Origin: Bacteroidota bacterium
Lineage (GTDB): Bacteria > Bacteroidota > Ignavibacteria > UBA10030
NCBI GenBank assembly: GCA_026416125.1
Contig: JAOAFT010000001.1
Span: forward strand, 124,001 to 188,000
DNA: 64,000 nucleotides
Direction of reading: 5' to 3'
Shown here: piece after piece, positions 1 to 64,000 of the stretch
Layout of the letters: each line of letters begins with the position of its first letter
How positions within the stretch are numbered: the first letter of the stretch is position 1
Position numbers and translations under genes: made by a program
Notes under the pieces: model-generated
What the model saw: only the letters and a program-made list of their open reading frames with translations
What the model was told of the DNA's origin: nothing
Database searches by the model: none

Positions 1-135
1 AAGTGTACTTTTCCCGGAACCATTTGGCCCCATAATAGCGTGAACTTCACCTACATTTATTGTTAAGTTAACCCCACGCAAGATCTCAGTTCCCTCAACT
101 TCTGCATGGAGATTTCGTATTTCCAAGAGATTCAT
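1..135 (-). CDS. sufC: Fe-S cluster assembly ATPase SufC, N-terminal part (runs off the window edge)
   Basis: Reverse-strand translation [45 protein letters not shown] contains a Walker A motif; directly downstream of sufB. Confidence 0.93.
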
Positions 136-153
136 AGATGATCCTTATTAAAT

Positions 154-1593
154 TTATCCAACACTACCTTCTAAAACGACACCCAATAATTTTTGTGCTT
201 CAACAGCAAATTCCATTGGTAACTCTCTGAAGACTTCTCGACAAAACCCATTAACTATAAGGTTCACAGCATCCTCAGTTGAAAGACCACGTTGGCGACA
301 ATAGAATATCTGTTCTTCATCGATTTTCGATGTCGTCGCTTCGTGTTCAACTTTCGATGTTGTATTCTTCACTTCGATATAGGGAAATGTATGTGCACCA
401 CACTGATTACCAATGAGTAATGAATCGCACTGTGAATAATTCCATGAATTCGCTGCACTCTTTTTAATCTCTACCAAACCGCGGTAAGAATTTTGCCCTT
501 TGCCAGCTGAAATTCCTTTTGATACAATTGTACTACGAGTATTTTTCCCAATATGAATCATCTTTGTACCCGTATCTGCTTGCTGGTAGTGGTTTACAAC
601 AGCAACAGAATAGAACTCACCAATTGAGTTATCACCAACCAAAAGGACACTCGGGTATTTCCATGTGATTGCTGAACCCGTTTCTACTTGTGTCCATGAA
701 ATTCTTGAATTCACTCCTGCACACTTACCTCGTTTCGTTACGAAGTTGTAAATGCCACCTCGTCCTTCTTTATCACCTGGATACCAGTTTTGCACTGTCG
801 AATATTTCACGTATGCATTATCGAGAGCAATAATTTCTACAACCGCTGCATGTAACTGATTCTCATCTCGAATTGGTGCTGTACATCCCTCTAAGTAACT
901 GACGTACGCTCCTTCCTCCGCAACAATGAGCGTACGCTCGAACTGCCCAGTTTCTGCTGCATTGATTCGAAAGTACGTCGAAAGTTCCATTGGGCAATGA
1001 ACACCTTTGGGAATATAACAGAATGAACCATCGCTGAAGACTGCTGAATTTAATGCTGCAAAAAAATTATCATTGGGAGGTACAACAGTTCCTAAATATT
1101 TACGAACAAGATCAGGATAGTGCCGTACTGCCTCAGAGAACGAACAAAAAATAATCCCCATCTCTTTCAATTTCTCCTTAAACGTTGTTGCAACTGAAAC
1201 GCTATCGAACACAGCATCGACTGCAACCCCCGTAAGCCATTTTTGTTCTTCGAGTGGTATTCCAAGTTTCTCATAGGTGCGAAGTAATTCAGGGTCAACC
1301 TCATCGAGACTCTTTGGACGTTTTTTGGGTGCAGAATAGTACGATATTGCCTGGTAATCGATCGGAGGGTACTGTACATTACCCCAGTGTGGTTCTTCCA
1401 TCGTTAACCATGACTTATAAGCTTTTAAACGCCATTCTAGCAACCACTCTGGTTCTTCTTTTTTCTCGGATATTTTTCGAATTACCTCTTCATTCAAACC
1501 AGGTGGTAATGTATCGGATTCAATTTTTGTCACGAATCCGTACTTATATTCTTGGCTTGTAACTTCTGTAACAATGTTGTTAGTATCGTTCAT
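154..1593 (-). CDS. sufB: Fe-S cluster assembly protein SufB
   Basis: 479 aa with SufB-typical segments ([64 protein letters not shown]). Confidence 0.97.
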
Positions 1594-1599
1594 ATGTCT

Positions 1600-2004
1600 T
1601 CATAAAATTTTTTGTAATGTCACATTTTGAAAGAAGGTATTGATTTCACGTTGAATTTTCCCAAGTGGTTCGCGAATAGTACAAATATCAAACCGTTCAC
1701 AACATTCTGTGTCTTCACATCCACATGCTGTAATCAATGGTTTTTCATTATCAATAATATCAATGATTGTGGCAAGCGAAATTTCCTCCGGTTTCATTCT
1801 AAGTGTATACCCACCCCGGACACCATGAAGAGAAACTAAAACCCCTGCTCTAGCAAGTTTCTGTAAAACTTTCGCTAATAAATCATATGGTATGTTGTAT
1901 TCATCAGAAATTTCCTTAGCTGTGAATATTGCTCCACGAGGCCCTATGGCAAAGTGCTTAAGAGCAATAAGTCCGTATTCAACTTTTCGGGAAAACTGAA
2001 GCAT
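1600..2004 (-). CDS. Rrf2-family transcriptional regulator (SufR/IscR-like), probably Fe-S sensing
   Basis: N-terminal winged helix (YGLIALKHFA..TAKEISDEYNIPYDLLAKVLQKLARAGVLVSLHGVRGGY) and a Cys cluster CGCEDTECCERFDIC; 6 nt upstream of sufB. Confidence 0.9.
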   Translation of the reverse strand: MLQFSRKVEYGLIALKHFAIGPRGAIFTAKEISDEYNIPYDLLAKVLQKLARAGVLVSLHGVRGGYTLRMKPEEISLATIIDIIDNEKPLITACGCEDTECCERFDICTIREPLGKIQREINTFFQNVTLQKIL

Positions 2005-2010
2005 AAATAC

Positions 2011-2023
2011 GACTGTATAAGTC
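2011..2023 (-). promoter_or_regulatory. Candidate Rrf2/IscR-type operator GACT-N5-AGTC upstream of rrf2-sufBC
   Basis: gactgtataagtc at 2011-2023, a few nt upstream of the rrf2 start codon; matches the GACT/AGTC core of IscR type-1 sites but the flanks match poorly. Confidence 0.5.
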
Positions 2024-2203
2024 CGATTTTTATGTATTAAAAAAAGCGATATGCTCGCTGTTCATTTCTGTACTGGTAAGATGCTAATATTTCAAATAAG
2101 TTGCAAATATCAATCAAATAAATTTCGATTCACAAGAACAAAAAAATAGGAACAATTGAAACTAGTGCGATTTCTCCGTACTTTGAATTTTAGGAATAGA
2201 TAT

Positions 2204-3346
2204 ATGCGCATTGGTATTACATGTTATCCAACCTATGGAGGGAGTGGTGTTGTTGCCACCGAACTTGGAAAAGCGTTAGCGAAACGAGGCCACATTGTGC
2301 ATTTTATCAGTTATGCAATTCCATCACGACTAACCGGTTACTACGATAATGTTATCTACCACGAAGTGGAGATATCAACATATCCGCTCTTCGATTTTCC
2401 ATTATATACACTAGCACTAGCAAGTAAAATGGTAGAAGTTACTCGTTATGAAAAGCTTGATATATTACACTGCCACTACGCAATTCCACATGCAACAAGC
2501 GCATATCTAGCAAAAAAAATACTTGAACCTTATGCCCCAGTCATTATTACAACTCTCCACGGCACAGATATTACACTTGTAGGACTTGAACCAAGCTTTC
2601 TTCCGCTTATGAAATTTACCATTGAACAGAGTGATGGTGTTACTGCAGTTTCACGTTTTCTCCGTGAAAAAACACTCACTCATTATGGAATCGAAAAAGA
2701 GATTGAGGTTATTCCGAATTTTGTAGACACCAATCAATTTCAACGAATAAAACAACACCGCTGTTCAGCATATTCCCAGCAAGGTGTTAAAATTATAGTA
2801 CACACTTCAAATTTTCGTCCTGTAAAGCGTGTACCAGATGTAATACGTATCTTCTACGAAATACAGAAAAAAGTCCCTAGCATTCTTTTACTTATTGGTG
2901 ATGGACCTGAACGTTCGCTTTGTGAACACTTATGCCGCGAACTTCATATAGAGGATAAAGTCAAGTTTTTAGGAAAACAGCAAGAAATTGTACCTATCCT
3001 TTCCTGTGCTGATTTATTCCTCATGCCAAGTCAATCAGAAAGTTTTGGTCTTTCAGCTCTTGAAGCAATGGCATGTGAAGTTCCTGTTATTTCTTCGAGT
3101 GTGGGTGGGTTACCCGAACTTCAAGTACACGGTCAAACTGGGTACATTGCAGAAATTGGAGACATTGATCGAATGGCTCGCTATGCAATTGAACTACTAA
3201 CAAATCCATCAAAACATAAAACATTTGCCTCTGCTGCTCGTCAACGGGCACTTCACTTTGATGCCGAGCGAATTGTTCCTCTCTACGAGCAGTTTTACGA
3301 AAAAATACTTTCACAAAAAACTGCGAGTATCTACAATGGAGCGTGA
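2204..3346 (+). CDS. bshA: N-acetyl-alpha-D-glucosaminyl L-malate synthase BshA (GT4)
   Basis: MRIGITCYPTYGGSGVVATELGKALAKRGHIVHFISYAIPSRL and GT4 motif ESFGLSALEAMACEVPVISSSVGGLPEL; start placed at ATG 2204 inside the longer ORF. Confidence 0.92.
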   Translation: MRIGITCYPTYGGSGVVATELGKALAKRGHIVHFISYAIPSRLTGYYDNVIYHEVEISTYPLFDFPLYTLALASKMVEVTRYEKLDILHCHYAIPHATSAYLAKKILEPYAPVIITTLHGTDITLVGLEPSFLPLMKFTIEQSDGVTAVSRFLREKTLTHYGIEKEIEVIPNFVDTNQFQRIKQHRCSAYSQQGVKIIVHTSNFRPVKRVPDVIRIFYEIQKKVPSILLLIGDGPERSLCEHLCRELHIEDKVKFLGKQQEIVPILSCADLFLMPSQSESFGLSALEAMACEVPVISSSVGGLPELQVHGQTGYIAEIGDIDRMARYAIELLTNPSKHKTFASAARQRALHFDAERIVPLYEQFYEKILSQKTASIYNGA

Positions 3347-3773
3347 ACTGAAAGATTCTAAAAAACATCAATTGCTCGTTCGTGAACTCATCGATTACTT
3401 TCGAAGTTTAGGATTTCATGTTATTACAGCAGATGGCATCGATGGTTATTCCCAACCACCAGAACTTCACAATGATGGTTATGGTGATCAAGAAGATAAA
3501 ATCCCTGATATTTATGCTTTTAGTCTTAAAGATCAACGGTACATTATTGGCGAAGCCAAGACGGGAAATAACGACATCGATACAGAGGAATCAATTACTC
3601 AATACAATGTTTTTGCTGATCAACTTCATCCAGTCATTAACCGGCGAGCACTTGTCTACTACATCGTTCCTTCATCCAAAGTAGGAGAACTCCAAGCAGT
3701 ATTAACTCACTATGTTCACAGAGAACTCTGGGAAAATATTATCGTCGTCCAATCACGAATTTTGGAAATATAA
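3336..3773 (+). CDS. Uncharacterised PD-(D/E)XK nuclease-like protein
   Basis: KIPDIYAFSLKDQRYIIGEAKTG fits PD-Xn-(E)-X-K; ATG at 3336 overlaps the end of bshA. Confidence 0.5.
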   Translation: MERELKDSKKHQLLVRELIDYFRSLGFHVITADGIDGYSQPPELHNDGYGDQEDKIPDIYAFSLKDQRYIIGEAKTGNNDIDTEESITQYNVFADQLHPVINRRALVYYIVPSSKVGELQAVLTHYVHRELWENIIVVQSRILEI

Positions 3774-3827
3774 ATTGCTCAAGTTTAGTTTCTTTCTACA
3801 AACCTACTAATACCGCTTGATACTCAT

Positions 3828-4427
3828 TTATAGTAACCATTTAATAACGATAAATCCAAGCATCAATAGCACAACGAAAATCACACTAAGGATTTCGAAG
3901 TACCTATCGATAAATGGTTTTATTGTTGGACCAAAAACATAAAAAAGTGCTGCAACAAGAAAGAACCGAGCAGATCGACTGAGAAGAGAAGCGTACACTA
4001 AGGTAGCGAATGATACTTCAAATGCTCCTGCTGCAATTGTGAACACTTTATATGGAATCGGTGTAAATCCAGCGATCGCAATTGCTGAGAATGCATTTTC
4101 ATTATACAACCGTTGAACGTATGCATACTCTGCATGCACACCATAAAGTGAAATTATTTTTTGGCCTATTAATTCAAAAAATTGATACCCAATTAAGTAC
4201 CCAAACATACCACCAAGTACTGATCCAACAGAACAAATAAGTGCATATTTAAACGACTTCTTTGGTGTCAGAACACCAAGTGCAATGAGTAAAACATCCG
4301 GTGGAATGGGGAAAAACGACGATTCTGCAAATGCAACTACAAATAATGCCCACCCTGCCCCTGGTCGTTGCGCAAAATTTTCTACCCACTCCTTTAAATT
4401 TCTGAGCCAATTAAAAATTGTTCGCAT
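3828..4427 (-). CDS. YqaA/DedA-type (VTT domain) membrane protein
   Basis: AESSFFPIPPDVLLIALGVLTPKKSFKYALICSVGSVLGGMFGYLIGY and GFTPIPYKVFTIAAGAF are typical of the family. Confidence 0.85.
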   Translation of the reverse strand: MRTIFNWLRNLKEWVENFAQRPGAGWALFVVAFAESSFFPIPPDVLLIALGVLTPKKSFKYALICSVGSVLGGMFGYLIGYQFFELIGQKIISLYGVHAEYAYVQRLYNENAFSAIAIAGFTPIPYKVFTIAAGAFEVSFATLVYASLLSRSARFFLVAALFYVFGPTIKPFIDRYFEILSVIFVVLLMLGFIVIKWLL

Positions 4428-4478
4428 ACCAGTACACCTTTTCCACTATTGTTGCTACTTTGTCATTACTGGATTGTG

Positions 4479-5714
4479 TTAAATGATCTTCATTTTTTTC
4501 CCTACATGCTCAAACACATCAAGCGCTACATCGATATCCTTTTTCGTCAATGAAGCTGATATTTGAGCCCGAAGTCGTGCTTCGCCTTTCGGTACAACAG
4601 GGTACCACAAACCTTTAATGAAAACACCAGCACGTTGAAGTCGTTTACTCATCTCTTGTGCCAGTGATGCTTCCCCAAGCATGATGGGTATGATTGGATG
4701 CGATCCATCCAGAATTGTAAACCCTAGATTCTTAATTTCTCGACGAAAATAAGCTGTGTTCTCATGAAGACGTGTAATAAGTGATCGATCACGCAGTAAT
4801 AGGTCGAAGGCAGCAAGTGAGCCACAGACGACTGCTGGGGGAAGTGAATTTGAAAAAATGTAGGGACGACCCTTCTGCCTTAAATACTCAATGAGTACTC
4901 TCGAACCACTTATAAAACCACCAGTAGCACCACCAATTGCTTTCCCAAGTGTTCCAACGATGACATCAACTTTACCCAGCACTCCAAAATGTTCTGCTGT
5001 ACCACGGCCAGTTTCTCCACACACACCAATACCATGTGCATCGTCAATATAGAGCAGAGCATTGTATTCTTGTGCAAGTTCAATCAATTGTGGAAGTGGT
5101 GCCATATCTCCTTCCATACTGAAAACACCATCCGTCGCAATGATACGAAAACGATACCCTTTTCCCTTATCCTCTTCGAGTTGACGTTTTAAGTCATCAA
5201 TCGAACAATGAGCATAAATTTTTCTATCTGTTGTCTCTGCTCGACACAGTCGCTGTCCGTCAATAATGCTTGCATGATTCAATCGATCACTGTAAAGAAC
5301 ATCCTTGTAGGAATCAAAACCAAGCTTCTCATTTGTTAAAGCTTGAAAAAAAGCTACATTCGCAGCAAACGACGAAGAGAACAATATTGTATCTTCAGTA
5401 TGTAAGAACTTTGATATTTTATGCTCCAGTTCGCGATGTATTCTTTGTGTCCCAGTTAAAAATCGTACTGAGGCTACTCCATACCCGTACTTTTTGATGC
5501 CATCGATAGCAGCCTTTCGTACCACAGGATGATTTGCCATACCAAGGTAGTTATTTGAGGAAAGCATAATAAGTTCTTTGCCTTTCACAACTACCCTTCC
5601 AGACTGAGGAGATTCGAGCTCTGTTTCGTGCTTAAAGGTATTCGATATCTTCAAGGACTCAAGTTCTCTCTTCAGCAATGCATCAATGAGCATATCACTT
5701 TTTCCTTTTTCCAT
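4479..5714 (-). CDS. PLP-dependent alpha-oxoamine synthase (glycine C-acetyltransferase / 8-amino-7-oxononanoate synthase type)
   Basis: LSSNNYLGMANHPVV, GYGVASVRFLTGTQRIHRELE, IDDAHGIGVCGETGRG, GTLGKAIGGATGGFISGS. Confidence 0.9.
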   Translation of the reverse strand: MEKGKSDMLIDALLKRELESLKISNTFKHETELESPQSGRVVVKGKELIMLSSNNYLGMANHPVVRKAAIDGIKKYGYGVASVRFLTGTQRIHRELEHKISKFLHTEDTILFSSSFAANVAFFQALTNEKLGFDSYKDVLYSDRLNHASIIDGQRLCRAETTDRKIYAHCSIDDLKRQLEEDKGKGYRFRIIATDGVFSMEGDMAPLPQLIELAQEYNALLYIDDAHGIGVCGETGRGTAEHFGVLGKVDVIVGTLGKAIGGATGGFISGSRVLIEYLRQKGRPYIFSNSLPPAVVCGSLAAFDLLLRDRSLITRLHENTAYFRREIKNLGFTILDGSHPIIPIMLGEASLAQEMSKRLQRAGVFIKGLWYPVVPKGEARLRAQISASLTKKDIDVALDVFEHVGKKMKII

Positions 5715-5728
5715 TCAATAGATATGTG

Positions 5729-7132
5729 TTATTTCCGTCGTAAACGTACAGCAAAGGAGCCATCCATACCGTGCTTATGTGGAAGTGTCTCAATATATCC
5801 ACTGGCATTCACTAATGCTGGATGAACAAAAATTGCCGCAGATTCAACTGAGAATTCTGGATGACGCGATAGAAAGTCTTCTATAACTCCAGCATTTTCT
5901 TCAGGTTCAATTGTACAAGTACTATAAACTAAAATGCCCTTTGACTTCACTAGCTTTGCAGCATTTTCAAGAATAGCTTTTTGCAACTCGACAAGTTTTG
6001 GTATATCTTCAGCTTCACGAAGCCACTTTGCATCAGGTTTTTTTGCTATAACACCTAATCCTGAGCATGGTGCATCGACAAGAACTTTATCTGCCACTGG
6101 TAATTCAACTGTTCTTGCATCGGTGGCAAGTAGTATTACATTGTGTATTCCTAGGCGTTTACAAGCAGTACTAACAAGTTGGAGCCTGTTTTCATAGCGA
6201 TCCACAGCTACAATTTCGCCAACATTGCCCATCAATTCACCAATAAAGGTTGTTTTCCCCCCAGGTGCAGCACAGAGGTCGATCACTCGTTCACCAGGTT
6301 GCGGGTTTAAAAGTAAGACTGGCAGTGCAGCACTCTCGTCCTGGACTGTAAAGTAGCCTTGGTTAAAAAGATCCGATTTCCCAATAGCTGCCATGTGTTG
6401 AACACGTATATAATTAGGTACATACTTCGAAATGTTATATTCAAATTTGTGTTGGTTAAGATACTCAACAAGAATTTTAATATCGCCCTTCAATTTGTTA
6501 AATCGCAGTGAAACTGGTGGGATCGTATTATTTGCTTTCATTAACTGTTGTGCTTCATCAAATCCAAACCGCTCAATCCAGCGTTTCGTTATCCAGAGGG
6601 GATGCGACTCAACAACAGCAAGATGGCGGATCGGGTTTTCTTCTCTTTCAGGATATCGAATACCATCGATATTGCGAATAATTGTTCGCAGGACAGCATT
6701 AACAAGATCAGCAACTTTTTGTCCTCGGAGTCTTTTTATAAACTCTACTGCTTCATTGACTGCGGCTGAATGAGGTACGCGATCAAGAAACATGATTTGG
6801 TAGAGTGCAACTCGAAGTGCATTTTTTATATTCGTCTCGGCCTTCGTAAAATTACCATGGAAAAAACCTGTTAAAACCCAGTCTAACTTCATGCGCCACC
6901 GAACTACACCCGTAACAATTTCATTCATAAGTGCTTTATCGAGATCGTTCATTTCTTCCTGACGCATCTCGATATCGAGGAGTTTGTCCAGATATGCATC
7001 AGAACGTTCAAAGCGGTTAAGAATTTTTATTGCGGTACCACGTGGTCCGAGATACGGATAAAACGTTTGTCGTTCTTCTGGTGACTCTGGCAGAACTGTC
7101 TTTTCGTTCGTTCCGTTTTCTACTGGTTCCAT
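5729..7132 (-). CDS. rsmB: 16S rRNA (cytosine(967)-C(5))-methyltransferase RsmB
   Basis: NusB-like N-terminal domain; DLCAAPGGKTTFIGELM; VDAPCSGLGVIAKKPD; YSTCTIEPEENAGVI. Confidence 0.93.
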   Translation of the reverse strand: MEPVENGTNEKTVLPESPEERQTFYPYLGPRGTAIKILNRFERSDAYLDKLLDIEMRQEEMNDLDKALMNEIVTGVVRWRMKLDWVLTGFFHGNFTKAETNIKNALRVALYQIMFLDRVPHSAAVNEAVEFIKRLRGQKVADLVNAVLRTIIRNIDGIRYPEREENPIRHLAVVESHPLWITKRWIERFGFDEAQQLMKANNTIPPVSLRFNKLKGDIKILVEYLNQHKFEYNISKYVPNYIRVQHMAAIGKSDLFNQGYFTVQDESAALPVLLLNPQPGERVIDLCAAPGGKTTFIGELMGNVGEIVAVDRYENRLQLVSTACKRLGIHNVILLATDARTVELPVADKVLVDAPCSGLGVIAKKPDAKWLREAEDIPKLVELQKAILENAAKLVKSKGILVYSTCTIEPEENAGVIEDFLSRHPEFSVESAAIFVHPALVNASGYIETLPHKHGMDGSFAVRLRRK

Positions 7133-7194
7133 GTCTCGGTTAATTCAACCTTATTATCCAACAATAATACTCGATGAAGTGTAAAAACAAAAAA

Positions 7195-7223
7195 GCGGAA
7201 TGTATCCTATCAATACACTCCGC
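7195..7223 (-). terminator. Intrinsic terminator-like hairpin downstream of rpmE
   Basis: GCGGAATGTAT..ATACACTCCGC stem with one internal mismatch, followed on the minus strand by a T-rich tract. Confidence 0.65.
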
Positions 7224-7247
7224 CACCATATTGAATTGGTAATTGCG

Positions 7248-7472
7248 TTACACCTTCTCTGAAACTTCTTTCTTATACCGTGTATACTTTCGGTTAAACT
7301 TTTCTACACGTCCTGCTGAATCCACAAGCTTCTGCTTTCCAGTAAAGAAGGGGTGACAGTTGGAACAAATTTCTACGTGAATGTTACCTACAGTTGATCT
7401 GGTTTCAAATGTGTTACCACAAACACAGGTTACTATCGACTTCTTATATGCAGGGTGAATTCCTTGTTTCAT
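7248..7472 (-). CDS. rpmE: 50S ribosomal protein L31 (Cys-containing form)
   Basis: [63 protein letters not shown]. Confidence 0.97.
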
Positions 7473-7668
7473 GCTTCTACCTTTCACTCAATACATTGTT
7501 TTACATAAATGTACTGAAAACAATAATAAGAAGCAAAGTTCTCACCATGCTAAAATAACAAGTATAATTAGAACAAAAAGCATCAATTTTTAGTATTGAA
7601 TTCAACAATGCATACAACACTAAGTAGCAATTCTTGCCTTTCCCTCGAAAATCGAATACATTTTTACT

Positions 7669-9504
7669 ATGCAAAGCTTACGATTAAAAATAGGTGCGGG
7701 CTATTTAATACTTGTAAGTATCGGATTAGCGACAAGTATCTTTGCGCTATTAAAATTCATCCAACTCCGAAAACAAGTTGCACCAATAATTCGTGTTACC
7801 TATCAAAATGCACTTGCAGCTGAAAACCTCATCCGCTCACTTGACGATCAAGAACACGCTCTTCTTTCTGCCGTTATTGATGACCCTGAACTCTACCGCG
7901 CATATTTTAACGATAACCGAGATATTTTCATCAATTGGCTAGTACGAATGAAAGAAACTGCACCTACAAAATTCCAAAATTCTTTGATCGATAGTATTAT
8001 TGCTACAGATAGCCTTTACAATCAAAGTGCAGAAGTACTCTTTTACTATCTCGTTGAAAAAAACGATCGGCGCCTTGGATTGAAGTATCAAAAGTTTGTA
8101 CTCCGACCCATTGCAGAACGACTTAGAAATCAATGTTCTCGTCTTCTTGAAGAAAACCAAGCAGCTATGATGAGTGCTGAAGACCGCATCTATACTATCA
8201 CGCAAGAAGCTATAATTTCAATGATCATTGCGATTATAACTTCAATAGTACTCAGTATCACAACAAGTATTCGATTCACACGAACTGTTATCCACCCTGC
8301 AGAAAAATTAACAGAAATTGTACGAAAGATCGGGCAAGGGAACTTAAACCAAAAAATAGATATTACTACTGATGATGAAATCGGCGTTCTCAGTAGTGAA
8401 TTCAATAAAATGACAGAACGACTTCGCCAGTACGAAGAAATGAACATTCACCAACTACTTGCTGAGAAAAAGAAAACTGAAACCATTGTTTCAAGCATTT
8501 CAGAACCTGTCATTGTACTCGATGCTTCAGGGAAGCTTATCCTTATTAATCGTGCAGCTGCTACACTTTTTGCTATAAACAATTGGGAAAATAAATACCC
8601 ACATGAGGTTCTCAACGATCCAAAGCTAATCAATGTTTTAGAACAATACCTTCTTCCCTCTCCTCCCCTTGAACAACCTGACTACCTCTTTTCAATTGAA
8701 CGGAATGGTACAACTTTTTTCTATCGCCCTCACTTCACGCACATTGTAGATGATAGCGGCACTAGTCTTTTCACTGTTTTTTTATTCCATGATGTGACTA
8801 AATTCAAAACTCTGGAAAAAATGAAATCTGATTTTATTGCAACCGTCTCTCACGAGCTTCGTACTCCTATCACCTCCTTATCAATGGGTATCGACGTTCT
8901 TTTGCAAAACATTGCTGGCACACTTACCCCTCAGCAACATGAAATTCTCTCTACTGCAAAAGACGACATTGAACGACTTCGAAAATTAACATCTGACCTC
9001 CTCGATCTCTCGCGATTTGAATCAAAGCAGTACGAATTACAAAAAGAACTTGTCAACTTATCATTTATCGTTGAGAATGTTTCACGGACTCTACGTCTTC
9101 AATTTCAACAAAAGAAGATACAATTTCAAAACCTCATTCCTGAAACTCTCCCTCCTGTGTTCGCTGATAGCGAAAAACTTACGTGGGTCTTTACAAATTT
9201 ATTGAATAATGCATTACGTTTTACAAACTCTGGCGGAAAAATTACTATAAACGCTGAAAAACATAATGACAACATACTCGTTAGTGTTGAAGATACTGGC
9301 GAAGGTATTCCAGAAGAATATCATGAAAGTATTTTCGATAAGTTTGTTAAAGTAAAACAAGCAACTGATACAACTCCAGGAAGTGTAGGTCTAGGTTTAG
9401 CAATAGCGAAGGAAATCATTGAGAAACATAATGGTAAAATTTGGGTAAAGAGTAAACTCGGTGTTGGTAGTACTTTTTTCTTTACTTTACCACTGAACGA
9501 GTAA
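7669..9504 (+). CDS. Membrane sensor histidine kinase (HAMP-PAS-HisKA-HATPase)
   Basis: Two TM segments, HAMP, H-box FIATVSHELRTPITSL, N-box FTNLLNNALRFT, G-box VEDTGEGIPEE and GSVGLGLAIAKEI. Confidence 0.95.
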   Translation: MQSLRLKIGAGYLILVSIGLATSIFALLKFIQLRKQVAPIIRVTYQNALAAENLIRSLDDQEHALLSAVIDDPELYRAYFNDNRDIFINWLVRMKETAPTKFQNSLIDSIIATDSLYNQSAEVLFYYLVEKNDRRLGLKYQKFVLRPIAERLRNQCSRLLEENQAAMMSAEDRIYTITQEAIISMIIAIITSIVLSITTSIRFTRTVIHPAEKLTEIVRKIGQGNLNQKIDITTDDEIGVLSSEFNKMTERLRQYEEMNIHQLLAEKKKTETIVSSISEPVIVLDASGKLILINRAAATLFAINNWENKYPHEVLNDPKLINVLEQYLLPSPPLEQPDYLFSIERNGTTFFYRPHFTHIVDDSGTSLFTVFLFHDVTKFKTLEKMKSDFIATVSHELRTPITSLSMGIDVLLQNIAGTLTPQQHEILSTAKDDIERLRKLTSDLLDLSRFESKQYELQKELVNLSFIVENVSRTLRLQFQQKKIQFQNLIPETLPPVFADSEKLTWVFTNLLNNALRFTNSGGKITINAEKHNDNILVSVEDTGEGIPEEYHESIFDKFVKVKQATDTTPGSVGLGLAIAKEIIEKHNGKIWVKSKLGVGSTFFFTLPLNE

Positions 9505-9510
9505 CAAAAA

Positions 9511-10836
9511 ATGGCACATAGAACAATATCAATTCTGGTAGTTGACGACGAAAAAAATATCCTCAACATGGTAGGACTTTGCATGCAAGCCCTTGGCGTT
9601 GATGTTACCTTGTGTGATAAACCACAAGAAGTACTCCAGTACCTAAAAACGAACCACTTCGATATTGCTTTTGTTGATTTGAAAATGGCACCGCTTGATG
9701 GACTAGAAGTACTACAAGAAATCAAAAGGTTTTCACCTGAAACCACAGTTGTCATTATGACTGCACATGGTACAATCGATACTGCTGTAAAAGCTATGAA
9801 ATTAGGCGCTGCTGACTATTTACAAAAACCATTTAACTTTGAAGAGTTGAAATTATTTACAGAAAAAGTCATTGAACATCATATGCTTTGCCATGAAGTA
9901 CGCGAACTCCGTGAACAGTTAGCAGTTCTAACACCACAAGCAAATATTGTCACACGAAATAAAGTAATGCTCGAACAATTAGACTTAGCTGCTCGTGTTG
10001 CAGACAGTACGCTCTCTGTTCTCATCGAAGGTGAAAGTGGAACCGGAAAAGAACTCTTCGCACACTATATTCACAATAAAAGCAGCCGTGCTGATAAACC
10101 TTTTATTAAAGTGAATTGTGCAGCCATACCTGAACAGTTACTTGAAAGCGAGCTTTTTGGACATACAAAAGGTGCATTCACAGGAGCACTTAAAGATCGT
10201 ATTGGCCGCTTCGAATTGGCACATGGTGGCACAATTTTCTTGGATGAAATTGGAGAACTTTCACCACTCATACAATCGAAGTTACTCCGCGTACTCCAGA
10301 GTAAAGAATTTGAACGTATCGGCGAAAATACAACACGTAAAGTTGATGTACGAGTTATATCCGCAACAAACCGGAATCTCGACGAAGCTCTCAAAGAAAA
10401 TACATTCAGGGAAGATCTCTTCTTCCGATTAAATGCAATTCGAATTAAGCTCCCCCCACTTAGAGAACGACCAGATGATATTCCTTTGTTAATTCATCAC
10501 TTTATTCAAAAATTTTCCCCTGGACACACCGTCAAACTCTCTCCGGAAGCCGATAAAGCACTAAAACACTATCACTGGCCAGGAAATGTAAGAGAGCTAG
10601 AAAATACGATTGAACGAGCAATTATTCTCGCTGGAAATGGAACAATCGAACTCCATCACTTACCTGAAGAAATACGTTCTACACAGGTACCATCTGCTTT
10701 GTCACTAGAAGAAGTTGAAAAAATCCACATTAAAAAAGTACTTCAAATCGCGAATGATTTCGATGAAGCAGCGAGATTACTTGGTATTGATCGCAAAACT
10801 CTCCTAAACAAAAGGAAAAAGTATGGCCTCCTCTAA
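9511..10836 (+). CDS. Sigma-54-dependent response regulator (NtrC type)
   Basis: Receiver ([22 protein letters not shown]), AAA+ ([21 protein letters not shown]), Fis-type C-terminal HTH. Confidence 0.96.
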
Positions 10837-10985
10837 AGAGTGAGTATTTTTTCCCCACGATGTATCTTACTATTTTACAATGTGTTGACAGGTTCCATGA
10901 CTATTTTTAATAAATCCTTGGGGAATTTTTCCTCAACCACAAAATATCAATATCATAAATTTCGTAACATTGCAAAGTTTTTCTC

Positions 10986-11001
10986 TGGCATTACGATTGC
11001 T
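10986..11001 (+). promoter_or_regulatory. Sigma-54 (-24/-12) promoter-like element
   Basis: TGGCATTACGATTGCT, close to TGGCACG-N4-TTGCW with correct GG-N10-GC spacing, 46 nt upstream of the STAS ORF and directly after the NtrC-type regulator gene. Confidence 0.7.
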
Positions 11002-11047
11002 TTGCACCAATAAAAACGTTCACCACTAACAGTAAGTGAGATAAGTT

Positions 11048-11395
11048 ATGTCAACAAAAATTATGACACTCGATAACCTTGACATCGCGGTACTTGAACC
11101 AAAGAGCTCCCTTATCGGGGGGTCTGAAACTGACGATCTCAAAGCAAAAGCGAAAGATTTACTTGAACAAGGAAATCGTAAGCTCATTATTGATCTTAAG
11201 TCGGTCGAATACATTAACAGTAGTGGTATAGGCGCCCTCGTCGCAATTCATTCTTCGTACGAAAAGGCTTCTGGGAAAGTAAAGTTGTGTAATCTCGGGA
11301 AGAGTGTACAAAATGTTTTTGTGATCACAAAACTTACTGGTGTTTTTGATGTGGAAGAAGACCGTGAGCAAGCTATTAAAAGTTTTAAAGAATAA
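11048..11395 (+). CDS. STAS-domain anti-sigma factor antagonist-like protein
   Basis: GNRKLIIDLKSVEYINSSGIGALVAIHSSYEKASGKVKLCNL. Confidence 0.9.
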   Translation: MSTKIMTLDNLDIAVLEPKSSLIGGSETDDLKAKAKDLLEQGNRKLIIDLKSVEYINSSGIGALVAIHSSYEKASGKVKLCNLGKSVQNVFVITKLTGVFDVEEDREQAIKSFKE

Positions 11396-11437
11396 ATCTA
11401 TTAACAAATAATATCAACTTTATGTAGGAGTATATCT

Positions 11438-12172
11438 ATGAAGACCTCTGTTTTTAACACAATTGTTATCATCGGCGCACTCATTGTTGGTTACGTGATT
11501 TATGAATATACATTACCAAAGTACATCAAGGACGGTGGGCCATTGATCATTGCTCTTATTGCATTACTTATTATTCTCATTTCTGTTGTAGTTGAACGTC
11601 TTCTTTCATTAAAAAAGGCAAATGGAAAAGAATCATTGCCAACATTTTTGAAAAAAGTACAAAATGCTGTTAATATAGGAGATATTGACGGTGCAATTAG
11701 CCTTTGCGATAAACAACGTGGTTCATGTGCAAACGTTATTCGCGCAGGATTAGAGCGCTATAAGACCCTTGTTGATGAAGGTGATATCAAAGGTCAGAAA
11801 GAAATGATGGAAAGCATTCAGGCTTCAATCGAAGAAGCATCAATGTTAGAAGTTCCCCTACTCGAGCGCAACCTCCCAATGATGTCTACAATCGCATCGA
11901 TTGGAACAATGTGGGGACTTCTCGGTACTGTTATTGGTATGATTCGTGCTTTTGCAGCTTTGGCTCGGACAGGAGCACCCGATGCAGTGCAATTAGCACT
12001 CGGTATTTCTGAGGCTCTTGTGAATACAGCTGGCGGTCTTCTTTCAGGTATTGGTGGAATCATTGCCTATAACTTTTTTGTAACTAAAATTGACAATTTC
12101 ACATACATGATAGACGAAGCAAGCTATGCGATCGTTCAAACTCTTGTATCACGTAAACCATCGAAAAAATAA
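11438..12172 (+). CDS. exbB: MotA/TolQ/ExbB proton channel family protein
   Basis: LPMMSTIASIGTMWGLLGTVIGMIRAFAAL..ALVNTAGGLLSGIGGIIAYNFF. Confidence 0.92.
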   Translation: MKTSVFNTIVIIGALIVGYVIYEYTLPKYIKDGGPLIIALIALLIILISVVVERLLSLKKANGKESLPTFLKKVQNAVNIGDIDGAISLCDKQRGSCANVIRAGLERYKTLVDEGDIKGQKEMMESIQASIEEASMLEVPLLERNLPMMSTIASIGTMWGLLGTVIGMIRAFAALARTGAPDAVQLALGISEALVNTAGGLLSGIGGIIAYNFFVTKIDNFTYMIDEASYAIVQTLVSRKPSKK

Positions 12173-12194
12173 CCTTTAGAGAAAAGGTGTAATT

Positions 12195-12662
12195 ATGCCA
12201 AAACATAAAAAAGGGCGTATATCTGTACGCATTGATATGACACCGATGGTGGACGTGATTATGCTTCTGCTTACATTCTTCATGATGACAACACAATTTC
12301 GTCCACCAGAAGAAGTTAACCTGGAAATGCCCGTATCGCATTCTCAAGCAAAAGTCCCTGAAGGAAAAGTCATAACAATTTATCTCGATAAGGATGGCGT
12401 TATCCAGTTCGGTGTTGATTCACAAATTATAATGGGTCGTTTATTTGGTCATGAAAATCGATTAAAACGTTCAATGCCGGTAACAAAAGATCAATTGCCA
12501 AACCTACTTATTCAAGCTCGCATTGCAAACCCTGGCTTGTTTATCGTAATTAAGGGTGATAAACGATCCCCTTATGGACCTATGGAAGATATCATGACCG
12601 TTCTCCAAAAAGTTAAAATGACCCGATTCAATTTGGTCACAGATTTAGATAAAGGAGCTTAA
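12195..12662 (+). CDS. exbD: ExbD/TolR family biopolymer transporter
   Basis: IDMTPMVDVIMLLLTFFMMTTQF. Confidence 0.93.
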   Translation: MPKHKKGRISVRIDMTPMVDVIMLLLTFFMMTTQFRPPEEVNLEMPVSHSQAKVPEGKVITIYLDKDGVIQFGVDSQIIMGRLFGHENRLKRSMPVTKDQLPNLLIQARIANPGLFIVIKGDKRSPYGPMEDIMTVLQKVKMTRFNLVTDLDKGA

Positions 12663-12664
12663 TT

Positions 12665-13162
12665 ATGGCTGCTGTCGATACTGGAGCCCCGCGCTCTGAC
12701 CAAAAGGGTAAGAAGAAGAAAAAACGTCGACTAAGTATTCACATTGACATGACACCAATGGTCGATGTTATCATGTTACTCTTAACATTTTTCATGTTAA
12801 CAACTGTTTTTAGCAGACCTCAAGCAATGGAGTTAAATCTTCCACCCGATTTTAAGACAAAAGTGGAAGTTGCGGAATCAGCATTATTGACTCTTCGTGT
12901 CACGAACGATTTCAAAATTTACTGGTCTATGGGAAGTGACCCAAAATTACAACGAATTGAATTCTCAGATTTGCGACGCTTCTTAATAGAACGGAAAAAT
13001 GCAAATCCTAAGCTCATCACCTTAATAAAAATCGATCGTGATGCAACCTACAACAATATGGTTGACCTTATTGATGAAGTAAATCTTGCTGAGATTAACC
13101 GCTTTAGCCTTGCTCCGATGACTGCAGATGATAAAAAATTGCTAGCTAAAGTAGCAGGATAG
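12665..13162 (+). CDS. exbD: ExbD/TolR family biopolymer transporter (second copy)
   Basis: IHIDMTPMVDVIMLLLTFFMLTTVF. Confidence 0.93.
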   Translation: MAAVDTGAPRSDQKGKKKKKRRLSIHIDMTPMVDVIMLLLTFFMLTTVFSRPQAMELNLPPDFKTKVEVAESALLTLRVTNDFKIYWSMGSDPKLQRIEFSDLRRFLIERKNANPKLITLIKIDRDATYNNMVDLIDEVNLAEINRFSLAPMTADDKKLLAKVAG

Positions 13163-13172
13163 GAGATATATT

Positions 13173-13922
13173 ATGGCACAAACATATTCATCATTAGTAC
13201 CATATATTTCAACTGGCTACGGAGCTGTTGAGCTAAAAGCCGTTTACCAACGAAACATGTTAATTGGTTTGCTTGTCGCAACTCTTTTTTGTGGTTCTGT
13301 TGTAGGGTCATATCACCTTGCTCTATGGTTAAGTACAGAGGAAGAACCCGTTCGGATGGTTCGTGTCGTAAAAGTGTCCGAACTAGGTCCCCCTCCATCG
13401 TTGCAACAGCAAGAAGTAGCCCCTGCGATTGCATCAGCAGGTCCTGTGGTGCGCCCCAGTGTTGGCATTCCCGTACCAGTACCAGATGCTGAAGTTAGCC
13501 CAGAACAAACAATCGCGACACAAGCTGAACTGAGCCAACAAGCTGCGCCAATATCTGATATTCAAGATGTTTCCTCTGGAGCCGTACAGTTCGAACAGGA
13601 TATTGTCATTGATGAAGAAGCTCCTCCAGCCGACTTCGTACCAGTTGAAAAGGAACCTGTTATCGTTAAAGAAGTAAAACCAAAGTATCCTGATATTGCA
13701 CTCCGAGCTGGACTTGAAGGGAATGTCTATGTAAAGGTCTGGGTCGATAAAGAAGGGAAAGTAAAAAAGGTTGTCATCCTCAAAAGTGATGCAGAAATTT
13801 TTAATCAAGCAGCTATTGAAGCAGCTCAACAGTTTGTATTCACACCCGCTATTATGCAAAATCGACCAGTCCCAGTTTGGGTTTCGATACCGTTTAGATT
13901 CCGATTAAAGAATGCTAAATAA
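13173..13922 (+). CDS. tonB: Energy transducer TonB
   Basis: Single N-terminal TM, acidic/Pro-rich linker, C-terminal PKYPDIALRAGLEGNVYVKVWVDKEGKVKKVVILKSDAEIFNQAAIEAAQQFVFTPA. Confidence 0.93.
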   Translation: MAQTYSSLVPYISTGYGAVELKAVYQRNMLIGLLVATLFCGSVVGSYHLALWLSTEEEPVRMVRVVKVSELGPPPSLQQQEVAPAIASAGPVVRPSVGIPVPVPDAEVSPEQTIATQAELSQQAAPISDIQDVSSGAVQFEQDIVIDEEAPPADFVPVEKEPVIVKEVKPKYPDIALRAGLEGNVYVKVWVDKEGKVKKVVILKSDAEIFNQAAIEAAQQFVFTPAIMQNRPVPVWVSIPFRFRLKNAK

Positions 13923-13935
13923 AACATTAAGACTT

Positions 13936-13976
13936 AAGAGCTGGGTGTAACAATTTCATCCAGCTCTTTTTTCTTT
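13936..13976 (+). terminator. Rho-independent terminator after tonB
   Basis: AAGAGCTGGGTG-TAACAATTT-CATCCAGCTCTT followed by a T-rich tract. Confidence 0.8.
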
Positions 13977-14189
13977 ATGAAAAATTTACCAATCACGACC
14001 CTTCTTTCGTATGTAGTAGCATTTGTGACGTTTTCATTCGGCTTGGGCATCATTATTGGGATTTTTCGTTTCGAACATGTCCCGTCACATTTGCGTACCA
14101 TGTTTTCGATAGTGCTCATTCTTTGGGGTGTATATAGAGCATTATCAACATATACGCGCGACAAACAACGTGAGCGAGATAAGACATGA
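13977..14189 (+). CDS. Small two-TM membrane protein, unknown function
   Basis: 70 aa with two hydrophobic segments; overlaps the start of the next gene by 4 nt. Confidence 0.6.
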   Translation: MKNLPITTLLSYVVAFVTFSFGLGIIIGIFRFEHVPSHLRTMFSIVLILWGVYRALSTYTRDKQRERDKT

Positions 14190-15115
14190 CTTATCAGAAA
14201 CTTTGGGTTGTATGTCTATCTTCTGTTGTTCTTGTAACAGCGGGGTGTCGTAGCTGCAATACCCCTCCATCACCACAACAAAATATACTTGCAGGTTCAG
14301 CTATGCTTTTAGTCTCTGAACCGTATTATGAAATCCTTTCAAAAGAAGCTACTTTATTTTGCGAATTATATCCGAATGCGAAACTGAATGTACGTGCAAC
14401 TACAACGGAAGAAGCAATTGTACATTTTCTCAACGATAGTGTACAAATAATCTGTATCGATAGAGCACTCAATCAGGAAGAAAGCAACTTTCTTCAACAA
14501 AGTTCAATTTCCACTAGTTCCACGCTTATCGCATTCGATGGTTTAGCTATTGTTGTCCATGAATTAAATCCACTTCAATTTATTACTCTTAAATCCCTTG
14601 AGTCCATTGTAAAAGGTAAGGTCACGAAATGGCAACAAATTCCAGAATCTCATTGGTCAGGATCAATTCTTTTTGCAATTACTCACAAGCACTCTGGTAC
14701 GTACGAGTTAGTGCGAACAATTTTCTTTCACACTCAAACCGAATTACCAATTGCATCGATTCTCCACACACAAACTGAGGTTCTTCGCTACATTTCGAAA
14801 CATCCACAAGCTATAGGTTTTGTACCTTATTCTGTACTTCGTAACAATTTGCTTCCTGAAACGAAAGTTATACCGGTGGAAATTGTCCATCCCGACAGCG
14901 GTACAGTGTATCGTAGTCCTACACAAGAAAATCTTTATACAAACCTTTATCCATTCAGATATTCTTTGTATCTTTATACACGTGAATCAAGCAATAATCT
15001 CGGTTTAGGGTTTGGTACGTTCCTTTTAACGTATGCAGGCCAAAAGCTAATACAAGATGCTGGAATTGCTCCAGTAAAGATACCTAGTCGTCCAATTCAA
15101 TTAACTGTGGAGTAA
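14186..15115 (+). CDS. PstS-like substrate-binding lipoprotein
   Basis: Lipobox VLVTAGC; PstS-type periplasmic fold features (GSAMLLVSEPYYEILSKEA.., IVKGKVTKWQQI, IGFVPYSVL). Confidence 0.78.
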   Translation: MTYQKLWVVCLSSVVLVTAGCRSCNTPPSPQQNILAGSAMLLVSEPYYEILSKEATLFCELYPNAKLNVRATTTEEAIVHFLNDSVQIICIDRALNQEESNFLQQSSISTSSTLIAFDGLAIVVHELNPLQFITLKSLESIVKGKVTKWQQIPESHWSGSILFAITHKHSGTYELVRTIFFHTQTELPIASILHTQTEVLRYISKHPQAIGFVPYSVLRNNLLPETKVIPVEIVHPDSGTVYRSPTQENLYTNLYPFRYSLYLYTRESSNNLGLGFGTFLLTYAGQKLIQDAGIAPVKIPSRPIQLTVE

Positions 15116-15118
15116 TGT

Positions 15119-16807
15119 ATGAAACGTGTATCTTTGCTTCTTTCTTTCTTTCTTATAGCTAACCTTGCATTTTCGCAAACGAAATATACTCGTGGTGAAA
15201 CTTTCTTAAACAACAAACAGTACCGTGAAGCCATTACTGCTTTCAAAGCACTTATTGTTGAATCACCGCGTGACGAACAAGCATGGTATTACATCGCAAA
15301 AGCGTACTATGCACTCGGTCAGCTCGATTCAGCAGAGTTGGCCGCTAAAAAGGCTATTGAATTAGAAGATGATTTTCTTGATGCCTATACTATTCTCTCT
15401 GATATTCAACTTGCTAACAATCGAGCGTTAAGTGCTTACGAAACAATTAAACAAGGAATGAAATACCTCAAGAAACGCGAATATCCTTTGTTCTCCTTAC
15501 AACTTGGTAAGATATATTTACAATTGGATTCTTCAACCGCTGCTCTTATTGCCTTTACAAAGTATGCTGAGGATGTTCCCAATGACTATCGTGGTTATGA
15601 AGGCAAGGGTGATGCATATGCAAAGCAAAATCTTAATCCAATGGCACTTATGCAATACGAGAAAGCGCTTGAACTCGATTCATCGTTGGTTGATGTTCTT
15701 TACAAAATTGCTCGAATCTACATCAAAGAACGACAATACACTGATGCTGGCAAAAGATATGCACAGATACTTAAGCTTCAGCCAGATAATGTAAAGGCAC
15801 GCCTAGAACTTGCAGAATTGTATTATAAAGCTAAACTATGGTCTCTTTGTGCAGCAACGCTAAGAGAGTATATCGAAAAAGCACCAAATCCATCTCAGAA
15901 CGTTCTTGATATGTACCTTGAAGCTCTCTACAATGGTCGTTACTTTAAGGATGCTTTCACTATCGCAGAAAAGGTATTAAAATCACGTCCTTCTCACCCT
16001 ATGGCACTTCGTGCTCTCGGCCGAGGATACATTGATCAAAAAGAATATCAAAAATCAGTTGACACATACCTTAAACTGCAAAAAATTGATACTCTAAAAC
16101 TCGAGGATTACCGATACCTCGGATACAGTTATAGACAGCTGAAGAAAGATTCACTTGCTGCACTCGCATTAGTTGAAGCTTTAAAGTATGACTCAACGGA
16201 CAGTGATCTTCTTGGTGACATTGGTGCCCTTTACATGAATTTACGGAATTGGGAACTCGCTGCTTATTATCTCGAACGACGTATTCACGTTGATACAACA
16301 GCTGTTGCCGGCTACATCAACCTGGCTTCATGCTTAATGCAACTTGAACAGTACGACAAAGCAATTGTTTATTTGAAAAAAGCAGCCGAATTGAACCCAA
16401 ACTATCCCCCAACATACGTCAATATTGGATTCTGTTATTCAGGGAAAAAAGATTTTCAAGAATCACGGAAATGGTTTGAAAAAGCAATTCAAGTTATCGA
16501 TACAGCTCAAACACGTTACAGATTACAATTAGCTGACTCATATAAAATGATTGGGCTCTCATATCTTGTACAGAAAGCCGACCCTGATGATCCCAAAAAG
16601 AAATGGGAAGACGGAGCGCAATATCTTGAAAAAGCTCTCCTTTATAAGGAAGACGATGTTTCAAGCCATGTTTGGTTAGGGCAAGCATACCAAAATCTTC
16701 AAAAAACAGACCTTGCAATCAAACATTACAAACGAGCATTAAAGCTTGATCCTAAAAATAAAGAGGCACAAAAAGGACTCAAAATGCTCGAAGGACTAGA
16801 AGAATAA
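15119..16807 (+). CDS. Tetratricopeptide repeat protein, secreted
   Basis: Signal peptide and many TPR units (AWYYIAKAYYALGQLDSAELAAKKAIELE etc.). Confidence 0.92.
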   Translation: MKRVSLLLSFFLIANLAFSQTKYTRGETFLNNKQYREAITAFKALIVESPRDEQAWYYIAKAYYALGQLDSAELAAKKAIELEDDFLDAYTILSDIQLANNRALSAYETIKQGMKYLKKREYPLFSLQLGKIYLQLDSSTAALIAFTKYAEDVPNDYRGYEGKGDAYAKQNLNPMALMQYEKALELDSSLVDVLYKIARIYIKERQYTDAGKRYAQILKLQPDNVKARLELAELYYKAKLWSLCAATLREYIEKAPNPSQNVLDMYLEALYNGRYFKDAFTIAEKVLKSRPSHPMALRALGRGYIDQKEYQKSVDTYLKLQKIDTLKLEDYRYLGYSYRQLKKDSLAALALVEALKYDSTDSDLLGDIGALYMNLRNWELAAYYLERRIHVDTTAVAGYINLASCLMQLEQYDKAIVYLKKAAELNPNYPPTYVNIGFCYSGKKDFQESRKWFEKAIQVIDTAQTRYRLQLADSYKMIGLSYLVQKADPDDPKKKWEDGAQYLEKALLYKEDDVSSHVWLGQAYQNLQKTDLAIKHYKRALKLDPKNKEAQKGLKMLEGLEE

Positions 16808-16833
16808 CATAACGTAAGGAGGACTGTAATACT

Positions 16834-17844
16834 ATGAAAAAATTTATACTCTTCGCTGCTGTGCTAACCTTCTTTTTTGTTGGGTGCGCCCCAAAAGAGG
16901 CAGAAATCAAGGAGTGGGATAGATTTCAAAGTACATTTTTCAAGGTATCATTTATGTACCCAAAAGGGTGGTATGTTGTTGCTGAACCAAATCGAATTCT
17001 TGTTTATAATACTTTTGAAGCTGCTGAAAAGTTTTTTACACACGACCCCAAAAAAGAGGACGGAGTACAAATTATTGTTGCTGCTGAATCAGAAGACGTC
17101 ATTCCTAATCTTGATACGTATATTCAATCGTATCACAAAGAACAAACTGATGCTGGGTTCGAGGTTTCACCTATTATGTCAACAACACTAGAAGGACTCC
17201 CGGCTAAAAAAGTTGAATATAAAGGTGCATACGATCAAGAAACTCGTATCAAAGGTATCCGAATTGCAACGGTTAAAGATTCTGTTGTCTACTTTGTACA
17301 ATTTTCTGCCTTTAATAAAATGTATGAACCCTATAAGTTTGTTCTTGATTCAGTAGTTTCCTCCCTCACCCTTCCTAAAAAGATCGTTGTGGAAAAAGGA
17401 GTTGATCCTGCAATTCCATTTGTAGAAACAGAACGTTATAACTCCGATTTCATTGAATTCCAATACCCTATCAACTTCGGTGTAGTTGATTTACCGAAAA
17501 AGGGTTCTGTCCTGTATAATATACAGGTTATCGGTAAGCTCGAAGGATTTCGCAAAGATTGTGATATCCAAATTGATGTTCGACCTGCACAAAAACTAAA
17601 CGTCGAAAAAGTGGTAGAACAAAATCTCAAATTTTACAAAGTCACTTCAAGAGGAGAAACTAAGATCTCAGGTGAAAAAGCAATTTTCCTAAATTATTCA
17701 CCCATTAAAAATATTGAGAGCCGAGTGTACTTTGTTGTGAAAAACGACAAAATTTACCGAATAACTCTTAATTACTTTGCTCCAATGAAAAACTCATTCC
17801 TTCCAGCCTTCGAAAAAGTAGTTGCATCAATCCACATTAAGTAG
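16834..17844 (+). CDS. Lipoprotein with two PsbP-like repeats
   Basis: Lipobox FFFVGC; two similar segments (FKVSFMYPKGWYVV.. and FIEFQYPINFGVV..). Confidence 0.65.
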   Translation: MKKFILFAAVLTFFFVGCAPKEAEIKEWDRFQSTFFKVSFMYPKGWYVVAEPNRILVYNTFEAAEKFFTHDPKKEDGVQIIVAAESEDVIPNLDTYIQSYHKEQTDAGFEVSPIMSTTLEGLPAKKVEYKGAYDQETRIKGIRIATVKDSVVYFVQFSAFNKMYEPYKFVLDSVVSSLTLPKKIVVEKGVDPAIPFVETERYNSDFIEFQYPINFGVVDLPKKGSVLYNIQVIGKLEGFRKDCDIQIDVRPAQKLNVEKVVEQNLKFYKVTSRGETKISGEKAIFLNYSPIKNIESRVYFVVKNDKIYRITLNYFAPMKNSFLPAFEKVVASIHIK

Positions 17845-17861
17845 TACACTATAGTCCGATT

Positions 17862-17888
17862 AAGCCGAGGTCGACCTGACCTCGGCTT
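17862..17888. terminator. Strong hairpin, probable terminator
   Basis: Perfect 11-bp inverted repeat AAGCCGAGGTC-GACCT-GACCTCGGCTT between genes; no long T-run. Confidence 0.6.
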
Positions 17889-17915
17889 CCTTATGTTGAA
17901 CTCGGAACGTACAGC

Positions 17916-19673
17916 TTGGATACAGAAAGTTCACACTCAACACACACAAAAAGCTACAAGGAATTAGCGACAAGTCGACCTCGTGTTTTAGGGTGGTTAC
18001 GTAGTGCTGCAATCCTCGATGGTGATTGGGGTACAAGTGTCGCCTATGTAATGGGAATTGGATTTTCACTCGCAGGATATGCTAGCTTTTGGCACCTCAC
18101 AGCAATGATGTTTCTCACCACACTTGTAGCTATCAACTATATTACAATATGTCGATTATATCCTAACGGTGGCGGTGTTTATACCTCGGTGTACCATCGT
18201 TCACCTATGTTGGGAGTTATTGGTGCGCTTCTTCTTGCTGCAGATTACATTGTTACAATGTCACTCTCCGTGCTTGATGCCTGTCATTATTTCAATGTCA
18301 GTAATCCTACACTAATTGCTATCATTATTGTGCTTGCCATTGGTGCTATTAATTGGTATGGCCCTAAGCACTCTGGTGGTCTCGCATTACTAATTTCTCT
18401 AATGACACTTGCTGTTCTTAGTACAATAATAGCTTTTTCATTCGAAACTGCTATAACAAAAGCACATATTGAACAACCGTCTGGAGGATTCTTTCATAAC
18501 TGGGGAATTTTTACCGGATTCGTTCTTAGTTTATCCGGCGTAGAAGCAATATCCAATATGACCGGCCTTATGCGTGATCCAGCACGAGATTCTCGACGTG
18601 CTATTCTGTCGGTCCTTACAAAAGTTGTTATTGCTAACATTCTACTTGGTTTAGCAATGCATGCTATTCCAGGATTGCAACCAGGTGATCATTTAGAAGA
18701 TATGCTTCGTTTCTTGGGCGAGCATTATGTTGGGCAATGGTTTGGTTGGTTTGTTGCATTGTCGTTAGGTATACTGCTTATATCTGCTGCAAATACTGCT
18801 CTCAACGGTCTTATTTCAGTCCAATTTCTCATGGCAATTGATCGAGAACTCCCATCATCATTACGACGCCTTAACAAATACGGTGTACCAATTCTGCCAT
18901 TTGTTATAGCAACAATTTCTCCAGTTCTTGTTCTTCTTTTTGTACACGATGTTGAAACAATGGCACACCTCTATGCAATCGGTGTTGTTGGGGCAATTAC
19001 AATGAATCTCGGATCAACTGCTACAGATAAAGACGTGAGCCTAAAACCATTTACTAAGTACCTTACAATTGCTTCTGCAATTATAATGTTACTTATTGAA
19101 ATATCAATTGCCTTGAATAAGCACGAAGCAGCAATTTTTGTTGCTATAATTCTTACGGTAGGTCTCACTGCACGCTACTATGCTAAGAAACGTTTTGTTA
19201 CACAACAAGTACCACAAGAATCTCTTGTTTCTTTACCTCAACCAACAAAAAAACGACGTCGCACATCAATTCCGTCAGCTAAATATCTACTTGCTATGAA
19301 AGGTTTCAACGAACGCCTTCTTCGTTTTGCAGTTGAGGAAGCAAAACAACGTGGAGCTCTTCTCTTTATTCTCAGAGTTCAAGAAATAGCAGTTGGTACT
19401 CTCCCTGAACGTATTGAAATGCATGTAAATGGTATCGAAGAAAAAATTGAAAAAATATGCTTAGATTCTGGTATCGATTTTCAAATAATTTCCATTCCAA
19501 GCTATGATGTTGGATATACAATTGCTGAACAAGCAGCAACATTTGGAGTCGATAGAGTTATTCTTGGCGCAACAAAACGAAGTGTACTTGAAAACATGTT
19601 GAGAGGAAATGTTGTACGCTCTCTTGGTACGCTACTTCCTGAGGATGTACAACTCATAATTTTTGGCGGTTAA
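17916..19673 (+). CDS. APC-superfamily permease with C-terminal UspA-like domain
   Basis: About 12 TM segments; C-terminal AVEEAKQRGALLFILRVQEIAVG..IAEQAATFGVDRVILGATKRSVLENMLRGNVVRSL resembles USP; apparent TTG start. Confidence 0.85.
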   Translation: MDTESSHSTHTKSYKELATSRPRVLGWLRSAAILDGDWGTSVAYVMGIGFSLAGYASFWHLTAMMFLTTLVAINYITICRLYPNGGGVYTSVYHRSPMLGVIGALLLAADYIVTMSLSVLDACHYFNVSNPTLIAIIIVLAIGAINWYGPKHSGGLALLISLMTLAVLSTIIAFSFETAITKAHIEQPSGGFFHNWGIFTGFVLSLSGVEAISNMTGLMRDPARDSRRAILSVLTKVVIANILLGLAMHAIPGLQPGDHLEDMLRFLGEHYVGQWFGWFVALSLGILLISAANTALNGLISVQFLMAIDRELPSSLRRLNKYGVPILPFVIATISPVLVLLFVHDVETMAHLYAIGVVGAITMNLGSTATDKDVSLKPFTKYLTIASAIIMLLIEISIALNKHEAAIFVAIILTVGLTARYYAKKRFVTQQVPQESLVSLPQPTKKRRRTSIPSAKYLLAMKGFNERLLRFAVEEAKQRGALLFILRVQEIAVGTLPERIEMHVNGIEEKIEKICLDSGIDFQIISIPSYDVGYTIAEQAATFGVDRVILGATKRSVLENMLRGNVVRSLGTLLPEDVQLIIFGG

Positions 19674-19756
19674 TTTACTTCCGTCTTTCAATTCTTCTCT
19701 CTATATTGCACAGTATAGTATTGAATGTATAATCCTATAATGTAGGTATAAACATT

Positions 19757-20692
19757 ATGACGATTATTTGGATTGGATTCATTGTACTCATACTAATATT
19801 TCTTGCTATTGACTTAATCATTTTCAATCGCCGACCACATGAAATTACAATAAAAGAGTCCTTAGGTTGGAGTTTATTTTGGATACTACTCGCACTAGTG
19901 TTCAACGTGGGTGTATATTTTTGGTATGGACATGATTCAGCTTTACAATTCTTTACAGGTTATCTGATTGAAAAATCTTTAAGTGTCGACAACCTCTTTG
20001 TTTTCCTAATGATATTTTCATACTTCAAAGTTCCTTCAAAATATCAACACAAAGTTCTCTTTTGGGGTATTTTAGGTGCTCTTATATTTCGCGGTTTAAT
20101 GATAGCTCTCGGAGCTGCACTTATAGCAAACTTCCATTGGATCCTCTATGTGTTTGGTGTTTTTTTAATCATAACTGGTATTAAAATGGGAATCGAAAAA
20201 GAAAATCGTGAAGTTCATCCAGAACGAAACATTTTCGTTCGAATTTTTAAACGTCTCTTCCCAGTTACTGCAGGATATCACGAAGAAAAATTTTTCATTA
20301 AAATTAATAAGAAACGATATGCAACCCTACTTTTTATTGTATTAATTGTTGTCGAATCAACAGACATAGTTTTTGCAATAGATTCAATACCTGCAATCTT
20401 TGCAATTACCCACGATCCCTTTATTGTTTTTACTTCCAATGTTTTTGCAATACTTGGTCTTCGATCTCTTTATTTTGCTCTTGCCGGAATTATGGAAATT
20501 TTCTACTACCTGCGTCATGGCCTCTCGGTAATATTAACATTTGTTGGCATAAAAATGGTAGTAATCGATGTATTTCCTATTCCTATTACCGTTTCTCTTG
20601 CAGTAGTCGCATCAATCCTTTCTATTTCAATTATTGCTTCAATAATACGAAACAAACGCAAGAAACAGCTGGAAATTAAGAGCTCATCGTAA
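19757..20692 (+). CDS. TerC family integral membrane protein
   Basis: EKSLSVDNLFVFLMIFSYFKVP..VVESTDIVFAIDSIPAIFAIT..NVFAILGLRSLYF. Confidence 0.95.
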   Translation: MTIIWIGFIVLILIFLAIDLIIFNRRPHEITIKESLGWSLFWILLALVFNVGVYFWYGHDSALQFFTGYLIEKSLSVDNLFVFLMIFSYFKVPSKYQHKVLFWGILGALIFRGLMIALGAALIANFHWILYVFGVFLIITGIKMGIEKENREVHPERNIFVRIFKRLFPVTAGYHEEKFFIKINKKRYATLLFIVLIVVESTDIVFAIDSIPAIFAITHDPFIVFTSNVFAILGLRSLYFALAGIMEIFYYLRHGLSVILTFVGIKMVVIDVFPIPITVSLAVVASILSISIIASIIRNKRKKQLEIKSSS

Positions 20693-20783
20693 AAAACGTC
20701 AGCTCACTATACTACCTTAACTAATAAATTTTACAGCTTTTTAATTAATATTGAGATTGACAATAAAAAATATTTTACTAAAT

Positions 20784-20812
20784 ATTAGACCATAATACTA
20801 ATATGGTCGAAT
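20784..20812. promoter_or_regulatory. Candidate TetR operator
   Basis: ATTAGACCATA-ATACTAA-TATGGTCGAAT, 11-bp arms with one mismatch, ending immediately before the tetR start codon. Confidence 0.6.
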
Positions 20813-21388
20813 ATGGGGTACACTAACGATACGGCAAAAAACGAGATTCTGGAAGCTTCAAAACGTGTTTTTCAACGTTGGGGATTTAAAAAGACTACAA
20901 TGGACGATATTGCACGAGAATCTGGGAAAGCTAAAAGTTCGCTCTACTACTACTTCAAAAGTAAAGATGACATAATCGATGCACTACTTGATAGAGAATT
21001 TGAATCAATAATTCAAAAAGCAAGAGAAAATGCTCTCCAACAACAGACAGCCAAAGAGATGCTAAAAAAGTACATCGTTGAGTCTATCGTTGCCATGAAA
21101 AACGAAATCACTCAGTATACAATAATTTGGGATGAAATTAAGCGTGATCAAAATCTAATTACAAAATTGCGAGATAAATTTCAGTCAGTAGAAGAACAAT
21201 ACATCGAAGAAATCCTTCATATTGGTTTCAAGAATAAAGAGTTTTCATTTATTTCTGCACAGGAACTAACTACTGCTGCAAAAGCAATTACAGGGATGAT
21301 CCATGCACTTGAATTATACCTTCTTCTTGAAAATGATGACATCAAGCAGGTAGATATTGCTGCTCGTTTTATTACAAATGGTATCTAA
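20813..21388 (+). CDS. TetR/AcrR family transcriptional regulator
   Basis: KNEILEASKRVFQRWGFKKTTMDDIARESGKAKSSLYYYFKSKDDII. Confidence 0.95.
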   Translation: MGYTNDTAKNEILEASKRVFQRWGFKKTTMDDIARESGKAKSSLYYYFKSKDDIIDALLDREFESIIQKARENALQQQTAKEMLKKYIVESIVAMKNEITQYTIIWDEIKRDQNLITKLRDKFQSVEEQYIEEILHIGFKNKEFSFISAQELTTAAKAITGMIHALELYLLLENDDIKQVDIAARFITNGI

Positions 21389-21418
21389 GATTATCGTGCT
21401 CGTTGGTCGTTGTTTTTC

Positions 21419-21438
21419 TCATCAATGGTGATTGATGA
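21419..21438. repeat. Perfect inverted repeat just before the MMPL gene start
   Basis: TCATCAAT-GGTG-ATTGATGA, 3 nt upstream of ATG 21442. Confidence 0.75.
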
Positions 21439-21441
21439 CAT

Positions 21442-23742
21442 ATGAACCTTGCGAAGTTTATTATCCGTTTCCGCTTTGCTATCATTACACTCACAATTAT
21501 TTTTACCCTTATCTCAGTATATTTTTCTACACAACTCACTATAAACTCTGATTTTTCGAGTTATCTCCCTGAAAGTGATGAAGCAGTACGCGCATTAAAC
21601 TATATTAGCCATCAGTATAGTGGTAAACATATTGCAATTGTAGCAGTTAAGTCCAAAGATATATTTTTAAGGGAGACAATCGAAAAAATTCAATTTTTAA
21701 CTTCTCAATTTAAGCGCATTGATGGTGTTTCATATGTTACGAGTTTAACCAACATCATTGATATTCGAAAAAGTAACGACTTTATTGAGATTTCAAAATT
21801 GATCGATGAAAGAACTTTTCCAATTACTGATGAAAAATGTAAGGAATTGAAAGAGTATGTTCTTTCTAAAATGCTGTATCGTGGCCGTATTGTTTCTGAT
21901 GACGCATCAGTAGCACTAATAGTTTGCCGATTACGCGAAGGAAGCGATGAAATACGCATCGCCAAAGAAATCAAAAATATTATTGAGAATAATTTTAAAA
22001 ATGATTCTATATATTGTGCCGGTTATTCGTTCAATCTATTTGAAGTTAATACCATCATTGCGGATGATTTACGTACATTACTATTTATATCACTCTTAAT
22101 TATTGTTCTTGTTCTTTATGCCAGTTATAAAACAATACGTGGTGTACTCCTTCCCTTACTATCTGTCAGTATTAGTATACTCTGGACATTGGGATTTATG
22201 AGTATTTTAAAACTTCAAATATCTTTGGTCACAAATGTCATCCCGATAATACTTATAGCTGTAGGGAGCGCCTATTCAATACACGTACTAAGCAAATTTG
22301 AAGAACTATCGGAAAGCAATGACGACCGGGTTCTGCAGGTTCATAAAGTTTTAAATGAAGTCACAAAGCCAATATTTCTTGCAGCAATAACTACGATGGT
22401 TGGTTTTATATCGTTTGTTTTTGGTTCTTACTTATCTGTTATTAAAGAATTTGGTATCCTCTCTGCTGTTGGCATCTTTTTCGCGTTTGTTACTTCCCTC
22501 ACAGTTATTCCTTCTATTATTTCCTTACTTCCGATGAAATGCTCATACTCTAGTACTTCAACAACAAAGAATTCATCGCTACTGATGTATTTTGAAAACA
22601 TCGTACTTGACTTCGTAGAATTTATATCACGCAATAAAAGTACTCTTATCAAAGTAAGCATAGTAATTTCTGTTCTCTGTATTTACTTTCTTAGTACGAT
22701 TGAACGAAGCGTCGACATGACGAAGTATTTCAAAGAAGGAACAGATATTCGCATAGCATCAGAACTGATGCGCAATAAATTTAATGGTGACTTACCAATA
22801 TATTGCATCGTTCGAGGTGATATCCTCAATCCAAGAGTACTTCACGAAATAAAAAAGCTTCAAGAATTTATTAAGAGCCAACGTACTGTCTCAAATCCAT
22901 ATTCAGTTGTTGATCTTATTGAAGAGATGAACGACGTTATGGGTGAGGGTCGTACGATTCCCGATAGTAAAGATAAGGTTGAAAATCTGTGGTTTCTCCT
23001 TGAGGGAGATGAATTGGTCCGTCAAATGGTTAACTCCAGTAAGACAGAAGCTCTCATACAAGCTACAATGCCGAGCATTGATGATCCACATGAGATAGAT
23101 CTACTTAGTAAAAACATCCATTCTTTTATAACCACAAACATTGACTCATCAATCGTCACTATAACAATTACAGGCATGCCGTTCATTAACCTTCACATGG
23201 ACAAAGCCATTGTTCAAAGTCAAATCCAAAGCTTAGGCATTGCACTACTATTTGTCTTCACTTGCATGATCGTTTTACAACGATCATTTAAAGGTGGACT
23301 AATAAGCGTTATACCGATCGTCCTTACACTTCTTATCATTTTCGGTTGTATGGGTTTTTTCAATATCCCATTGAACCTAGCGACAGTACTTGTTGGTAGT
23401 ATTTCATTAGGTATTGGTATCGATTATCCGATCCATTTTATAAACCGATATCGACGAGAGTATCTCCAAACTCACAACCCGCTGTCTTCGTTAGCTATAA
23501 CACTCACAACAACAGGAAAAGCAATTTTAATAAACATTCTTACTGTTACGACAGGATTTCTCGTGTTAGTATTTAGCAATTTAGTTCCTCTTCAAAACCT
23601 AGGAATACTCATTGGTATAACGATGGTTAGTTCAGGTTTATCAACCTTAACCCTTTTACCAGCTATTTTTGTGGCAATGAAAACCTACATTTTTCTGCGT
23701 CCATTTCAAAACAAAAAAACGAACAAGGATTTAATAATGTGA
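21442..23742 (+). CDS. RND/MMPL-superfamily transporter
   Basis: 12-TM architecture with two large periplasmic loops; GSISLGIGIDYPIHFINRYRREY and GSAYSIHVLSKFEE motifs. Confidence 0.92.
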   Translation: MNLAKFIIRFRFAIITLTIIFTLISVYFSTQLTINSDFSSYLPESDEAVRALNYISHQYSGKHIAIVAVKSKDIFLRETIEKIQFLTSQFKRIDGVSYVTSLTNIIDIRKSNDFIEISKLIDERTFPITDEKCKELKEYVLSKMLYRGRIVSDDASVALIVCRLREGSDEIRIAKEIKNIIENNFKNDSIYCAGYSFNLFEVNTIIADDLRTLLFISLLIIVLVLYASYKTIRGVLLPLLSVSISILWTLGFMSILKLQISLVTNVIPIILIAVGSAYSIHVLSKFEELSESNDDRVLQVHKVLNEVTKPIFLAAITTMVGFISFVFGSYLSVIKEFGILSAVGIFFAFVTSLTVIPSIISLLPMKCSYSSTSTTKNSSLLMYFENIVLDFVEFISRNKSTLIKVSIVISVLCIYFLSTIERSVDMTKYFKEGTDIRIASELMRNKFNGDLPIYCIVRGDILNPRVLHEIKKLQEFIKSQRTVSNPYSVVDLIEEMNDVMGEGRTIPDSKDKVENLWFLLEGDELVRQMVNSSKTEALIQATMPSIDDPHEIDLLSKNIHSFITTNIDSSIVTITITGMPFINLHMDKAIVQSQIQSLGIALLFVFTCMIVLQRSFKGGLISVIPIVLTLLIIFGCMGFFNIPLNLATVLVGSISLGIGIDYPIHFINRYRREYLQTHNPLSSLAITLTTTGKAILINILTVTTGFLVLVFSNLVPLQNLGILIGITMVSSGLSTLTLLPAIFVAMKTYIFLRPFQNKKTNKDLIM

Positions 23743-23778
23743 ACTAGTACTGTTCTTTACTTTCATGGAGGATGAGTT

Positions 23779-24525
23779 ATGAAACAACACCTTATAAGTT
23801 TTATTTTAATAAGCTTACTTTATCATCCTTTTCTGTTTGGTGACAATGAGCAACTTTCAGCTCTCGACATACTATCAAAAGTCGATGAAGTAGTCAATGC
23901 ACCGCTCGATCAAGAGTTAAAAATAAAACTTATTCTTATCGATAATCGAGGAGGACAAGAAGAACGTGAAATTATTATGTACCAAAAAGGCAGTAATAAA
24001 CGTGTAGCGAAATTTTTATCACCAGCTTCTCAACGCGGTATTGGCGTACTGTCGCTCCCCAATGATGTTATGTACTTGTATTTACCAGCATTTAAGAAAA
24101 CCCGCCGTATAGCATCACATATTAAAAATACAAGGTTCGCTGGTACAGATTTTACGTATGAAGATATGGAAGCGATACGATATTCTGACCGATACACACC
24201 AGAGTTAATAAAACATGAACAAGAATTTTACACTCTCCTATTGAAACCAAAAGATGTTTCGAAAACTGAGTATTCAAAATTGATCCTCCGAGTACGAGTA
24301 GACAATTATTTTCCAATACGAATAGAATACTACGATAAGTCTGAACAACTTGTGAAAGTTCTGCGCAGAGAGAAAATTGAAAAAGTAGGTAAATACCTTG
24401 TATCGAAGGAATCAGAAATGGAAAATATCCGAGATAAACACATTTCAAAGATGTTAATCACAGAAGCTAAATTTGATACTGGATTATCTGAAGAAATATT
24501 TACTGAACGATTCCTCATGAGGTAA
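23779..24525 (+). CDS. Outer membrane lipoprotein-sorting protein (LolA-like)
   Basis: Signal peptide, MYLYLPAFKKTRRIASHIKNTRFAGTDFTYEDME. Confidence 0.85.
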   Translation: MKQHLISFILISLLYHPFLFGDNEQLSALDILSKVDEVVNAPLDQELKIKLILIDNRGGQEEREIIMYQKGSNKRVAKFLSPASQRGIGVLSLPNDVMYLYLPAFKKTRRIASHIKNTRFAGTDFTYEDMEAIRYSDRYTPELIKHEQEFYTLLLKPKDVSKTEYSKLILRVRVDNYFPIRIEYYDKSEQLVKVLRREKIEKVGKYLVSKESEMENIRDKHISKMLITEAKFDTGLSEEIFTERFLMR

Positions 24526-24536
24526 AAGGAGGTTGT

Positions 24537-25895
24537 ATGCGTAGTACTTTTTTCATTTCATTGATATGTGTTTTTTTTACACACTATGTTTTGCTCTCAC
24601 AAGACACTACTTCGTTGCAATCGATGAGAGTAGGAGGGTCTTTCCAAGGAGAGAACAGAGTCCAAATTCAAGGAAACAATGAATTAACGTGGCATGAGTA
24701 CAGACTTGCCATTACATTAGAAGGTAAACCAACCGAAAAGACTTCATTCTATAGTGACTTTTGGATACGTACACTTGGTACTCCATATCTTCATACTATC
24801 AATGAGCTATTTTCTGCTAACAATGTCAACCCTGCTGAATTACAACTTCGAGAAGCATATGTAGACTTCTATGATTTCCTTATAAGTAATCTTGATCTTC
24901 GTATAGGTCGTCAGCGGATTGCATGGGGTACTGCTGATAGACTTAATCCTACTGATAACCTCAATCCATACGATCTCGAAGACATTTGGGATTTCGGCAG
25001 ACACCTCGGTTCAGATGCTATCCAACTCACATACTATAGCGATAACTATAAATTGAATTGTGTTTTTATTCCAAGTTTCACACCTGCTGCATTACCACGA
25101 GGTTACGGAGCTACAGCTCTACTTTCATTTTCGGAACTACCTCGTGGTATTGTTCTGGATAACATCACAAATACAATACTACTTCCTAAAAAAACTTTGT
25201 GGAATAATTCACTCGCAGGCATTAGAGTGACAAGACATATTTTCGATTTCGATTTTTCACTAAGTTATGTATATGGGCGTGATTGTTTTCCACTAGTTAA
25301 AAAAACTGTCATAATCCCAACAACACAATTAAATTTCCATGCCTACAATGAACTCATCTACCCGCGCTTGAAAATTATCGGCATTGATTTCACTGGAGCA
25401 ATCATCGATCTAGGTATTTGGGGAGAAGCGGCTATTTTCTACCCTAATGAAGTATCAGCACTAAATGACTTATCTGCGGTTGGAAGTGGTGTTCAACAGT
25501 TTATCGTTCTAGAGAAAAAACCATACGTTAAGTATGTTATAGGAGCCGATTATACATTTTCTAACGGAATATATTTTAATGGCCAATATTTACATGGATT
25601 TATTCATGAACGAGGGGCTGATAACCTCGAAAATTATATTATATTCACCAGCGAATGGAAGTTACTAGAGGATAAATTAAAATTAATTCCCTTCGGCGGT
25701 GGTATTGCAATAAAAGATTTTAGATCTATTGGGAAGGCGTATGCGTTCGTTCTTGCCCCTGAAATTACCTACTATCCTGTTCAAAATGCTGAATTCTCTC
25801 TAGGTAGTCGTATAATTGATGGCAAAGGCTCTACTGTCTTTGGTAAGCTGAAGGAATATGATGAACTCTATGTAAAAGTAAAATATAGTTTCTAG
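24537..25895 (+). CDS. Predicted outer-membrane beta-barrel protein (DUF1302/porin-like)
   Basis: Signal peptide; LDLRIGRQRIAWGTADRLNPTDNLNPYDLEDIWDFGR; aromatic C-terminal end. Confidence 0.75.
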   Translation: MRSTFFISLICVFFTHYVLLSQDTTSLQSMRVGGSFQGENRVQIQGNNELTWHEYRLAITLEGKPTEKTSFYSDFWIRTLGTPYLHTINELFSANNVNPAELQLREAYVDFYDFLISNLDLRIGRQRIAWGTADRLNPTDNLNPYDLEDIWDFGRHLGSDAIQLTYYSDNYKLNCVFIPSFTPAALPRGYGATALLSFSELPRGIVLDNITNTILLPKKTLWNNSLAGIRVTRHIFDFDFSLSYVYGRDCFPLVKKTVIIPTTQLNFHAYNELIYPRLKIIGIDFTGAIIDLGIWGEAAIFYPNEVSALNDLSAVGSGVQQFIVLEKKPYVKYVIGADYTFSNGIYFNGQYLHGFIHERGADNLENYIIFTSEWKLLEDKLKLIPFGGGIAIKDFRSIGKAYAFVLAPEITYYPVQNAEFSLGSRIIDGKGSTVFGKLKEYDELYVKVKYSF

Positions 25896-26050
25896 CTTCA
25901 ATACTCCATTACAATAAAGCATTTTTCACTTCATAAAGTTTTGTACGAAATTGTAAATGTATATATAAGTAAAGATATGGTTCGTGTACCAACGGAGAAT
26001 GAAGCTTTTTTAGTTTTTAGAAACACTTCTCATAGTTGATGAAACACTTG

Positions 26051-26124
26051 TAGCGGGGGAGGGATTCGAACCCACGACCTGCGGATTATGATTCCGTCGC
26101 TCTGACCAGCTGAGCTACCCCGCC
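26051..26124 (-). tRNA. tRNA with CAU anticodon (tRNA-Met, possibly Ile2)
   Basis: GGCGGGGTAGCTCAGCTGGTCAGAGCGACGGAATCATAATCCGCAGGTCGTGGGTTCGAATCCC.. cloverleaf; CCA not encoded. Confidence 0.93.
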
Positions 26125-26224
26125 GTTGTTCACTAAATATATATTAAGTGAAAACAAAATACCTTTGAAAAAAATACATTACACCATAAGTTAAAAAATT
26201 ATTCTCACTTTTCAAATACAACAT

Positions 26225-26761
26225 TCACACACATTTAGCACTTTTTTTATTTTCAATTGAAATTGCTCCTTCTAAGCGTAATAAAAATTCTTTTGTTTTT
26301 TCACCAGCAGCATACCCACCGAGTGTTTCATCAGAAGCAATCACTCTATGACATGGAATAACTATTGGTAACGGATTTTCACCATTTGCACGACCAACAG
26401 CACGGAATGCTCTCTCATTTCCTATACGATGCGCTAGCTGTTTATAAGTAATAGTAGTACCATATGGAATATGCCGGAGTGCTTTCCACACTCTTCGTTG
26501 AAACTCTGTTCCTCGTAAATCTATTCGTGAACGAAACTTTACCAAACGCCGTTCAAAGTATCGTGTAAGTTCATCAATTATTTGTTTATTTTTCGAATAC
26601 GATTCTACAAGTTCACATCCATTCGTGTTTTCCTCAAGCCAACGAAGAAACTCTTTCTTTGATTGACCAGGTATTGATATTTTACATACTCCCTTCTCTG
26701 TTGATGCGACATAAATTGTACCTATCTTCGAAAAAAAAGAGGCATAGTATACTCTTCCCAT
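26225..26761 (-). CDS. ogt: Methylated-DNA--[protein]-cysteine S-methyltransferase
   Basis: FQRRVWKALRHIPYGTTITYKQLA..NPLPIVIPCHRVIASDETLGGYAAGEKTKEFLL (PCHRV active site). Confidence 0.96.
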   Translation of the reverse strand: MGRVYYASFFSKIGTIYVASTEKGVCKISIPGQSKKEFLRWLEENTNGCELVESYSKNKQIIDELTRYFERRLVKFRSRIDLRGTEFQRRVWKALRHIPYGTTITYKQLAHRIGNERAFRAVGRANGENPLPIVIPCHRVIASDETLGGYAAGEKTKEFLLRLEGAISIENKKSAKCV

Positions 26762-26922
26762 AGACCCCCTTCAATAATTGTGAATTGTTATTGATGATGA
26801 TACGATCACTTAACACTGCATGCCAGTAATACGTGCGTTGAAATGTTAGTAAAAATGATAGTCAAAGGCAAGAATTTATATATCCTTCATTCAAAAATAT
26901 GACTCTCCGGCTTGACACAGAA

Positions 26923-29900
26923 TTAAAAAAATGCACGAGCTTCAGCTCGGAACGTATGGATTGCTTTGCGTGCAGCCTCCATCCTTCCCTGATACTGTAA
27001 GGAGAACTGTATTGCAGCATTTATAGAGTACTCTAATGATGTATTCCATAGATAACCTTGACCGTTGGGTTTTCCTTCTGTTAATTCAAATGGTACTAAA
27101 CTATTCACTGTATTATTAACAATGGTTTCTTCTCTGATTATCTCTGTACGTAGTTGCCCGCGTGATGGAATCGAATAGAGTACGCGCACACTTTGCTCAT
27201 TCATTGATGCTTCTATCTCATATTCTCTTTGTTTATCAACACTTCTGGTAAATCCAAAGGATAATCCTACTTCAGTCTCAGTTGTAGGTCGATAAGAAAA
27301 ATCAGACTTTATATTGTCCTTGTAAATATTTCGTGTTCGCTGTGAATAAACATTAGCTTGTAATTGGTCGTGGGTATGTACAAAATCCGTTCTATTTGCT
27401 ATTTCGTTTACTAACTGCGATTCAATACGTATTGATTGCTGACTGTACTTGGTTCTTTCATTCGCTGATACATACTGCGACAATCCCCATTTTTCATGGA
27501 AACGCAGACGTACGGAAAATTCTCGCAAACCTTCAAAAATATATATGTCCTGCATAATCTGCTGAACTCCATAGAGAGTAGTAGTTGGACGCATAAAATA
27601 TTTTAACTTTAAGAGATATATATTCGAGGAAATAGGATCTATACTCTTCTCTTCTATTCTCGCATACGTTTCAGTCGTGAAATGTCGTAAGAATGACAAT
27701 AACGTATTCTGTATTCCAGTTTCGGAGAATCGAACTCTGAGTCTAAAACTCGACTTTAAGTCAGCAACAGGGTACATTTGTTCACTCGCAATCGTTGTCA
27801 TGATGTAATCACCATCAAATCGCACAGGCTGATATTCGCTCTCATCTGCAATTCCATTAGCATTAAGATCTCCACTATATGTGTAATTTCCCATTCCTTT
27901 TGGAACACGCACAAATACTCGTTCAAGTCGAGCAGAACGTTGATTTGAAAATTCATAGTAAAATGTTCCATCCAGTAATCGACGAGGATGGAGGTATGAT
28001 AGATCCATTCTTGTTACGAAAAATGTACTATTTATATTACCGCGTTTTCGAAATAATTCTGTATACTCTATCTGACGCTTTGTTACGGTTGCTTGGAGAC
28101 TAATATTATTCCAATCCTTTAAATGCCAAGTAAATGCCTGGTATAGTGCGTTGGATGCTTTGTGAAAAGCACCACTTATAGTACTATCTTCTCTCCGTAT
28201 TCTTAATTCAGAACCAAGTGTGAATGAACCACTACTCCGGTAAAGTACTGTTGGTGCTATCTCAATTAATTTGAAACTTCCTGGAAGCAGAGAATCTGTA
28301 TGAAAAAGTGTTGCAATTCGCTTTTCAGATTCAAATTGAATACCTGGAGTTATTGTATGATACGTATATTCAACTCTCCCACGGTGGCGAAACCACTGCG
28401 ATTGTGTTCGTACTAATCCCGATTGTGATGATATTGTTTCATATTTGTAATTCAGTAAAGGTAACGATGAATCTTGTATTGATACTTCGCTCTGAAATCT
28501 ATTTGACTTTTCAATATTCCTACGTTCGAGTGTTCCATAATTTATACTTCCTTGCATACCATACCGTGGTATATATGTGAATGATAACTCATTCACTATT
28601 TCATCTGCTTTTTGATTTGAAAGAATATTCCAGGTTCGGTCATATTCAACCTCCTTGAAACGTTCTGAAGCAATAAACGTTGATTGGACATACTTTCTAA
28701 TAAATGAAACATCAAATGATCCTAACGTCAGTTCAGAAACTTTAACATTTTTAGGTGAATACTGTACTTGTAAACGAAGAGCTTTACCGTTGACCGCAGA
28801 GTCAAGGTATGAAAATTTATTTTCATCATAACTTGAAGTTGCATACTCACTTTCAAAGTACACATTATCACCTAAACGGTACGATCCTTGTACATCGACT
28901 AATTGGTGAGCTTGTGGCATTGGTAAAAATTGATATGGCATATAATTTCCCTGCCCCAATCCAGCAAATCGATAATTACCTATACCGACCCGGATGTATC
29001 CAGCAGAATCCGGTGGTACTTGAGAAACTGGCGAAAAAGTAGCTGTGTAGAATGCATTAGGGTGCCCAGGAGCATAGTGTAAGATTGTGTACAATTTATT
29101 ATTGATTACTGTATCTATCAACATATATTGCCCAAGACTGTGTCCTGTTATTGAGTCAAGTCCCACAAAACGAATGCTTTTATAAGCAGCCGCATACCGG
29201 TTATTTCCACTTTCTCGGAGGAGTTTTTTTTCATACTCGTTTAATGTTATGTCCACTGGCACATTTTGGTCATCACTTTCTTTACGGAATAATACTTTCA
29301 TAGTAATTCTATTATCTAAAGCACTGCCTTTGAGTGACGTTCCCATTAAATTGCGTGTATATGCCCGCTCACTATACTCAAAGTCAACAACAATTCTTGA
29401 AGCACTAGTAATAATCCTTCGACTTGTAAAAATAATTTCCCCATTTGCATAATCTATTACATAATCATGCGTCTCTCCACGAGTCATAAGTACACCATCA
29501 ACATAAACTCGTTCACTCCCCGCAATAACAAGAATGTACTGTTCACCATTTTTTCCACGTAAACGATATGGTCCTTGTATACCATCTATTCCTGAAAATT
29601 GATTTGTAGTATATTTCCCCTTAGCTGTTCCAAGAACGACCTCAGCATCTACTTGAGTATTTGAAAACAACGGTATTTCTTGGTGCCCTCGACCATAAGC
29701 ACCTAGTATTTTTCGTTGAATCTGAGAAAATTCACCAGCTTCTTCTTTGTTCTGCTCATAGGAAATATCTCCAAGAGTAACTTCATATAATGGATGTTTT
29801 AGTTCAACAAAAACTTTATCAACTTCACGCAGTGTTTGAGTATTCCCCTCTGGCTGAAGAGGTGTATTCTCGTCCGTCAATGCAGCTACAACGTCAATAT

Positions 29901-30453
29901 CATCCGAGAGTTTTCCTGCCATCTGTAACCTGAATCCTGATGTTAAACTCATATCACGATTCGTACCAACTGTAAATCCCCGTACAATTGACCCACTTTT
30001 CGTAATACCAGGCCCAAAAATATCATCAGAGGTAGACGAAATGGGCGATACAACACTTACACTATCCTTTGATACCGTTGAATCGTAATGAAGTCTCATT
30101 GTATGTAACTGATACTCTTTTCGAACAGTTATTGGTAGTATCCGATAAAATATATGAAAAACATGTATGCTAGTACTTTCGATATACGTATTCACGTTTT
30201 TCAACCACAGTACGCCAGTATTGTAGTTTATAATATAGTCTGTCCCACGTCTAAGAATTTTTAGTGAATCTAACAGTACACATTCGCTACTTATTTTAAT
30301 ATACCGGTGAGGCAATACGATGGAATCGATTGGCATTTGTAAATAAACTTTGTAATAGTATTCATCGTTTACTTGCGTTTCACTATTTGGCTGAGCATAG
30401 ACTGAGAGATTACAGACAGCAATTATTACGATAAGATGTCGTACAACATTCAT
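26923..30453 (-). CDS. Large secreted/outer-membrane protein of unknown function
   Basis: 1176 aa, signal peptide, conserved-looking block FGPGITKSGSIVRGFTVGTNRDMSLTSGFRLQMAGKLSDDIDVVAALTDENTPLQPEGNTQTLREVDKVFVEL, beta-rich C-terminal half. Confidence 0.8.
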   Translation of the reverse strand: MNVVRHLIVIIAVCNLSVYAQPNSETQVNDEYYYKVYLQMPIDSIVLPHRYIKISSECVLLDSLKILRRGTDYIINYNTGVLWLKNVNTYIESTSIHVFHIFYRILPITVRKEYQLHTMRLHYDSTVSKDSVSVVSPISSTSDDIFGPGITKSGSIVRGFTVGTNRDMSLTSGFRLQMAGKLSDDIDVVAALTDENTPLQPEGNTQTLREVDKVFVELKHPLYEVTLGDISYEQNKEEAGEFSQIQRKILGAYGRGHQEIPLFSNTQVDAEVVLGTAKGKYTTNQFSGIDGIQGPYRLRGKNGEQYILVIAGSERVYVDGVLMTRGETHDYVIDYANGEIIFTSRRIITSASRIVVDFEYSERAYTRNLMGTSLKGSALDNRITMKVLFRKESDDQNVPVDITLNEYEKKLLRESGNNRYAAAYKSIRFVGLDSITGHSLGQYMLIDTVINNKLYTILHYAPGHPNAFYTATFSPVSQVPPDSAGYIRVGIGNYRFAGLGQGNYMPYQFLPMPQAHQLVDVQGSYRLGDNVYFESEYATSSYDENKFSYLDSAVNGKALRLQVQYSPKNVKVSELTLGSFDVSFIRKYVQSTFIASERFKEVEYDRTWNILSNQKADEIVNELSFTYIPRYGMQGSINYGTLERRNIEKSNRFQSEVSIQDSSLPLLNYKYETISSQSGLVRTQSQWFRHRGRVEYTYHTITPGIQFESEKRIATLFHTDSLLPGSFKLIEIAPTVLYRSSGSFTLGSELRIRREDSTISGAFHKASNALYQAFTWHLKDWNNISLQATVTKRQIEYTELFRKRGNINSTFFVTRMDLSYLHPRRLLDGTFYYEFSNQRSARLERVFVRVPKGMGNYTYSGDLNANGIADESEYQPVRFDGDYIMTTIASEQMYPVADLKSSFRLRVRFSETGIQNTLLSFLRHFTTETYARIEEKSIDPISSNIYLLKLKYFMRPTTTLYGVQQIMQDIYIFEGLREFSVRLRFHEKWGLSQYVSANERTKYSQQSIRIESQLVNEIANRTDFVHTHDQLQANVYSQRTRNIYKDNIKSDFSYRPTTETEVGLSFGFTRSVDKQREYEIEASMNEQSVRVLYSIPSRGQLRTEIIREETIVNNTVNSLVPFELTEGKPNGQGYLWNTSLEYSINAAIQFSLQYQGRMEAARKAIHTFRAEARAFF

Positions 30454-30558
30454 TTTATTGTTGAGGTTGAAGTGAACATTGTATCAAAAGGGAGTTATTG
30501 TCCTCAACATTGATGGAGAATACTGTACAAGAAAGAGAGCCTTGAACTGGAAGGTTTG

Positions 30559-30645
30559 TGCCGAAGGAGAGACTCGAACTCTCACACGGGGTTTAGCCGT
30601 ACTGGATTTTGAGTCCAGCGCGTCTACCAATTCCGCCACTTCGGC
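30559..30645 (-). tRNA. tRNA-Leu (CAA)
   Basis: GCCGAAGTGGCGGAATTGGTAGACGCGCTGGACTCAAAATCCAGTACGG.. with long variable arm. Confidence 0.95.
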
Positions 30646-30809
30646 TCCATTCATTCTTCTTTTGAATTTTCTTAATGTAATATACCAAGGAATTGATAGA
30701 GAAACAAGAATTTATTTTTTGCCATCGGTATTGATTTTATTCCGTTATTTCATAGATTAAACAAAACAATAACGTCAATTAAATATTGAATCTTAGGAGA
30801 GTAAAACGC

Positions 30810-32144
30810 ATGGGTGTCTTCGAAAAATTAGTACCACCTGCAAATGGTCAAAAGATAACAATTAAAAATGGTGAGCTCAAAGTACCCGATAATCCTATAA
30901 TACCTTTTATTGAAGGTGATGGTATCGGCCCAGACATCTGGAAAGCTGCGCAACGAGTACTCGATACTGCTGTCGAAAAAGCATACAATGGAAGGCGAAA
31001 AATTGTATGGTTTGAGGTTTTCGCTGGTGAAAAAGCTAATAAAATTTATGGGCCAAATACATGGCTCCACAATGACACAATTGAAGCATTTAAAGAATTT
31101 CTCGTTGGAATTAAAGGTCCTCTTACAACTCCAGTTGGTGGCGGAATTCGTTCACTCAACGTCGCATTACGTCAAACATTGGATTTATATGTTTGCCTTC
31201 GACCAATCCAATGGTTTCAAGGAGTTCCATCACCTGTAAAGCATCCCGAAAAAGTAAATATGGTAATCTTCCGTGAAAATACAGAAGATATCTATGCTGG
31301 CATCGAATATAAGGCAGGTTCAAAAGAGGCACAAAAAGTACTAGATTTTTTCGCAAAAGAATTTCCAGAGGATTTTGCAAAAATACGTTTTAATACACCA
31401 GATAAAGTCTCACAGTTTTGGTCACTCACAAACATTCCGCACTTTCCTACGGAAATAAACGTTGGCATAGGAATTAAACCGGTTAGTTATTCCGGAACAG
31501 CTCGACTTGTCTACAGTGCCATTCGTTATGCAATTCAACACAATAGACGAAGTGTTACGTTTGTTCACAAAGGCAACATTATGAAATTCACTGAAGGAGC
31601 ATTTAGAGATTGGGGTTATGCCGTTGCTAGAGAGTACTTTGGAGCACGCGAAATTGATGGTGGTCCATGGTGTCAGATTCCTGATGGAAAGCCTGGAGCC
31701 GGAATCATTATTAAAGATGTAATTGCTGACATTGCATTACAACAAGTATTGACACGTCCAGAAGATTTTGACGTTATTGCAACGCTTAACCTCAATGGTG
31801 ATTATCTTTCTGACGCTTTAGCAGCTCAAGTTGGAGGTATCGGTATTGCTCCCGGTGGTAACATTAACTATGCTACAGGTCATGCAATTTTTGAAGCAAC
31901 ACACGGAACTGCCCCAAAGTATGCCAATCTAGACAAAGTAAATCCGGGATCTGTGATCCTTTCTGGCGAAATGATGTTACGTTACATAGGCTGGCATGAA
32001 GCAGCTGATCTCATTGTAAAGGCTCTAAATCGTACGATCGCATCTAAAATTGTTACGTATGACTTTGCTCGATTGATGGAGAATGCAACTGAAGTCAAAT
32101 GTTCAGAATTTGGGAATGCTTTGATTCAAAACATGGGAGGGTAA
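30810..32144 (+). CDS. icd: Isocitrate dehydrogenase (NADP+)
   Basis: [67 protein letters not shown] aggaga upstream of ATG 30810. Confidence 0.96.
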
Positions 32145-32148
32145 CATG

Positions 32149-32222
32149 TGGACCGTACCGGGCTCGAACCGGTGACCTCCACAATGCCATTGTGGCGCTC
32201 TCCCAAACTGAGCTAACGGCCC
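32149..32222 (-). tRNA. tRNA-Ala (GGC)
   Basis: GGGCCGTTAGCTCAGTTTGGGAGAGCGCCACAATGGCATTGTGGAGGTCACCGGTTCGAGCCCGGTACGGTCCA. Confidence 0.96.
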
Positions 32223-32282
32223 TTTTCAAACCTAATATAGTGAAGCATTTCCGGAAAATCAATTTTATTTCTATTACAGCTT

Positions 32283-32672
32283 ATGAAAAAAATTGGCAAA
32301 CTATTTAGCATTATCCTTCTAGCTTATCTTTTCTTTTGTTGTAAAGATGTAATTAAGGATAAAAGTAAAGAGATCGAGTTTCCAACAACAAATGTTTCAT
32401 ACTCACAACATGTTGGACCATTACTTCAGCAGAAATGTGCTTTAAGTGGCTGCCATACTTTACATGGCATAAAACCAAATTTAGAGTACCCTTCATCGTA
32501 TACCTCGATTCTCGATTACATAATCACGGGCAATCCAGAACACAGTAAGCTAGTTCAACAACTCGAAGGGCGTTTACTCCCTAAAATGCCACCACCAAAC
32601 ACAACGACATTGACGTCAAACCAAATAGAAGGAATAAAAACATGGATACGAGAAGGTGCTAAAGCTAATTGA
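32283..32672 (+). CDS. Lipoprotein with cytochrome c-like domain and a CX4CH motif
   Basis: Lipobox-like YLFFCC; VGPLLQQKCALSGCHTLHGIKPNLEY..LLPKMPPPNTTTLTSNQIEGIKTWIREGA. Confidence 0.7.
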   Translation: MKKIGKLFSIILLAYLFFCCKDVIKDKSKEIEFPTTNVSYSQHVGPLLQQKCALSGCHTLHGIKPNLEYPSSYTSILDYIITGNPEHSKLVQQLEGRLLPKMPPPNTTTLTSNQIEGIKTWIREGAKAN

Positions 32673-32681
32673 ATATCAGAC

Positions 32682-33566
32682 TTACGTATTCGTGCGAACG
32701 TCTTTCCCCCAATTAAGTTTCCTTCGTAAAACATCATAGTAATTGATGTTTTTCCTTTTAACAAGCGATGTATAAAAATTCGACTTCTTTACTTCAACTT
32801 GTACGGGTGACTTTATAAATGTTTGTGGTTGCCCATCAATAGCCACATGAACTTTTGCTGGTGCATATTCTACACGCATTCGTATTGTAGAATTATCTGG
32901 TACAACAACCGTCCGTACAGTAAGCGTGTGCGGACATATTGGACTAATGAGTAGTACTTCAGTAGACGGTTGGACAATTGGACCACCATTCGATAAAGCG
33001 TATGCAGTTGACCCCGTTGGTGTAGCTATTATAATGCCATCACCTCGAAATGTAGCTAAGTAATCATCATTAACAAATGTTTGTATGCTTATCATCCGAG
33101 ATGATCCAGAGCAATTAATTACAACATCATTAAGTGCACGTTCAGGGAAGTCCTCATTCCCAATTGTAGTTTCTAACATTGAACGTTTTTCTATTCTATA
33201 TTCACCTCGAAGTAATTCATCCAAACACTCATTCAATTCTTCAACAGAAACTTCAGCTAAAAAACCTAATTTCCCCACATTGACACCCAAAATAGGTGTT
33301 CCTGTTTTACACACAAGACGAGCTAATCGAAGAATCGTTCCATCGCCCCCAACTGATATAATAATATCACACATCGATGCTATTTTATGGTCTGACACGA
33401 AATTCAATGTTCTATAACTAGTACGTGGGAAAACCTTACGAACAATCGATGCAAGAGGTTTCGAAATACAAAAATCAATGCCTCTCTCCCAAAATCTTTC
33501 AATAATTAGTTGTACCACAGGAACAATTTCTCGTTTCTCTACATTTCCGTATATTCCGAAATGCAT
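32682..33566 (-). CDS. nadK: NAD kinase
   Basis: SVGGDGTILRLARL, GVNVGKLGFLAEVS, GDGIIIATPTGSTAYALSNGGPIV. Confidence 0.96.
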   Translation of the reverse strand: MHFGIYGNVEKREIVPVVQLIIERFWERGIDFCISKPLASIVRKVFPRTSYRTLNFVSDHKIASMCDIIISVGGDGTILRLARLVCKTGTPILGVNVGKLGFLAEVSVEELNECLDELLRGEYRIEKRSMLETTIGNEDFPERALNDVVINCSGSSRMISIQTFVNDDYLATFRGDGIIIATPTGSTAYALSNGGPIVQPSTEVLLISPICPHTLTVRTVVVPDNSTIRMRVEYAPAKVHVAIDGQPQTFIKSPVQVEVKKSNFYTSLVKRKNINYYDVLRRKLNWGKDVRTNT

Positions 33567-33571
33567 GAGGT

Positions 33572-33859
33572 CTACTCGTTTGTTTGTGTTTTTTTGTCTT
33601 TTGATACTTCATCAACATAGTTTAATTTTAATTCATGAAGAACAGATTTCAAAAATCGTTCTTCTTCCTCATCAAGGTTGCCTTTTGTTTTAGTTTCTAA
33701 CATGTCAAGTATATCTATCGACATTTGAGCTTGTTCTAGATTTCGCTCAATTTTATCTGTCAACGGATTCTTTAGCTTTCCCATTTGCTGCATGGCGGTA
33801 GCTTGAAATGTAAGCACCAAGCTATAAAAAAGCGATTTATTCTTTTCATTGTTGCCCAT
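33572..33859 (-). CDS. DUF1844-like small protein
   Basis: FYSLVLTFQATAMQQMGKLKNPLTDKIERNLEQAQMSIDILDMLETKTKGNLDEEEERFL. Confidence 0.8.
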   Translation of the reverse strand: MGNNEKNKSLFYSLVLTFQATAMQQMGKLKNPLTDKIERNLEQAQMSIDILDMLETKTKGNLDEEEERFLKSVLHELKLNYVDEVSKDKKTQTNE

Positions 33860-34634
33860 AGGAACCTCCTTTCATCCTATTGGTTTTCGACAATTCACGT
33901 AACTTGCAGTACTTTACAAAAACAGAATAGGAAGAGTTAAGGCAGATTACCAATCCGTAGTACCCATCTAAAAATCCAGCTTTTAGAATATAATCACGCA
34001 CAAACCGAAGAATCGGTGCTACAATGATTTTTATGAGTGTTGCTTTCTTTTGTTGCTCATAGAGTACACGTGCCGATATTTCTGTGAAATAATCAAATTG
34101 TCGTATATGGTCAGATATAGTACTGTAACTATAATGTAAAATATCTCCCTTCAAACGTCCTTTCGTAGCAGAATAATCAAATAACTCAAACCGATCGTGT
34201 GGATTAATTCCCGTCCATCTCCCTTTTCTTTTATCGAAAAGGCGTATTTTACGATCAGGATACCAACCACAATGGTATATCCACGTACCACAATAATTTG
34301 TCAGCCGATTCATTTCATAACAATCATAATTCCACTGTTTTTTCACCCTTTGTATTTCCTTTTGTAATTCATCAGAAAGTACTTCATCAGCATCAAGCGA
34401 GAGTACATGGTGATAAGTAGCTTGTTCAAGTGCGAAATTCTTTTGTTGTATATGACCTTCGAACACATGTTGAATTACGCGCGCTCCAAAGCGTTTACAA
34501 ATATCTATTGTGCGATCAGTGGAAAAAGAATCGACAACGACTATTTCATCCGCTACATCGCGTACAGACATCAAACACCTTTCTATGTTTTTTTCTTCAT
34601 TGTAGGTAATGATAACAACTGATAACTGGATCAT
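33846..34634 (-). CDS. Glycosyltransferase family 2 (WaaE/KdtX-like)
   Basis: LSVVIITYNEEKNIERCLMSVRDVADEIVVVDSFSTDRT..VLSLDADEVLS. Confidence 0.92.
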   Translation of the reverse strand: MIQLSVVIITYNEEKNIERCLMSVRDVADEIVVVDSFSTDRTIDICKRFGARVIQHVFEGHIQQKNFALEQATYHHVLSLDADEVLSDELQKEIQRVKKQWNYDCYEMNRLTNYCGTWIYHCGWYPDRKIRLFDKRKGRWTGINPHDRFELFDYSATKGRLKGDILHYSYSTISDHIRQFDYFTEISARVLYEQQKKATLIKIIVAPILRFVRDYILKAGFLDGYYGLVICLNSSYSVFVKYCKLRELSKTNRMKGGSYGQQ

Positions 34635-34646
34635 ACCACCTGATCG

Positions 34647-37238
34647 CTATACAACAACAATGTTTACTAATTTATTTGGTATAACTATGATCTTGGTAAT
34701 ATTTTTTCCATTTATGTATCGTTGGATTACAGTGTCAGTTTTTGCAAGTCGTTCTAATTCACTATTTGGTGTGTTGAGCGGTACCCGAAGCTTTGATCGT
34801 ACTTTTCCATTAACTTGCAATACAACTTCAACTTGTTCCTCCATACACTTGTATTCGTCATATGATGGCCACTGTTCATAGGCAAGTGTTGTTTGATGCC
34901 CGAAACGTTGCCATAATTCTTCAGCTATGTGAGGTGCAAATGGAGATAAAAGCAAAACAAACTGCTCCATGAGATGTTTCGGTCGTTTGTCAAGCTTCAT
35001 TGCTTCGTTAACAAAAATCATCAATTGTGCAATTGCAGTATTGAATCGCAGTCCTTCAATATCTTCTGTTACCTTTTTTACTGTTTGATGGTACAGCCGC
35101 TCGAATTCTGGAGTAGGATCGCACTCGCAAATTGAATTATCGATAGAACCTTCATCGTTTATAAAAAGCCGCCAAACACGATTTAAAAATCTAAAAACAC
35201 CTTCGACACCTCGAGTACTCCATGGTTTCATCTCTTCGAGTGGCCCCATAAACATCTCAAACAATCGAATTGAATCTGCGCCATACTGCTTTACAACATC
35301 ATCCGGATTAACAACGTTACCACGTGATTTTGACATCTTCCGTGAATCTTCGCCAAGAATTATTCCTTGATGGCGTAATTTTATAAATGGTTCTTTTGTA
35401 CTGACATACCCAAGATCGTAAAGAACTTTATGCCAAAATCGTGCGTATAACAAGTGGAGAACAGCATGCTCAGCTCCACCCACATAGAGATCAACTGGCA
35501 TCCAATATTTCTCTTTCTGGGGATTACAGAATTCCTTCTGGTTTGCAGGATCAATAAACCTGAGATAGTACCAACACGATCCTGCCCATTGAGGCATTGT
35601 ATTCGTTTCTCGACGTCCACGAAGGCCTGTTTCTTTATCAATAATATTAATCCATTCTGTTGCTAGTGCCAGTGGTGACTCGGTAGTTCCACTTGGTTGA
35701 AACTTGGCAAGCTTTGGTAGTTCGAGTGGTAATTCACTTTCATCCAACGCTTTCATTGTACCATCTTCTAAATGAACAATCGGGATTGGTTCACCCCAAT
35801 ACCGTTGTCGTGAAAAGAGCCAATCACGTAATTTATATTGAACAGCTGCTTTTCCATACCCCTTCTTTTCTAGCCAAGCAATAATGGTTTTTTTAGCTTC
35901 TGGAGTACGTAACCCATTTAGAGATACTTCATTATTTGCAGAGTTTATACCAATACCATCATCCACGAAACATTCTGGTGCGCAAGGACCACCGTCGACA
36001 ACTTTTACTATTGGAAGATTATACTTTTTCGCAAACTCCATATCTCGTTCATCATGTCCCGGTACTGCCATAATAGCACCTGTACCATATCCCATCAAAA
36101 CATAATCAGCAATCCATATTGGTATCTCATTACCATTAGCGGGATTTATTGCATACGACCCAACAAAAACCCCTGTTTTATCTTTTTCTGTACCTCGTTC
36201 TAAATCACTCTTTAACGCTGTCAATGCTTTATATTTTTTCACACTCTCACTGAATTCCGGCGTTGTTAAAACAGTGACAAGAGGGTGTTCAGGAGCCAAT
36301 ACCATATATGTTGCTCCAAAAATCGTATCTGGTCTCGTTGTGAATACCTTTATTACTTCGCTTCTATCTTTTACTTTAAAAAAAATTTCAGCACCTTCTG
36401 AACGACCAATCCAGTTTCTCTGTTGCTCTAAGGTAGAGGCAGGCCAATCGAGCTCATTTGCATCTTCGAGTAATCGCTCAGCGTACGCTGTTATGCGCAT
36501 CATCCATTGCTTCATCGGACGCCGTTCCACTGTGTACCCCTTCTCTGTCCATTCAGCTACTTCTTCATTCGCTAAAACAGTCCCAAGCTGTTCACACCAA
36601 TTTACTGGTACTTCTGCCATATAGGCTAATCTGAATTGTGCTAGAAAATCGTGTTGTTCTTTCTTGTTCATTGTTTTCCATTGTTCTGCAGAAATTTTCT
36701 GTTCGGTTGGGATCTTCTCTGTCCCAGTTTGCTCTAACTCCTCGATTAAGGTACTTATTGGTCTAGCTTTCCGTAGTCGTGGATCGTACCATGAATTGTA
36801 TATTTTAAGAAAAATCCATTGTGTCCACTTATAGTACTGAGGATCAGTAGTATTAATTTCTCTATCCCAATCATAACTCAATCCAAGCATTTTAATTTGT
36901 CTACGAAATGTTTCGATGTTTTGGTTCGTTGTAATACTTGGATGTATATTGGTTTGCATTGCAAAGCGTTCTGCTGGTAACCCAAAAGCATCCCAACCCA
37001 TTGGATGAAGTACTGAGTATCCCTTCATCCTTTTGTAACGACATAGTATATCTGTTGCTGTATATCCTTCTGGGTGGCCTACATGCAAACCTGCTCCCGA
37101 TGGATACGGAAACATATCAAGGATGTATAGTTTTGGTTTATTTTCAAAATCATTTACGCGAAACGTTTTATTAGTCTCCCAATACTGTTGCCATTTTTGT
37201 TCAATTGCTGTAAAGTCGTACTTCATAGCTCCACTCAA
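34647..37238 (-). CDS. leuS: Leucyl-tRNA synthetase
   Basis: [55 protein letters not shown]. Confidence 0.98.
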
Positions 37239-37332
37239 AAATTGTTAAGTACATATACCAACTAACTTGTAAAATTTACGCAAACTCTCTGCTATTATCA
37301 ATGTATGAAATATTGTTGTATAGATTGGTTTT

Positions 37333-39068
37333 TTACGCTACTTTAAGAATGAGAAGTGTAATATCATCGATCTGTGGTGTGTTCTCACTATGTTTCAATA
37401 CAGCTATGGAGTACATGAAGCATTTGTGCGTACAATTTCAACGAGTTGTTCTTCCGTAAATTCTTGATTTGTAGCATTCATCGCCTCACTGATCCCATCT
37501 GTGTAGAGCACAAGGATGTCACCAGAACCAATGGAGACTGAAGTCTCATTGTAATGGGAATGTTCAAATATGCCTAGTACCATCCCCCCTTCTGAAAGAA
37601 AAACACATTCCCCATTTGATCGAAGTATAAACGGAGTGTTATGGCCAGCGTTTGTATATGTAAATGTGTTGCTTCGAAGATCGAGTATCCCAGCAAAAAA
37701 GTAATAAACTTTGTACTACAATAAGTATTGTCACATACAATAGAATTCAATCGAGTTACCATTTTCATTTATTGATAGTTCCATTTGACCAACTGTCCGT
37801 AACGCCGCTTGTAGATTTGCCATAAGCAATGATGCAGGTATTCCTTTCCCTGCTACATCTCCTATTGCTAGTAAATATCTGTCATCTTTTAGCGCTACAA
37901 CATCGTAGTAATCACCACCGACTTCTTTTGATGGAATTGTAATAGCAGCTATCTCGAATTGCTTCCTTTTGGGTAAATGCCTTGGAAACAATCCCTTTTG
38001 AATTTCTCGGGCTATTTGAATTTCATCTTCTATTCGTTGTTTCTCTAATGCTTCCTGCATCAATCGTGTGTTTTCAAGAGTCATGGTTGCAAGTGATCCC
38101 AACGAGGACAGAAATTCTAAATCTGTTTCATCGTATATTCTTTTTTTAATATTTTCACCTAAACATAAAAATCCATTTACTTTGTTTTGTAAAAGCATTG
38201 GTACTACAACAGTAATACCAAGCCGTAGCAAGCCATTAATATGCTTTTTATACTTCTTTTTGCTACGATTATGTATGAGTATTATAGGTTCAGTTAGATC
38301 ACAAAGTGATAACAAATGTTTCTCGGCTGCATGAACATCGATTCCTTTGCTCTCAATAATCGCAAGAGACTTATTTTGGATTACACATACTACATATCGT
38401 TGAACTCCCATATGACCAAGGAGGGCAAACGTCAATAATCGTAGAACTTGGTGCGCATCGATTCCAATATTAAACTCTTTGCTCAATTCAAAAAGAGTTT
38501 TTAATTCTTGAATTTTGCACGCAAGGGTATTATTAGTGCTATTAAGTTCATCGATAAGCCGAGCTTTTTCAATTGCAGAAGCAGACAAGTTAAGAATTGT
38601 CATGATCCATTGTGCTTCAATCACTGAGTACTTGTTCTGCTTACCGTATCGTTTCCCTAAGGTTGCAAATCCTATGCATTCTTTATTTCCAAAAATGGGG
38701 TAAATAACATCCTGTTTCTTATTCTTTAAATAGTTATACCAAGAAGCATTACTTGATCTGATCGTTTCGAGATACGTAACGGTTTTAAATTTACGTGATA
38801 TACAGATGGTTTCACCTACGTATTTTTCAGAGATTCCTTTTACACAGTAGACTTTGAACTCAGTGGGATTACTCGCAAGAAACACCATCCCACGTGAAAT
38901 CATGAACCTTCCCATTATCGTTCGAAGCACTGTTCCTAAAATAAAATTCAAGTCGTACGAGGCATTGATAATAGTACTTAATTCCAACAAAGCCAACACA
39001 TTTGTGTGCTTTTTTATATCATAGAGTGCTTCCTTCATCTGTTTAGTTCTACTCTCAACAATACCCAT
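37333..39068 (-). pseudogene. GAF-SpoIIE (PP2C-type) phosphatase with multiple frameshifts in its C-terminal half
   Basis: ORF 37731..39068 stops after LQAALRTVGQMELSINE; homologous sequence continues in two further frames (MVTRLNSIVCDNTYCSTKFIT, then FFAGILDLRSNTFTYTNAGHNTPFILRSNGECVFLSEGGMVLGIFEHSHYNETSVSIGSGDILVLYTDGISEAMN.., then YSIAVLKHSENTPQIDDITLLILKVA). Confidence 0.85.
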
Positions 39069-39071
39069 AGG

Positions 39072-39512
39072 CTAACGATATTTAATTAAACGTACTTCGT
39101 TCCGTTGTTCAGTACTGAAAAAAAAGTGAACTTCATCCATAAGTTTTTTCATAAGGTATATACCATATCCACCTCGGTCTTTTTTCTCATAGTATTTCAG
39201 TACATTCGGTGGTTCAATACTATTCGGGTCAAAACATTTTCCAACATTAAATATCCTAATAACGAATGACTGTGGGCTAATTACAATGTGTAACTCTATT
39301 TCTTGGTTTCTATCGTTCCTATATCCATGCTTAATGATATTTGTACATGCTTCATCAGTTGCTAAACATATATTATATACAGTATCATCGTCGAACCCAC
39401 ACTGTTGAGCGTGCTGTTTTATAAATTCCCTGACTTTTTGAAGATTCTCAGTTCTACTTAGAATTTTCAACATTGGTATAGAAGGATATGACATACGATA
39501 TTTTCCATACAT
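39072..39512 (-). CDS. RsbW-like anti-sigma regulatory factor (GHKL kinase)
   Basis: YNICLATDEACTNIIKHGYRNDRNQEIEL..KKDRGGYGIYLMKKLMDEV. Confidence 0.92.
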   Translation of the reverse strand: MYGKYRMSYPSIPMLKILSRTENLQKVREFIKQHAQQCGFDDDTVYNICLATDEACTNIIKHGYRNDRNQEIELHIVISPQSFVIRIFNVGKCFDPNSIEPPNVLKYYEKKDRGGYGIYLMKKLMDEVHFFFSTEQRNEVRLIKYR

Positions 39513-39518
39513 ATTTTC

Positions 39519-39875
39519 TCATCGTTTGTTTGTGCGAAAAGTATTTAAAGCATCTTCTTCGATATCGTAAATTTCATAGAGCATAGGAAATCCCAACAAA
39601 TCAAAAACGTTGAATATTTTGGGGGACATATTCGAAAACTTTATATCACCATCATTATTCCGTACTTCATCGAGATAAGCCATAAATACTCCAAGTCCTG
39701 CACTACTTATGTACTGCAATCCTTTGCAATTAATGATGATTTTGAACTTTTTATCGTTTAGTAATGTTTGAAACATTTGTTCAAGCTTTGGAGCAGTATG
39801 GGCATCCAATAATCCATCTAATTCAAGTATTGTAATTCCATCTCTTTCTCGACGTCGTACTTTACATTCACTCAT
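39519..39875 (-). CDS. STAS-domain anti-sigma factor antagonist
   Basis: ITILELDGLLDAHTAPKLEQMF..KIIINCKGLQYISSAGLGVFMAYLDEVRNNDGDIKF. Confidence 0.93.
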   Translation of the reverse strand: MSECKVRRRERDGITILELDGLLDAHTAPKLEQMFQTLLNDKKFKIIINCKGLQYISSAGLGVFMAYLDEVRNNDGDIKFSNMSPKIFNVFDLLGFPMLYEIYDIEEDALNTFRTNKR

Positions 39876-39887
39876 GCCCTATCCTCC

Positions 39888-41528
39888 TTATCTATCATCC
39901 ATACATGATGTAGTACTACTGCACTTCACGATAACTAATGTAATATCATCTTTATATTCTGAATTCCCAATATATTGCAGAACGGCATCTGTTATCATCC
40001 TCTTTAATGTTTCTGCATTCACATGGATATTTTTTTTGACAATTTCACTCAATCTCTCAATTCCAAATTCCTCACCTCGTTTATTCCGTGCTTCACTTAT
40101 ACCATCTGTAAAAAATAAAAGTACATCACCTTCCCTCATCATAAGGGTATACTCTTCCGTTGAACACTCAAAGAGGTCTGTATCTGCTAATCCTATCCCT
40201 AATCCACTTGGTCGTATAATAGTGACTTGATTGTTTGAAATATGGAGAGCTGGGCAATGACCTGCACGTGCAATCGTTACAAGTCGTTTCTTACCATTAA
40301 GCACAGCATATTCTAAACTTATAAATGTTCGTTTATCAAGGCTTTCCTTAAGTGCTTCATTTGCTTTTACGAGAAATTCCTTTGGAGACATACTCGAAGA
40401 ACTTAATGTTAAAAATATCCCTTTTACTTCCGCCATGTAAAATGCTGCTGAAATCCCTTTCCCCGCCACATCTCCAACAATAATACCGAGGCAATTGTCA
40501 GGAAGTTGAATTACGTCATAATAATCACCTCCCACTTCATACGATGGAATAGACACTGCTGCAATATCAAAACCATGACACGTTGGGATATTCTGAGGGA
40601 ATAAACGCTGTTGCATTTTCTGTGCTACAAGAAACTCCTGTTTTAAACGCTCTCGCTCAATTGACTTTTGGATAAGTTGAGAATTCTCGATAGTAATACT
40701 AGCATGATCTGCTAATATTGATAATACCTCAATGTCATCTTGAAAAAAACCATCCTCAATGGTTTTTGTAACATAGAGTGCACCTATTAGTGTACCGTGC
40801 GATACGAGTGGAAACACACTCAATGCTAATCGATCGATACCAATCCGACGTACATGCCGCGTGCGTCGATCATTCCATATATCTTCTATGACAAATGGTT
40901 TAATATTCGCGCTATTTAAAAACATTGCATGTTGTGACAACGCATGCGCAATATGTTGGTCTACATTCTCCCCTGCAACAATTGCCGCGTGAAATTGTTT
41001 TTCACTGTTGGTATCTGTGTACATTTCAAGCCATGCACTTGTGGCACCACAGACATTACGAGCAATTCTTAATATATTCGTAACCAGCTGGTCAAAGTCG
41101 AATACATTCCTTATAAATTGACTCACATTTTGAAGTGATCGTAACTCGCTCTGCTTCCGCTCAAACGCTTCAGCAGTTGGTAAATGAAACAATGTACTAA
41201 CGAATGCTGTACCAAAGTACACACCACTAAATGAAAGATTGTAGAGAAGAAAATGGTAAAGTGGTGTACTAAAATACTGTAAAATTTTCTGCATCGATGT
41301 TTCAATACTAATTATTCCAAGTATCGCTACGTATAAGCCCGATAAAAATAACGTATAGAAAAGGTTGTACAATTTTTCTCTTTTTGAAAGAAATACAATC
41401 CACATTTGCCGAAATGAAAGAATCAAAATTAGAATCTTTATAGGTAAAGTACCAAATGTAGCAATTTCTGGAACATTTTCTGTAAGAAATGGTGAATCGA
41501 CAAAGCAATAACTCAAAAGAAGAACCAC
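39888..41528 (-). CDS. Membrane GAF-SpoIIE serine phosphatase (GTG start in the ORF track; N-terminus possibly frame-broken)
   Basis: TM segments, GAF region, LFPQNIPTCHGFDIAAVSIPSYEVGGDYYDVIQLPDNCLGIIVGDVAGKGISAAF..GDVLLFFTDGISEARN. Confidence 0.88.
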   Translation of the reverse strand: MVLLLSYCFVDSPFLTENVPEIATFGTLPIKILILILSFRQMWIVFLSKREKLYNLFYTLFLSGLYVAILGIISIETSMQKILQYFSTPLYHFLLYNLSFSGVYFGTAFVSTLFHLPTAEAFERKQSELRSLQNVSQFIRNVFDFDQLVTNILRIARNVCGATSAWLEMYTDTNSEKQFHAAIVAGENVDQHIAHALSQHAMFLNSANIKPFVIEDIWNDRRTRHVRRIGIDRLALSVFPLVSHGTLIGALYVTKTIEDGFFQDDIEVLSILADHASITIENSQLIQKSIERERLKQEFLVAQKMQQRLFPQNIPTCHGFDIAAVSIPSYEVGGDYYDVIQLPDNCLGIIVGDVAGKGISAAFYMAEVKGIFLTLSSSSMSPKEFLVKANEALKESLDKRTFISLEYAVLNGKKRLVTIARAGHCPALHISNNQVTIIRPSGLGIGLADTDLFECSTEEYTLMMREGDVLLFFTDGISEARNKRGEEFGIERLSEIVKKNIHVNAETLKRMITDAVLQYIGNSEYKDDITLVIVKCSSTTSCMDDR

Positions 41529-41836
41529 ATAAAGAGTAAAATTACGACGTGTCCACTTTTTCTCTTAAAGAGTAGATACTGCTTGATTATCAACAATGAT
41601 ACAATCACAACAATAACAAGCGTAAACGCACTAATAAACATTGCATAGAGACTTTTTATAGAAGGTTTTCCGTCTTCAAACGTAGCTTCATTCGTAATAA
41701 AATATGCAATACTAAGTACTATAACTGATAGGAAAACAAAAAAATTAACGTAGCTAACTGCCGTTGCGAGGTTTTTGTAACAAATTCTTTCTGACGGAAA
41801 AAGAAATAAAATGAAAGCAGCGCTATCCATAGGCAT
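41513..41836 (-). CDS. Hydrophobic ORF, probably the frame-displaced N-terminal TM part of the downstream phosphatase
   Basis: Three TM-like stretches; stop codon overlaps the start of 39888..41528 by 16 nt in a different frame. Confidence 0.45.
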   Translation of the reverse strand: MPMDSAAFILFLFPSERICYKNLATAVSYVNFFVFLSVIVLSIAYFITNEATFEDGKPSIKSLYAMFISAFTLVIVVIVSLLIIKQYLLFKRKSGHVVILLFMWFFF

Positions 41837-41880
41837 GCTTCACGAATCATTAGAATATTTTGTGCTTCTAACGATACAGT

Positions 41881-41964
41881 TTAACGGCTAACATCAAAAA
41901 TAAAAATAGCAATAAAGATAACAAGCCCTGTAAGAAGAAATGTGATTCGCTTGAGGTATTTCAC
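41881..41964 (-). CDS. Possible 27-aa single-TM microprotein
   Basis: GTG start: MKYLKRITFLLTGLVIFIAIFIFDVSR; begins just after the MATE stop codon. Confidence 0.25.
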   Translation of the reverse strand: MKYLKRITFLLTGLVIFIAIFIFDVSR

Positions 41965-41965
41965 C

Positions 41966-43309
41966 TTAGACCTTTAACGATGTCCACGAATTTGAACGGA
42001 ATTTGATATACCCTAGGACTGTATATACTATAATGTAGATTGGAAGCGACATCCATGCACCAACGATATCATACTGTACACCTAAAAAATATGCTAGCGG
42101 GAGAAATAGTATCCAATGCGAAAGAATTTCTATATTCATTACGTAAAATGTAGCACCAGCTGCTTGTAATGCATTTGCAAAAATGATTCCACTACCGTAA
42201 AGAATTTGCGCTATTCCTGCCAGTTGTAATATCGTATGTGCATGTTGGATTACTTTCTCATCTGTTGTAATAACGCTAAGAACAATATCTGGGAAAAGAA
42301 CATATATCAACCCAAGAGCGAATGTATAGAGTGTGGTAAGTTTAGCAGTCTCAATGGTATATATGCGTGCTTCGTGAACCTTATTATTTCCAAGAGCATT
42401 CCCCACTAAAGTTTGTGTCGCAACCCCAAAACCAAAACACGGCATAAATGAAACAAATAACGACGTAATAACAACTTGTGTTGCAGCCTGTGATAGAGTT
42501 CCCAACACGCCGGCTATTGCTACAAATAAAAGAAAACCTAGCAATATAAGAACATTCTGAAACGATACTGGTAATGATATCCTCACTATTTGTTGCAAAT
42601 ACTTCCAATGGATGTTAAATACATTATAGTATCTATACTTTTTTCGATATTCTTGCAAAAATGTTACACCGACAAAGAAAAGAAACCCCATGAACATACC
42701 AAGAGAAGCCCCAACCCCTGCTCCGGCTAATCCCATAGCTGGGAATAGTGCTATGCCATAAATAAAGAAATAATCAAACAGTATATTAAAAAAATAAGTT
42801 ATAAAAGCTGAAAACATAAATATTTTGGTTTGACCAATCCCATAGAAAAAACCACGATACGAAACCGCAAGGAGAAAAAATGGAATACCAAGGGAGCGGT
42901 ACTTAATATATTCCGCTGCTTCACGAGACACAGTATCATCAGCAGAAAAAAATCTAATAAATTCGTGTGCGTAATAATACCCCAACAGTGCTATGATGAT
43001 TCCAACGAGAACACTAAGAACCAATGAATTATTTAATACAACACCAGCTTCTTTATAGTTGTGCTCACCGTAGCGACGAGCGACTAAAATGTGCGTCCCG
43101 GTTGCAAGACTTGAAAAGAAGCTCGTTAATACCCAGGTTGCCAGTACCCCCAATCCCATAGCAGCGAGCGAAATAGCAGCATTGTGTAGTCTCCCAACCA
43201 TAGCTGTCTCAACGATGGATACAATCATTTGAATTGACATCCCTGCAATAGCTGGTATTGCGATTTTTAATATGCGGTTGGAATATTCTCTCTTTGGTAT
43301 AAAGCCCAT
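41966..43309 (-). CDS. MATE family efflux transporter
   Basis: IPAIAGMSIQMIVSIVETAMVGRL, GVATQTLVGNALG, 12 TM pattern. Confidence 0.95.
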   Translation of the reverse strand: MGFIPKREYSNRILKIAIPAIAGMSIQMIVSIVETAMVGRLHNAAISLAAMGLGVLATWVLTSFFSSLATGTHILVARRYGEHNYKEAGVVLNNSLVLSVLVGIIIALLGYYYAHEFIRFFSADDTVSREAAEYIKYRSLGIPFFLLAVSYRGFFYGIGQTKIFMFSAFITYFFNILFDYFFIYGIALFPAMGLAGAGVGASLGMFMGFLFFVGVTFLQEYRKKYRYYNVFNIHWKYLQQIVRISLPVSFQNVLILLGFLLFVAIAGVLGTLSQAATQVVITSLFVSFMPCFGFGVATQTLVGNALGNNKVHEARIYTIETAKLTTLYTFALGLIYVLFPDIVLSVITTDEKVIQHAHTILQLAGIAQILYGSGIIFANALQAAGATFYVMNIEILSHWILFLPLAYFLGVQYDIVGAWMSLPIYIIVYTVLGYIKFRSNSWTSLKV

Positions 43310-43357
43310 AGAGTGCTTCGATCGTTATCACAACAACGATGAGTATAAAATAAAATT

Positions 43358-43392
43358 GCCGTCATCTGCCTTCTTCTGGTGCAAATGACGGC
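43358..43392 (-). terminator. Terminator-like hairpin downstream of the TPR gene
   Basis: GCCGTCAT..ATGACGGC stem; minus-strand 3' side AATTTTATTTT. Confidence 0.65.
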
Positions 43393-43417
43393 TCATCTTC
43401 CCATCATGAACCTCGCT

Positions 43418-44107
43418 TTAAGCAGTAATCTGAGCTAAAAGTTTATCAATATCACGTGCTTGGGGTGATTTTGAATATTCCTTTTTAATAATTGTAAGCA
43501 GTTTTTTTGCCTTTTCAGTATTGCCAACAAGTGCATAGTTAAGTGCAGCACGTTGCAGATTCTCAGCTGCCTGAACAACTGGAATTCCCTTTGAAGCAGC
43601 TTCTTCAAAACATTCTGCTGCCTCCTCATACTTCCCAACATGTTCATAGCAAATTCCTGCGCCAGCAAGTGCAGAGGCTTCTAGGATCGGATCGCTAATA
43701 TCAACTTCTTTGTAGTACTCTAATGCTTTTTCATAATTTTCGAGATTTTTATACGAATGAGCTAAATATAGCGTTGCAATTTCTCCTGCAGAAGTACTCC
43801 CATACTCTTGTACAATTACCTCTAATCCTTGTATTCCTTGCTGGGGAACACCATGAATTGCCTCCTCATACCTGCCTTGTTCATAAAGAGGCATAACACG
43901 TGATAACATTGTTGTCGCTGTCTCATTCCAATCTTTTCTTTTTTGAGTCCAAACAATAGTTATTACAACAAGAAGTAACGGAATACCTATTATGTAACTC
44001 ATGTACTTTCTGTTTTGCTCAATCCATACTCTTGCTTCAAAATATGCTTTTACAAGCTTATCTTCTTTAATTTCCTTCTTTGAAATTTTTTTCTGTGCTT
44101 TTAACAT
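43418..44107 (-). CDS. Tetratricopeptide repeat membrane protein
   Basis: One N-terminal TM (YIIGIPLLLVVITIVWT), TPR repeats. Confidence 0.85.
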   Translation of the reverse strand: MLKAQKKISKKEIKEDKLVKAYFEARVWIEQNRKYMSYIIGIPLLLVVITIVWTQKRKDWNETATTMLSRVMPLYEQGRYEEAIHGVPQQGIQGLEVIVQEYGSTSAGEIATLYLAHSYKNLENYEKALEYYKEVDISDPILEASALAGAGICYEHVGKYEEAAECFEEAASKGIPVVQAAENLQRAALNYALVGNTEKAKKLLTIIKKEYSKSPQARDIDKLLAQITA

Positions 44108-44138
44108 GCGGTTTCCTCATTCTTTGTAAAACATTCAG

Positions 44139-44212
44139 TGCGCCCGGGGCGACTCGAACGCCCGACCTACAGCTCCGGAGGCTGTCGCTCTATCCAGCTG
44201 AGCTACGGGCGC
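44139..44212 (-). tRNA. tRNA-Arg (CCG)
   Basis: GCGCCCGTAGCTCAGCTGGATAGAGCGACAGCCTCCGGAGCTGTAGGTCGGGCGTTCGAGTCGCCCCGGGCGCA. Confidence 0.96.
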
Positions 44213-44259
44213 ATTCTCTAGTTCTTAATGTAGTTAAGTTTCAGTTGATATTCAATTCT

Positions 44260-45297
44260 TTACTTTTCATGTAGTAATGCTCTGCTAGCATCAAGTACCT
44301 GCTCAACTGTAATTTCACGCATACATCGAAAATGTTTTTTAGGACATTTATCTAATCCTACATGCGAGCATGGCCGGCATTTAAGAGATACATGTTCTAA
44401 AACTATTGAAGTTGTGTTATAGGGGAAAAAACCAAACTCACGGACAGTTGGACCAAAAATAGCTACAACTTTTTTCTTGAGAGCTGATGCAACGTGCATT
44501 AACCCAGAATCATTACTGATAATAAGGTTACATAGATCCATTGCTGCTGCAGTTTCAACTATCGTAAACAAGCCAGCACAATTGTATACTATTCTTCCAC
44601 TACGTCTGAGAATCTTCTCTTCTATTTCTGCACACTCATTACGCTCATTCGCAGCACCAAACAGAAGAATTTTTGCACCATAAATCTCATGTAAACGAAA
44701 CGCTACTTCAGCAAATCGTTCTTCTAACCACCGCTTTGTATTATGTTTGGCTGTTGGGCATATACCAATAACAATACCTGAACCTAAATCAGACAATACT
44801 GCTCTTACTGTTTCTCTTGCATCTTTTGGTATATAAATCTCAAGACCTTCATTATCGATTTCTACTTGAAATTCTCGAACCGTATTCAAATAGCGAATTG
44901 GAACTGGAACAATAGACCTGTATATATTTAATTTCAAATTTATTAGTACCCAACGTGTTACGACGCGCTTGTTAACACGCTTTACTATCCCTTTCATTCC
45001 AAACCGTAGTATTTTGCTCCGTATGTTATTATGGATATCAAGAATAAGATCATAACCTACTTTTTTAAAGTTTCGCTTTAACTCCAAAAGTCCTTGGAAA
45101 CCGTTTGCGGCATCGAAGATATATAGATTCGAAATGTGTGGATTATAACGGAGTACATCAGCAAATTCCTTTCGAACAACATAGTCTATTCGTGCATTTG
45201 GAAATTTTTTCCTTAGGTTTTTTATTAAAGGAGTTGAGAGAAGAATATCTCCTAACGAACTGAGTCGGAGGATTAATATGTTTTTGATTATTTCCAT
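44260..45297 (-). CDS. Glycosyltransferase family 9 (heptosyltransferase-like)
   Basis: ILILRLSSLGDILLSTPLIKNLRKKFPNARIDYVV; NLIISNDSGLMHVASALKKKVVAIFGPT. Confidence 0.92.
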   Translation of the reverse strand: MEIIKNILILRLSSLGDILLSTPLIKNLRKKFPNARIDYVVRKEFADVLRYNPHISNLYIFDAANGFQGLLELKRNFKKVGYDLILDIHNNIRSKILRFGMKGIVKRVNKRVVTRWVLINLKLNIYRSIVPVPIRYLNTVREFQVEIDNEGLEIYIPKDARETVRAVLSDLGSGIVIGICPTAKHNTKRWLEERFAEVAFRLHEIYGAKILLFGAANERNECAEIEEKILRRSGRIVYNCAGLFTIVETAAAMDLCNLIISNDSGLMHVASALKKKVVAIFGPTVREFGFFPYNTTSIVLEHVSLKCRPCSHVGLDKCPKKHFRCMREITVEQVLDASRALLHEK

Positions 45298-45394
45298 ATT
45301 CACATTATAAACATTGTAGCTGTAATTTACGAAAATATATTGATTTACGAGCATATTTTTTGTAAATTTATAGCAGAAATAACTACATTAACGT

Positions 45395-45808
45395 ATGGCA
45401 AAATCGAAATTTGTTACATATGAGTGTCCTCATTGTCATCGACAAACAAAATTAGAAATTGTACAAGTCGATGGGGAATTCAAAGTACTTGATGGTAAGT
45501 CATGGTACCGTTGTAGTCGTTGCAAGCATAGTGTGCTTATTAATACACAAAAGATTGAAGAAGCAAAAAAGACTACGAGAGAAAGTATTCTTAAGGAACA
45601 ATGTACTCTTTACCGGAATGATAAAACTTTTTCCATTGGAGAAGCAATTTATCACAGTGAGTGGGACGACGTTGGGAAAGTTATCCGGAAAGAAAAGACA
45701 ACGAGTGGCATTCAAACAATTGTAGTTGCTTTTGAAAAAGTTGGGGAAAAACGGTTAATAGAAAATTTACCAATTGAGTTTCTAGAAGAAAATTCAATAT
45801 CACAGTAA
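45395..45808 (+). CDS. Zinc-ribbon protein of unknown function
   Basis: YECPHCHRQTKLEIVQVDGEFKVLDGKSWYRCSRCKHSV (two CXXC) plus a KOW/CarD-like GEAIYHSEWDDVGKVI segment. Confidence 0.65.
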   Translation: MAKSKFVTYECPHCHRQTKLEIVQVDGEFKVLDGKSWYRCSRCKHSVLINTQKIEEAKKTTRESILKEQCTLYRNDKTFSIGEAIYHSEWDDVGKVIRKEKTTSGIQTIVVAFEKVGEKRLIENLPIEFLEENSISQ

Positions 45809-45840
45809 CCAGATTTAATGATTGTGAAGGAGGTGATTAC

Positions 45841-46038
45841 TTGGTCGGCATCATTATTGGTGAAAACGAATCAATCGATCGAGCAATTAAACGATTCAAG
45901 AAAAAATACGAACGATCGGGTATTTTAAAAGAAATTAAGAAGCGATCGTTTTATGTCAAGCCATCTGTAAAAAAGCGAATGAAACTAGCTAAAGCAATTC
46001 GCAGAGCTCAGCGTGCAATGACAGAAGAAGCTCAATAG
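45841..46038 (+). CDS. rpsU: 30S ribosomal protein S21
   Basis: IIGENESIDRAIKRFKKKYERSGILKEIKKRSFYVKPSVKKRMKLAKAIRRAQ; aaggaggtgat RBS, TTG start. Confidence 0.95.
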   Translation: MVGIIIGENESIDRAIKRFKKKYERSGILKEIKKRSFYVKPSVKKRMKLAKAIRRAQRAMTEEAQ

Positions 46039-46068
46039 CATTAGAATCGTCGATTTACGTTATCTTGC

Positions 46069-46097
46069 AAACACCTTTCATTATGTGAAAGGTGTTT
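46069..46097. terminator. Bidirectional terminator between rpsU and the subtilase gene
   Basis: AAACACCTTTCA-TTATG-TGAAAGGTGTTT with T-rich flank. Confidence 0.8.
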
Positions 46098-46107
46098 ATT
46101 ATTTTAA

Positions 46108-48846
46108 TTATTTCATTAGTATCATTTTTATTGACTTCTTAAGCATAGTACCTTTTTCCCCAACACATAACCGTGCAATGTAGATTCCACTTGAGAGGTG
46201 TGAACCATTGAAAATTATTGAATGAACACCCGGGTGCATGTATTCATTGACGAGTGTTACTATCTCACGACCTAATTGATCAAATACTTTTAACGATACG
46301 AACGATATTGTTGAAATTCTAAACTGTATAGTCGTACTTGGGTTAAAAGGATTGGGGAAATTTCTGTATAATTCAAATGTTGTTTCGGGTATCGTACGAC
46401 TTACATGAGAATACTCATCGCTAAGAGTAGTTAACTCAAGGCGGATTTTGTAGTTCCCACTTGTTGAACGAACCCATCTCGAACCATCCCATACCAATGA
46501 ACGCTCAGCTTCTTGAGTACCATCAGTATTGATTCGTAACGTATCGCCTGCTCCACCTACAGAAAGAACAACAGCATACTCTATACGAGGTTCAACTTCG
46601 ACACCAGCCATCCAGAATGGTACAAAATTAAGCGTTGCAGGATTGAGTAGAGAAAAAGGATACTCAATCGCTCTACCGATTTTTACAGTTGGAGAACAAT
46701 TCTCAGCAGTAAATATCTCGCAACGAAGAAATCCACTACCACTAATTGATCGTTCTTTTATACCAGGTAGTGAAAGATACAAACCTGTTAGAGTTCCTCG
46801 AATAGGTGGAACAAATCGTATGGCTATTTTTTTATTCGCTGAAATAACTTCGGTCTGTCCAATCAACATTGTATCGTATTTAATAACAATACGCGAAACA
46901 TGTGCCTGAAGACCGTAGACAAGTTTTGCAACAGCATTAAGGAGATCAATTTTACCATACCCCCATGTTGCATTTGGAATTGTTGAAGTGAATTCATCAT
47001 TTCGTGCCGATTTTGCAATTAGTAATTTCAATACCGATTCGCTTAAACTAGTATTAATTCCTAATAATGTAGCAACTGCTCCAACAAGATGCGGTGTTGC
47101 TTGGCTTGTTCCCATGTCGATTTTGTAGAGCCCACCTGGGTAAAGTTGATTTCCTACAGATAGTGGATTTACAGTTGATGACAATGCCGCTGTAATACCC
47201 TGTCCAGGAGCTGTAATTTCAGGCTTTAGCCGTCGATCACGTGTTGGACCTATACCACTGAATATCGATATGTTACCTGTTCTTTCGGTGGGGTAATCTG
47301 TCCAGTTGTATACATTCCCGTCGTTCGATGGCCATGACCACTTTGTCACGTAACTACCAACAGTAATAGCCTTTTTCGAAGTGCCAGGACTTGTAATAGT
47401 TTTTTGATTATCACCGTTTACAAGCTCAACAGAAGGGATACCCCTGCCACCAGAACGAATTGCAACCCATGCATCATATTCTATAGGTGAAGTTTGGGAC
47501 GTAGTAATTGTAAGTACCCACTGCCCCGGACATGGCGGAACAACTGAACTAGCACGAACATATAACTCAATGCATCGATGATTATTATCTGTGCTTTTAT
47601 AATTTGCCAAATAGATAATACCATCACTTGTGTCATTTGCACTGCCATGTTGGTCTTTACTCCGACTGTAGATAACTCCTCTTGGTGATTTTATGGTAGC
47701 CACTAAAGAACTCGCCCCTGAAACTGAAACATCACCTTGTAGCCAAACCATAAAATCGAATATCTGTTTCATCGAATCACTGAACGAGTAATACTGGGGT
47801 TGTACCATTGTAAAAGACAGAGGCGACGATTTCGAAAGATACCCAGAAGTATGAATTTGATATTTTGCATCATTTCCAGCAGCAACACAAACAATTCTCC
47901 CAGCAGTGACAAAACTATCAATCGCCACCTCGTAAGGTCTTGTTCCATCATGAGGTCCATACTGGCTACCAATACTCCAATTAACGACAATCGGTTTTCG
48001 CAATTGTTCAGATTTGTATTTTGCGTACGTTAATCCATCGATCATGAATGCTTCAGTAAATATTCCATCTCCACCTTTCACTACAATAATGTCAGCTTCA
48101 GGAGCGACTCCTTTAAATTTTCCATTATAGGTCCTTCCATTTCCCACTGCGATGCTTGCCACGTGCGTTCCATGTCCATTATAATCGCGTGTGCGAACAA
48201 ATCCAACTCGTGTACCATCAAGTTCATTCTCAATATCACGTTGAGTGTACTCTACACCATAATTAAATCCTGCAGGTGAATATTCGCCACTTTGTGGTGT
48301 GAGTGTTTGATCCCATATATAGAGAATGCGAGTTTTAGTCGTATCTTCTTTTCGAAAATCGAGGTGTTTCCAATCAATGCCAGTATCATATATTAATACA
48401 ATAACATCCTTACCAGCATATGGCGTATTGTTAAGTATACCTTCACTCGTTTGGAGAGCGCCAATCTCAGGGATACTTACATCAGTTTGGAGTGTATTCA
48501 ACGACGAATGTTGGATGTACAGAACACAATCAAGTTTCTCAATATTTACAATATCTTCACTCGATAATCGAGCAGTAGCATACTGTCCTACAATAGAATT
48601 CAGATGTATTCCATATCTTTTTAACGCTTCTGGATCATTTGTTGTTATTATCACAGGATATAGTTCAATATTACTTTCGTTTATTTTTGCAAGTTGATAA
48701 TTTTTCCTTTGTTGTGCTAAAAACTCATGAAGCAGTGGATGAATTTTAGAGTGCTGTGTGTAGCAGAGGGGAAAAATAAGAAAATGTATTAAAAGCAGAA
48801 TCCAAAAGCCGCGAATTGAAAAAAGCAATTCACGTTTAGAAATCAT
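46108..48846 (-). CDS. Secreted subtilisin-like (S8) protease with T9SS C-terminal sorting domain
   Basis: VIVLIYDTGIDWKHLDF (Asp), YNGHGTHVASIAVG (His), DMGTSQATPHLVGAVA (Ser); C-terminal LYRNFPNPFNPSTTIQFRIS..LSSGIYIARL. Confidence 0.93.
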   Translation of the reverse strand: MISKRELLFSIRGFWILLLIHFLIFPLCYTQHSKIHPLLHEFLAQQRKNYQLAKINESNIELYPVIITTNDPEALKRYGIHLNSIVGQYATARLSSEDIVNIEKLDCVLYIQHSSLNTLQTDVSIPEIGALQTSEGILNNTPYAGKDVIVLIYDTGIDWKHLDFRKEDTTKTRILYIWDQTLTPQSGEYSPAGFNYGVEYTQRDIENELDGTRVGFVRTRDYNGHGTHVASIAVGNGRTYNGKFKGVAPEADIIVVKGGDGIFTEAFMIDGLTYAKYKSEQLRKPIVVNWSIGSQYGPHDGTRPYEVAIDSFVTAGRIVCVAAGNDAKYQIHTSGYLSKSSPLSFTMVQPQYYSFSDSMKQIFDFMVWLQGDVSVSGASSLVATIKSPRGVIYSRSKDQHGSANDTSDGIIYLANYKSTDNNHRCIELYVRASSVVPPCPGQWVLTITTSQTSPIEYDAWVAIRSGGRGIPSVELVNGDNQKTITSPGTSKKAITVGSYVTKWSWPSNDGNVYNWTDYPTERTGNISIFSGIGPTRDRRLKPEITAPGQGITAALSSTVNPLSVGNQLYPGGLYKIDMGTSQATPHLVGAVATLLGINTSLSESVLKLLIAKSARNDEFTSTIPNATWGYGKIDLLNAVAKLVYGLQAHVSRIVIKYDTMLIGQTEVISANKKIAIRFVPPIRGTLTGLYLSLPGIKERSISGSGFLRCEIFTAENCSPTVKIGRAIEYPFSLLNPATLNFVPFWMAGVEVEPRIEYAVVLSVGGAGDTLRINTDGTQEAERSLVWDGSRWVRSTSGNYKIRLELTTLSDEYSHVSRTIPETTFELYRNFPNPFNPSTTIQFRISTISFVSLKVFDQLGREIVTLVNEYMHPGVHSIIFNGSHLSSGIYIARLCVGEKGTMLKKSIKMILMK

Positions 48847-49180
48847 TGTGTCGTGTACCTCCACGTATTGAAGTCACACATGGCTCGTTTAGAAGCATGC
48901 GAATTTGCTCAATTGAAGCCCATACTACTGAATACTGACCGTATGAACTTGTTATTTCTAATCCCATTAATGAAAATATTTCTTTACATGAACTTTGTAC
49001 AATAATGTGGTATTGTTTAGTCTGATTGATATAAAATCTACTACTTAATTCAGTATCATCACTATTTTCAAGAAGTCTCTGGATAGCAAAGTCTCCTTTT
49101 TGTTTTGTTAAGGACTGAAAATGTTGAGTACAAGAGTATGGAACAAGAAGTAAGAAAAATATTACATGAAACATCCTCAT
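48836..49180 (-). CDS. Small secreted protein resembling a free-standing subtilase propeptide/inhibitor
   Basis: Signal peptide; YHIIVQSSCKEIFSLMGLEITSSYGQYSVVWASIEQIRMLLNEPCVTSIRGG parallels YPVIITTNDPEALKRYGIHLNSIVGQYATARLSSEDIVNIEKLDCVLYIQHS of the next gene. Confidence 0.6.
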   Translation of the reverse strand: MRMFHVIFFLLLVPYSCTQHFQSLTKQKGDFAIQRLLENSDDTELSSRFYINQTKQYHIIVQSSCKEIFSLMGLEITSSYGQYSVVWASIEQIRMLLNEPCVTSIRGGTRHNDF

Positions 49181-49183
49181 TTT

Positions 49184-51442
49184 TTACCGTATTAAGACTA
49201 ATTTTTTTGTTTGCATTCCATGTTTCGTATATATCTTGTAAAAATATGTACCAGAAGATATTGTTGCTGGTGGTTGCCAATAAATTCTGTTGTCAGGTAG
49301 GCTTTCCCCTTCATAGATGACATAAACTTCTCGACCAAGAACATCGTACAACACAAGTTTTACATATCCAGCTTCTGGAAGGCTATAATGAAACGTTGTT
49401 CCCGGGTTAAATGGATTTGGATAATTTTGATACAACTGAACAATATTGGGTAACAACTCTGTAGGTTCTGTAGGACTATCCATACCATTTGTGTCATTGC
49501 TTATATATGCTCGTATTAAATAGGTATAAACTGAATCTCCGCCATCATTTGAGGTTAAGTAATACCAGTTGCCATTTGTATACGTGAGACTCGTGTATCG
49601 TGGTGGCTGAGGGCTTTTCGTCACCATGACCCGCGGTGCAGTGGTCGACTCGCCACTTACTACAAATGCAACAGCAAAAGGTGCTGATGCATCTATATTG
49701 TAAGAACGAAGATCAACCGTAGCCCAATTTGACCACGGTACAGGATATGGAATCCCAGGTGTTTGAGTCGTAGTTGCAATGATCGGTACAGCAAGTTTTT
49801 TCCCTAGTGGTGTAGGTCGAATTGCCCCTGAGTAACTCCATATTCCTCCTTGCATTGATCCTGCACGCCGAAGTGCAATACGTATAGAGTCCAGCTTCAT
49901 ACCAGAAACCCCATCAAACCATACACACACTGTATCGTTCACTGAAAGTGGTAAATATCCTATGGGTTCGCTTTCATCGTACTTTAATTCCATTCTCGTA
50001 ATATTTGCCGTGCCTGTAGAACTATAAGAATATGTTACGTTGTACGTATTAAGGTTCGTTATTGCAAAGATTACCGTTGAATAGGAAGTTCCAAAACCGT
50101 TGACGGTATAGTTTTGACCAATTGGAATATCCGTCACTGCTTGAGTCTGTCCTAAAGCTATCATTCGTATACTTAAAGAAGCTTTTGTTTTCATGTGTAT
50201 ACTTAAACTTGTACCTGATGTATAAGCAATGTAACATGTACCGTACGGTTTTAATGTATCCACAATCGCAGGAACTGATGGTACTATATGCGTTCTATGG
50301 TTTGATGGATAACTCAAAATTGGAAGCTCAAACCCATATTGAGGATTGAATGACTTATTGTTGAGCTTTGTAGCTATAGCAAAGTTTTTTAAAACATCTT
50401 TAAAAGTATATTGAACCCCGACCTTTTGCAGCGCTTCATTATAACCATTTTCTCCTACCTGGGTACTCTGAACTAACCGTTTTATATACGCTACACCAAA
50501 TTGTTCAACTAAATACCACGTAAATAGTGCTGCTCGCGAATAATCCGCTAACACATCTTCTGTTTCTTGCCAACTTAAAAAATTTACATTAGTGTTAGAA
50601 TAGTACAACGAAGGATTTCTTAGTCCATATCCACAGAGTTTTTCAGCTATTTCTGAGCATCCTTCATTAACAAATGTATCTTCGTCGTCATCATAATTCC
50701 AGTGAATCATATGTTGAAGTTCATGAGCAGTTGTTCCAGCAACTTCTGTAATACCTTTGCTAGTCATAAGATTAGCTGGATTACAATCAATGTAATATAT
50801 TTCAGCATAATTTGAGTGACGCTTATTCCCTAAAGCTTTTTGTACATCTTGTTCCGTGTATTGGTTAAGGCTATAGTAGTATCCTGCTACATAGTTTCCT
50901 GATCCACTATATCCATCCTTAATGTCAAGGATGAGTATGATTATCCTGGGATCACCATCGACATCTGGAGGAACTCCAAAAAATGTCGTATCTAACTGAT
51001 AAATCCCTTTTTGTGAATGCGATGGTGTACGTTGTTCAAAAGCAATAAGAACAGAATCAACTACTTGCTGGGTAACCCGTGTTCCCCACTGAACATCCTC
51101 GACAAATATATAGCAATTTGTTCCAACTGCTCTGCACGTTGATGGCACAAGGTATTCATAGTAATCGACTGTACTAATATCTGTAGCATACCACGAACGC
51201 TGCGACCCAACTGTGAAATTGTATGCTTCCTTTTTAGTTAAAGACCTCGTATGCTTCGTAATTCCGTGTGATAATAAAATATCCTTTTCTTTTTGCCACT
51301 GTTTAGTAATACGATGAGAACCGGGGATAGGATACGAATCATTTCCTGCTACCTGCTGGTTCCTCTGTAAACGCTGACCTAACAGAAATTCACAGATAAT
51401 AAAAAGACATACAATGCTTTTAACATATTTATGTGATATCAT
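49184..51442 (-). CDS. Secreted zinc metalloprotease-like protein with T9SS C-terminal sorting domain
   Basis: TTAHELQHMIHWNYDDDEDTFVNEGCSE (HEXXH); C-terminal LYQNYPNPFNPGTTFHYSLPEAGYVKLVLYDVLGREV..ISSGTYFYKIYTKHG; start placed at the signal-peptide Met. Confidence 0.85.
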   Translation of the reverse strand: MISHKYVKSIVCLFIICEFLLGQRLQRNQQVAGNDSYPIPGSHRITKQWQKEKDILLSHGITKHTRSLTKKEAYNFTVGSQRSWYATDISTVDYYEYLVPSTCRAVGTNCYIFVEDVQWGTRVTQQVVDSVLIAFEQRTPSHSQKGIYQLDTTFFGVPPDVDGDPRIIILILDIKDGYSGSGNYVAGYYYSLNQYTEQDVQKALGNKRHSNYAEIYYIDCNPANLMTSKGITEVAGTTAHELQHMIHWNYDDDEDTFVNEGCSEIAEKLCGYGLRNPSLYYSNTNVNFLSWQETEDVLADYSRAALFTWYLVEQFGVAYIKRLVQSTQVGENGYNEALQKVGVQYTFKDVLKNFAIATKLNNKSFNPQYGFELPILSYPSNHRTHIVPSVPAIVDTLKPYGTCYIAYTSGTSLSIHMKTKASLSIRMIALGQTQAVTDIPIGQNYTVNGFGTSYSTVIFAITNLNTYNVTYSYSSTGTANITRMELKYDESEPIGYLPLSVNDTVCVWFDGVSGMKLDSIRIALRRAGSMQGGIWSYSGAIRPTPLGKKLAVPIIATTTQTPGIPYPVPWSNWATVDLRSYNIDASAPFAVAFVVSGESTTAPRVMVTKSPQPPRYTSLTYTNGNWYYLTSNDGGDSVYTYLIRAYISNDTNGMDSPTEPTELLPNIVQLYQNYPNPFNPGTTFHYSLPEAGYVKLVLYDVLGREVYVIYEGESLPDNRIYWQPPATISSGTYFYKIYTKHGMQTKKLVLIR

Positions 51443-51453
51443 ACTTGTTTTGC

Positions 51454-51759
51454 CTAATTGTTTAATATGATAAACGATCGAACAACAATTGCTTTTCGAA
51501 AATGTTTCCGAGTTATGGTCCCCTGCAATTTTACTGTATATCCCTGGCACTGCTTTAATCGTTGCATTGTTAATGAATCAGATACTATTTCAAAACTTGA
51601 CCCAAGTGTATCACGAATTAGTATGTATGTAAAAGGTTCATTCCCACTTATAGAAATAAAACCAATAAATGTAGTATCCCTTGGGTTGTTATTTACATGT
51701 TCTCGTTGTAGACAACTTATACAACAAGCGACACAAAGCATATATATTGTAGCTCTCAT
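51454..51759 (-). CDS. Small lipoprotein of unknown function
   Basis: MRATIYMLCVACCISC lipoprotein-like signal; same strand and tightly spaced with the next gene. Confidence 0.5.
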   Translation of the reverse strand: MRATIYMLCVACCISCLQREHVNNNPRDTTFIGFISISGNEPFTYILIRDTLGSSFEIVSDSLTMQRLKQCQGYTVKLQGTITRKHFRKAIVVRSFIILNN

Positions 51760-52354
51760 AATATTTATAAGGATGATGGATAATTTTTTCAAATAAAAAA
51801 TGATACTTAGCACAGTAGAGTATATTGGAAATTAACGAGAGCACTTCTTAATTCACAAAAGAATCTATTTTATGGATTGCAATAAAAAAATGATAAACAT
51901 GCTGTTTTTCCAAATACAAAAAACTGTCTTTCAAAATATATGTAACGGGAAAATATTCATCGATTCATTTGTCATTGTGTATACAGGGCTCACGTTCAAT
52001 TACAAGTGCGTACTCTAGTAAGGACTGTTTTTTGGATTTTCATAGTCTCGATCCAATCTCGATAACCTGATAAAAATAGACCTGTCTGTTTCACTTGAGT
52101 ACCTGTTGAATCTATATGTTCTGTTATTCCTCAGTATATCACAATGTTGCGGTATCGAGAAAGTACATATCATACAATGAATCAACATCCATTCTTTTTC
52201 GTCCTACAATGAATTTAACAAATAGTGTTTAGAAAGAATAGTCCGTTCAATTATTTTGAGATCACTATTTATAGCTGTGGAATCTTTTAAAAAACAAGAA
52301 AAAATCCAAAAAATAATATAAAATTTACGCGGCCCCTGAATATTGAAATGACTT

Positions 52355-52582
52355 TCACTTTTTAAAAAGCTTATCCCATGCTTTTAATAATTCCTCTTTA
52401 GAATGTTTGGGATAATACTTTTGATGTAACTCTTCTAATTTACGACAGGTAAGTTCATCAAAATCCTCATCGTCTTTTTGTCGCTTCGCCATCATATCAT
52501 ACAATTTTTTTTCATCGCTTGTCATTTTCGATCTATATCGCTCTAGTTCTCGTACCATTCGTTTCTGTTGCTCAAATGTCAT
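52355..52582 (-). CDS. Small charged protein of unknown function
   Basis: 75 aa, MTFEQQKRMVRELERYRSKMTSDEKKLYDMMAKRQKDDEDFDELT; adjacent to the thioredoxin-like gene. Confidence 0.5.
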   Translation of the reverse strand: MTFEQQKRMVRELERYRSKMTSDEKKLYDMMAKRQKDDEDFDELTCRKLEELHQKYYPKHSKEELLKAWDKLFKK

Positions 52583-52597
52583 ATATAAAATCCACTT

Positions 52598-53080
52598 TTA
52601 ATGTTTTAAGGACCATACTTTTAAAAATCTTAAAATCTTCTCCTTATCATACCCTGGCTCTGGTGCATCAGCAGGGTACTCAAATTCTTCTGTATTTTGT
52701 GAGTGAAGAATTCTACCAGCAGAATCAAGTACGAAAATATGTGGATAACCAGGTATTTTTGGATACTTCGAAAGTATATGTTCGTTTTTATTTTCTTTGC
52801 TTACATTTATTTTGACAACAACGTAATGTTTTGTCACATACGATATTAGTTCAGGTGTATGAAGAATCAATGAGTCCAATCGTCTACACCAGATACACCA
52901 TTCACCACCAACCTTTACTAGAACATGTTTTTTCTCTTTCTTTGCTCGAAGCAGAGCTCCATCTAAATCTTTTTTTGCATCACGATACGGATCATATTTT
53001 GGGTATGAGAATGGTAGGTCCTGAGAATAAAGATGTACACCAATGATGAGCATTATGAGTGTAAATATTTTTTTCTTCAT
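52598..53080 (-). CDS. Thioredoxin-fold secreted protein (CIWC active site)
   Basis: Signal peptide, KHVLVKVGGEWCIWCRRLDSLI, GYPHIFVLDSAGRIL. Confidence 0.88.
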   Translation of the reverse strand: MKKKIFTLIMLIIGVHLYSQDLPFSYPKYDPYRDAKKDLDGALLRAKKEKKHVLVKVGGEWCIWCRRLDSLILHTPELISYVTKHYVVVKINVSKENKNEHILSKYPKIPGYPHIFVLDSAGRILHSQNTEEFEYPADAPEPGYDKEKILRFLKVWSLKH

Positions 53081-53104
53081 TGCTTGATCGATTAATACGA
53101 TTAT

Positions 53105-54304
53105 TTAATGCAATATTGGAATAATTGCTTCCTGAATAGGCATCCCTGAAACGATACAATCGTACGCATTAGTGATGTACACATTTATTTCACTGCGTAC
53201 ACCAAATTTTCCAGGGAAATATACACCTGGCTCGATCGTAAAGGCACTTTGTTGGATCAATTTCCTTTCATCGCGTGTTTCAAGGTTATCTAAATTAGCA
53301 CCATTTCCGTGTACCTCTTCTCCCAGTGAATGACCTGTACGATGAATGAAATATTCACCCAATCCATATGATTGGATAACTGAACGTGCTACATTATCAA
53401 CTTCATACCCACGAACATCACCCGTATCCTGAAGTTTTTTCCGGACAAATTCAAGTGCTGTATTACGGCTTTCTCGCACAACATCAAACGTTTTGCGATA
53501 CTCCTCCGGGGTAACTTCCCCAACATACGCTGTCCACGTAATATCAGCATATACAGCATCTAATTCATTACATTTAGCCCAAAGATCAATCAACACAAAA
53601 TCCCCTGCTTTGATACTTGACGAATAGTCTTGCGTTGGTTCATAATGTGGATTTGCACTATTTGCATTCACTGAACAATTTGGAGAACTTGATGTTACCA
53701 AATTTCTTTTTCGGAATTCGGACAGTATAATTTGTTGAACATTATATTCTGTAATTTCAGTGTTATTCAAAACAGATGTTCGTATAAAACGAAATGTTTC
53801 ATCGACTATTTCCCGTAAATGTCGCGCAGCAATACTATGTAAGTAAAATTGTTTTTCTGTCAATCGTGCTTCGAAGTATTGCAACAGTTGTGCTGAAGAC
53901 CGAATCTCAATATTCATTTTTTTCACCAATTCGAAGGTACCAGCATCAATGACAGAAACAGTAGGGAGAATACCGTTAGGACTATATTCCATGGCTACTG
54001 TTTTAACATTCGAAAGGAGTGATTGGAGACCCTGTTCAAGAGACTGCCAACTTGAATACACCACTGTATCACCAGGAAGCGAATTAAAATTATACGCTTC
54101 TATTTGGTGCACAAGTTTTCTAGGTACTCCCCTAGATGGGATAAAATAAAAGTAACGGCGTGTGAACAACACGTCTTTTGGCAATGAAAGTATTTTCTGT
54201 GCGAAAGGATTGATGTTTCGGAAATTGTACAATAACCAACCATCAAGTCGTTCTTCCTGCAAAAATATTTGGATTTCATCTATTGAGTATCTCATAATTC
54301 TCAA
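53105..54304 (-). CDS. M24 family (Xaa-Pro type) peptidase
   Basis: DFVLIDLWAKCNELDAVYADITWTAYVG, HRTGHSLGEEVHGNGANLDN, FTIEPGVYFPGKFGVRSEINVYI metal-ligand segments. Confidence 0.9.
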   Translation of the reverse strand: MRIMRYSIDEIQIFLQEERLDGWLLYNFRNINPFAQKILSLPKDVLFTRRYFYFIPSRGVPRKLVHQIEAYNFNSLPGDTVVYSSWQSLEQGLQSLLSNVKTVAMEYSPNGILPTVSVIDAGTFELVKKMNIEIRSSAQLLQYFEARLTEKQFYLHSIAARHLREIVDETFRFIRTSVLNNTEITEYNVQQIILSEFRKRNLVTSSSPNCSVNANSANPHYEPTQDYSSSIKAGDFVLIDLWAKCNELDAVYADITWTAYVGEVTPEEYRKTFDVVRESRNTALEFVRKKLQDTGDVRGYEVDNVARSVIQSYGLGEYFIHRTGHSLGEEVHGNGANLDNLETRDERKLIQQSAFTIEPGVYFPGKFGVRSEINVYITNAYDCIVSGMPIQEAIIPILH

Positions 54305-54347
54305 TTACGCTCAATTTCGACAGAGCCAGATTTAACGGGCCCTGCAC

Positions 54348-55517
54348 CTACTTTTGGAACTCTTGATTTTCTTCTACATTATGATACACTTCACTTGTTG
54401 ATTGTTTATATTTTTGTTTTGATGGCTGACGTCTACGCATATATTTTTGTTCAACAGGATGATGCTCGATAGTCGGTGTTTCAACATCGGGATAGGTATA
54501 AATTTCGTACTTATAGTTTCTCAGGATAATATCTTTTCCATTTCTACCAAGAACATATTGTGGCAAGAGAGGTATCTTCCCTCCACCGCCAGGAGCATCT
54601 ATAACAAAGTACGGTACAGCTAGTCCAGAGGTATGCCCTCGTAACTTATCCATAATTTCTAGACCGACACGGACTGGGGTCCTAAAATGGTTCGTGCCTT
54701 TTGTAAGATCTGCTTGATATATGTAGTAAGGCCGTACTCTCATTTTCAGTAATTTCCGGTGTAATTCCAACATTATGTCGGGGTCATCATTTACTCCTTT
54801 TAGAAGGACTGCTTGGTTCCCTAGTGGAATTCCAGCATCTGATAATAACGCACAGGCTCGTTCTGCTTCAGGTGTACACTCCCATGGATGATTGAAGTGT
54901 GTGTTAATGTACAAAGGATGGTACTTCTTTAACATCCTGCACAACTTGGGGGTTATGCGTTGAGGTAATACACACGGGATTTTCGTTCCAATACGAATAA
55001 TTTCCACGTGTGGTATTTCCCGCAATTGTGATAGTACTTTTTCAAGGGCATAATCTGTCACCATCAATGGATCACCACCAGAAATCACTACATCTCGTAT
55101 TTCACGGTGGTTACGAATGTACTCAATACCTTCTCGAATATACTTTGCATTGATTTTTGTTGAATCACTAACCTTTCGTTTTCGTGTACAAAAACGGCAA
55201 TACATTGAACATTGACTTGTAATCAGAAAAAGAACTCTATCTGGATATCGATGTGTTATACTCGGTACAGGACTATCCCCTTCCTCATTTAAGGGATCGT
55301 CGGGTGCATTTTCATCGTGCAATTCGACAGCATCGGGAATACATTGCTTCCAAATAGGATCACCGGGATATCGAATAAGACTTAAATAGTACGGATTAAT
55401 ACGTATGTGGAAAAATTTATTCAGTTTTTCTGCAATGATAGGATCGAATCCGAATCGTTCTACGAGGTCTTTTGCACTATCAACACTTTGCCGTAACATT
55501 TCTTGCCATAGTTCCAT
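54348..55517 (-). CDS. Lysine 2,3-aminomutase family radical SAM protein (KamA-like)
   Basis: CSMYCRFCTRKRKV cluster; VVISGGDPLMVTD; YIYQADLTKGTNHFRTPV; YFVIDAPGGGGKIPLLPQYV. Confidence 0.93.
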   Translation of the reverse strand: MELWQEMLRQSVDSAKDLVERFGFDPIIAEKLNKFFHIRINPYYLSLIRYPGDPIWKQCIPDAVELHDENAPDDPLNEEGDSPVPSITHRYPDRVLFLITSQCSMYCRFCTRKRKVSDSTKINAKYIREGIEYIRNHREIRDVVISGGDPLMVTDYALEKVLSQLREIPHVEIIRIGTKIPCVLPQRITPKLCRMLKKYHPLYINTHFNHPWECTPEAERACALLSDAGIPLGNQAVLLKGVNDDPDIMLELHRKLLKMRVRPYYIYQADLTKGTNHFRTPVRVGLEIMDKLRGHTSGLAVPYFVIDAPGGGGKIPLLPQYVLGRNGKDIILRNYKYEIYTYPDVETPTIEHHPVEQKYMRRRQPSKQKYKQSTSEVYHNVEENQEFQK

Positions 55518-55535
55518 ACAATTATCTTCTTCCTC

Positions 55536-56009
55536 CTATAAATATTTTGAGTAAAGAATAAGATCATCCCCTGGCGCGTAGTACTGTGGGATCCGTGCTA
55601 CCTCCTTGTATTGATGTTTAGTGTAGAATTTTCTAGTACGTTCGTACTTTTCAGTTGATGAAGTCTCTACTATAATCAATGTACCACCAATTCTCTTTAC
55701 GAACTCTTCACAGTGAGTTAATAGAGCATGTCCAATCCCCATGCCATAGAAACGTGGGTGGACTGCAATCCAATATAAATCAAACGTTGATACTGTGAGT
55801 GGTGTTGGACCAACACAATAATATCCCATTGGTTGATTCTTTTCATCAACAGCCGTATAAACGATGTAATCACCCTGTTGTGGATTATCCACTGCTATTT
55901 CTAAAAGTTCTCGTGCAACATTGATTTCAATATCTCGAAATACACCGGTCGATCGAACAATTTCAATAATTGGTATAACATCGTATTGTTCAAGTTTTCT
56001 AATTTGCAT
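55536..56009 (-). CDS. GNAT family N-acetyltransferase
   Basis: LYWIAVHPRFYGMGIGHALLTHCEEFVKRIGGTLIIVETSS. Confidence 0.92.
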   Translation of the reverse strand: MQIRKLEQYDVIPIIEIVRSTGVFRDIEINVARELLEIAVDNPQQGDYIVYTAVDEKNQPMGYYCVGPTPLTVSTFDLYWIAVHPRFYGMGIGHALLTHCEEFVKRIGGTLIIVETSSTEKYERTRKFYTKHQYKEVARIPQYYAPGDDLILYSKYL

Positions 56010-56010
56010 A

Positions 56011-57081
56011 TTATCTCTTAACACGTAGAAGTGCGTTTTCAACTATGGCTTCCATCACATCGTCGTACGTCATACCTGCAGCTTTTGCTGAACGGATGTA
56101 CCCCGCATCAAGAGAAATATCTGGATTTGGATTTACCTCAATAACATAGAGTTGGTTGTTTGCATCGATACGCATATCGATACGTGCATAATCACGCAAT
56201 TCCATAATTGTATACACTTTTAATGCGACAACTCGTACTTCTTCCTCGAGATCAGCAGGTAATTCAGTAGGACACTTCCCAACTGTACCTTTATACTCAA
56301 TTGTTCCCTCAAGCCACTTTGCACTATAGGTAACAATTTTATGATACCCATCAGGTAAACCAGAAAAATCGATCTCCGAGATTGGAAGAACGCATGGTGG
56401 TGAATTCCCAAGGAGCGCGACATTAATCTCGCGTCCATCTATATACTCTTCTACAAGTGCTGGCTGTTTAAATTCATTGTGAATTTTTTGAACTCTGGTA
56501 GACAACTTGTCAAATTCAAAAACAACTGAGTCGTTTTCAATACCTGCACTTGCATCCTCTCGTAGAGGCTTTACAATTACAGGAAATGTGAGCGTAAAAG
56601 TTTCTGGAGTGATGTTTTGGTCGCTTTTAAATATCTGGTAACGAGCAGTACGTATTCCATGGTGTGAGAGGATTTCTTTTGTACGTACTTTATTCAAGCA
56701 CGTTCCAAGCACAAGTGGTGAATTTCCTGTGTATGGAATACCAAGAAGCTCATATATACCAGCAACATGCATCTCGTGGATTGATTGACCAAAAAGTGAC
56801 TCACAAAGGTTGAAAATGAGCGTAGGCTTCTCATCTTCTAAGAAATTAATAAGTTTGATAATTGAACCATCAATGTTGAAAGATGCTGTTAAATAACCCC
56901 TCCTCCGTAAAGCATTTTCAATTTGTAAACGTGCCTCGAGTACCCCAACCTCTGACAAATCAACAACTTTTTGTGTATGCGCTTTAGTTTCTAATTGCGC
57001 TCCAACCTTTATACCATGTGATTGACCATCGTTTAAAGGTTCATTGTAGACAACTGCTATTTTGACATTTTCTTTACCCAT
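56011..57081 (-). CDS. D-Ala-D-Ala ligase-like ATP-grasp protein (copy A)
   Basis: GIPYTGNSPLVLGTCLNKVRTKEILSHHGI..FPVIVKPLREDASAGIENDSVV..EEYIDGREINVALLG..RIDMRIDANNQLYVIEVNPNPDIS. Confidence 0.93.
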   Translation of the reverse strand: MGKENVKIAVVYNEPLNDGQSHGIKVGAQLETKAHTQKVVDLSEVGVLEARLQIENALRRRGYLTASFNIDGSIIKLINFLEDEKPTLIFNLCESLFGQSIHEMHVAGIYELLGIPYTGNSPLVLGTCLNKVRTKEILSHHGIRTARYQIFKSDQNITPETFTLTFPVIVKPLREDASAGIENDSVVFEFDKLSTRVQKIHNEFKQPALVEEYIDGREINVALLGNSPPCVLPISEIDFSGLPDGYHKIVTYSAKWLEGTIEYKGTVGKCPTELPADLEEEVRVVALKVYTIMELRDYARIDMRIDANNQLYVIEVNPNPDISLDAGYIRSAKAAGMTYDDVMEAIVENALLRVKR

Positions 57082-58173
57082 TTACCGTAAACCATATCTC
57101 ATTAATGCCTCATTTAGAACGGAATTTATCATCGAATTGTAATCTATTCCTGCCGTTCTGGCAGCCAATGGAAAGCATGAATGCTCCTCAGGATTTGGAA
57201 GGATGCCAGGCAAAGGATTTACCTCCAAAACGTTAGGTATGCCATTGCTATCGAGTCGAACATCAATCCGGCACCAATCACGACAACGGAGAATTTCAAA
57301 GCTACGACGACAAACTTCCTCAATTTGATTGCGTAATTTTTCCTCTATATTTGCAGGGCATTCATGGACATCGATGGGATTCTCAACTGTATCCCATACC
57401 CACTTTGCTTCATAGGAGTACAGCGGATTAGCATTCGGGGGTAATGAATCAAATTTAAGTTCTATGATTGGTAATATTTTTACAGATGGCAGGTTCCCAA
57501 GCAGAGCTACTGTAAATTCTCTACCTTCCAGAAATTCTTCAACAAGTGCCGGCTGATGGTACTCAGCAATTATAAATTCGATTTGTTCTTCAAGTTCCTC
57601 AATGCTCCATACAACAGAGGAATTAAATATTCCTTTGCTTGAACCTTCGTAGAGTGGCTTAACAATCAATGGAAAATTCAAAGATTGAACATTGACACAG
57701 TGCGACGAATGTGCTACATAGAATTTTGGAGTTGGTATATGATAGTATGAAAGGATTTCTTTGGTTCGAGCTTTATCGAGACACAATGCAAGTGTTAACG
57801 GATCAGAACCAGTGTACGGTATTTGAAGCATTTCCAACATTGCCGGTATTTGTGCTTCTCGCGAAACACCAGCTATCCCTTCAGCAATGTTGAAAACAAT
57901 ATCAGGACGAAGATCGCGTAAATGGAGGTAAGCACTCTCATCTGCCTCAATGAGAGTAACTTTATGATGCTCTTCTAATGCTGCCTTAACGGCAAGAATG
58001 GTTTCTTCAGTATCCCATTCAGCGTATGTATCTGCTTTCGTCTTTAGGTATCGGTGAGCAACTTCGTGATGGCACTCTTGTGCTTTATTATCTTCTGTTT
58101 CGCCATCAGTGTTGCAGTACTCCTCTTCTCGCTTCATGTTAAAGACGAGAGCAACGTGCAATCGCTTTATCAA
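57082..58173 (-). CDS. D-Ala-D-Ala ligase-like ATP-grasp protein (copy B)
   Basis: IPYTGSDPLTLALCLDKARTKEILSYYHIPTPKFYV..FPLIVKPLYEGSSKGIFNSSVV..EEFLEGREFTVALLG..IDVRLDSNGIPNVLEVNPLPGI. Confidence 0.93.
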   Translation of the reverse strand: MIKRLHVALVFNMKREEEYCNTDGETEDNKAQECHHEVAHRYLKTKADTYAEWDTEETILAVKAALEEHHKVTLIEADESAYLHLRDLRPDIVFNIAEGIAGVSREAQIPAMLEMLQIPYTGSDPLTLALCLDKARTKEILSYYHIPTPKFYVAHSSHCVNVQSLNFPLIVKPLYEGSSKGIFNSSVVWSIEELEEQIEFIIAEYHQPALVEEFLEGREFTVALLGNLPSVKILPIIELKFDSLPPNANPLYSYEAKWVWDTVENPIDVHECPANIEEKLRNQIEEVCRRSFEILRCRDWCRIDVRLDSNGIPNVLEVNPLPGILPNPEEHSCFPLAARTAGIDYNSMINSVLNEALMRYGLR

Positions 58174-58561
58174 GCAGGAGTTTCAACCCTTCAACAGTTA
58201 TACAATCAAACTATCAATGAACACATTTTATTATTTTCAATTACTTCCTGATACTAAATATAATTGTTTATAAGTCGTTGTCAAGTTTTTTAGGGTAATG
58301 TTAGAATATTTTTCTTATCTCTGTACCAATACTTTCTTTGCGTAAATGTAAAACCGTTCTATGATTCTAAGCACTATTCTTCAGTAAGAAATCAACATGC
58401 ATTGTTCCACCACATGCATAGGGATCTGCAAACTATACGTAGACAATAATATTTCACTAATGAAGTATTTTTTGCTCACATTGAATACACTGGCCGTACA
58501 TTCACATGTGTATAAATAAAAACTTATTAGATTATTAGTAATGGTTTTCTGTTACAGTAGT

Positions 58562-58583
58562 ATAACATTGCACATAATGTTAT
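58562..58583. repeat. Inverted repeat in the divergent promoter region
   Basis: ATAACATT-GCACAT-AATGTTAT, perfect 8-bp arms. Confidence 0.6.
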
Positions 58584-58694
58584 GAAATTCATTGATTCTA
58601 GTTGTACATTTGTAGTAGAAAATAGCAACTAATAATTCTTTTATTCTACAACCTTTTATAAATCACTTGAATATAAAGTAATCAAAGCCAACCT

Positions 58695-59471
58695 ATGGAT
58701 GATCACAATACATGCTTTATCACTGTACGTTGCTATGCTGAGTTGAATGACTATCTTCCACCAGATCAACGGTATAAAGATTTTCAACTTGTATTCCCAA
58801 CTCAACCAACTCTTGAACAAGTACTCTTAACATTGGGACTTAATTTAAACTACGTAGACCTCGTTATTCGGAATAAAACATCAATAACCAGGCTGACACT
58901 ACTAGCAAACGGAGATAGGATAAGCATATATCCGACCTTGGAAAGTTTTGATATCAGTTCACTCGAAAAATTACACCCAATACCACTTCGGCAACCAACG
59001 TACATCGCTGATGTTCATCTTGGTAAACTTGCAAAGTTATTACGGCTGATGGGATTCGATACACTATATTTCAAATCTGCAGATTATAAATACATTATCC
59101 AGTGTTCACTCGAAGAACAACGCTGTATCCTTAGTAAGAGTGATCTCTACAAGTCAAAGCCGTATGTACAAAGATATTTTCAAATTACCACACAATATCC
59201 ACGTGAACAATTGCGGGAAGTCTTCAATCGTTTCGATCTATGGAATTGTGTACATCCATTCACTCGTTGTCTTACATGTAATACTCTTCTCACAAAGGTA
59301 GAAAAGCATGCAGTAAAACAAGAGCTAATACCACAAAGAGTGTTTTCCTGGTGTACCGAGTATCAATATTGCTCCAACTGTGTGAAGTACTTTTGGAAAG
59401 GAACTCATTATGAAAGAATGATAAATGTTGTTACTCATTTCTTGAATACGCATTTAGATGGTCATTTATGA
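58695..59471 (+). CDS. Mut7-C RNase-domain protein with N-terminal ubiquitin-like domain and C-terminal zinc ribbon
   Basis: YIADVHLGKLAKLLRLMGFDTLYFKSADYKYI..RCILSKSDLY; CLTCNTLL..CSNC; beta-grasp-like N-terminus ending in NGDRISIYP. Confidence 0.82.
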   Translation: MDDHNTCFITVRCYAELNDYLPPDQRYKDFQLVFPTQPTLEQVLLTLGLNLNYVDLVIRNKTSITRLTLLANGDRISIYPTLESFDISSLEKLHPIPLRQPTYIADVHLGKLAKLLRLMGFDTLYFKSADYKYIIQCSLEEQRCILSKSDLYKSKPYVQRYFQITTQYPREQLREVFNRFDLWNCVHPFTRCLTCNTLLTKVEKHAVKQELIPQRVFSWCTEYQYCSNCVKYFWKGTHYERMINVVTHFLNTHLDGHL

Positions 59472-60934
59472 ATCCAGCGTCGAATCTGACTTAAAACGAG
59501 TTTTATATCAGTTGGTGATGCTCCTGCCAAAATAAAACAAAGACCACCATAAAGAACTATCGCAAATGTTTTTATTAAGAATCCATCTATTCGAAGTGGT
59601 GGTAATTTCATGGCGGATAGAACCAAAAATACCCCAAGAGCACTGCAAACAATGACAGTGACTTTTTTCCAATCATATGGTATATAGTAGTATTGCTGAG
59701 ATATCGCATACATTGCAACTGTCATTACACAATAACTTATGGTTGTTGCAAATGCAGCTCCAATAATATTGAAACGCGGAATCAAAAAAATATTCATAAG
59801 GACATTTATAAATGCTCCAATTCCTGTTATGATAGGTAAGTAGTAGGTTTTCTTCTCAAGATATATTCCAACAAGAAAACTTGAGTACGCCCCAGCAAAC
59901 ATGTACGCTAGCAATATTGCGGGAACAATCTTTGTTCCATTCCAATAGTGTGGTGGGAAAAATTGCCTTCCCATAATTTGAAGCCGTACAATATCATCAA
60001 TAAATAATGATACACTGAGAAAAACCAGCGACATTAACAATACGAAGTAAGTAAAAATCCTTGAAAAAAGCGCTTGGGCACCTTCTTCACGAGCATGTTG
60101 TAGAAAAAATGGGCGCCACGCATAATCAAACATTCCAACAACCAACATCATAAAAATTCCCAACCTGTAATTGAGCTGATACAAACCTAATGTTGCATCG
60201 TTCGTTAAAGCCTTAATAATTGGTCTGTCAATTACCTGCATTGCCATTGTTGCAATCCCAGAAGGAATATAGGGAATGCCAAAACGTACCATCTCTATAT
60301 ATAACTCTTTGGGAATTCTAAATGTAAATAAGAATAGAATTCTAGGTATCATTAATACAAACGTACAAAATGAGGCTACTAAATTCGCAAGGAATACACC
60401 CTCAGTTCGAAATCCGCATACTATAAGAAAAAATAGGTTTAATACTAATGTAATACCAATATTAAAGAGTTTAAGAGCTGCAAATATGTGTGCTTTTCTT
60501 GCCATACGGAGTGCTGCAAAAGGTACTGTGCAAAGTGTATCAAAGAAAAGAATCCCCGAAGCAAAGTGGACTAATAGTGCATTATGTTCTTGCATTCCAA
60601 TTAGTTTCGCAATGAATGGTGCATGGATGTTGATAATCGAAGAAAACAGAAGAGATGTTATAAGAAGCGAGATAAATGCTGCACTAAAATTTTGCTTTTT
60701 GTCGCCATACTCGAGTGATGATACAAATCGCATGTATGCCTGTTCCATACCATAGGTGTAAAGAACAAAAACAAACGCAATATATGCGTATAGATTTGTT
60801 ACAATACCATTTTCTTCAGGTAAGAGCACATTGGCATAGAGTGGCACAATTAAAAAATTGAGAAGTCGCCCAAGAATAGTACTAAGACCATAGAGTGCTG
60901 TATCTTTGCCTAGTTCGAGAATTTTTGATTGCAT
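59462..60934 (-). CDS. Polysaccharide biosynthesis / oligosaccharide flippase (MOP superfamily)
   Basis: ALYGLSTILGRLLNFLIVPLYANVLLPEENGIVTNLYAYIAFVFVLYTYGMEQAYMRF, multi-TM. Confidence 0.92.
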   Translation of the reverse strand: MQSKILELGKDTALYGLSTILGRLLNFLIVPLYANVLLPEENGIVTNLYAYIAFVFVLYTYGMEQAYMRFVSSLEYGDKKQNFSAAFISLLITSLLFSSIINIHAPFIAKLIGMQEHNALLVHFASGILFFDTLCTVPFAALRMARKAHIFAALKLFNIGITLVLNLFFLIVCGFRTEGVFLANLVASFCTFVLMIPRILFLFTFRIPKELYIEMVRFGIPYIPSGIATMAMQVIDRPIIKALTNDATLGLYQLNYRLGIFMMLVVGMFDYAWRPFFLQHAREEGAQALFSRIFTYFVLLMSLVFLSVSLFIDDIVRLQIMGRQFFPPHYWNGTKIVPAILLAYMFAGAYSSFLVGIYLEKKTYYLPIITGIGAFINVLMNIFLIPRFNIIGAAFATTISYCVMTVAMYAISQQYYYIPYDWKKVTVIVCSALGVFLVLSAMKLPPLRIDGFLIKTFAIVLYGGLCFILAGASPTDIKLVLSQIRRWIHK

Positions 60935-60948
60935 GAATTACAAAAGTA

Positions 60949-61398
60949 CTACCATGAAAGTGTTAGGAGATTGAGGAAATTCTTAGGTGGTCGAACCAAC
61001 CGTTTGGTCTCTTTGTTGAAAAAACCATGAATACTCCACCCCTCTACAAGAAGCTGCATTCGATTTTCATCGTAAATGTTATACCATATTTTGAGAGTTA
61101 TAACAGGGTATTCATAGATTATTGAATCAACAAGAATTATTTCATCGTATCGAGCAGGTTTCTTATAATTGGCATGAATTTCGATAACTGGAAGGAAAAT
61201 ACCCTGTTGTTCCAGTTGTGCATATGACACACCAAGCGCTCGAATTAGATCCGATCGACCAGCTTCGAAGTATTCAAGGTACCGTGCATGATGAACAATT
61301 CCCATTTGGTCAGTGTCAGCGTATCGAACTCGAATTTGCGAAGTATGCTTTGCAATTGGAATTCCTTGCGATGGATGGTGATGTAATTTTTGATCCAT
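60949..61398 (-). CDS. Acyl-CoA thioesterase (4HBT, YbgC/FadM-like)
   Basis: IRVRYADTDQMGIVHHARYLEYFEAGRSDLIRALG. Confidence 0.93.
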   Translation of the reverse strand: MDQKLHHHPSQGIPIAKHTSQIRVRYADTDQMGIVHHARYLEYFEAGRSDLIRALGVSYAQLEQQGIFLPVIEIHANYKKPARYDEIILVDSIIYEYPVITLKIWYNIYDENRMQLLVEGWSIHGFFNKETKRLVRPPKNFLNLLTLSW

Positions 61399-61401
61399 AT
61401 T

Positions 61402-62355
61402 TTATCCGTTTTTCCAGGCTCCCATTTTAGAAAATTTCTCTATTCTCTCCTGAACAAGCCGAGTTAAACTGATTTTTTTCAGTGCTTTTAATTCTTCAAG
61501 AAGCACCTTTTTTACTAGTGCAGCGGCTTGAAGCGGATCGCGATGAGCACCTCCTATTGGTTCAGGAATAATTCTGTCAATAACACCAAGTTCAAGTAAG
61601 TCTTTTGCTGTCAGCTTCAACGCTTCCGCTGCTTGTTCCTTATAATCCCAACTTCTCCAAAGAATACTGGAACATGATTCAGGTGCTATTACAGAGTACC
61701 ACGTATTTTCCATCATAAGAATTCGATCGCCTACACCAATTCCGAGTGCTCCGCCTGAGGCTCCTTCACCAATGATAACAACTATAATCGGAACTTGTAA
61801 TCTTGACATTTCGAAAAGATTTCTCGCAATAGCTTCTGCTTGTCCTCGTTCCTCTGCTCCAATGCCTGGATATGCACCTGGAGTATCTAAGAACGTGATA
61901 ATTGGTTTTGAGAATTTTTCAGCTAACCTCATTAAACGGAGAGCTTTACGGTATCCTTCGGGGTGAGGCATGCCAAAATTACGGTAAATATTCGATTTTG
62001 TATCTCTCCCTTTTTGGTGTCCTATGAACATCACGGTTTGATTTTCAAACGTTGCAAAACCACCAACAATAGCCTTGTCATCTCCAAAAAAACGATCTCC
62101 ATGCAATTCAACAAAGTTCTCAGTCATCATTTGGATGTAATCTAGGGTATACGGACGCTCCGGATGACGTGCAAGTTGAACACGCTGCCACCGAGTGAGA
62201 TTGCTGTACACAGAATTTCGTAATTGATCAACTTTTTCTTCGAGTAGTGCAATTTCATCTGCAATATCCAAATTATCAGCATACTTCCGCATATCTGCAA
62301 TTTTTTGTTCTAGCTCAACAATTGGACGTTCAAAATCAAGAATGACCTTTGCCAT
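61402..62355 (-). CDS. accA: Acetyl-CoA carboxylase carboxyltransferase subunit alpha
   Basis: [102 protein letters not shown]. Confidence 0.97.
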
Positions 62356-62356
62356 A

Positions 62357-64000
62357 TTACTTAACCTCTCTCTTCCTTCTGTATATGGTTTGTAAAAAGG
62401 TTTTCACTAAGATTTCAATATCAAGGTAGAGGGATTGATTTCTTGCATAGTATAACTCGTATTGTTCCTTTTCTTTAAAGCTTAATTTTTTATCAGAAAA
62501 TAACTGCACTATACCTGTTAGTCCTTGTTTGCCGAGGTAAATAGTACTGCGTGCGGTATTATTCTTACTATTTTCAATTTCCCTCCCAACAAAACTATAC
62601 TCACCTGTCAGTACTTTCGGCAAGTAACGGAACACAGATGTTCTTCCATTCTTTGCTAATATAATGAAAATTGGATACACCGTCACAAGTAATAATAGTG
62701 AAAAAGAAATATCGAAAAGTCGTTTTATAAATTTGTTCAAGGGTTTACTAATATTATACGATATCTCAATTATTGGTATATCATCGAGTAACTCTACATT
62801 TGCTTTTCCAATCATTACTTCGAGAGAGGATGGGACGATGTGGAACACAATATCCTTTTTAGGATTTTGACTTATGATAGTGAGAATTTTTTCGTATTCA
62901 AGAGACTTGGGTGCAAAGATAATATCAGTAACTGATTGTTCAACGACCGTCTTATACAAAGCTTCGACACTACAAAGGATTGGTAGATCAAAAATTTTTT
63001 TTCCAATATTTTTGTGTGTTGTATTAACAAATCCTTTAATATCGATACCCACAGCTGGATTGTACCGAATGCGCTGGACAAGTTCACATGCACTTCTTCC
63101 AGTACCTACTACTAAGGCTCGTCGTTGCCAAAGAACTCGATTAGACTTTTTCCCCTGGTACAATCGTGCAACTAAACGCCATAAAGGTAACAGTATCAAA
63201 GAGAACGTACCTGCATAAATAATTATTGCTCTACTGAATGCATATTCCTTAAAAAATGCTGTTAATGCCGCAATACAAACATAACTAATGAGTACAGAAA
63301 CAGCTGAGTGAGTTATTGAAAATCGTCGTTTTGTATAGACACCAAGTAGACCTAATACGCTTAATGTACTAATAATTGGAATTGTATAGACCAACAAAAC
63401 ACCGTGCGGGAAGGTAAAGATTTCACCCTTTCGAATATACTCTGCTAGCAATAGACTGACAAAGAGAAATGATGCATCAAGTACTGCTACGCTGTAGTTC
63501 CGTACTAACGATAGTATCCTTGCTGTTAGAGAGATATATGCGATAGAAATTTTAAGTAGTATTACAAGCAGAGGTACAAAGTTAAAGTGTTTCTCGACGA
63601 AAATTCGCATCGCTTCATAAAAGACTTTCCGTTCATCAATACTACTTCGTTTTGTACTCTCGCCCTTATAATGAACAATTTGAGTAGTGTGAACGTAATA
63701 GAGATTCCACCCTGCCTTTCGTATTCGGTAACAGAAATCTAAATCTTCACCGTACATATAAAATGTTTCATCGAACCCACCAAGGTGTTCATAAACTTCT
63801 CTTCGAACAAACATACACGATCCACTTAGTGCCTCTACTATATATGTTTCATTGGGATCTAAAAATGTAAGATTATACCTCCCAAAGATACGTGAACGTG
63901 GAAATAACGAACTTAAGCCAATTATTTTCGTAAATGCTACCCACGGGGTAGGAATACTGCGTCTGCAAGATAACTGGAGGGATCCATCGGGGTTGAGAAT
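62357..64000 (-). CDS. GT2 glycosyltransferase fused to a polyprenyl glycosylphosphotransferase-like domain (5' end outside the window)
   Basis: Open frame continues to the window edge (..[52 protein letters not shown]); then TM/CoA-binding-like region and [33 protein letters not shown]. Confidence 0.85.

Follow-up and report, generated by a model that had tools for sequence, protein, structure and literature searches.

Introduction

How bacteria with a type IX secretion system (T9SS) spare their own envelope from the potent proteases that they export is only partly understood. To our knowledge, the only known case of such self-protection is that of the potempins of one oral pathogen. Small putative lipoproteins precede all of the T9SS KLIKK proteases of Tannerella forsythia (PMC4404884), and a later article names these lipoproteins potempins and states that they inhibit the co-expressed protease (PMC7296668). 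Stand-alone inhibitors resembling subtilisin propeptides have also been described, including the MEROPS I9 members POIA1, yeast proteinase B inhibitor and Arabidopsis SPI-1, as well as TgMIC5 and Plasmodium SUB1-ProM (PMC6993865). In CspB of Clostridium, the final three residues of the propeptide sit in the active site; added in trans, the propeptide uses these residues to block the enzyme (PMC3567191).

Here we analyzed a protease locus in a 64-kb window, the whole stretch of DNA under study (JAOAFT010000001.1, 124,001-188,000), with the genes of the locus all located on its minus strand. The potempin-type arrangement, in which a small lipoprotein gene precedes a T9SS protease gene, was found in the window and in most of its relatives, the lipobox of the window copy being degenerate. 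From sequence comparisons and structural models, we consider it reasonably probable that the product of the small gene is a dedicated, membrane-tethered inhibitor of the adjacent exported subtilase, derived from a duplicated propeptide.

Organization of the locus

In the order of transcription, the locus comprises a predicted lipoprotein gene, an M30-like metallopeptidase gene, the small ORF and the subtilase gene (Table 1). The first three are separated by 11 nt and 3 nt and the last two overlap by 11 nt; because of this spacing, the four genes probably form one operon. The metallopeptidase stop lies at 49184, with the ATG of the small ORF 3 nt further on. The original prediction had estimated the overlap with the subtilase start at about 10 nt, and we measured 11 nt from the ATG at 48846, which yields a good signal peptide (MISKRELLFSIRGFWILLLIHFLIF); an alternative GTG start at 48864 would extend the overlap to 29 nt. 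The overlap is consistent with coupled translation.

Table 1. Features of the protease locus, with positions counted from the first nucleotide of the window
Feature	Position	Strand	Remarks
Propeptide-like small protein, 114 aa	48836-49180	minus	ORF, BLASTP, shuffles, predicted fold
Csp-type subtilase (S8), 912 aa	46108-48846	minus	Own signal peptide, propeptide, catalytic residues, T9SS C-terminal sorting domain
Propeptide of the subtilase, residues about 34-119	48490-48747	minus	Homologous to the small protein
Overlap of small ORF stop (48836) and subtilase start codon (48846), 11 nt	48836-48846	minus	
M30-like metallopeptidase (HELQH), T9SS sorting domain	49184-51442	minus	3 nt separate it from the small gene
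Second small predicted lipoprotein, 101 aa, GNEPFT motif	51454-51759	minus	Directly 5' of the metallopeptidase

The subtilase possesses the invariant Asp154, His225 and Ser581, retains its full propeptide and carries its sorting domain at residues 830-906. In a fold search its model best matched the Csp family (CspC, CspA and CspB, with E-values down to 1e-27), which places the predicted structure in the Csp type. Both flanking proteases carry a T9SS C-terminal domain (Por_Secre_tail, E-values of 4e-6 and 2e-5) and the small protein lacks one, as had originally been noted. The T9SS translocon protein SprA is encoded in the same genome.

Homology of the small protein to the neighboring propeptide

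By sequence comparison, the 114-aa ORF is a stand-alone homologue of the propeptide of the adjacent subtilase. The two had been aligned by eye in the original prediction, and BLASTP recovered this alignment with 23% identity over 115 aa (E = 7e-5). Smith-Waterman alignment of the mature small protein with the S8 propeptide gave a score of 55, compared with a mean of 26.5 (standard deviation = 4.8) for shuffled sequences, 2 of 2,000 of which scored as high. When the stand-alone proteins were compared with the propeptide as profiles, the probability was 99.4 and the E-value 2.4e-21. Within its own genome, the single sequence retrieved the S8 prodomain of the window as the sole other match (E = 0.26), and a profile of the stand-alone homologues retrieved the same prodomain with an E-value of 8.4e-15. 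The small protein is encoded by a separate ORF with its own signal sequence in the window and likewise in all relatives examined, and it has KLDP at the position where the subtilase's own propeptide has KLHP.

In a Pfam scan, neither the small protein nor its homologues had a usable domain; CspB_prodomain matched weakly, at E = 0.04 for one homologue and E = 0.06 for the window subtilase. Sequence searches of the PDB with the small protein gave weak matches, of which the sole meaningful one was 9rk9, a 97-aa subtilisin-type chain (E = 0.35). As regards homology to a known potempin, phmmer against PDB chains gave no relevant match. For the small proteins designated f5, profile comparison was weak against their own subtilase propeptides (probability 10) and reached 47 against the main small-protein group; it is therefore their position, lipobox and alignment pattern that support homology.

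Predicted fold and C-terminal tail

We modeled the small protein using AlphaFold2 with the window sequence and 11 homologues as input. The mean pLDDT was 84.9, with most of the core (residues 31-107) above 90, and the predicted elements were strands at 55-63, 75-80, 83-88 and 102-107 and helices at 67-71 and 90-97. The propeptide of the subtilase shows the same order of elements in its own model. Foldseek placed among the top matches the prodomains of CspB and PAM protease, the Aeromonas sobria ORF2 chaperone, ProteinT protease, the BPN' prosegment and the Tk-subtilisin propeptide, with probabilities of up to 0.99 and TM-scores of 0.67-0.72 on the BPN' and Tk propeptides. The ORF2 complex (3wqb_B) was the third-best match, with a probability of 0.82 and a TM-score of only 0.34-0.38. 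E-values were weak, 0.06 at best, owing to the small size of the domain (about 60 residues), and some unrelated folds such as homing endonucleases appeared at similar E-values with low probability.

Element order and prodomain matches together point to the ferredoxin-like fold of the propeptide type that the original prediction had anticipated. Pfam Inhibitor_I9 matched neither the window protein nor any of 17 homologues, and the nearest propeptide relatives are of the Csp type.

The small proteins end 13-17 residues past the conserved Val/Ile of strand beta-4 in 32 of 35 homologues (the outliers are L042, L074 and L060), and the window protein ends at 13. The BPN' prosegment (VAYVEEDHVAHAY, chain 1spb_P) also ends 13 residues past its own beta-4 residue. 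Because these tail lengths match, the small protein is, as judged from the alignment, terminated where the processed propeptide ends, just ahead of the DVSVPETGA segment of the subtilase. By alignment only, the tail has propeptide length and could fill the S sites. At the position of the helix-capping acid of BPN' (Glu69), the window protein has Arg and only 21 of 35 homologues carry an acidic residue; the docking mode may therefore differ from that of BPN'. The capping acid is also missing from the propeptide of the window subtilase, which has Gln.

Lipoprotein character of the small proteins

A Cys closes the hydrophobic N-terminus in all 35 homologues examined, 31 of which have a usual residue at position -1, and the family is thus predicted to consist of lipoproteins. 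Cys17 of the window protein aligns with this Cys. Its lipobox is degenerate, with Pro at position -3, which makes lipidation of the window copy less sure. The original prediction described the small protein as secreted: a signal sequence is indeed present, but the protein is probably a lipoprotein rather than freely secreted. As members of a lipoprotein family, the small proteins should act membrane-tethered in the periplasm. The subtilases have ordinary signal peptides, unlike the lipoprotein-type signals of the small proteins.

Conservation of the gene pair

To examine conservation, we surveyed orthologous subtilase loci in 100 related genomes, of which 29 loci could be judged. A homologous small gene was located immediately upstream of the subtilase in 26 of these, the exceptions being L033 (G036), L050 (G097) and a diverged paralogue, L053 (G003). 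The expectation that relatives would keep the pair was thus borne out, and it extends to KSB1, Chlorobiota and other classes. Relatives of the locus among named GTDB genomes were mostly metagenome assemblies of Ignavibacteria/Ignavibacteriae, and the pair was also present in two KSB1 assemblies (L065 and L101) and Candidatus Thermochlorobacter (L070). The gene upstream of the pair, recognized by eye, varies by lineage and includes the metallopeptidase, UvrA, SecA and others. Because this neighbor differs between lineages, the conserved unit is the pair itself. Among 396 sampled genomes of the phylum, 28 contained profile matches, a count that includes matches to subtilase propeptides alone, and adjacent pairs of small gene and subtilase were read in further families.

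Several loci depart from the usual arrangement. In one of the 26 loci, L045:1097-1390 (G026), a stop codon truncates the small gene; either the assembly is in error here or the copy is decaying. In two genomes, at L172:3989-4339 and L173:4433-4783, the gene for the propeptide-like lipoprotein directly follows a T9SS subtilase gene on its downstream side, and at L064:176-6000 (G024 contig 77) a single such gene is followed by two tandem subtilase genes. At L199:2350-6000 (G036), the metallopeptidase and subtilase genes adjoin each other as in the window and are accompanied by the GNEPFT lipoprotein, but they lack the propeptide-like gene between them. A stand-alone lipoprotein at L074:250-633 lies in a contig labeled Williamsia, an actinomycete; the contig is apparently misbinned, and its subtilase groups with Niastella. 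Two weak matches were discarded: one on contig 19 of G003 was not at a subtilase locus and was rejected as a pair member, and one in G348, probably a broken subtilase N-terminus, was set aside as a stand-alone gene.

Selection and origin

The small gene is under purifying selection in many lineages, with dN/dS values of 0.08-0.34 across eleven close pairs. Distances among the small proteins mirror those among the catalytic domains of their partners (19 pairs, r = 0.84, 0 of 2,000 permutations), a pattern that would also follow from plain vertical descent.

We then constructed a phylogenetic tree of the propeptides and the stand-alone proteins, in which 20 stand-alone proteins formed one group (support 96/93) and the window copy was a long branch. 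The f5 small proteins grouped by the f5 subtilases, and that of L074 grouped with the propeptide of its own subtilase and its kin. A single origin of all stand-alone proteins, L074 included, was rejected (p-AU = 0.033), on few columns and with long branches, and a single origin of the main and f5 proteins was not rejected (p = 0.33). These sequences suggest more than one origin of the stand-alone proteins, which occupy up to three positions in the tree. The small protein of L074 lies nearer to the propeptide of its own subtilase than to the remaining stand-alone proteins, possibly through an independent duplication.

Proposed function

In the reading that we favor, the small protein and the subtilase would both enter the periplasm via Sec, and the lipidated small protein would remain at a membrane. 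Its propeptide-type domain would dock on the folded subtilase, with its free C-terminal tail in the active-site cleft like the tail of a cleaved propeptide. A subtilase already stripped of its own propeptide would in this way be kept off inside the envelope. The type IX system would export the subtilase, the tethered inhibitor would stay behind, and the enzyme would become active outside. The recurrence of the pair across many bacteria suggests that the subtilase may be kept off within the envelope until export.

The original prediction had proposed an inhibitor or a chaperone, a reading that the predicted fold and the conservation of the pair support. Of these two roles, inhibition is favored because the subtilase keeps its own propeptide. 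The main rival reading, which we regard as unlikely, is that the small protein is mainly an external folding chaperone acting in trans with transient inhibition, as is ORF2 of Aeromonas sobria serine protease (ASP). The ORF2 gene lies beside that of its protease, and production of active ASP depends on ORF2, which also inhibits the enzyme (IC50 = 84 nM; PMC5638518); the ORF2 complex is, as described above, among the best fold matches, and propeptide-type domains generally use one surface both to fold and to inhibit. However, ASP has no propeptide, whereas the subtilases here retain theirs and would not obviously need a second folding helper. In addition, a permanent membrane anchor makes more sense for a protein retained in the envelope than for one that assists a single folding event, and some orthologous subtilases are without such a gene. 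The small protein may possibly be a folding helper besides an inhibitor, and both roles could hold.

A rather improbable alternative is that the small protein serves as an escort or timing device, holding the zymogen, or displacing its propeptide, at the membrane or the T9SS machinery. A lipoprotein with a propeptide-type docking domain would suit such a task, and some of its features depart from the subtilase's propeptide, including KLDP and the frequent loss of the capping acid. However, no motif or neighbor indicates a secretion component, and a tail of propeptide length would serve no purpose. A functionless, decaying duplicate of the subtilase N-terminus, to which the long branch of the window copy and the interrupted copy of L045 might point, is very improbable and was rejected on dN/dS and conservation, as the ORF is intact in many lineages and shows purifying selection there, its lipoprotein-type signal sequence is distinct, and its linkage is kept across differing neighborhoods and another phylum.

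At the beginning of the probable operon, the predicted lipoprotein gene and the metallopeptidase gene form a second protease-lipoprotein pair that fits the same logic. In about ten other genomes of relatives (L187-L190, L192-L196 and L198), homologues with a GNEPFT-like motif immediately precede M30-like HExxH proteases, and the GNEPFT lipoprotein is a candidate partner or inhibitor of the metallopeptidase. More broadly, T9SS bacteria may have turned a subtilase propeptide into a membrane-tethered immunity protein, perhaps repeatedly, under a general rule in which an exported protease is accompanied by a tethered cognate inhibitor, with the potempins as one case; we put this forward tentatively, as possible rather than probable.

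If the inhibitor reading is true, the locus would be a clear case in which a protease's own propeptide gave rise to its inhibitor. It represents a widespread, sequence-recognizable candidate answer to protease self-protection in environmental bacteria, and its two small, expressible proteins make it testable. It also offers a search rule, namely to look beside T9SS proteases for lipoprotein paralogues of propeptides and for small lipoproteins in general.

Comparison with known systems

A search that missed most subscription papers turned up no account of a lipoprotein paralogous to the propeptide of a bacterial subtilase, and we do not claim priority. The potempins are the closest in arrangement: in the accessible parts of the Tannerella reports, a small predicted lipoprotein gene lies directly 5' of a T9SS protease gene and its product is the presumed cognate inhibitor, and the proteases include the subtilisin-like mirolase. 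In contrast, those parts describe six Tannerella ORFs without significant mutual sequence similarity and report no propeptide origin (PMC4404884, PMC7296668). The small protein of the window, as a paralogue of its protease's own propeptide, is set apart from the potempins by this description.

The stand-alone subtilisin propeptide-like inhibitors listed in one paper are eukaryotic, and the three well-characterized I9 members are described there as lacking significant sequence similarity to propeptides; SUB1-ProM also adjoins subtilase genes (PMC6993865). The small protein, unlike them, is bacterial, predicted to be lipoprotein-anchored and recognizably homologous to the propeptide of the adjacent enzyme. 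Spi, the inhibitor of streptopain SpeB, is likewise a bacterial stand-alone propeptide analogue encoded beside its protease gene, but it acts on a cysteine protease of family C10 and differs in fold and organism, with no T9SS (PMC2873492).

Prodomain and subtilase alike come closest in fold to the Csp proteases, although the Csp prodomain lies inside the protease gene and there is no separate lipoprotein. ORF2 of ASP (PMC5638518; PDB 3wqb) shares a bacterial gene beside a subtilase gene and a propeptide-type fold, and its C-terminal tail is known to lie in the active site. ORF2 is encoded downstream of a protease without a propeptide, whereas the small protein described here is a predicted lipoprotein, usually encoded upstream, whose partner subtilase keeps its propeptide.
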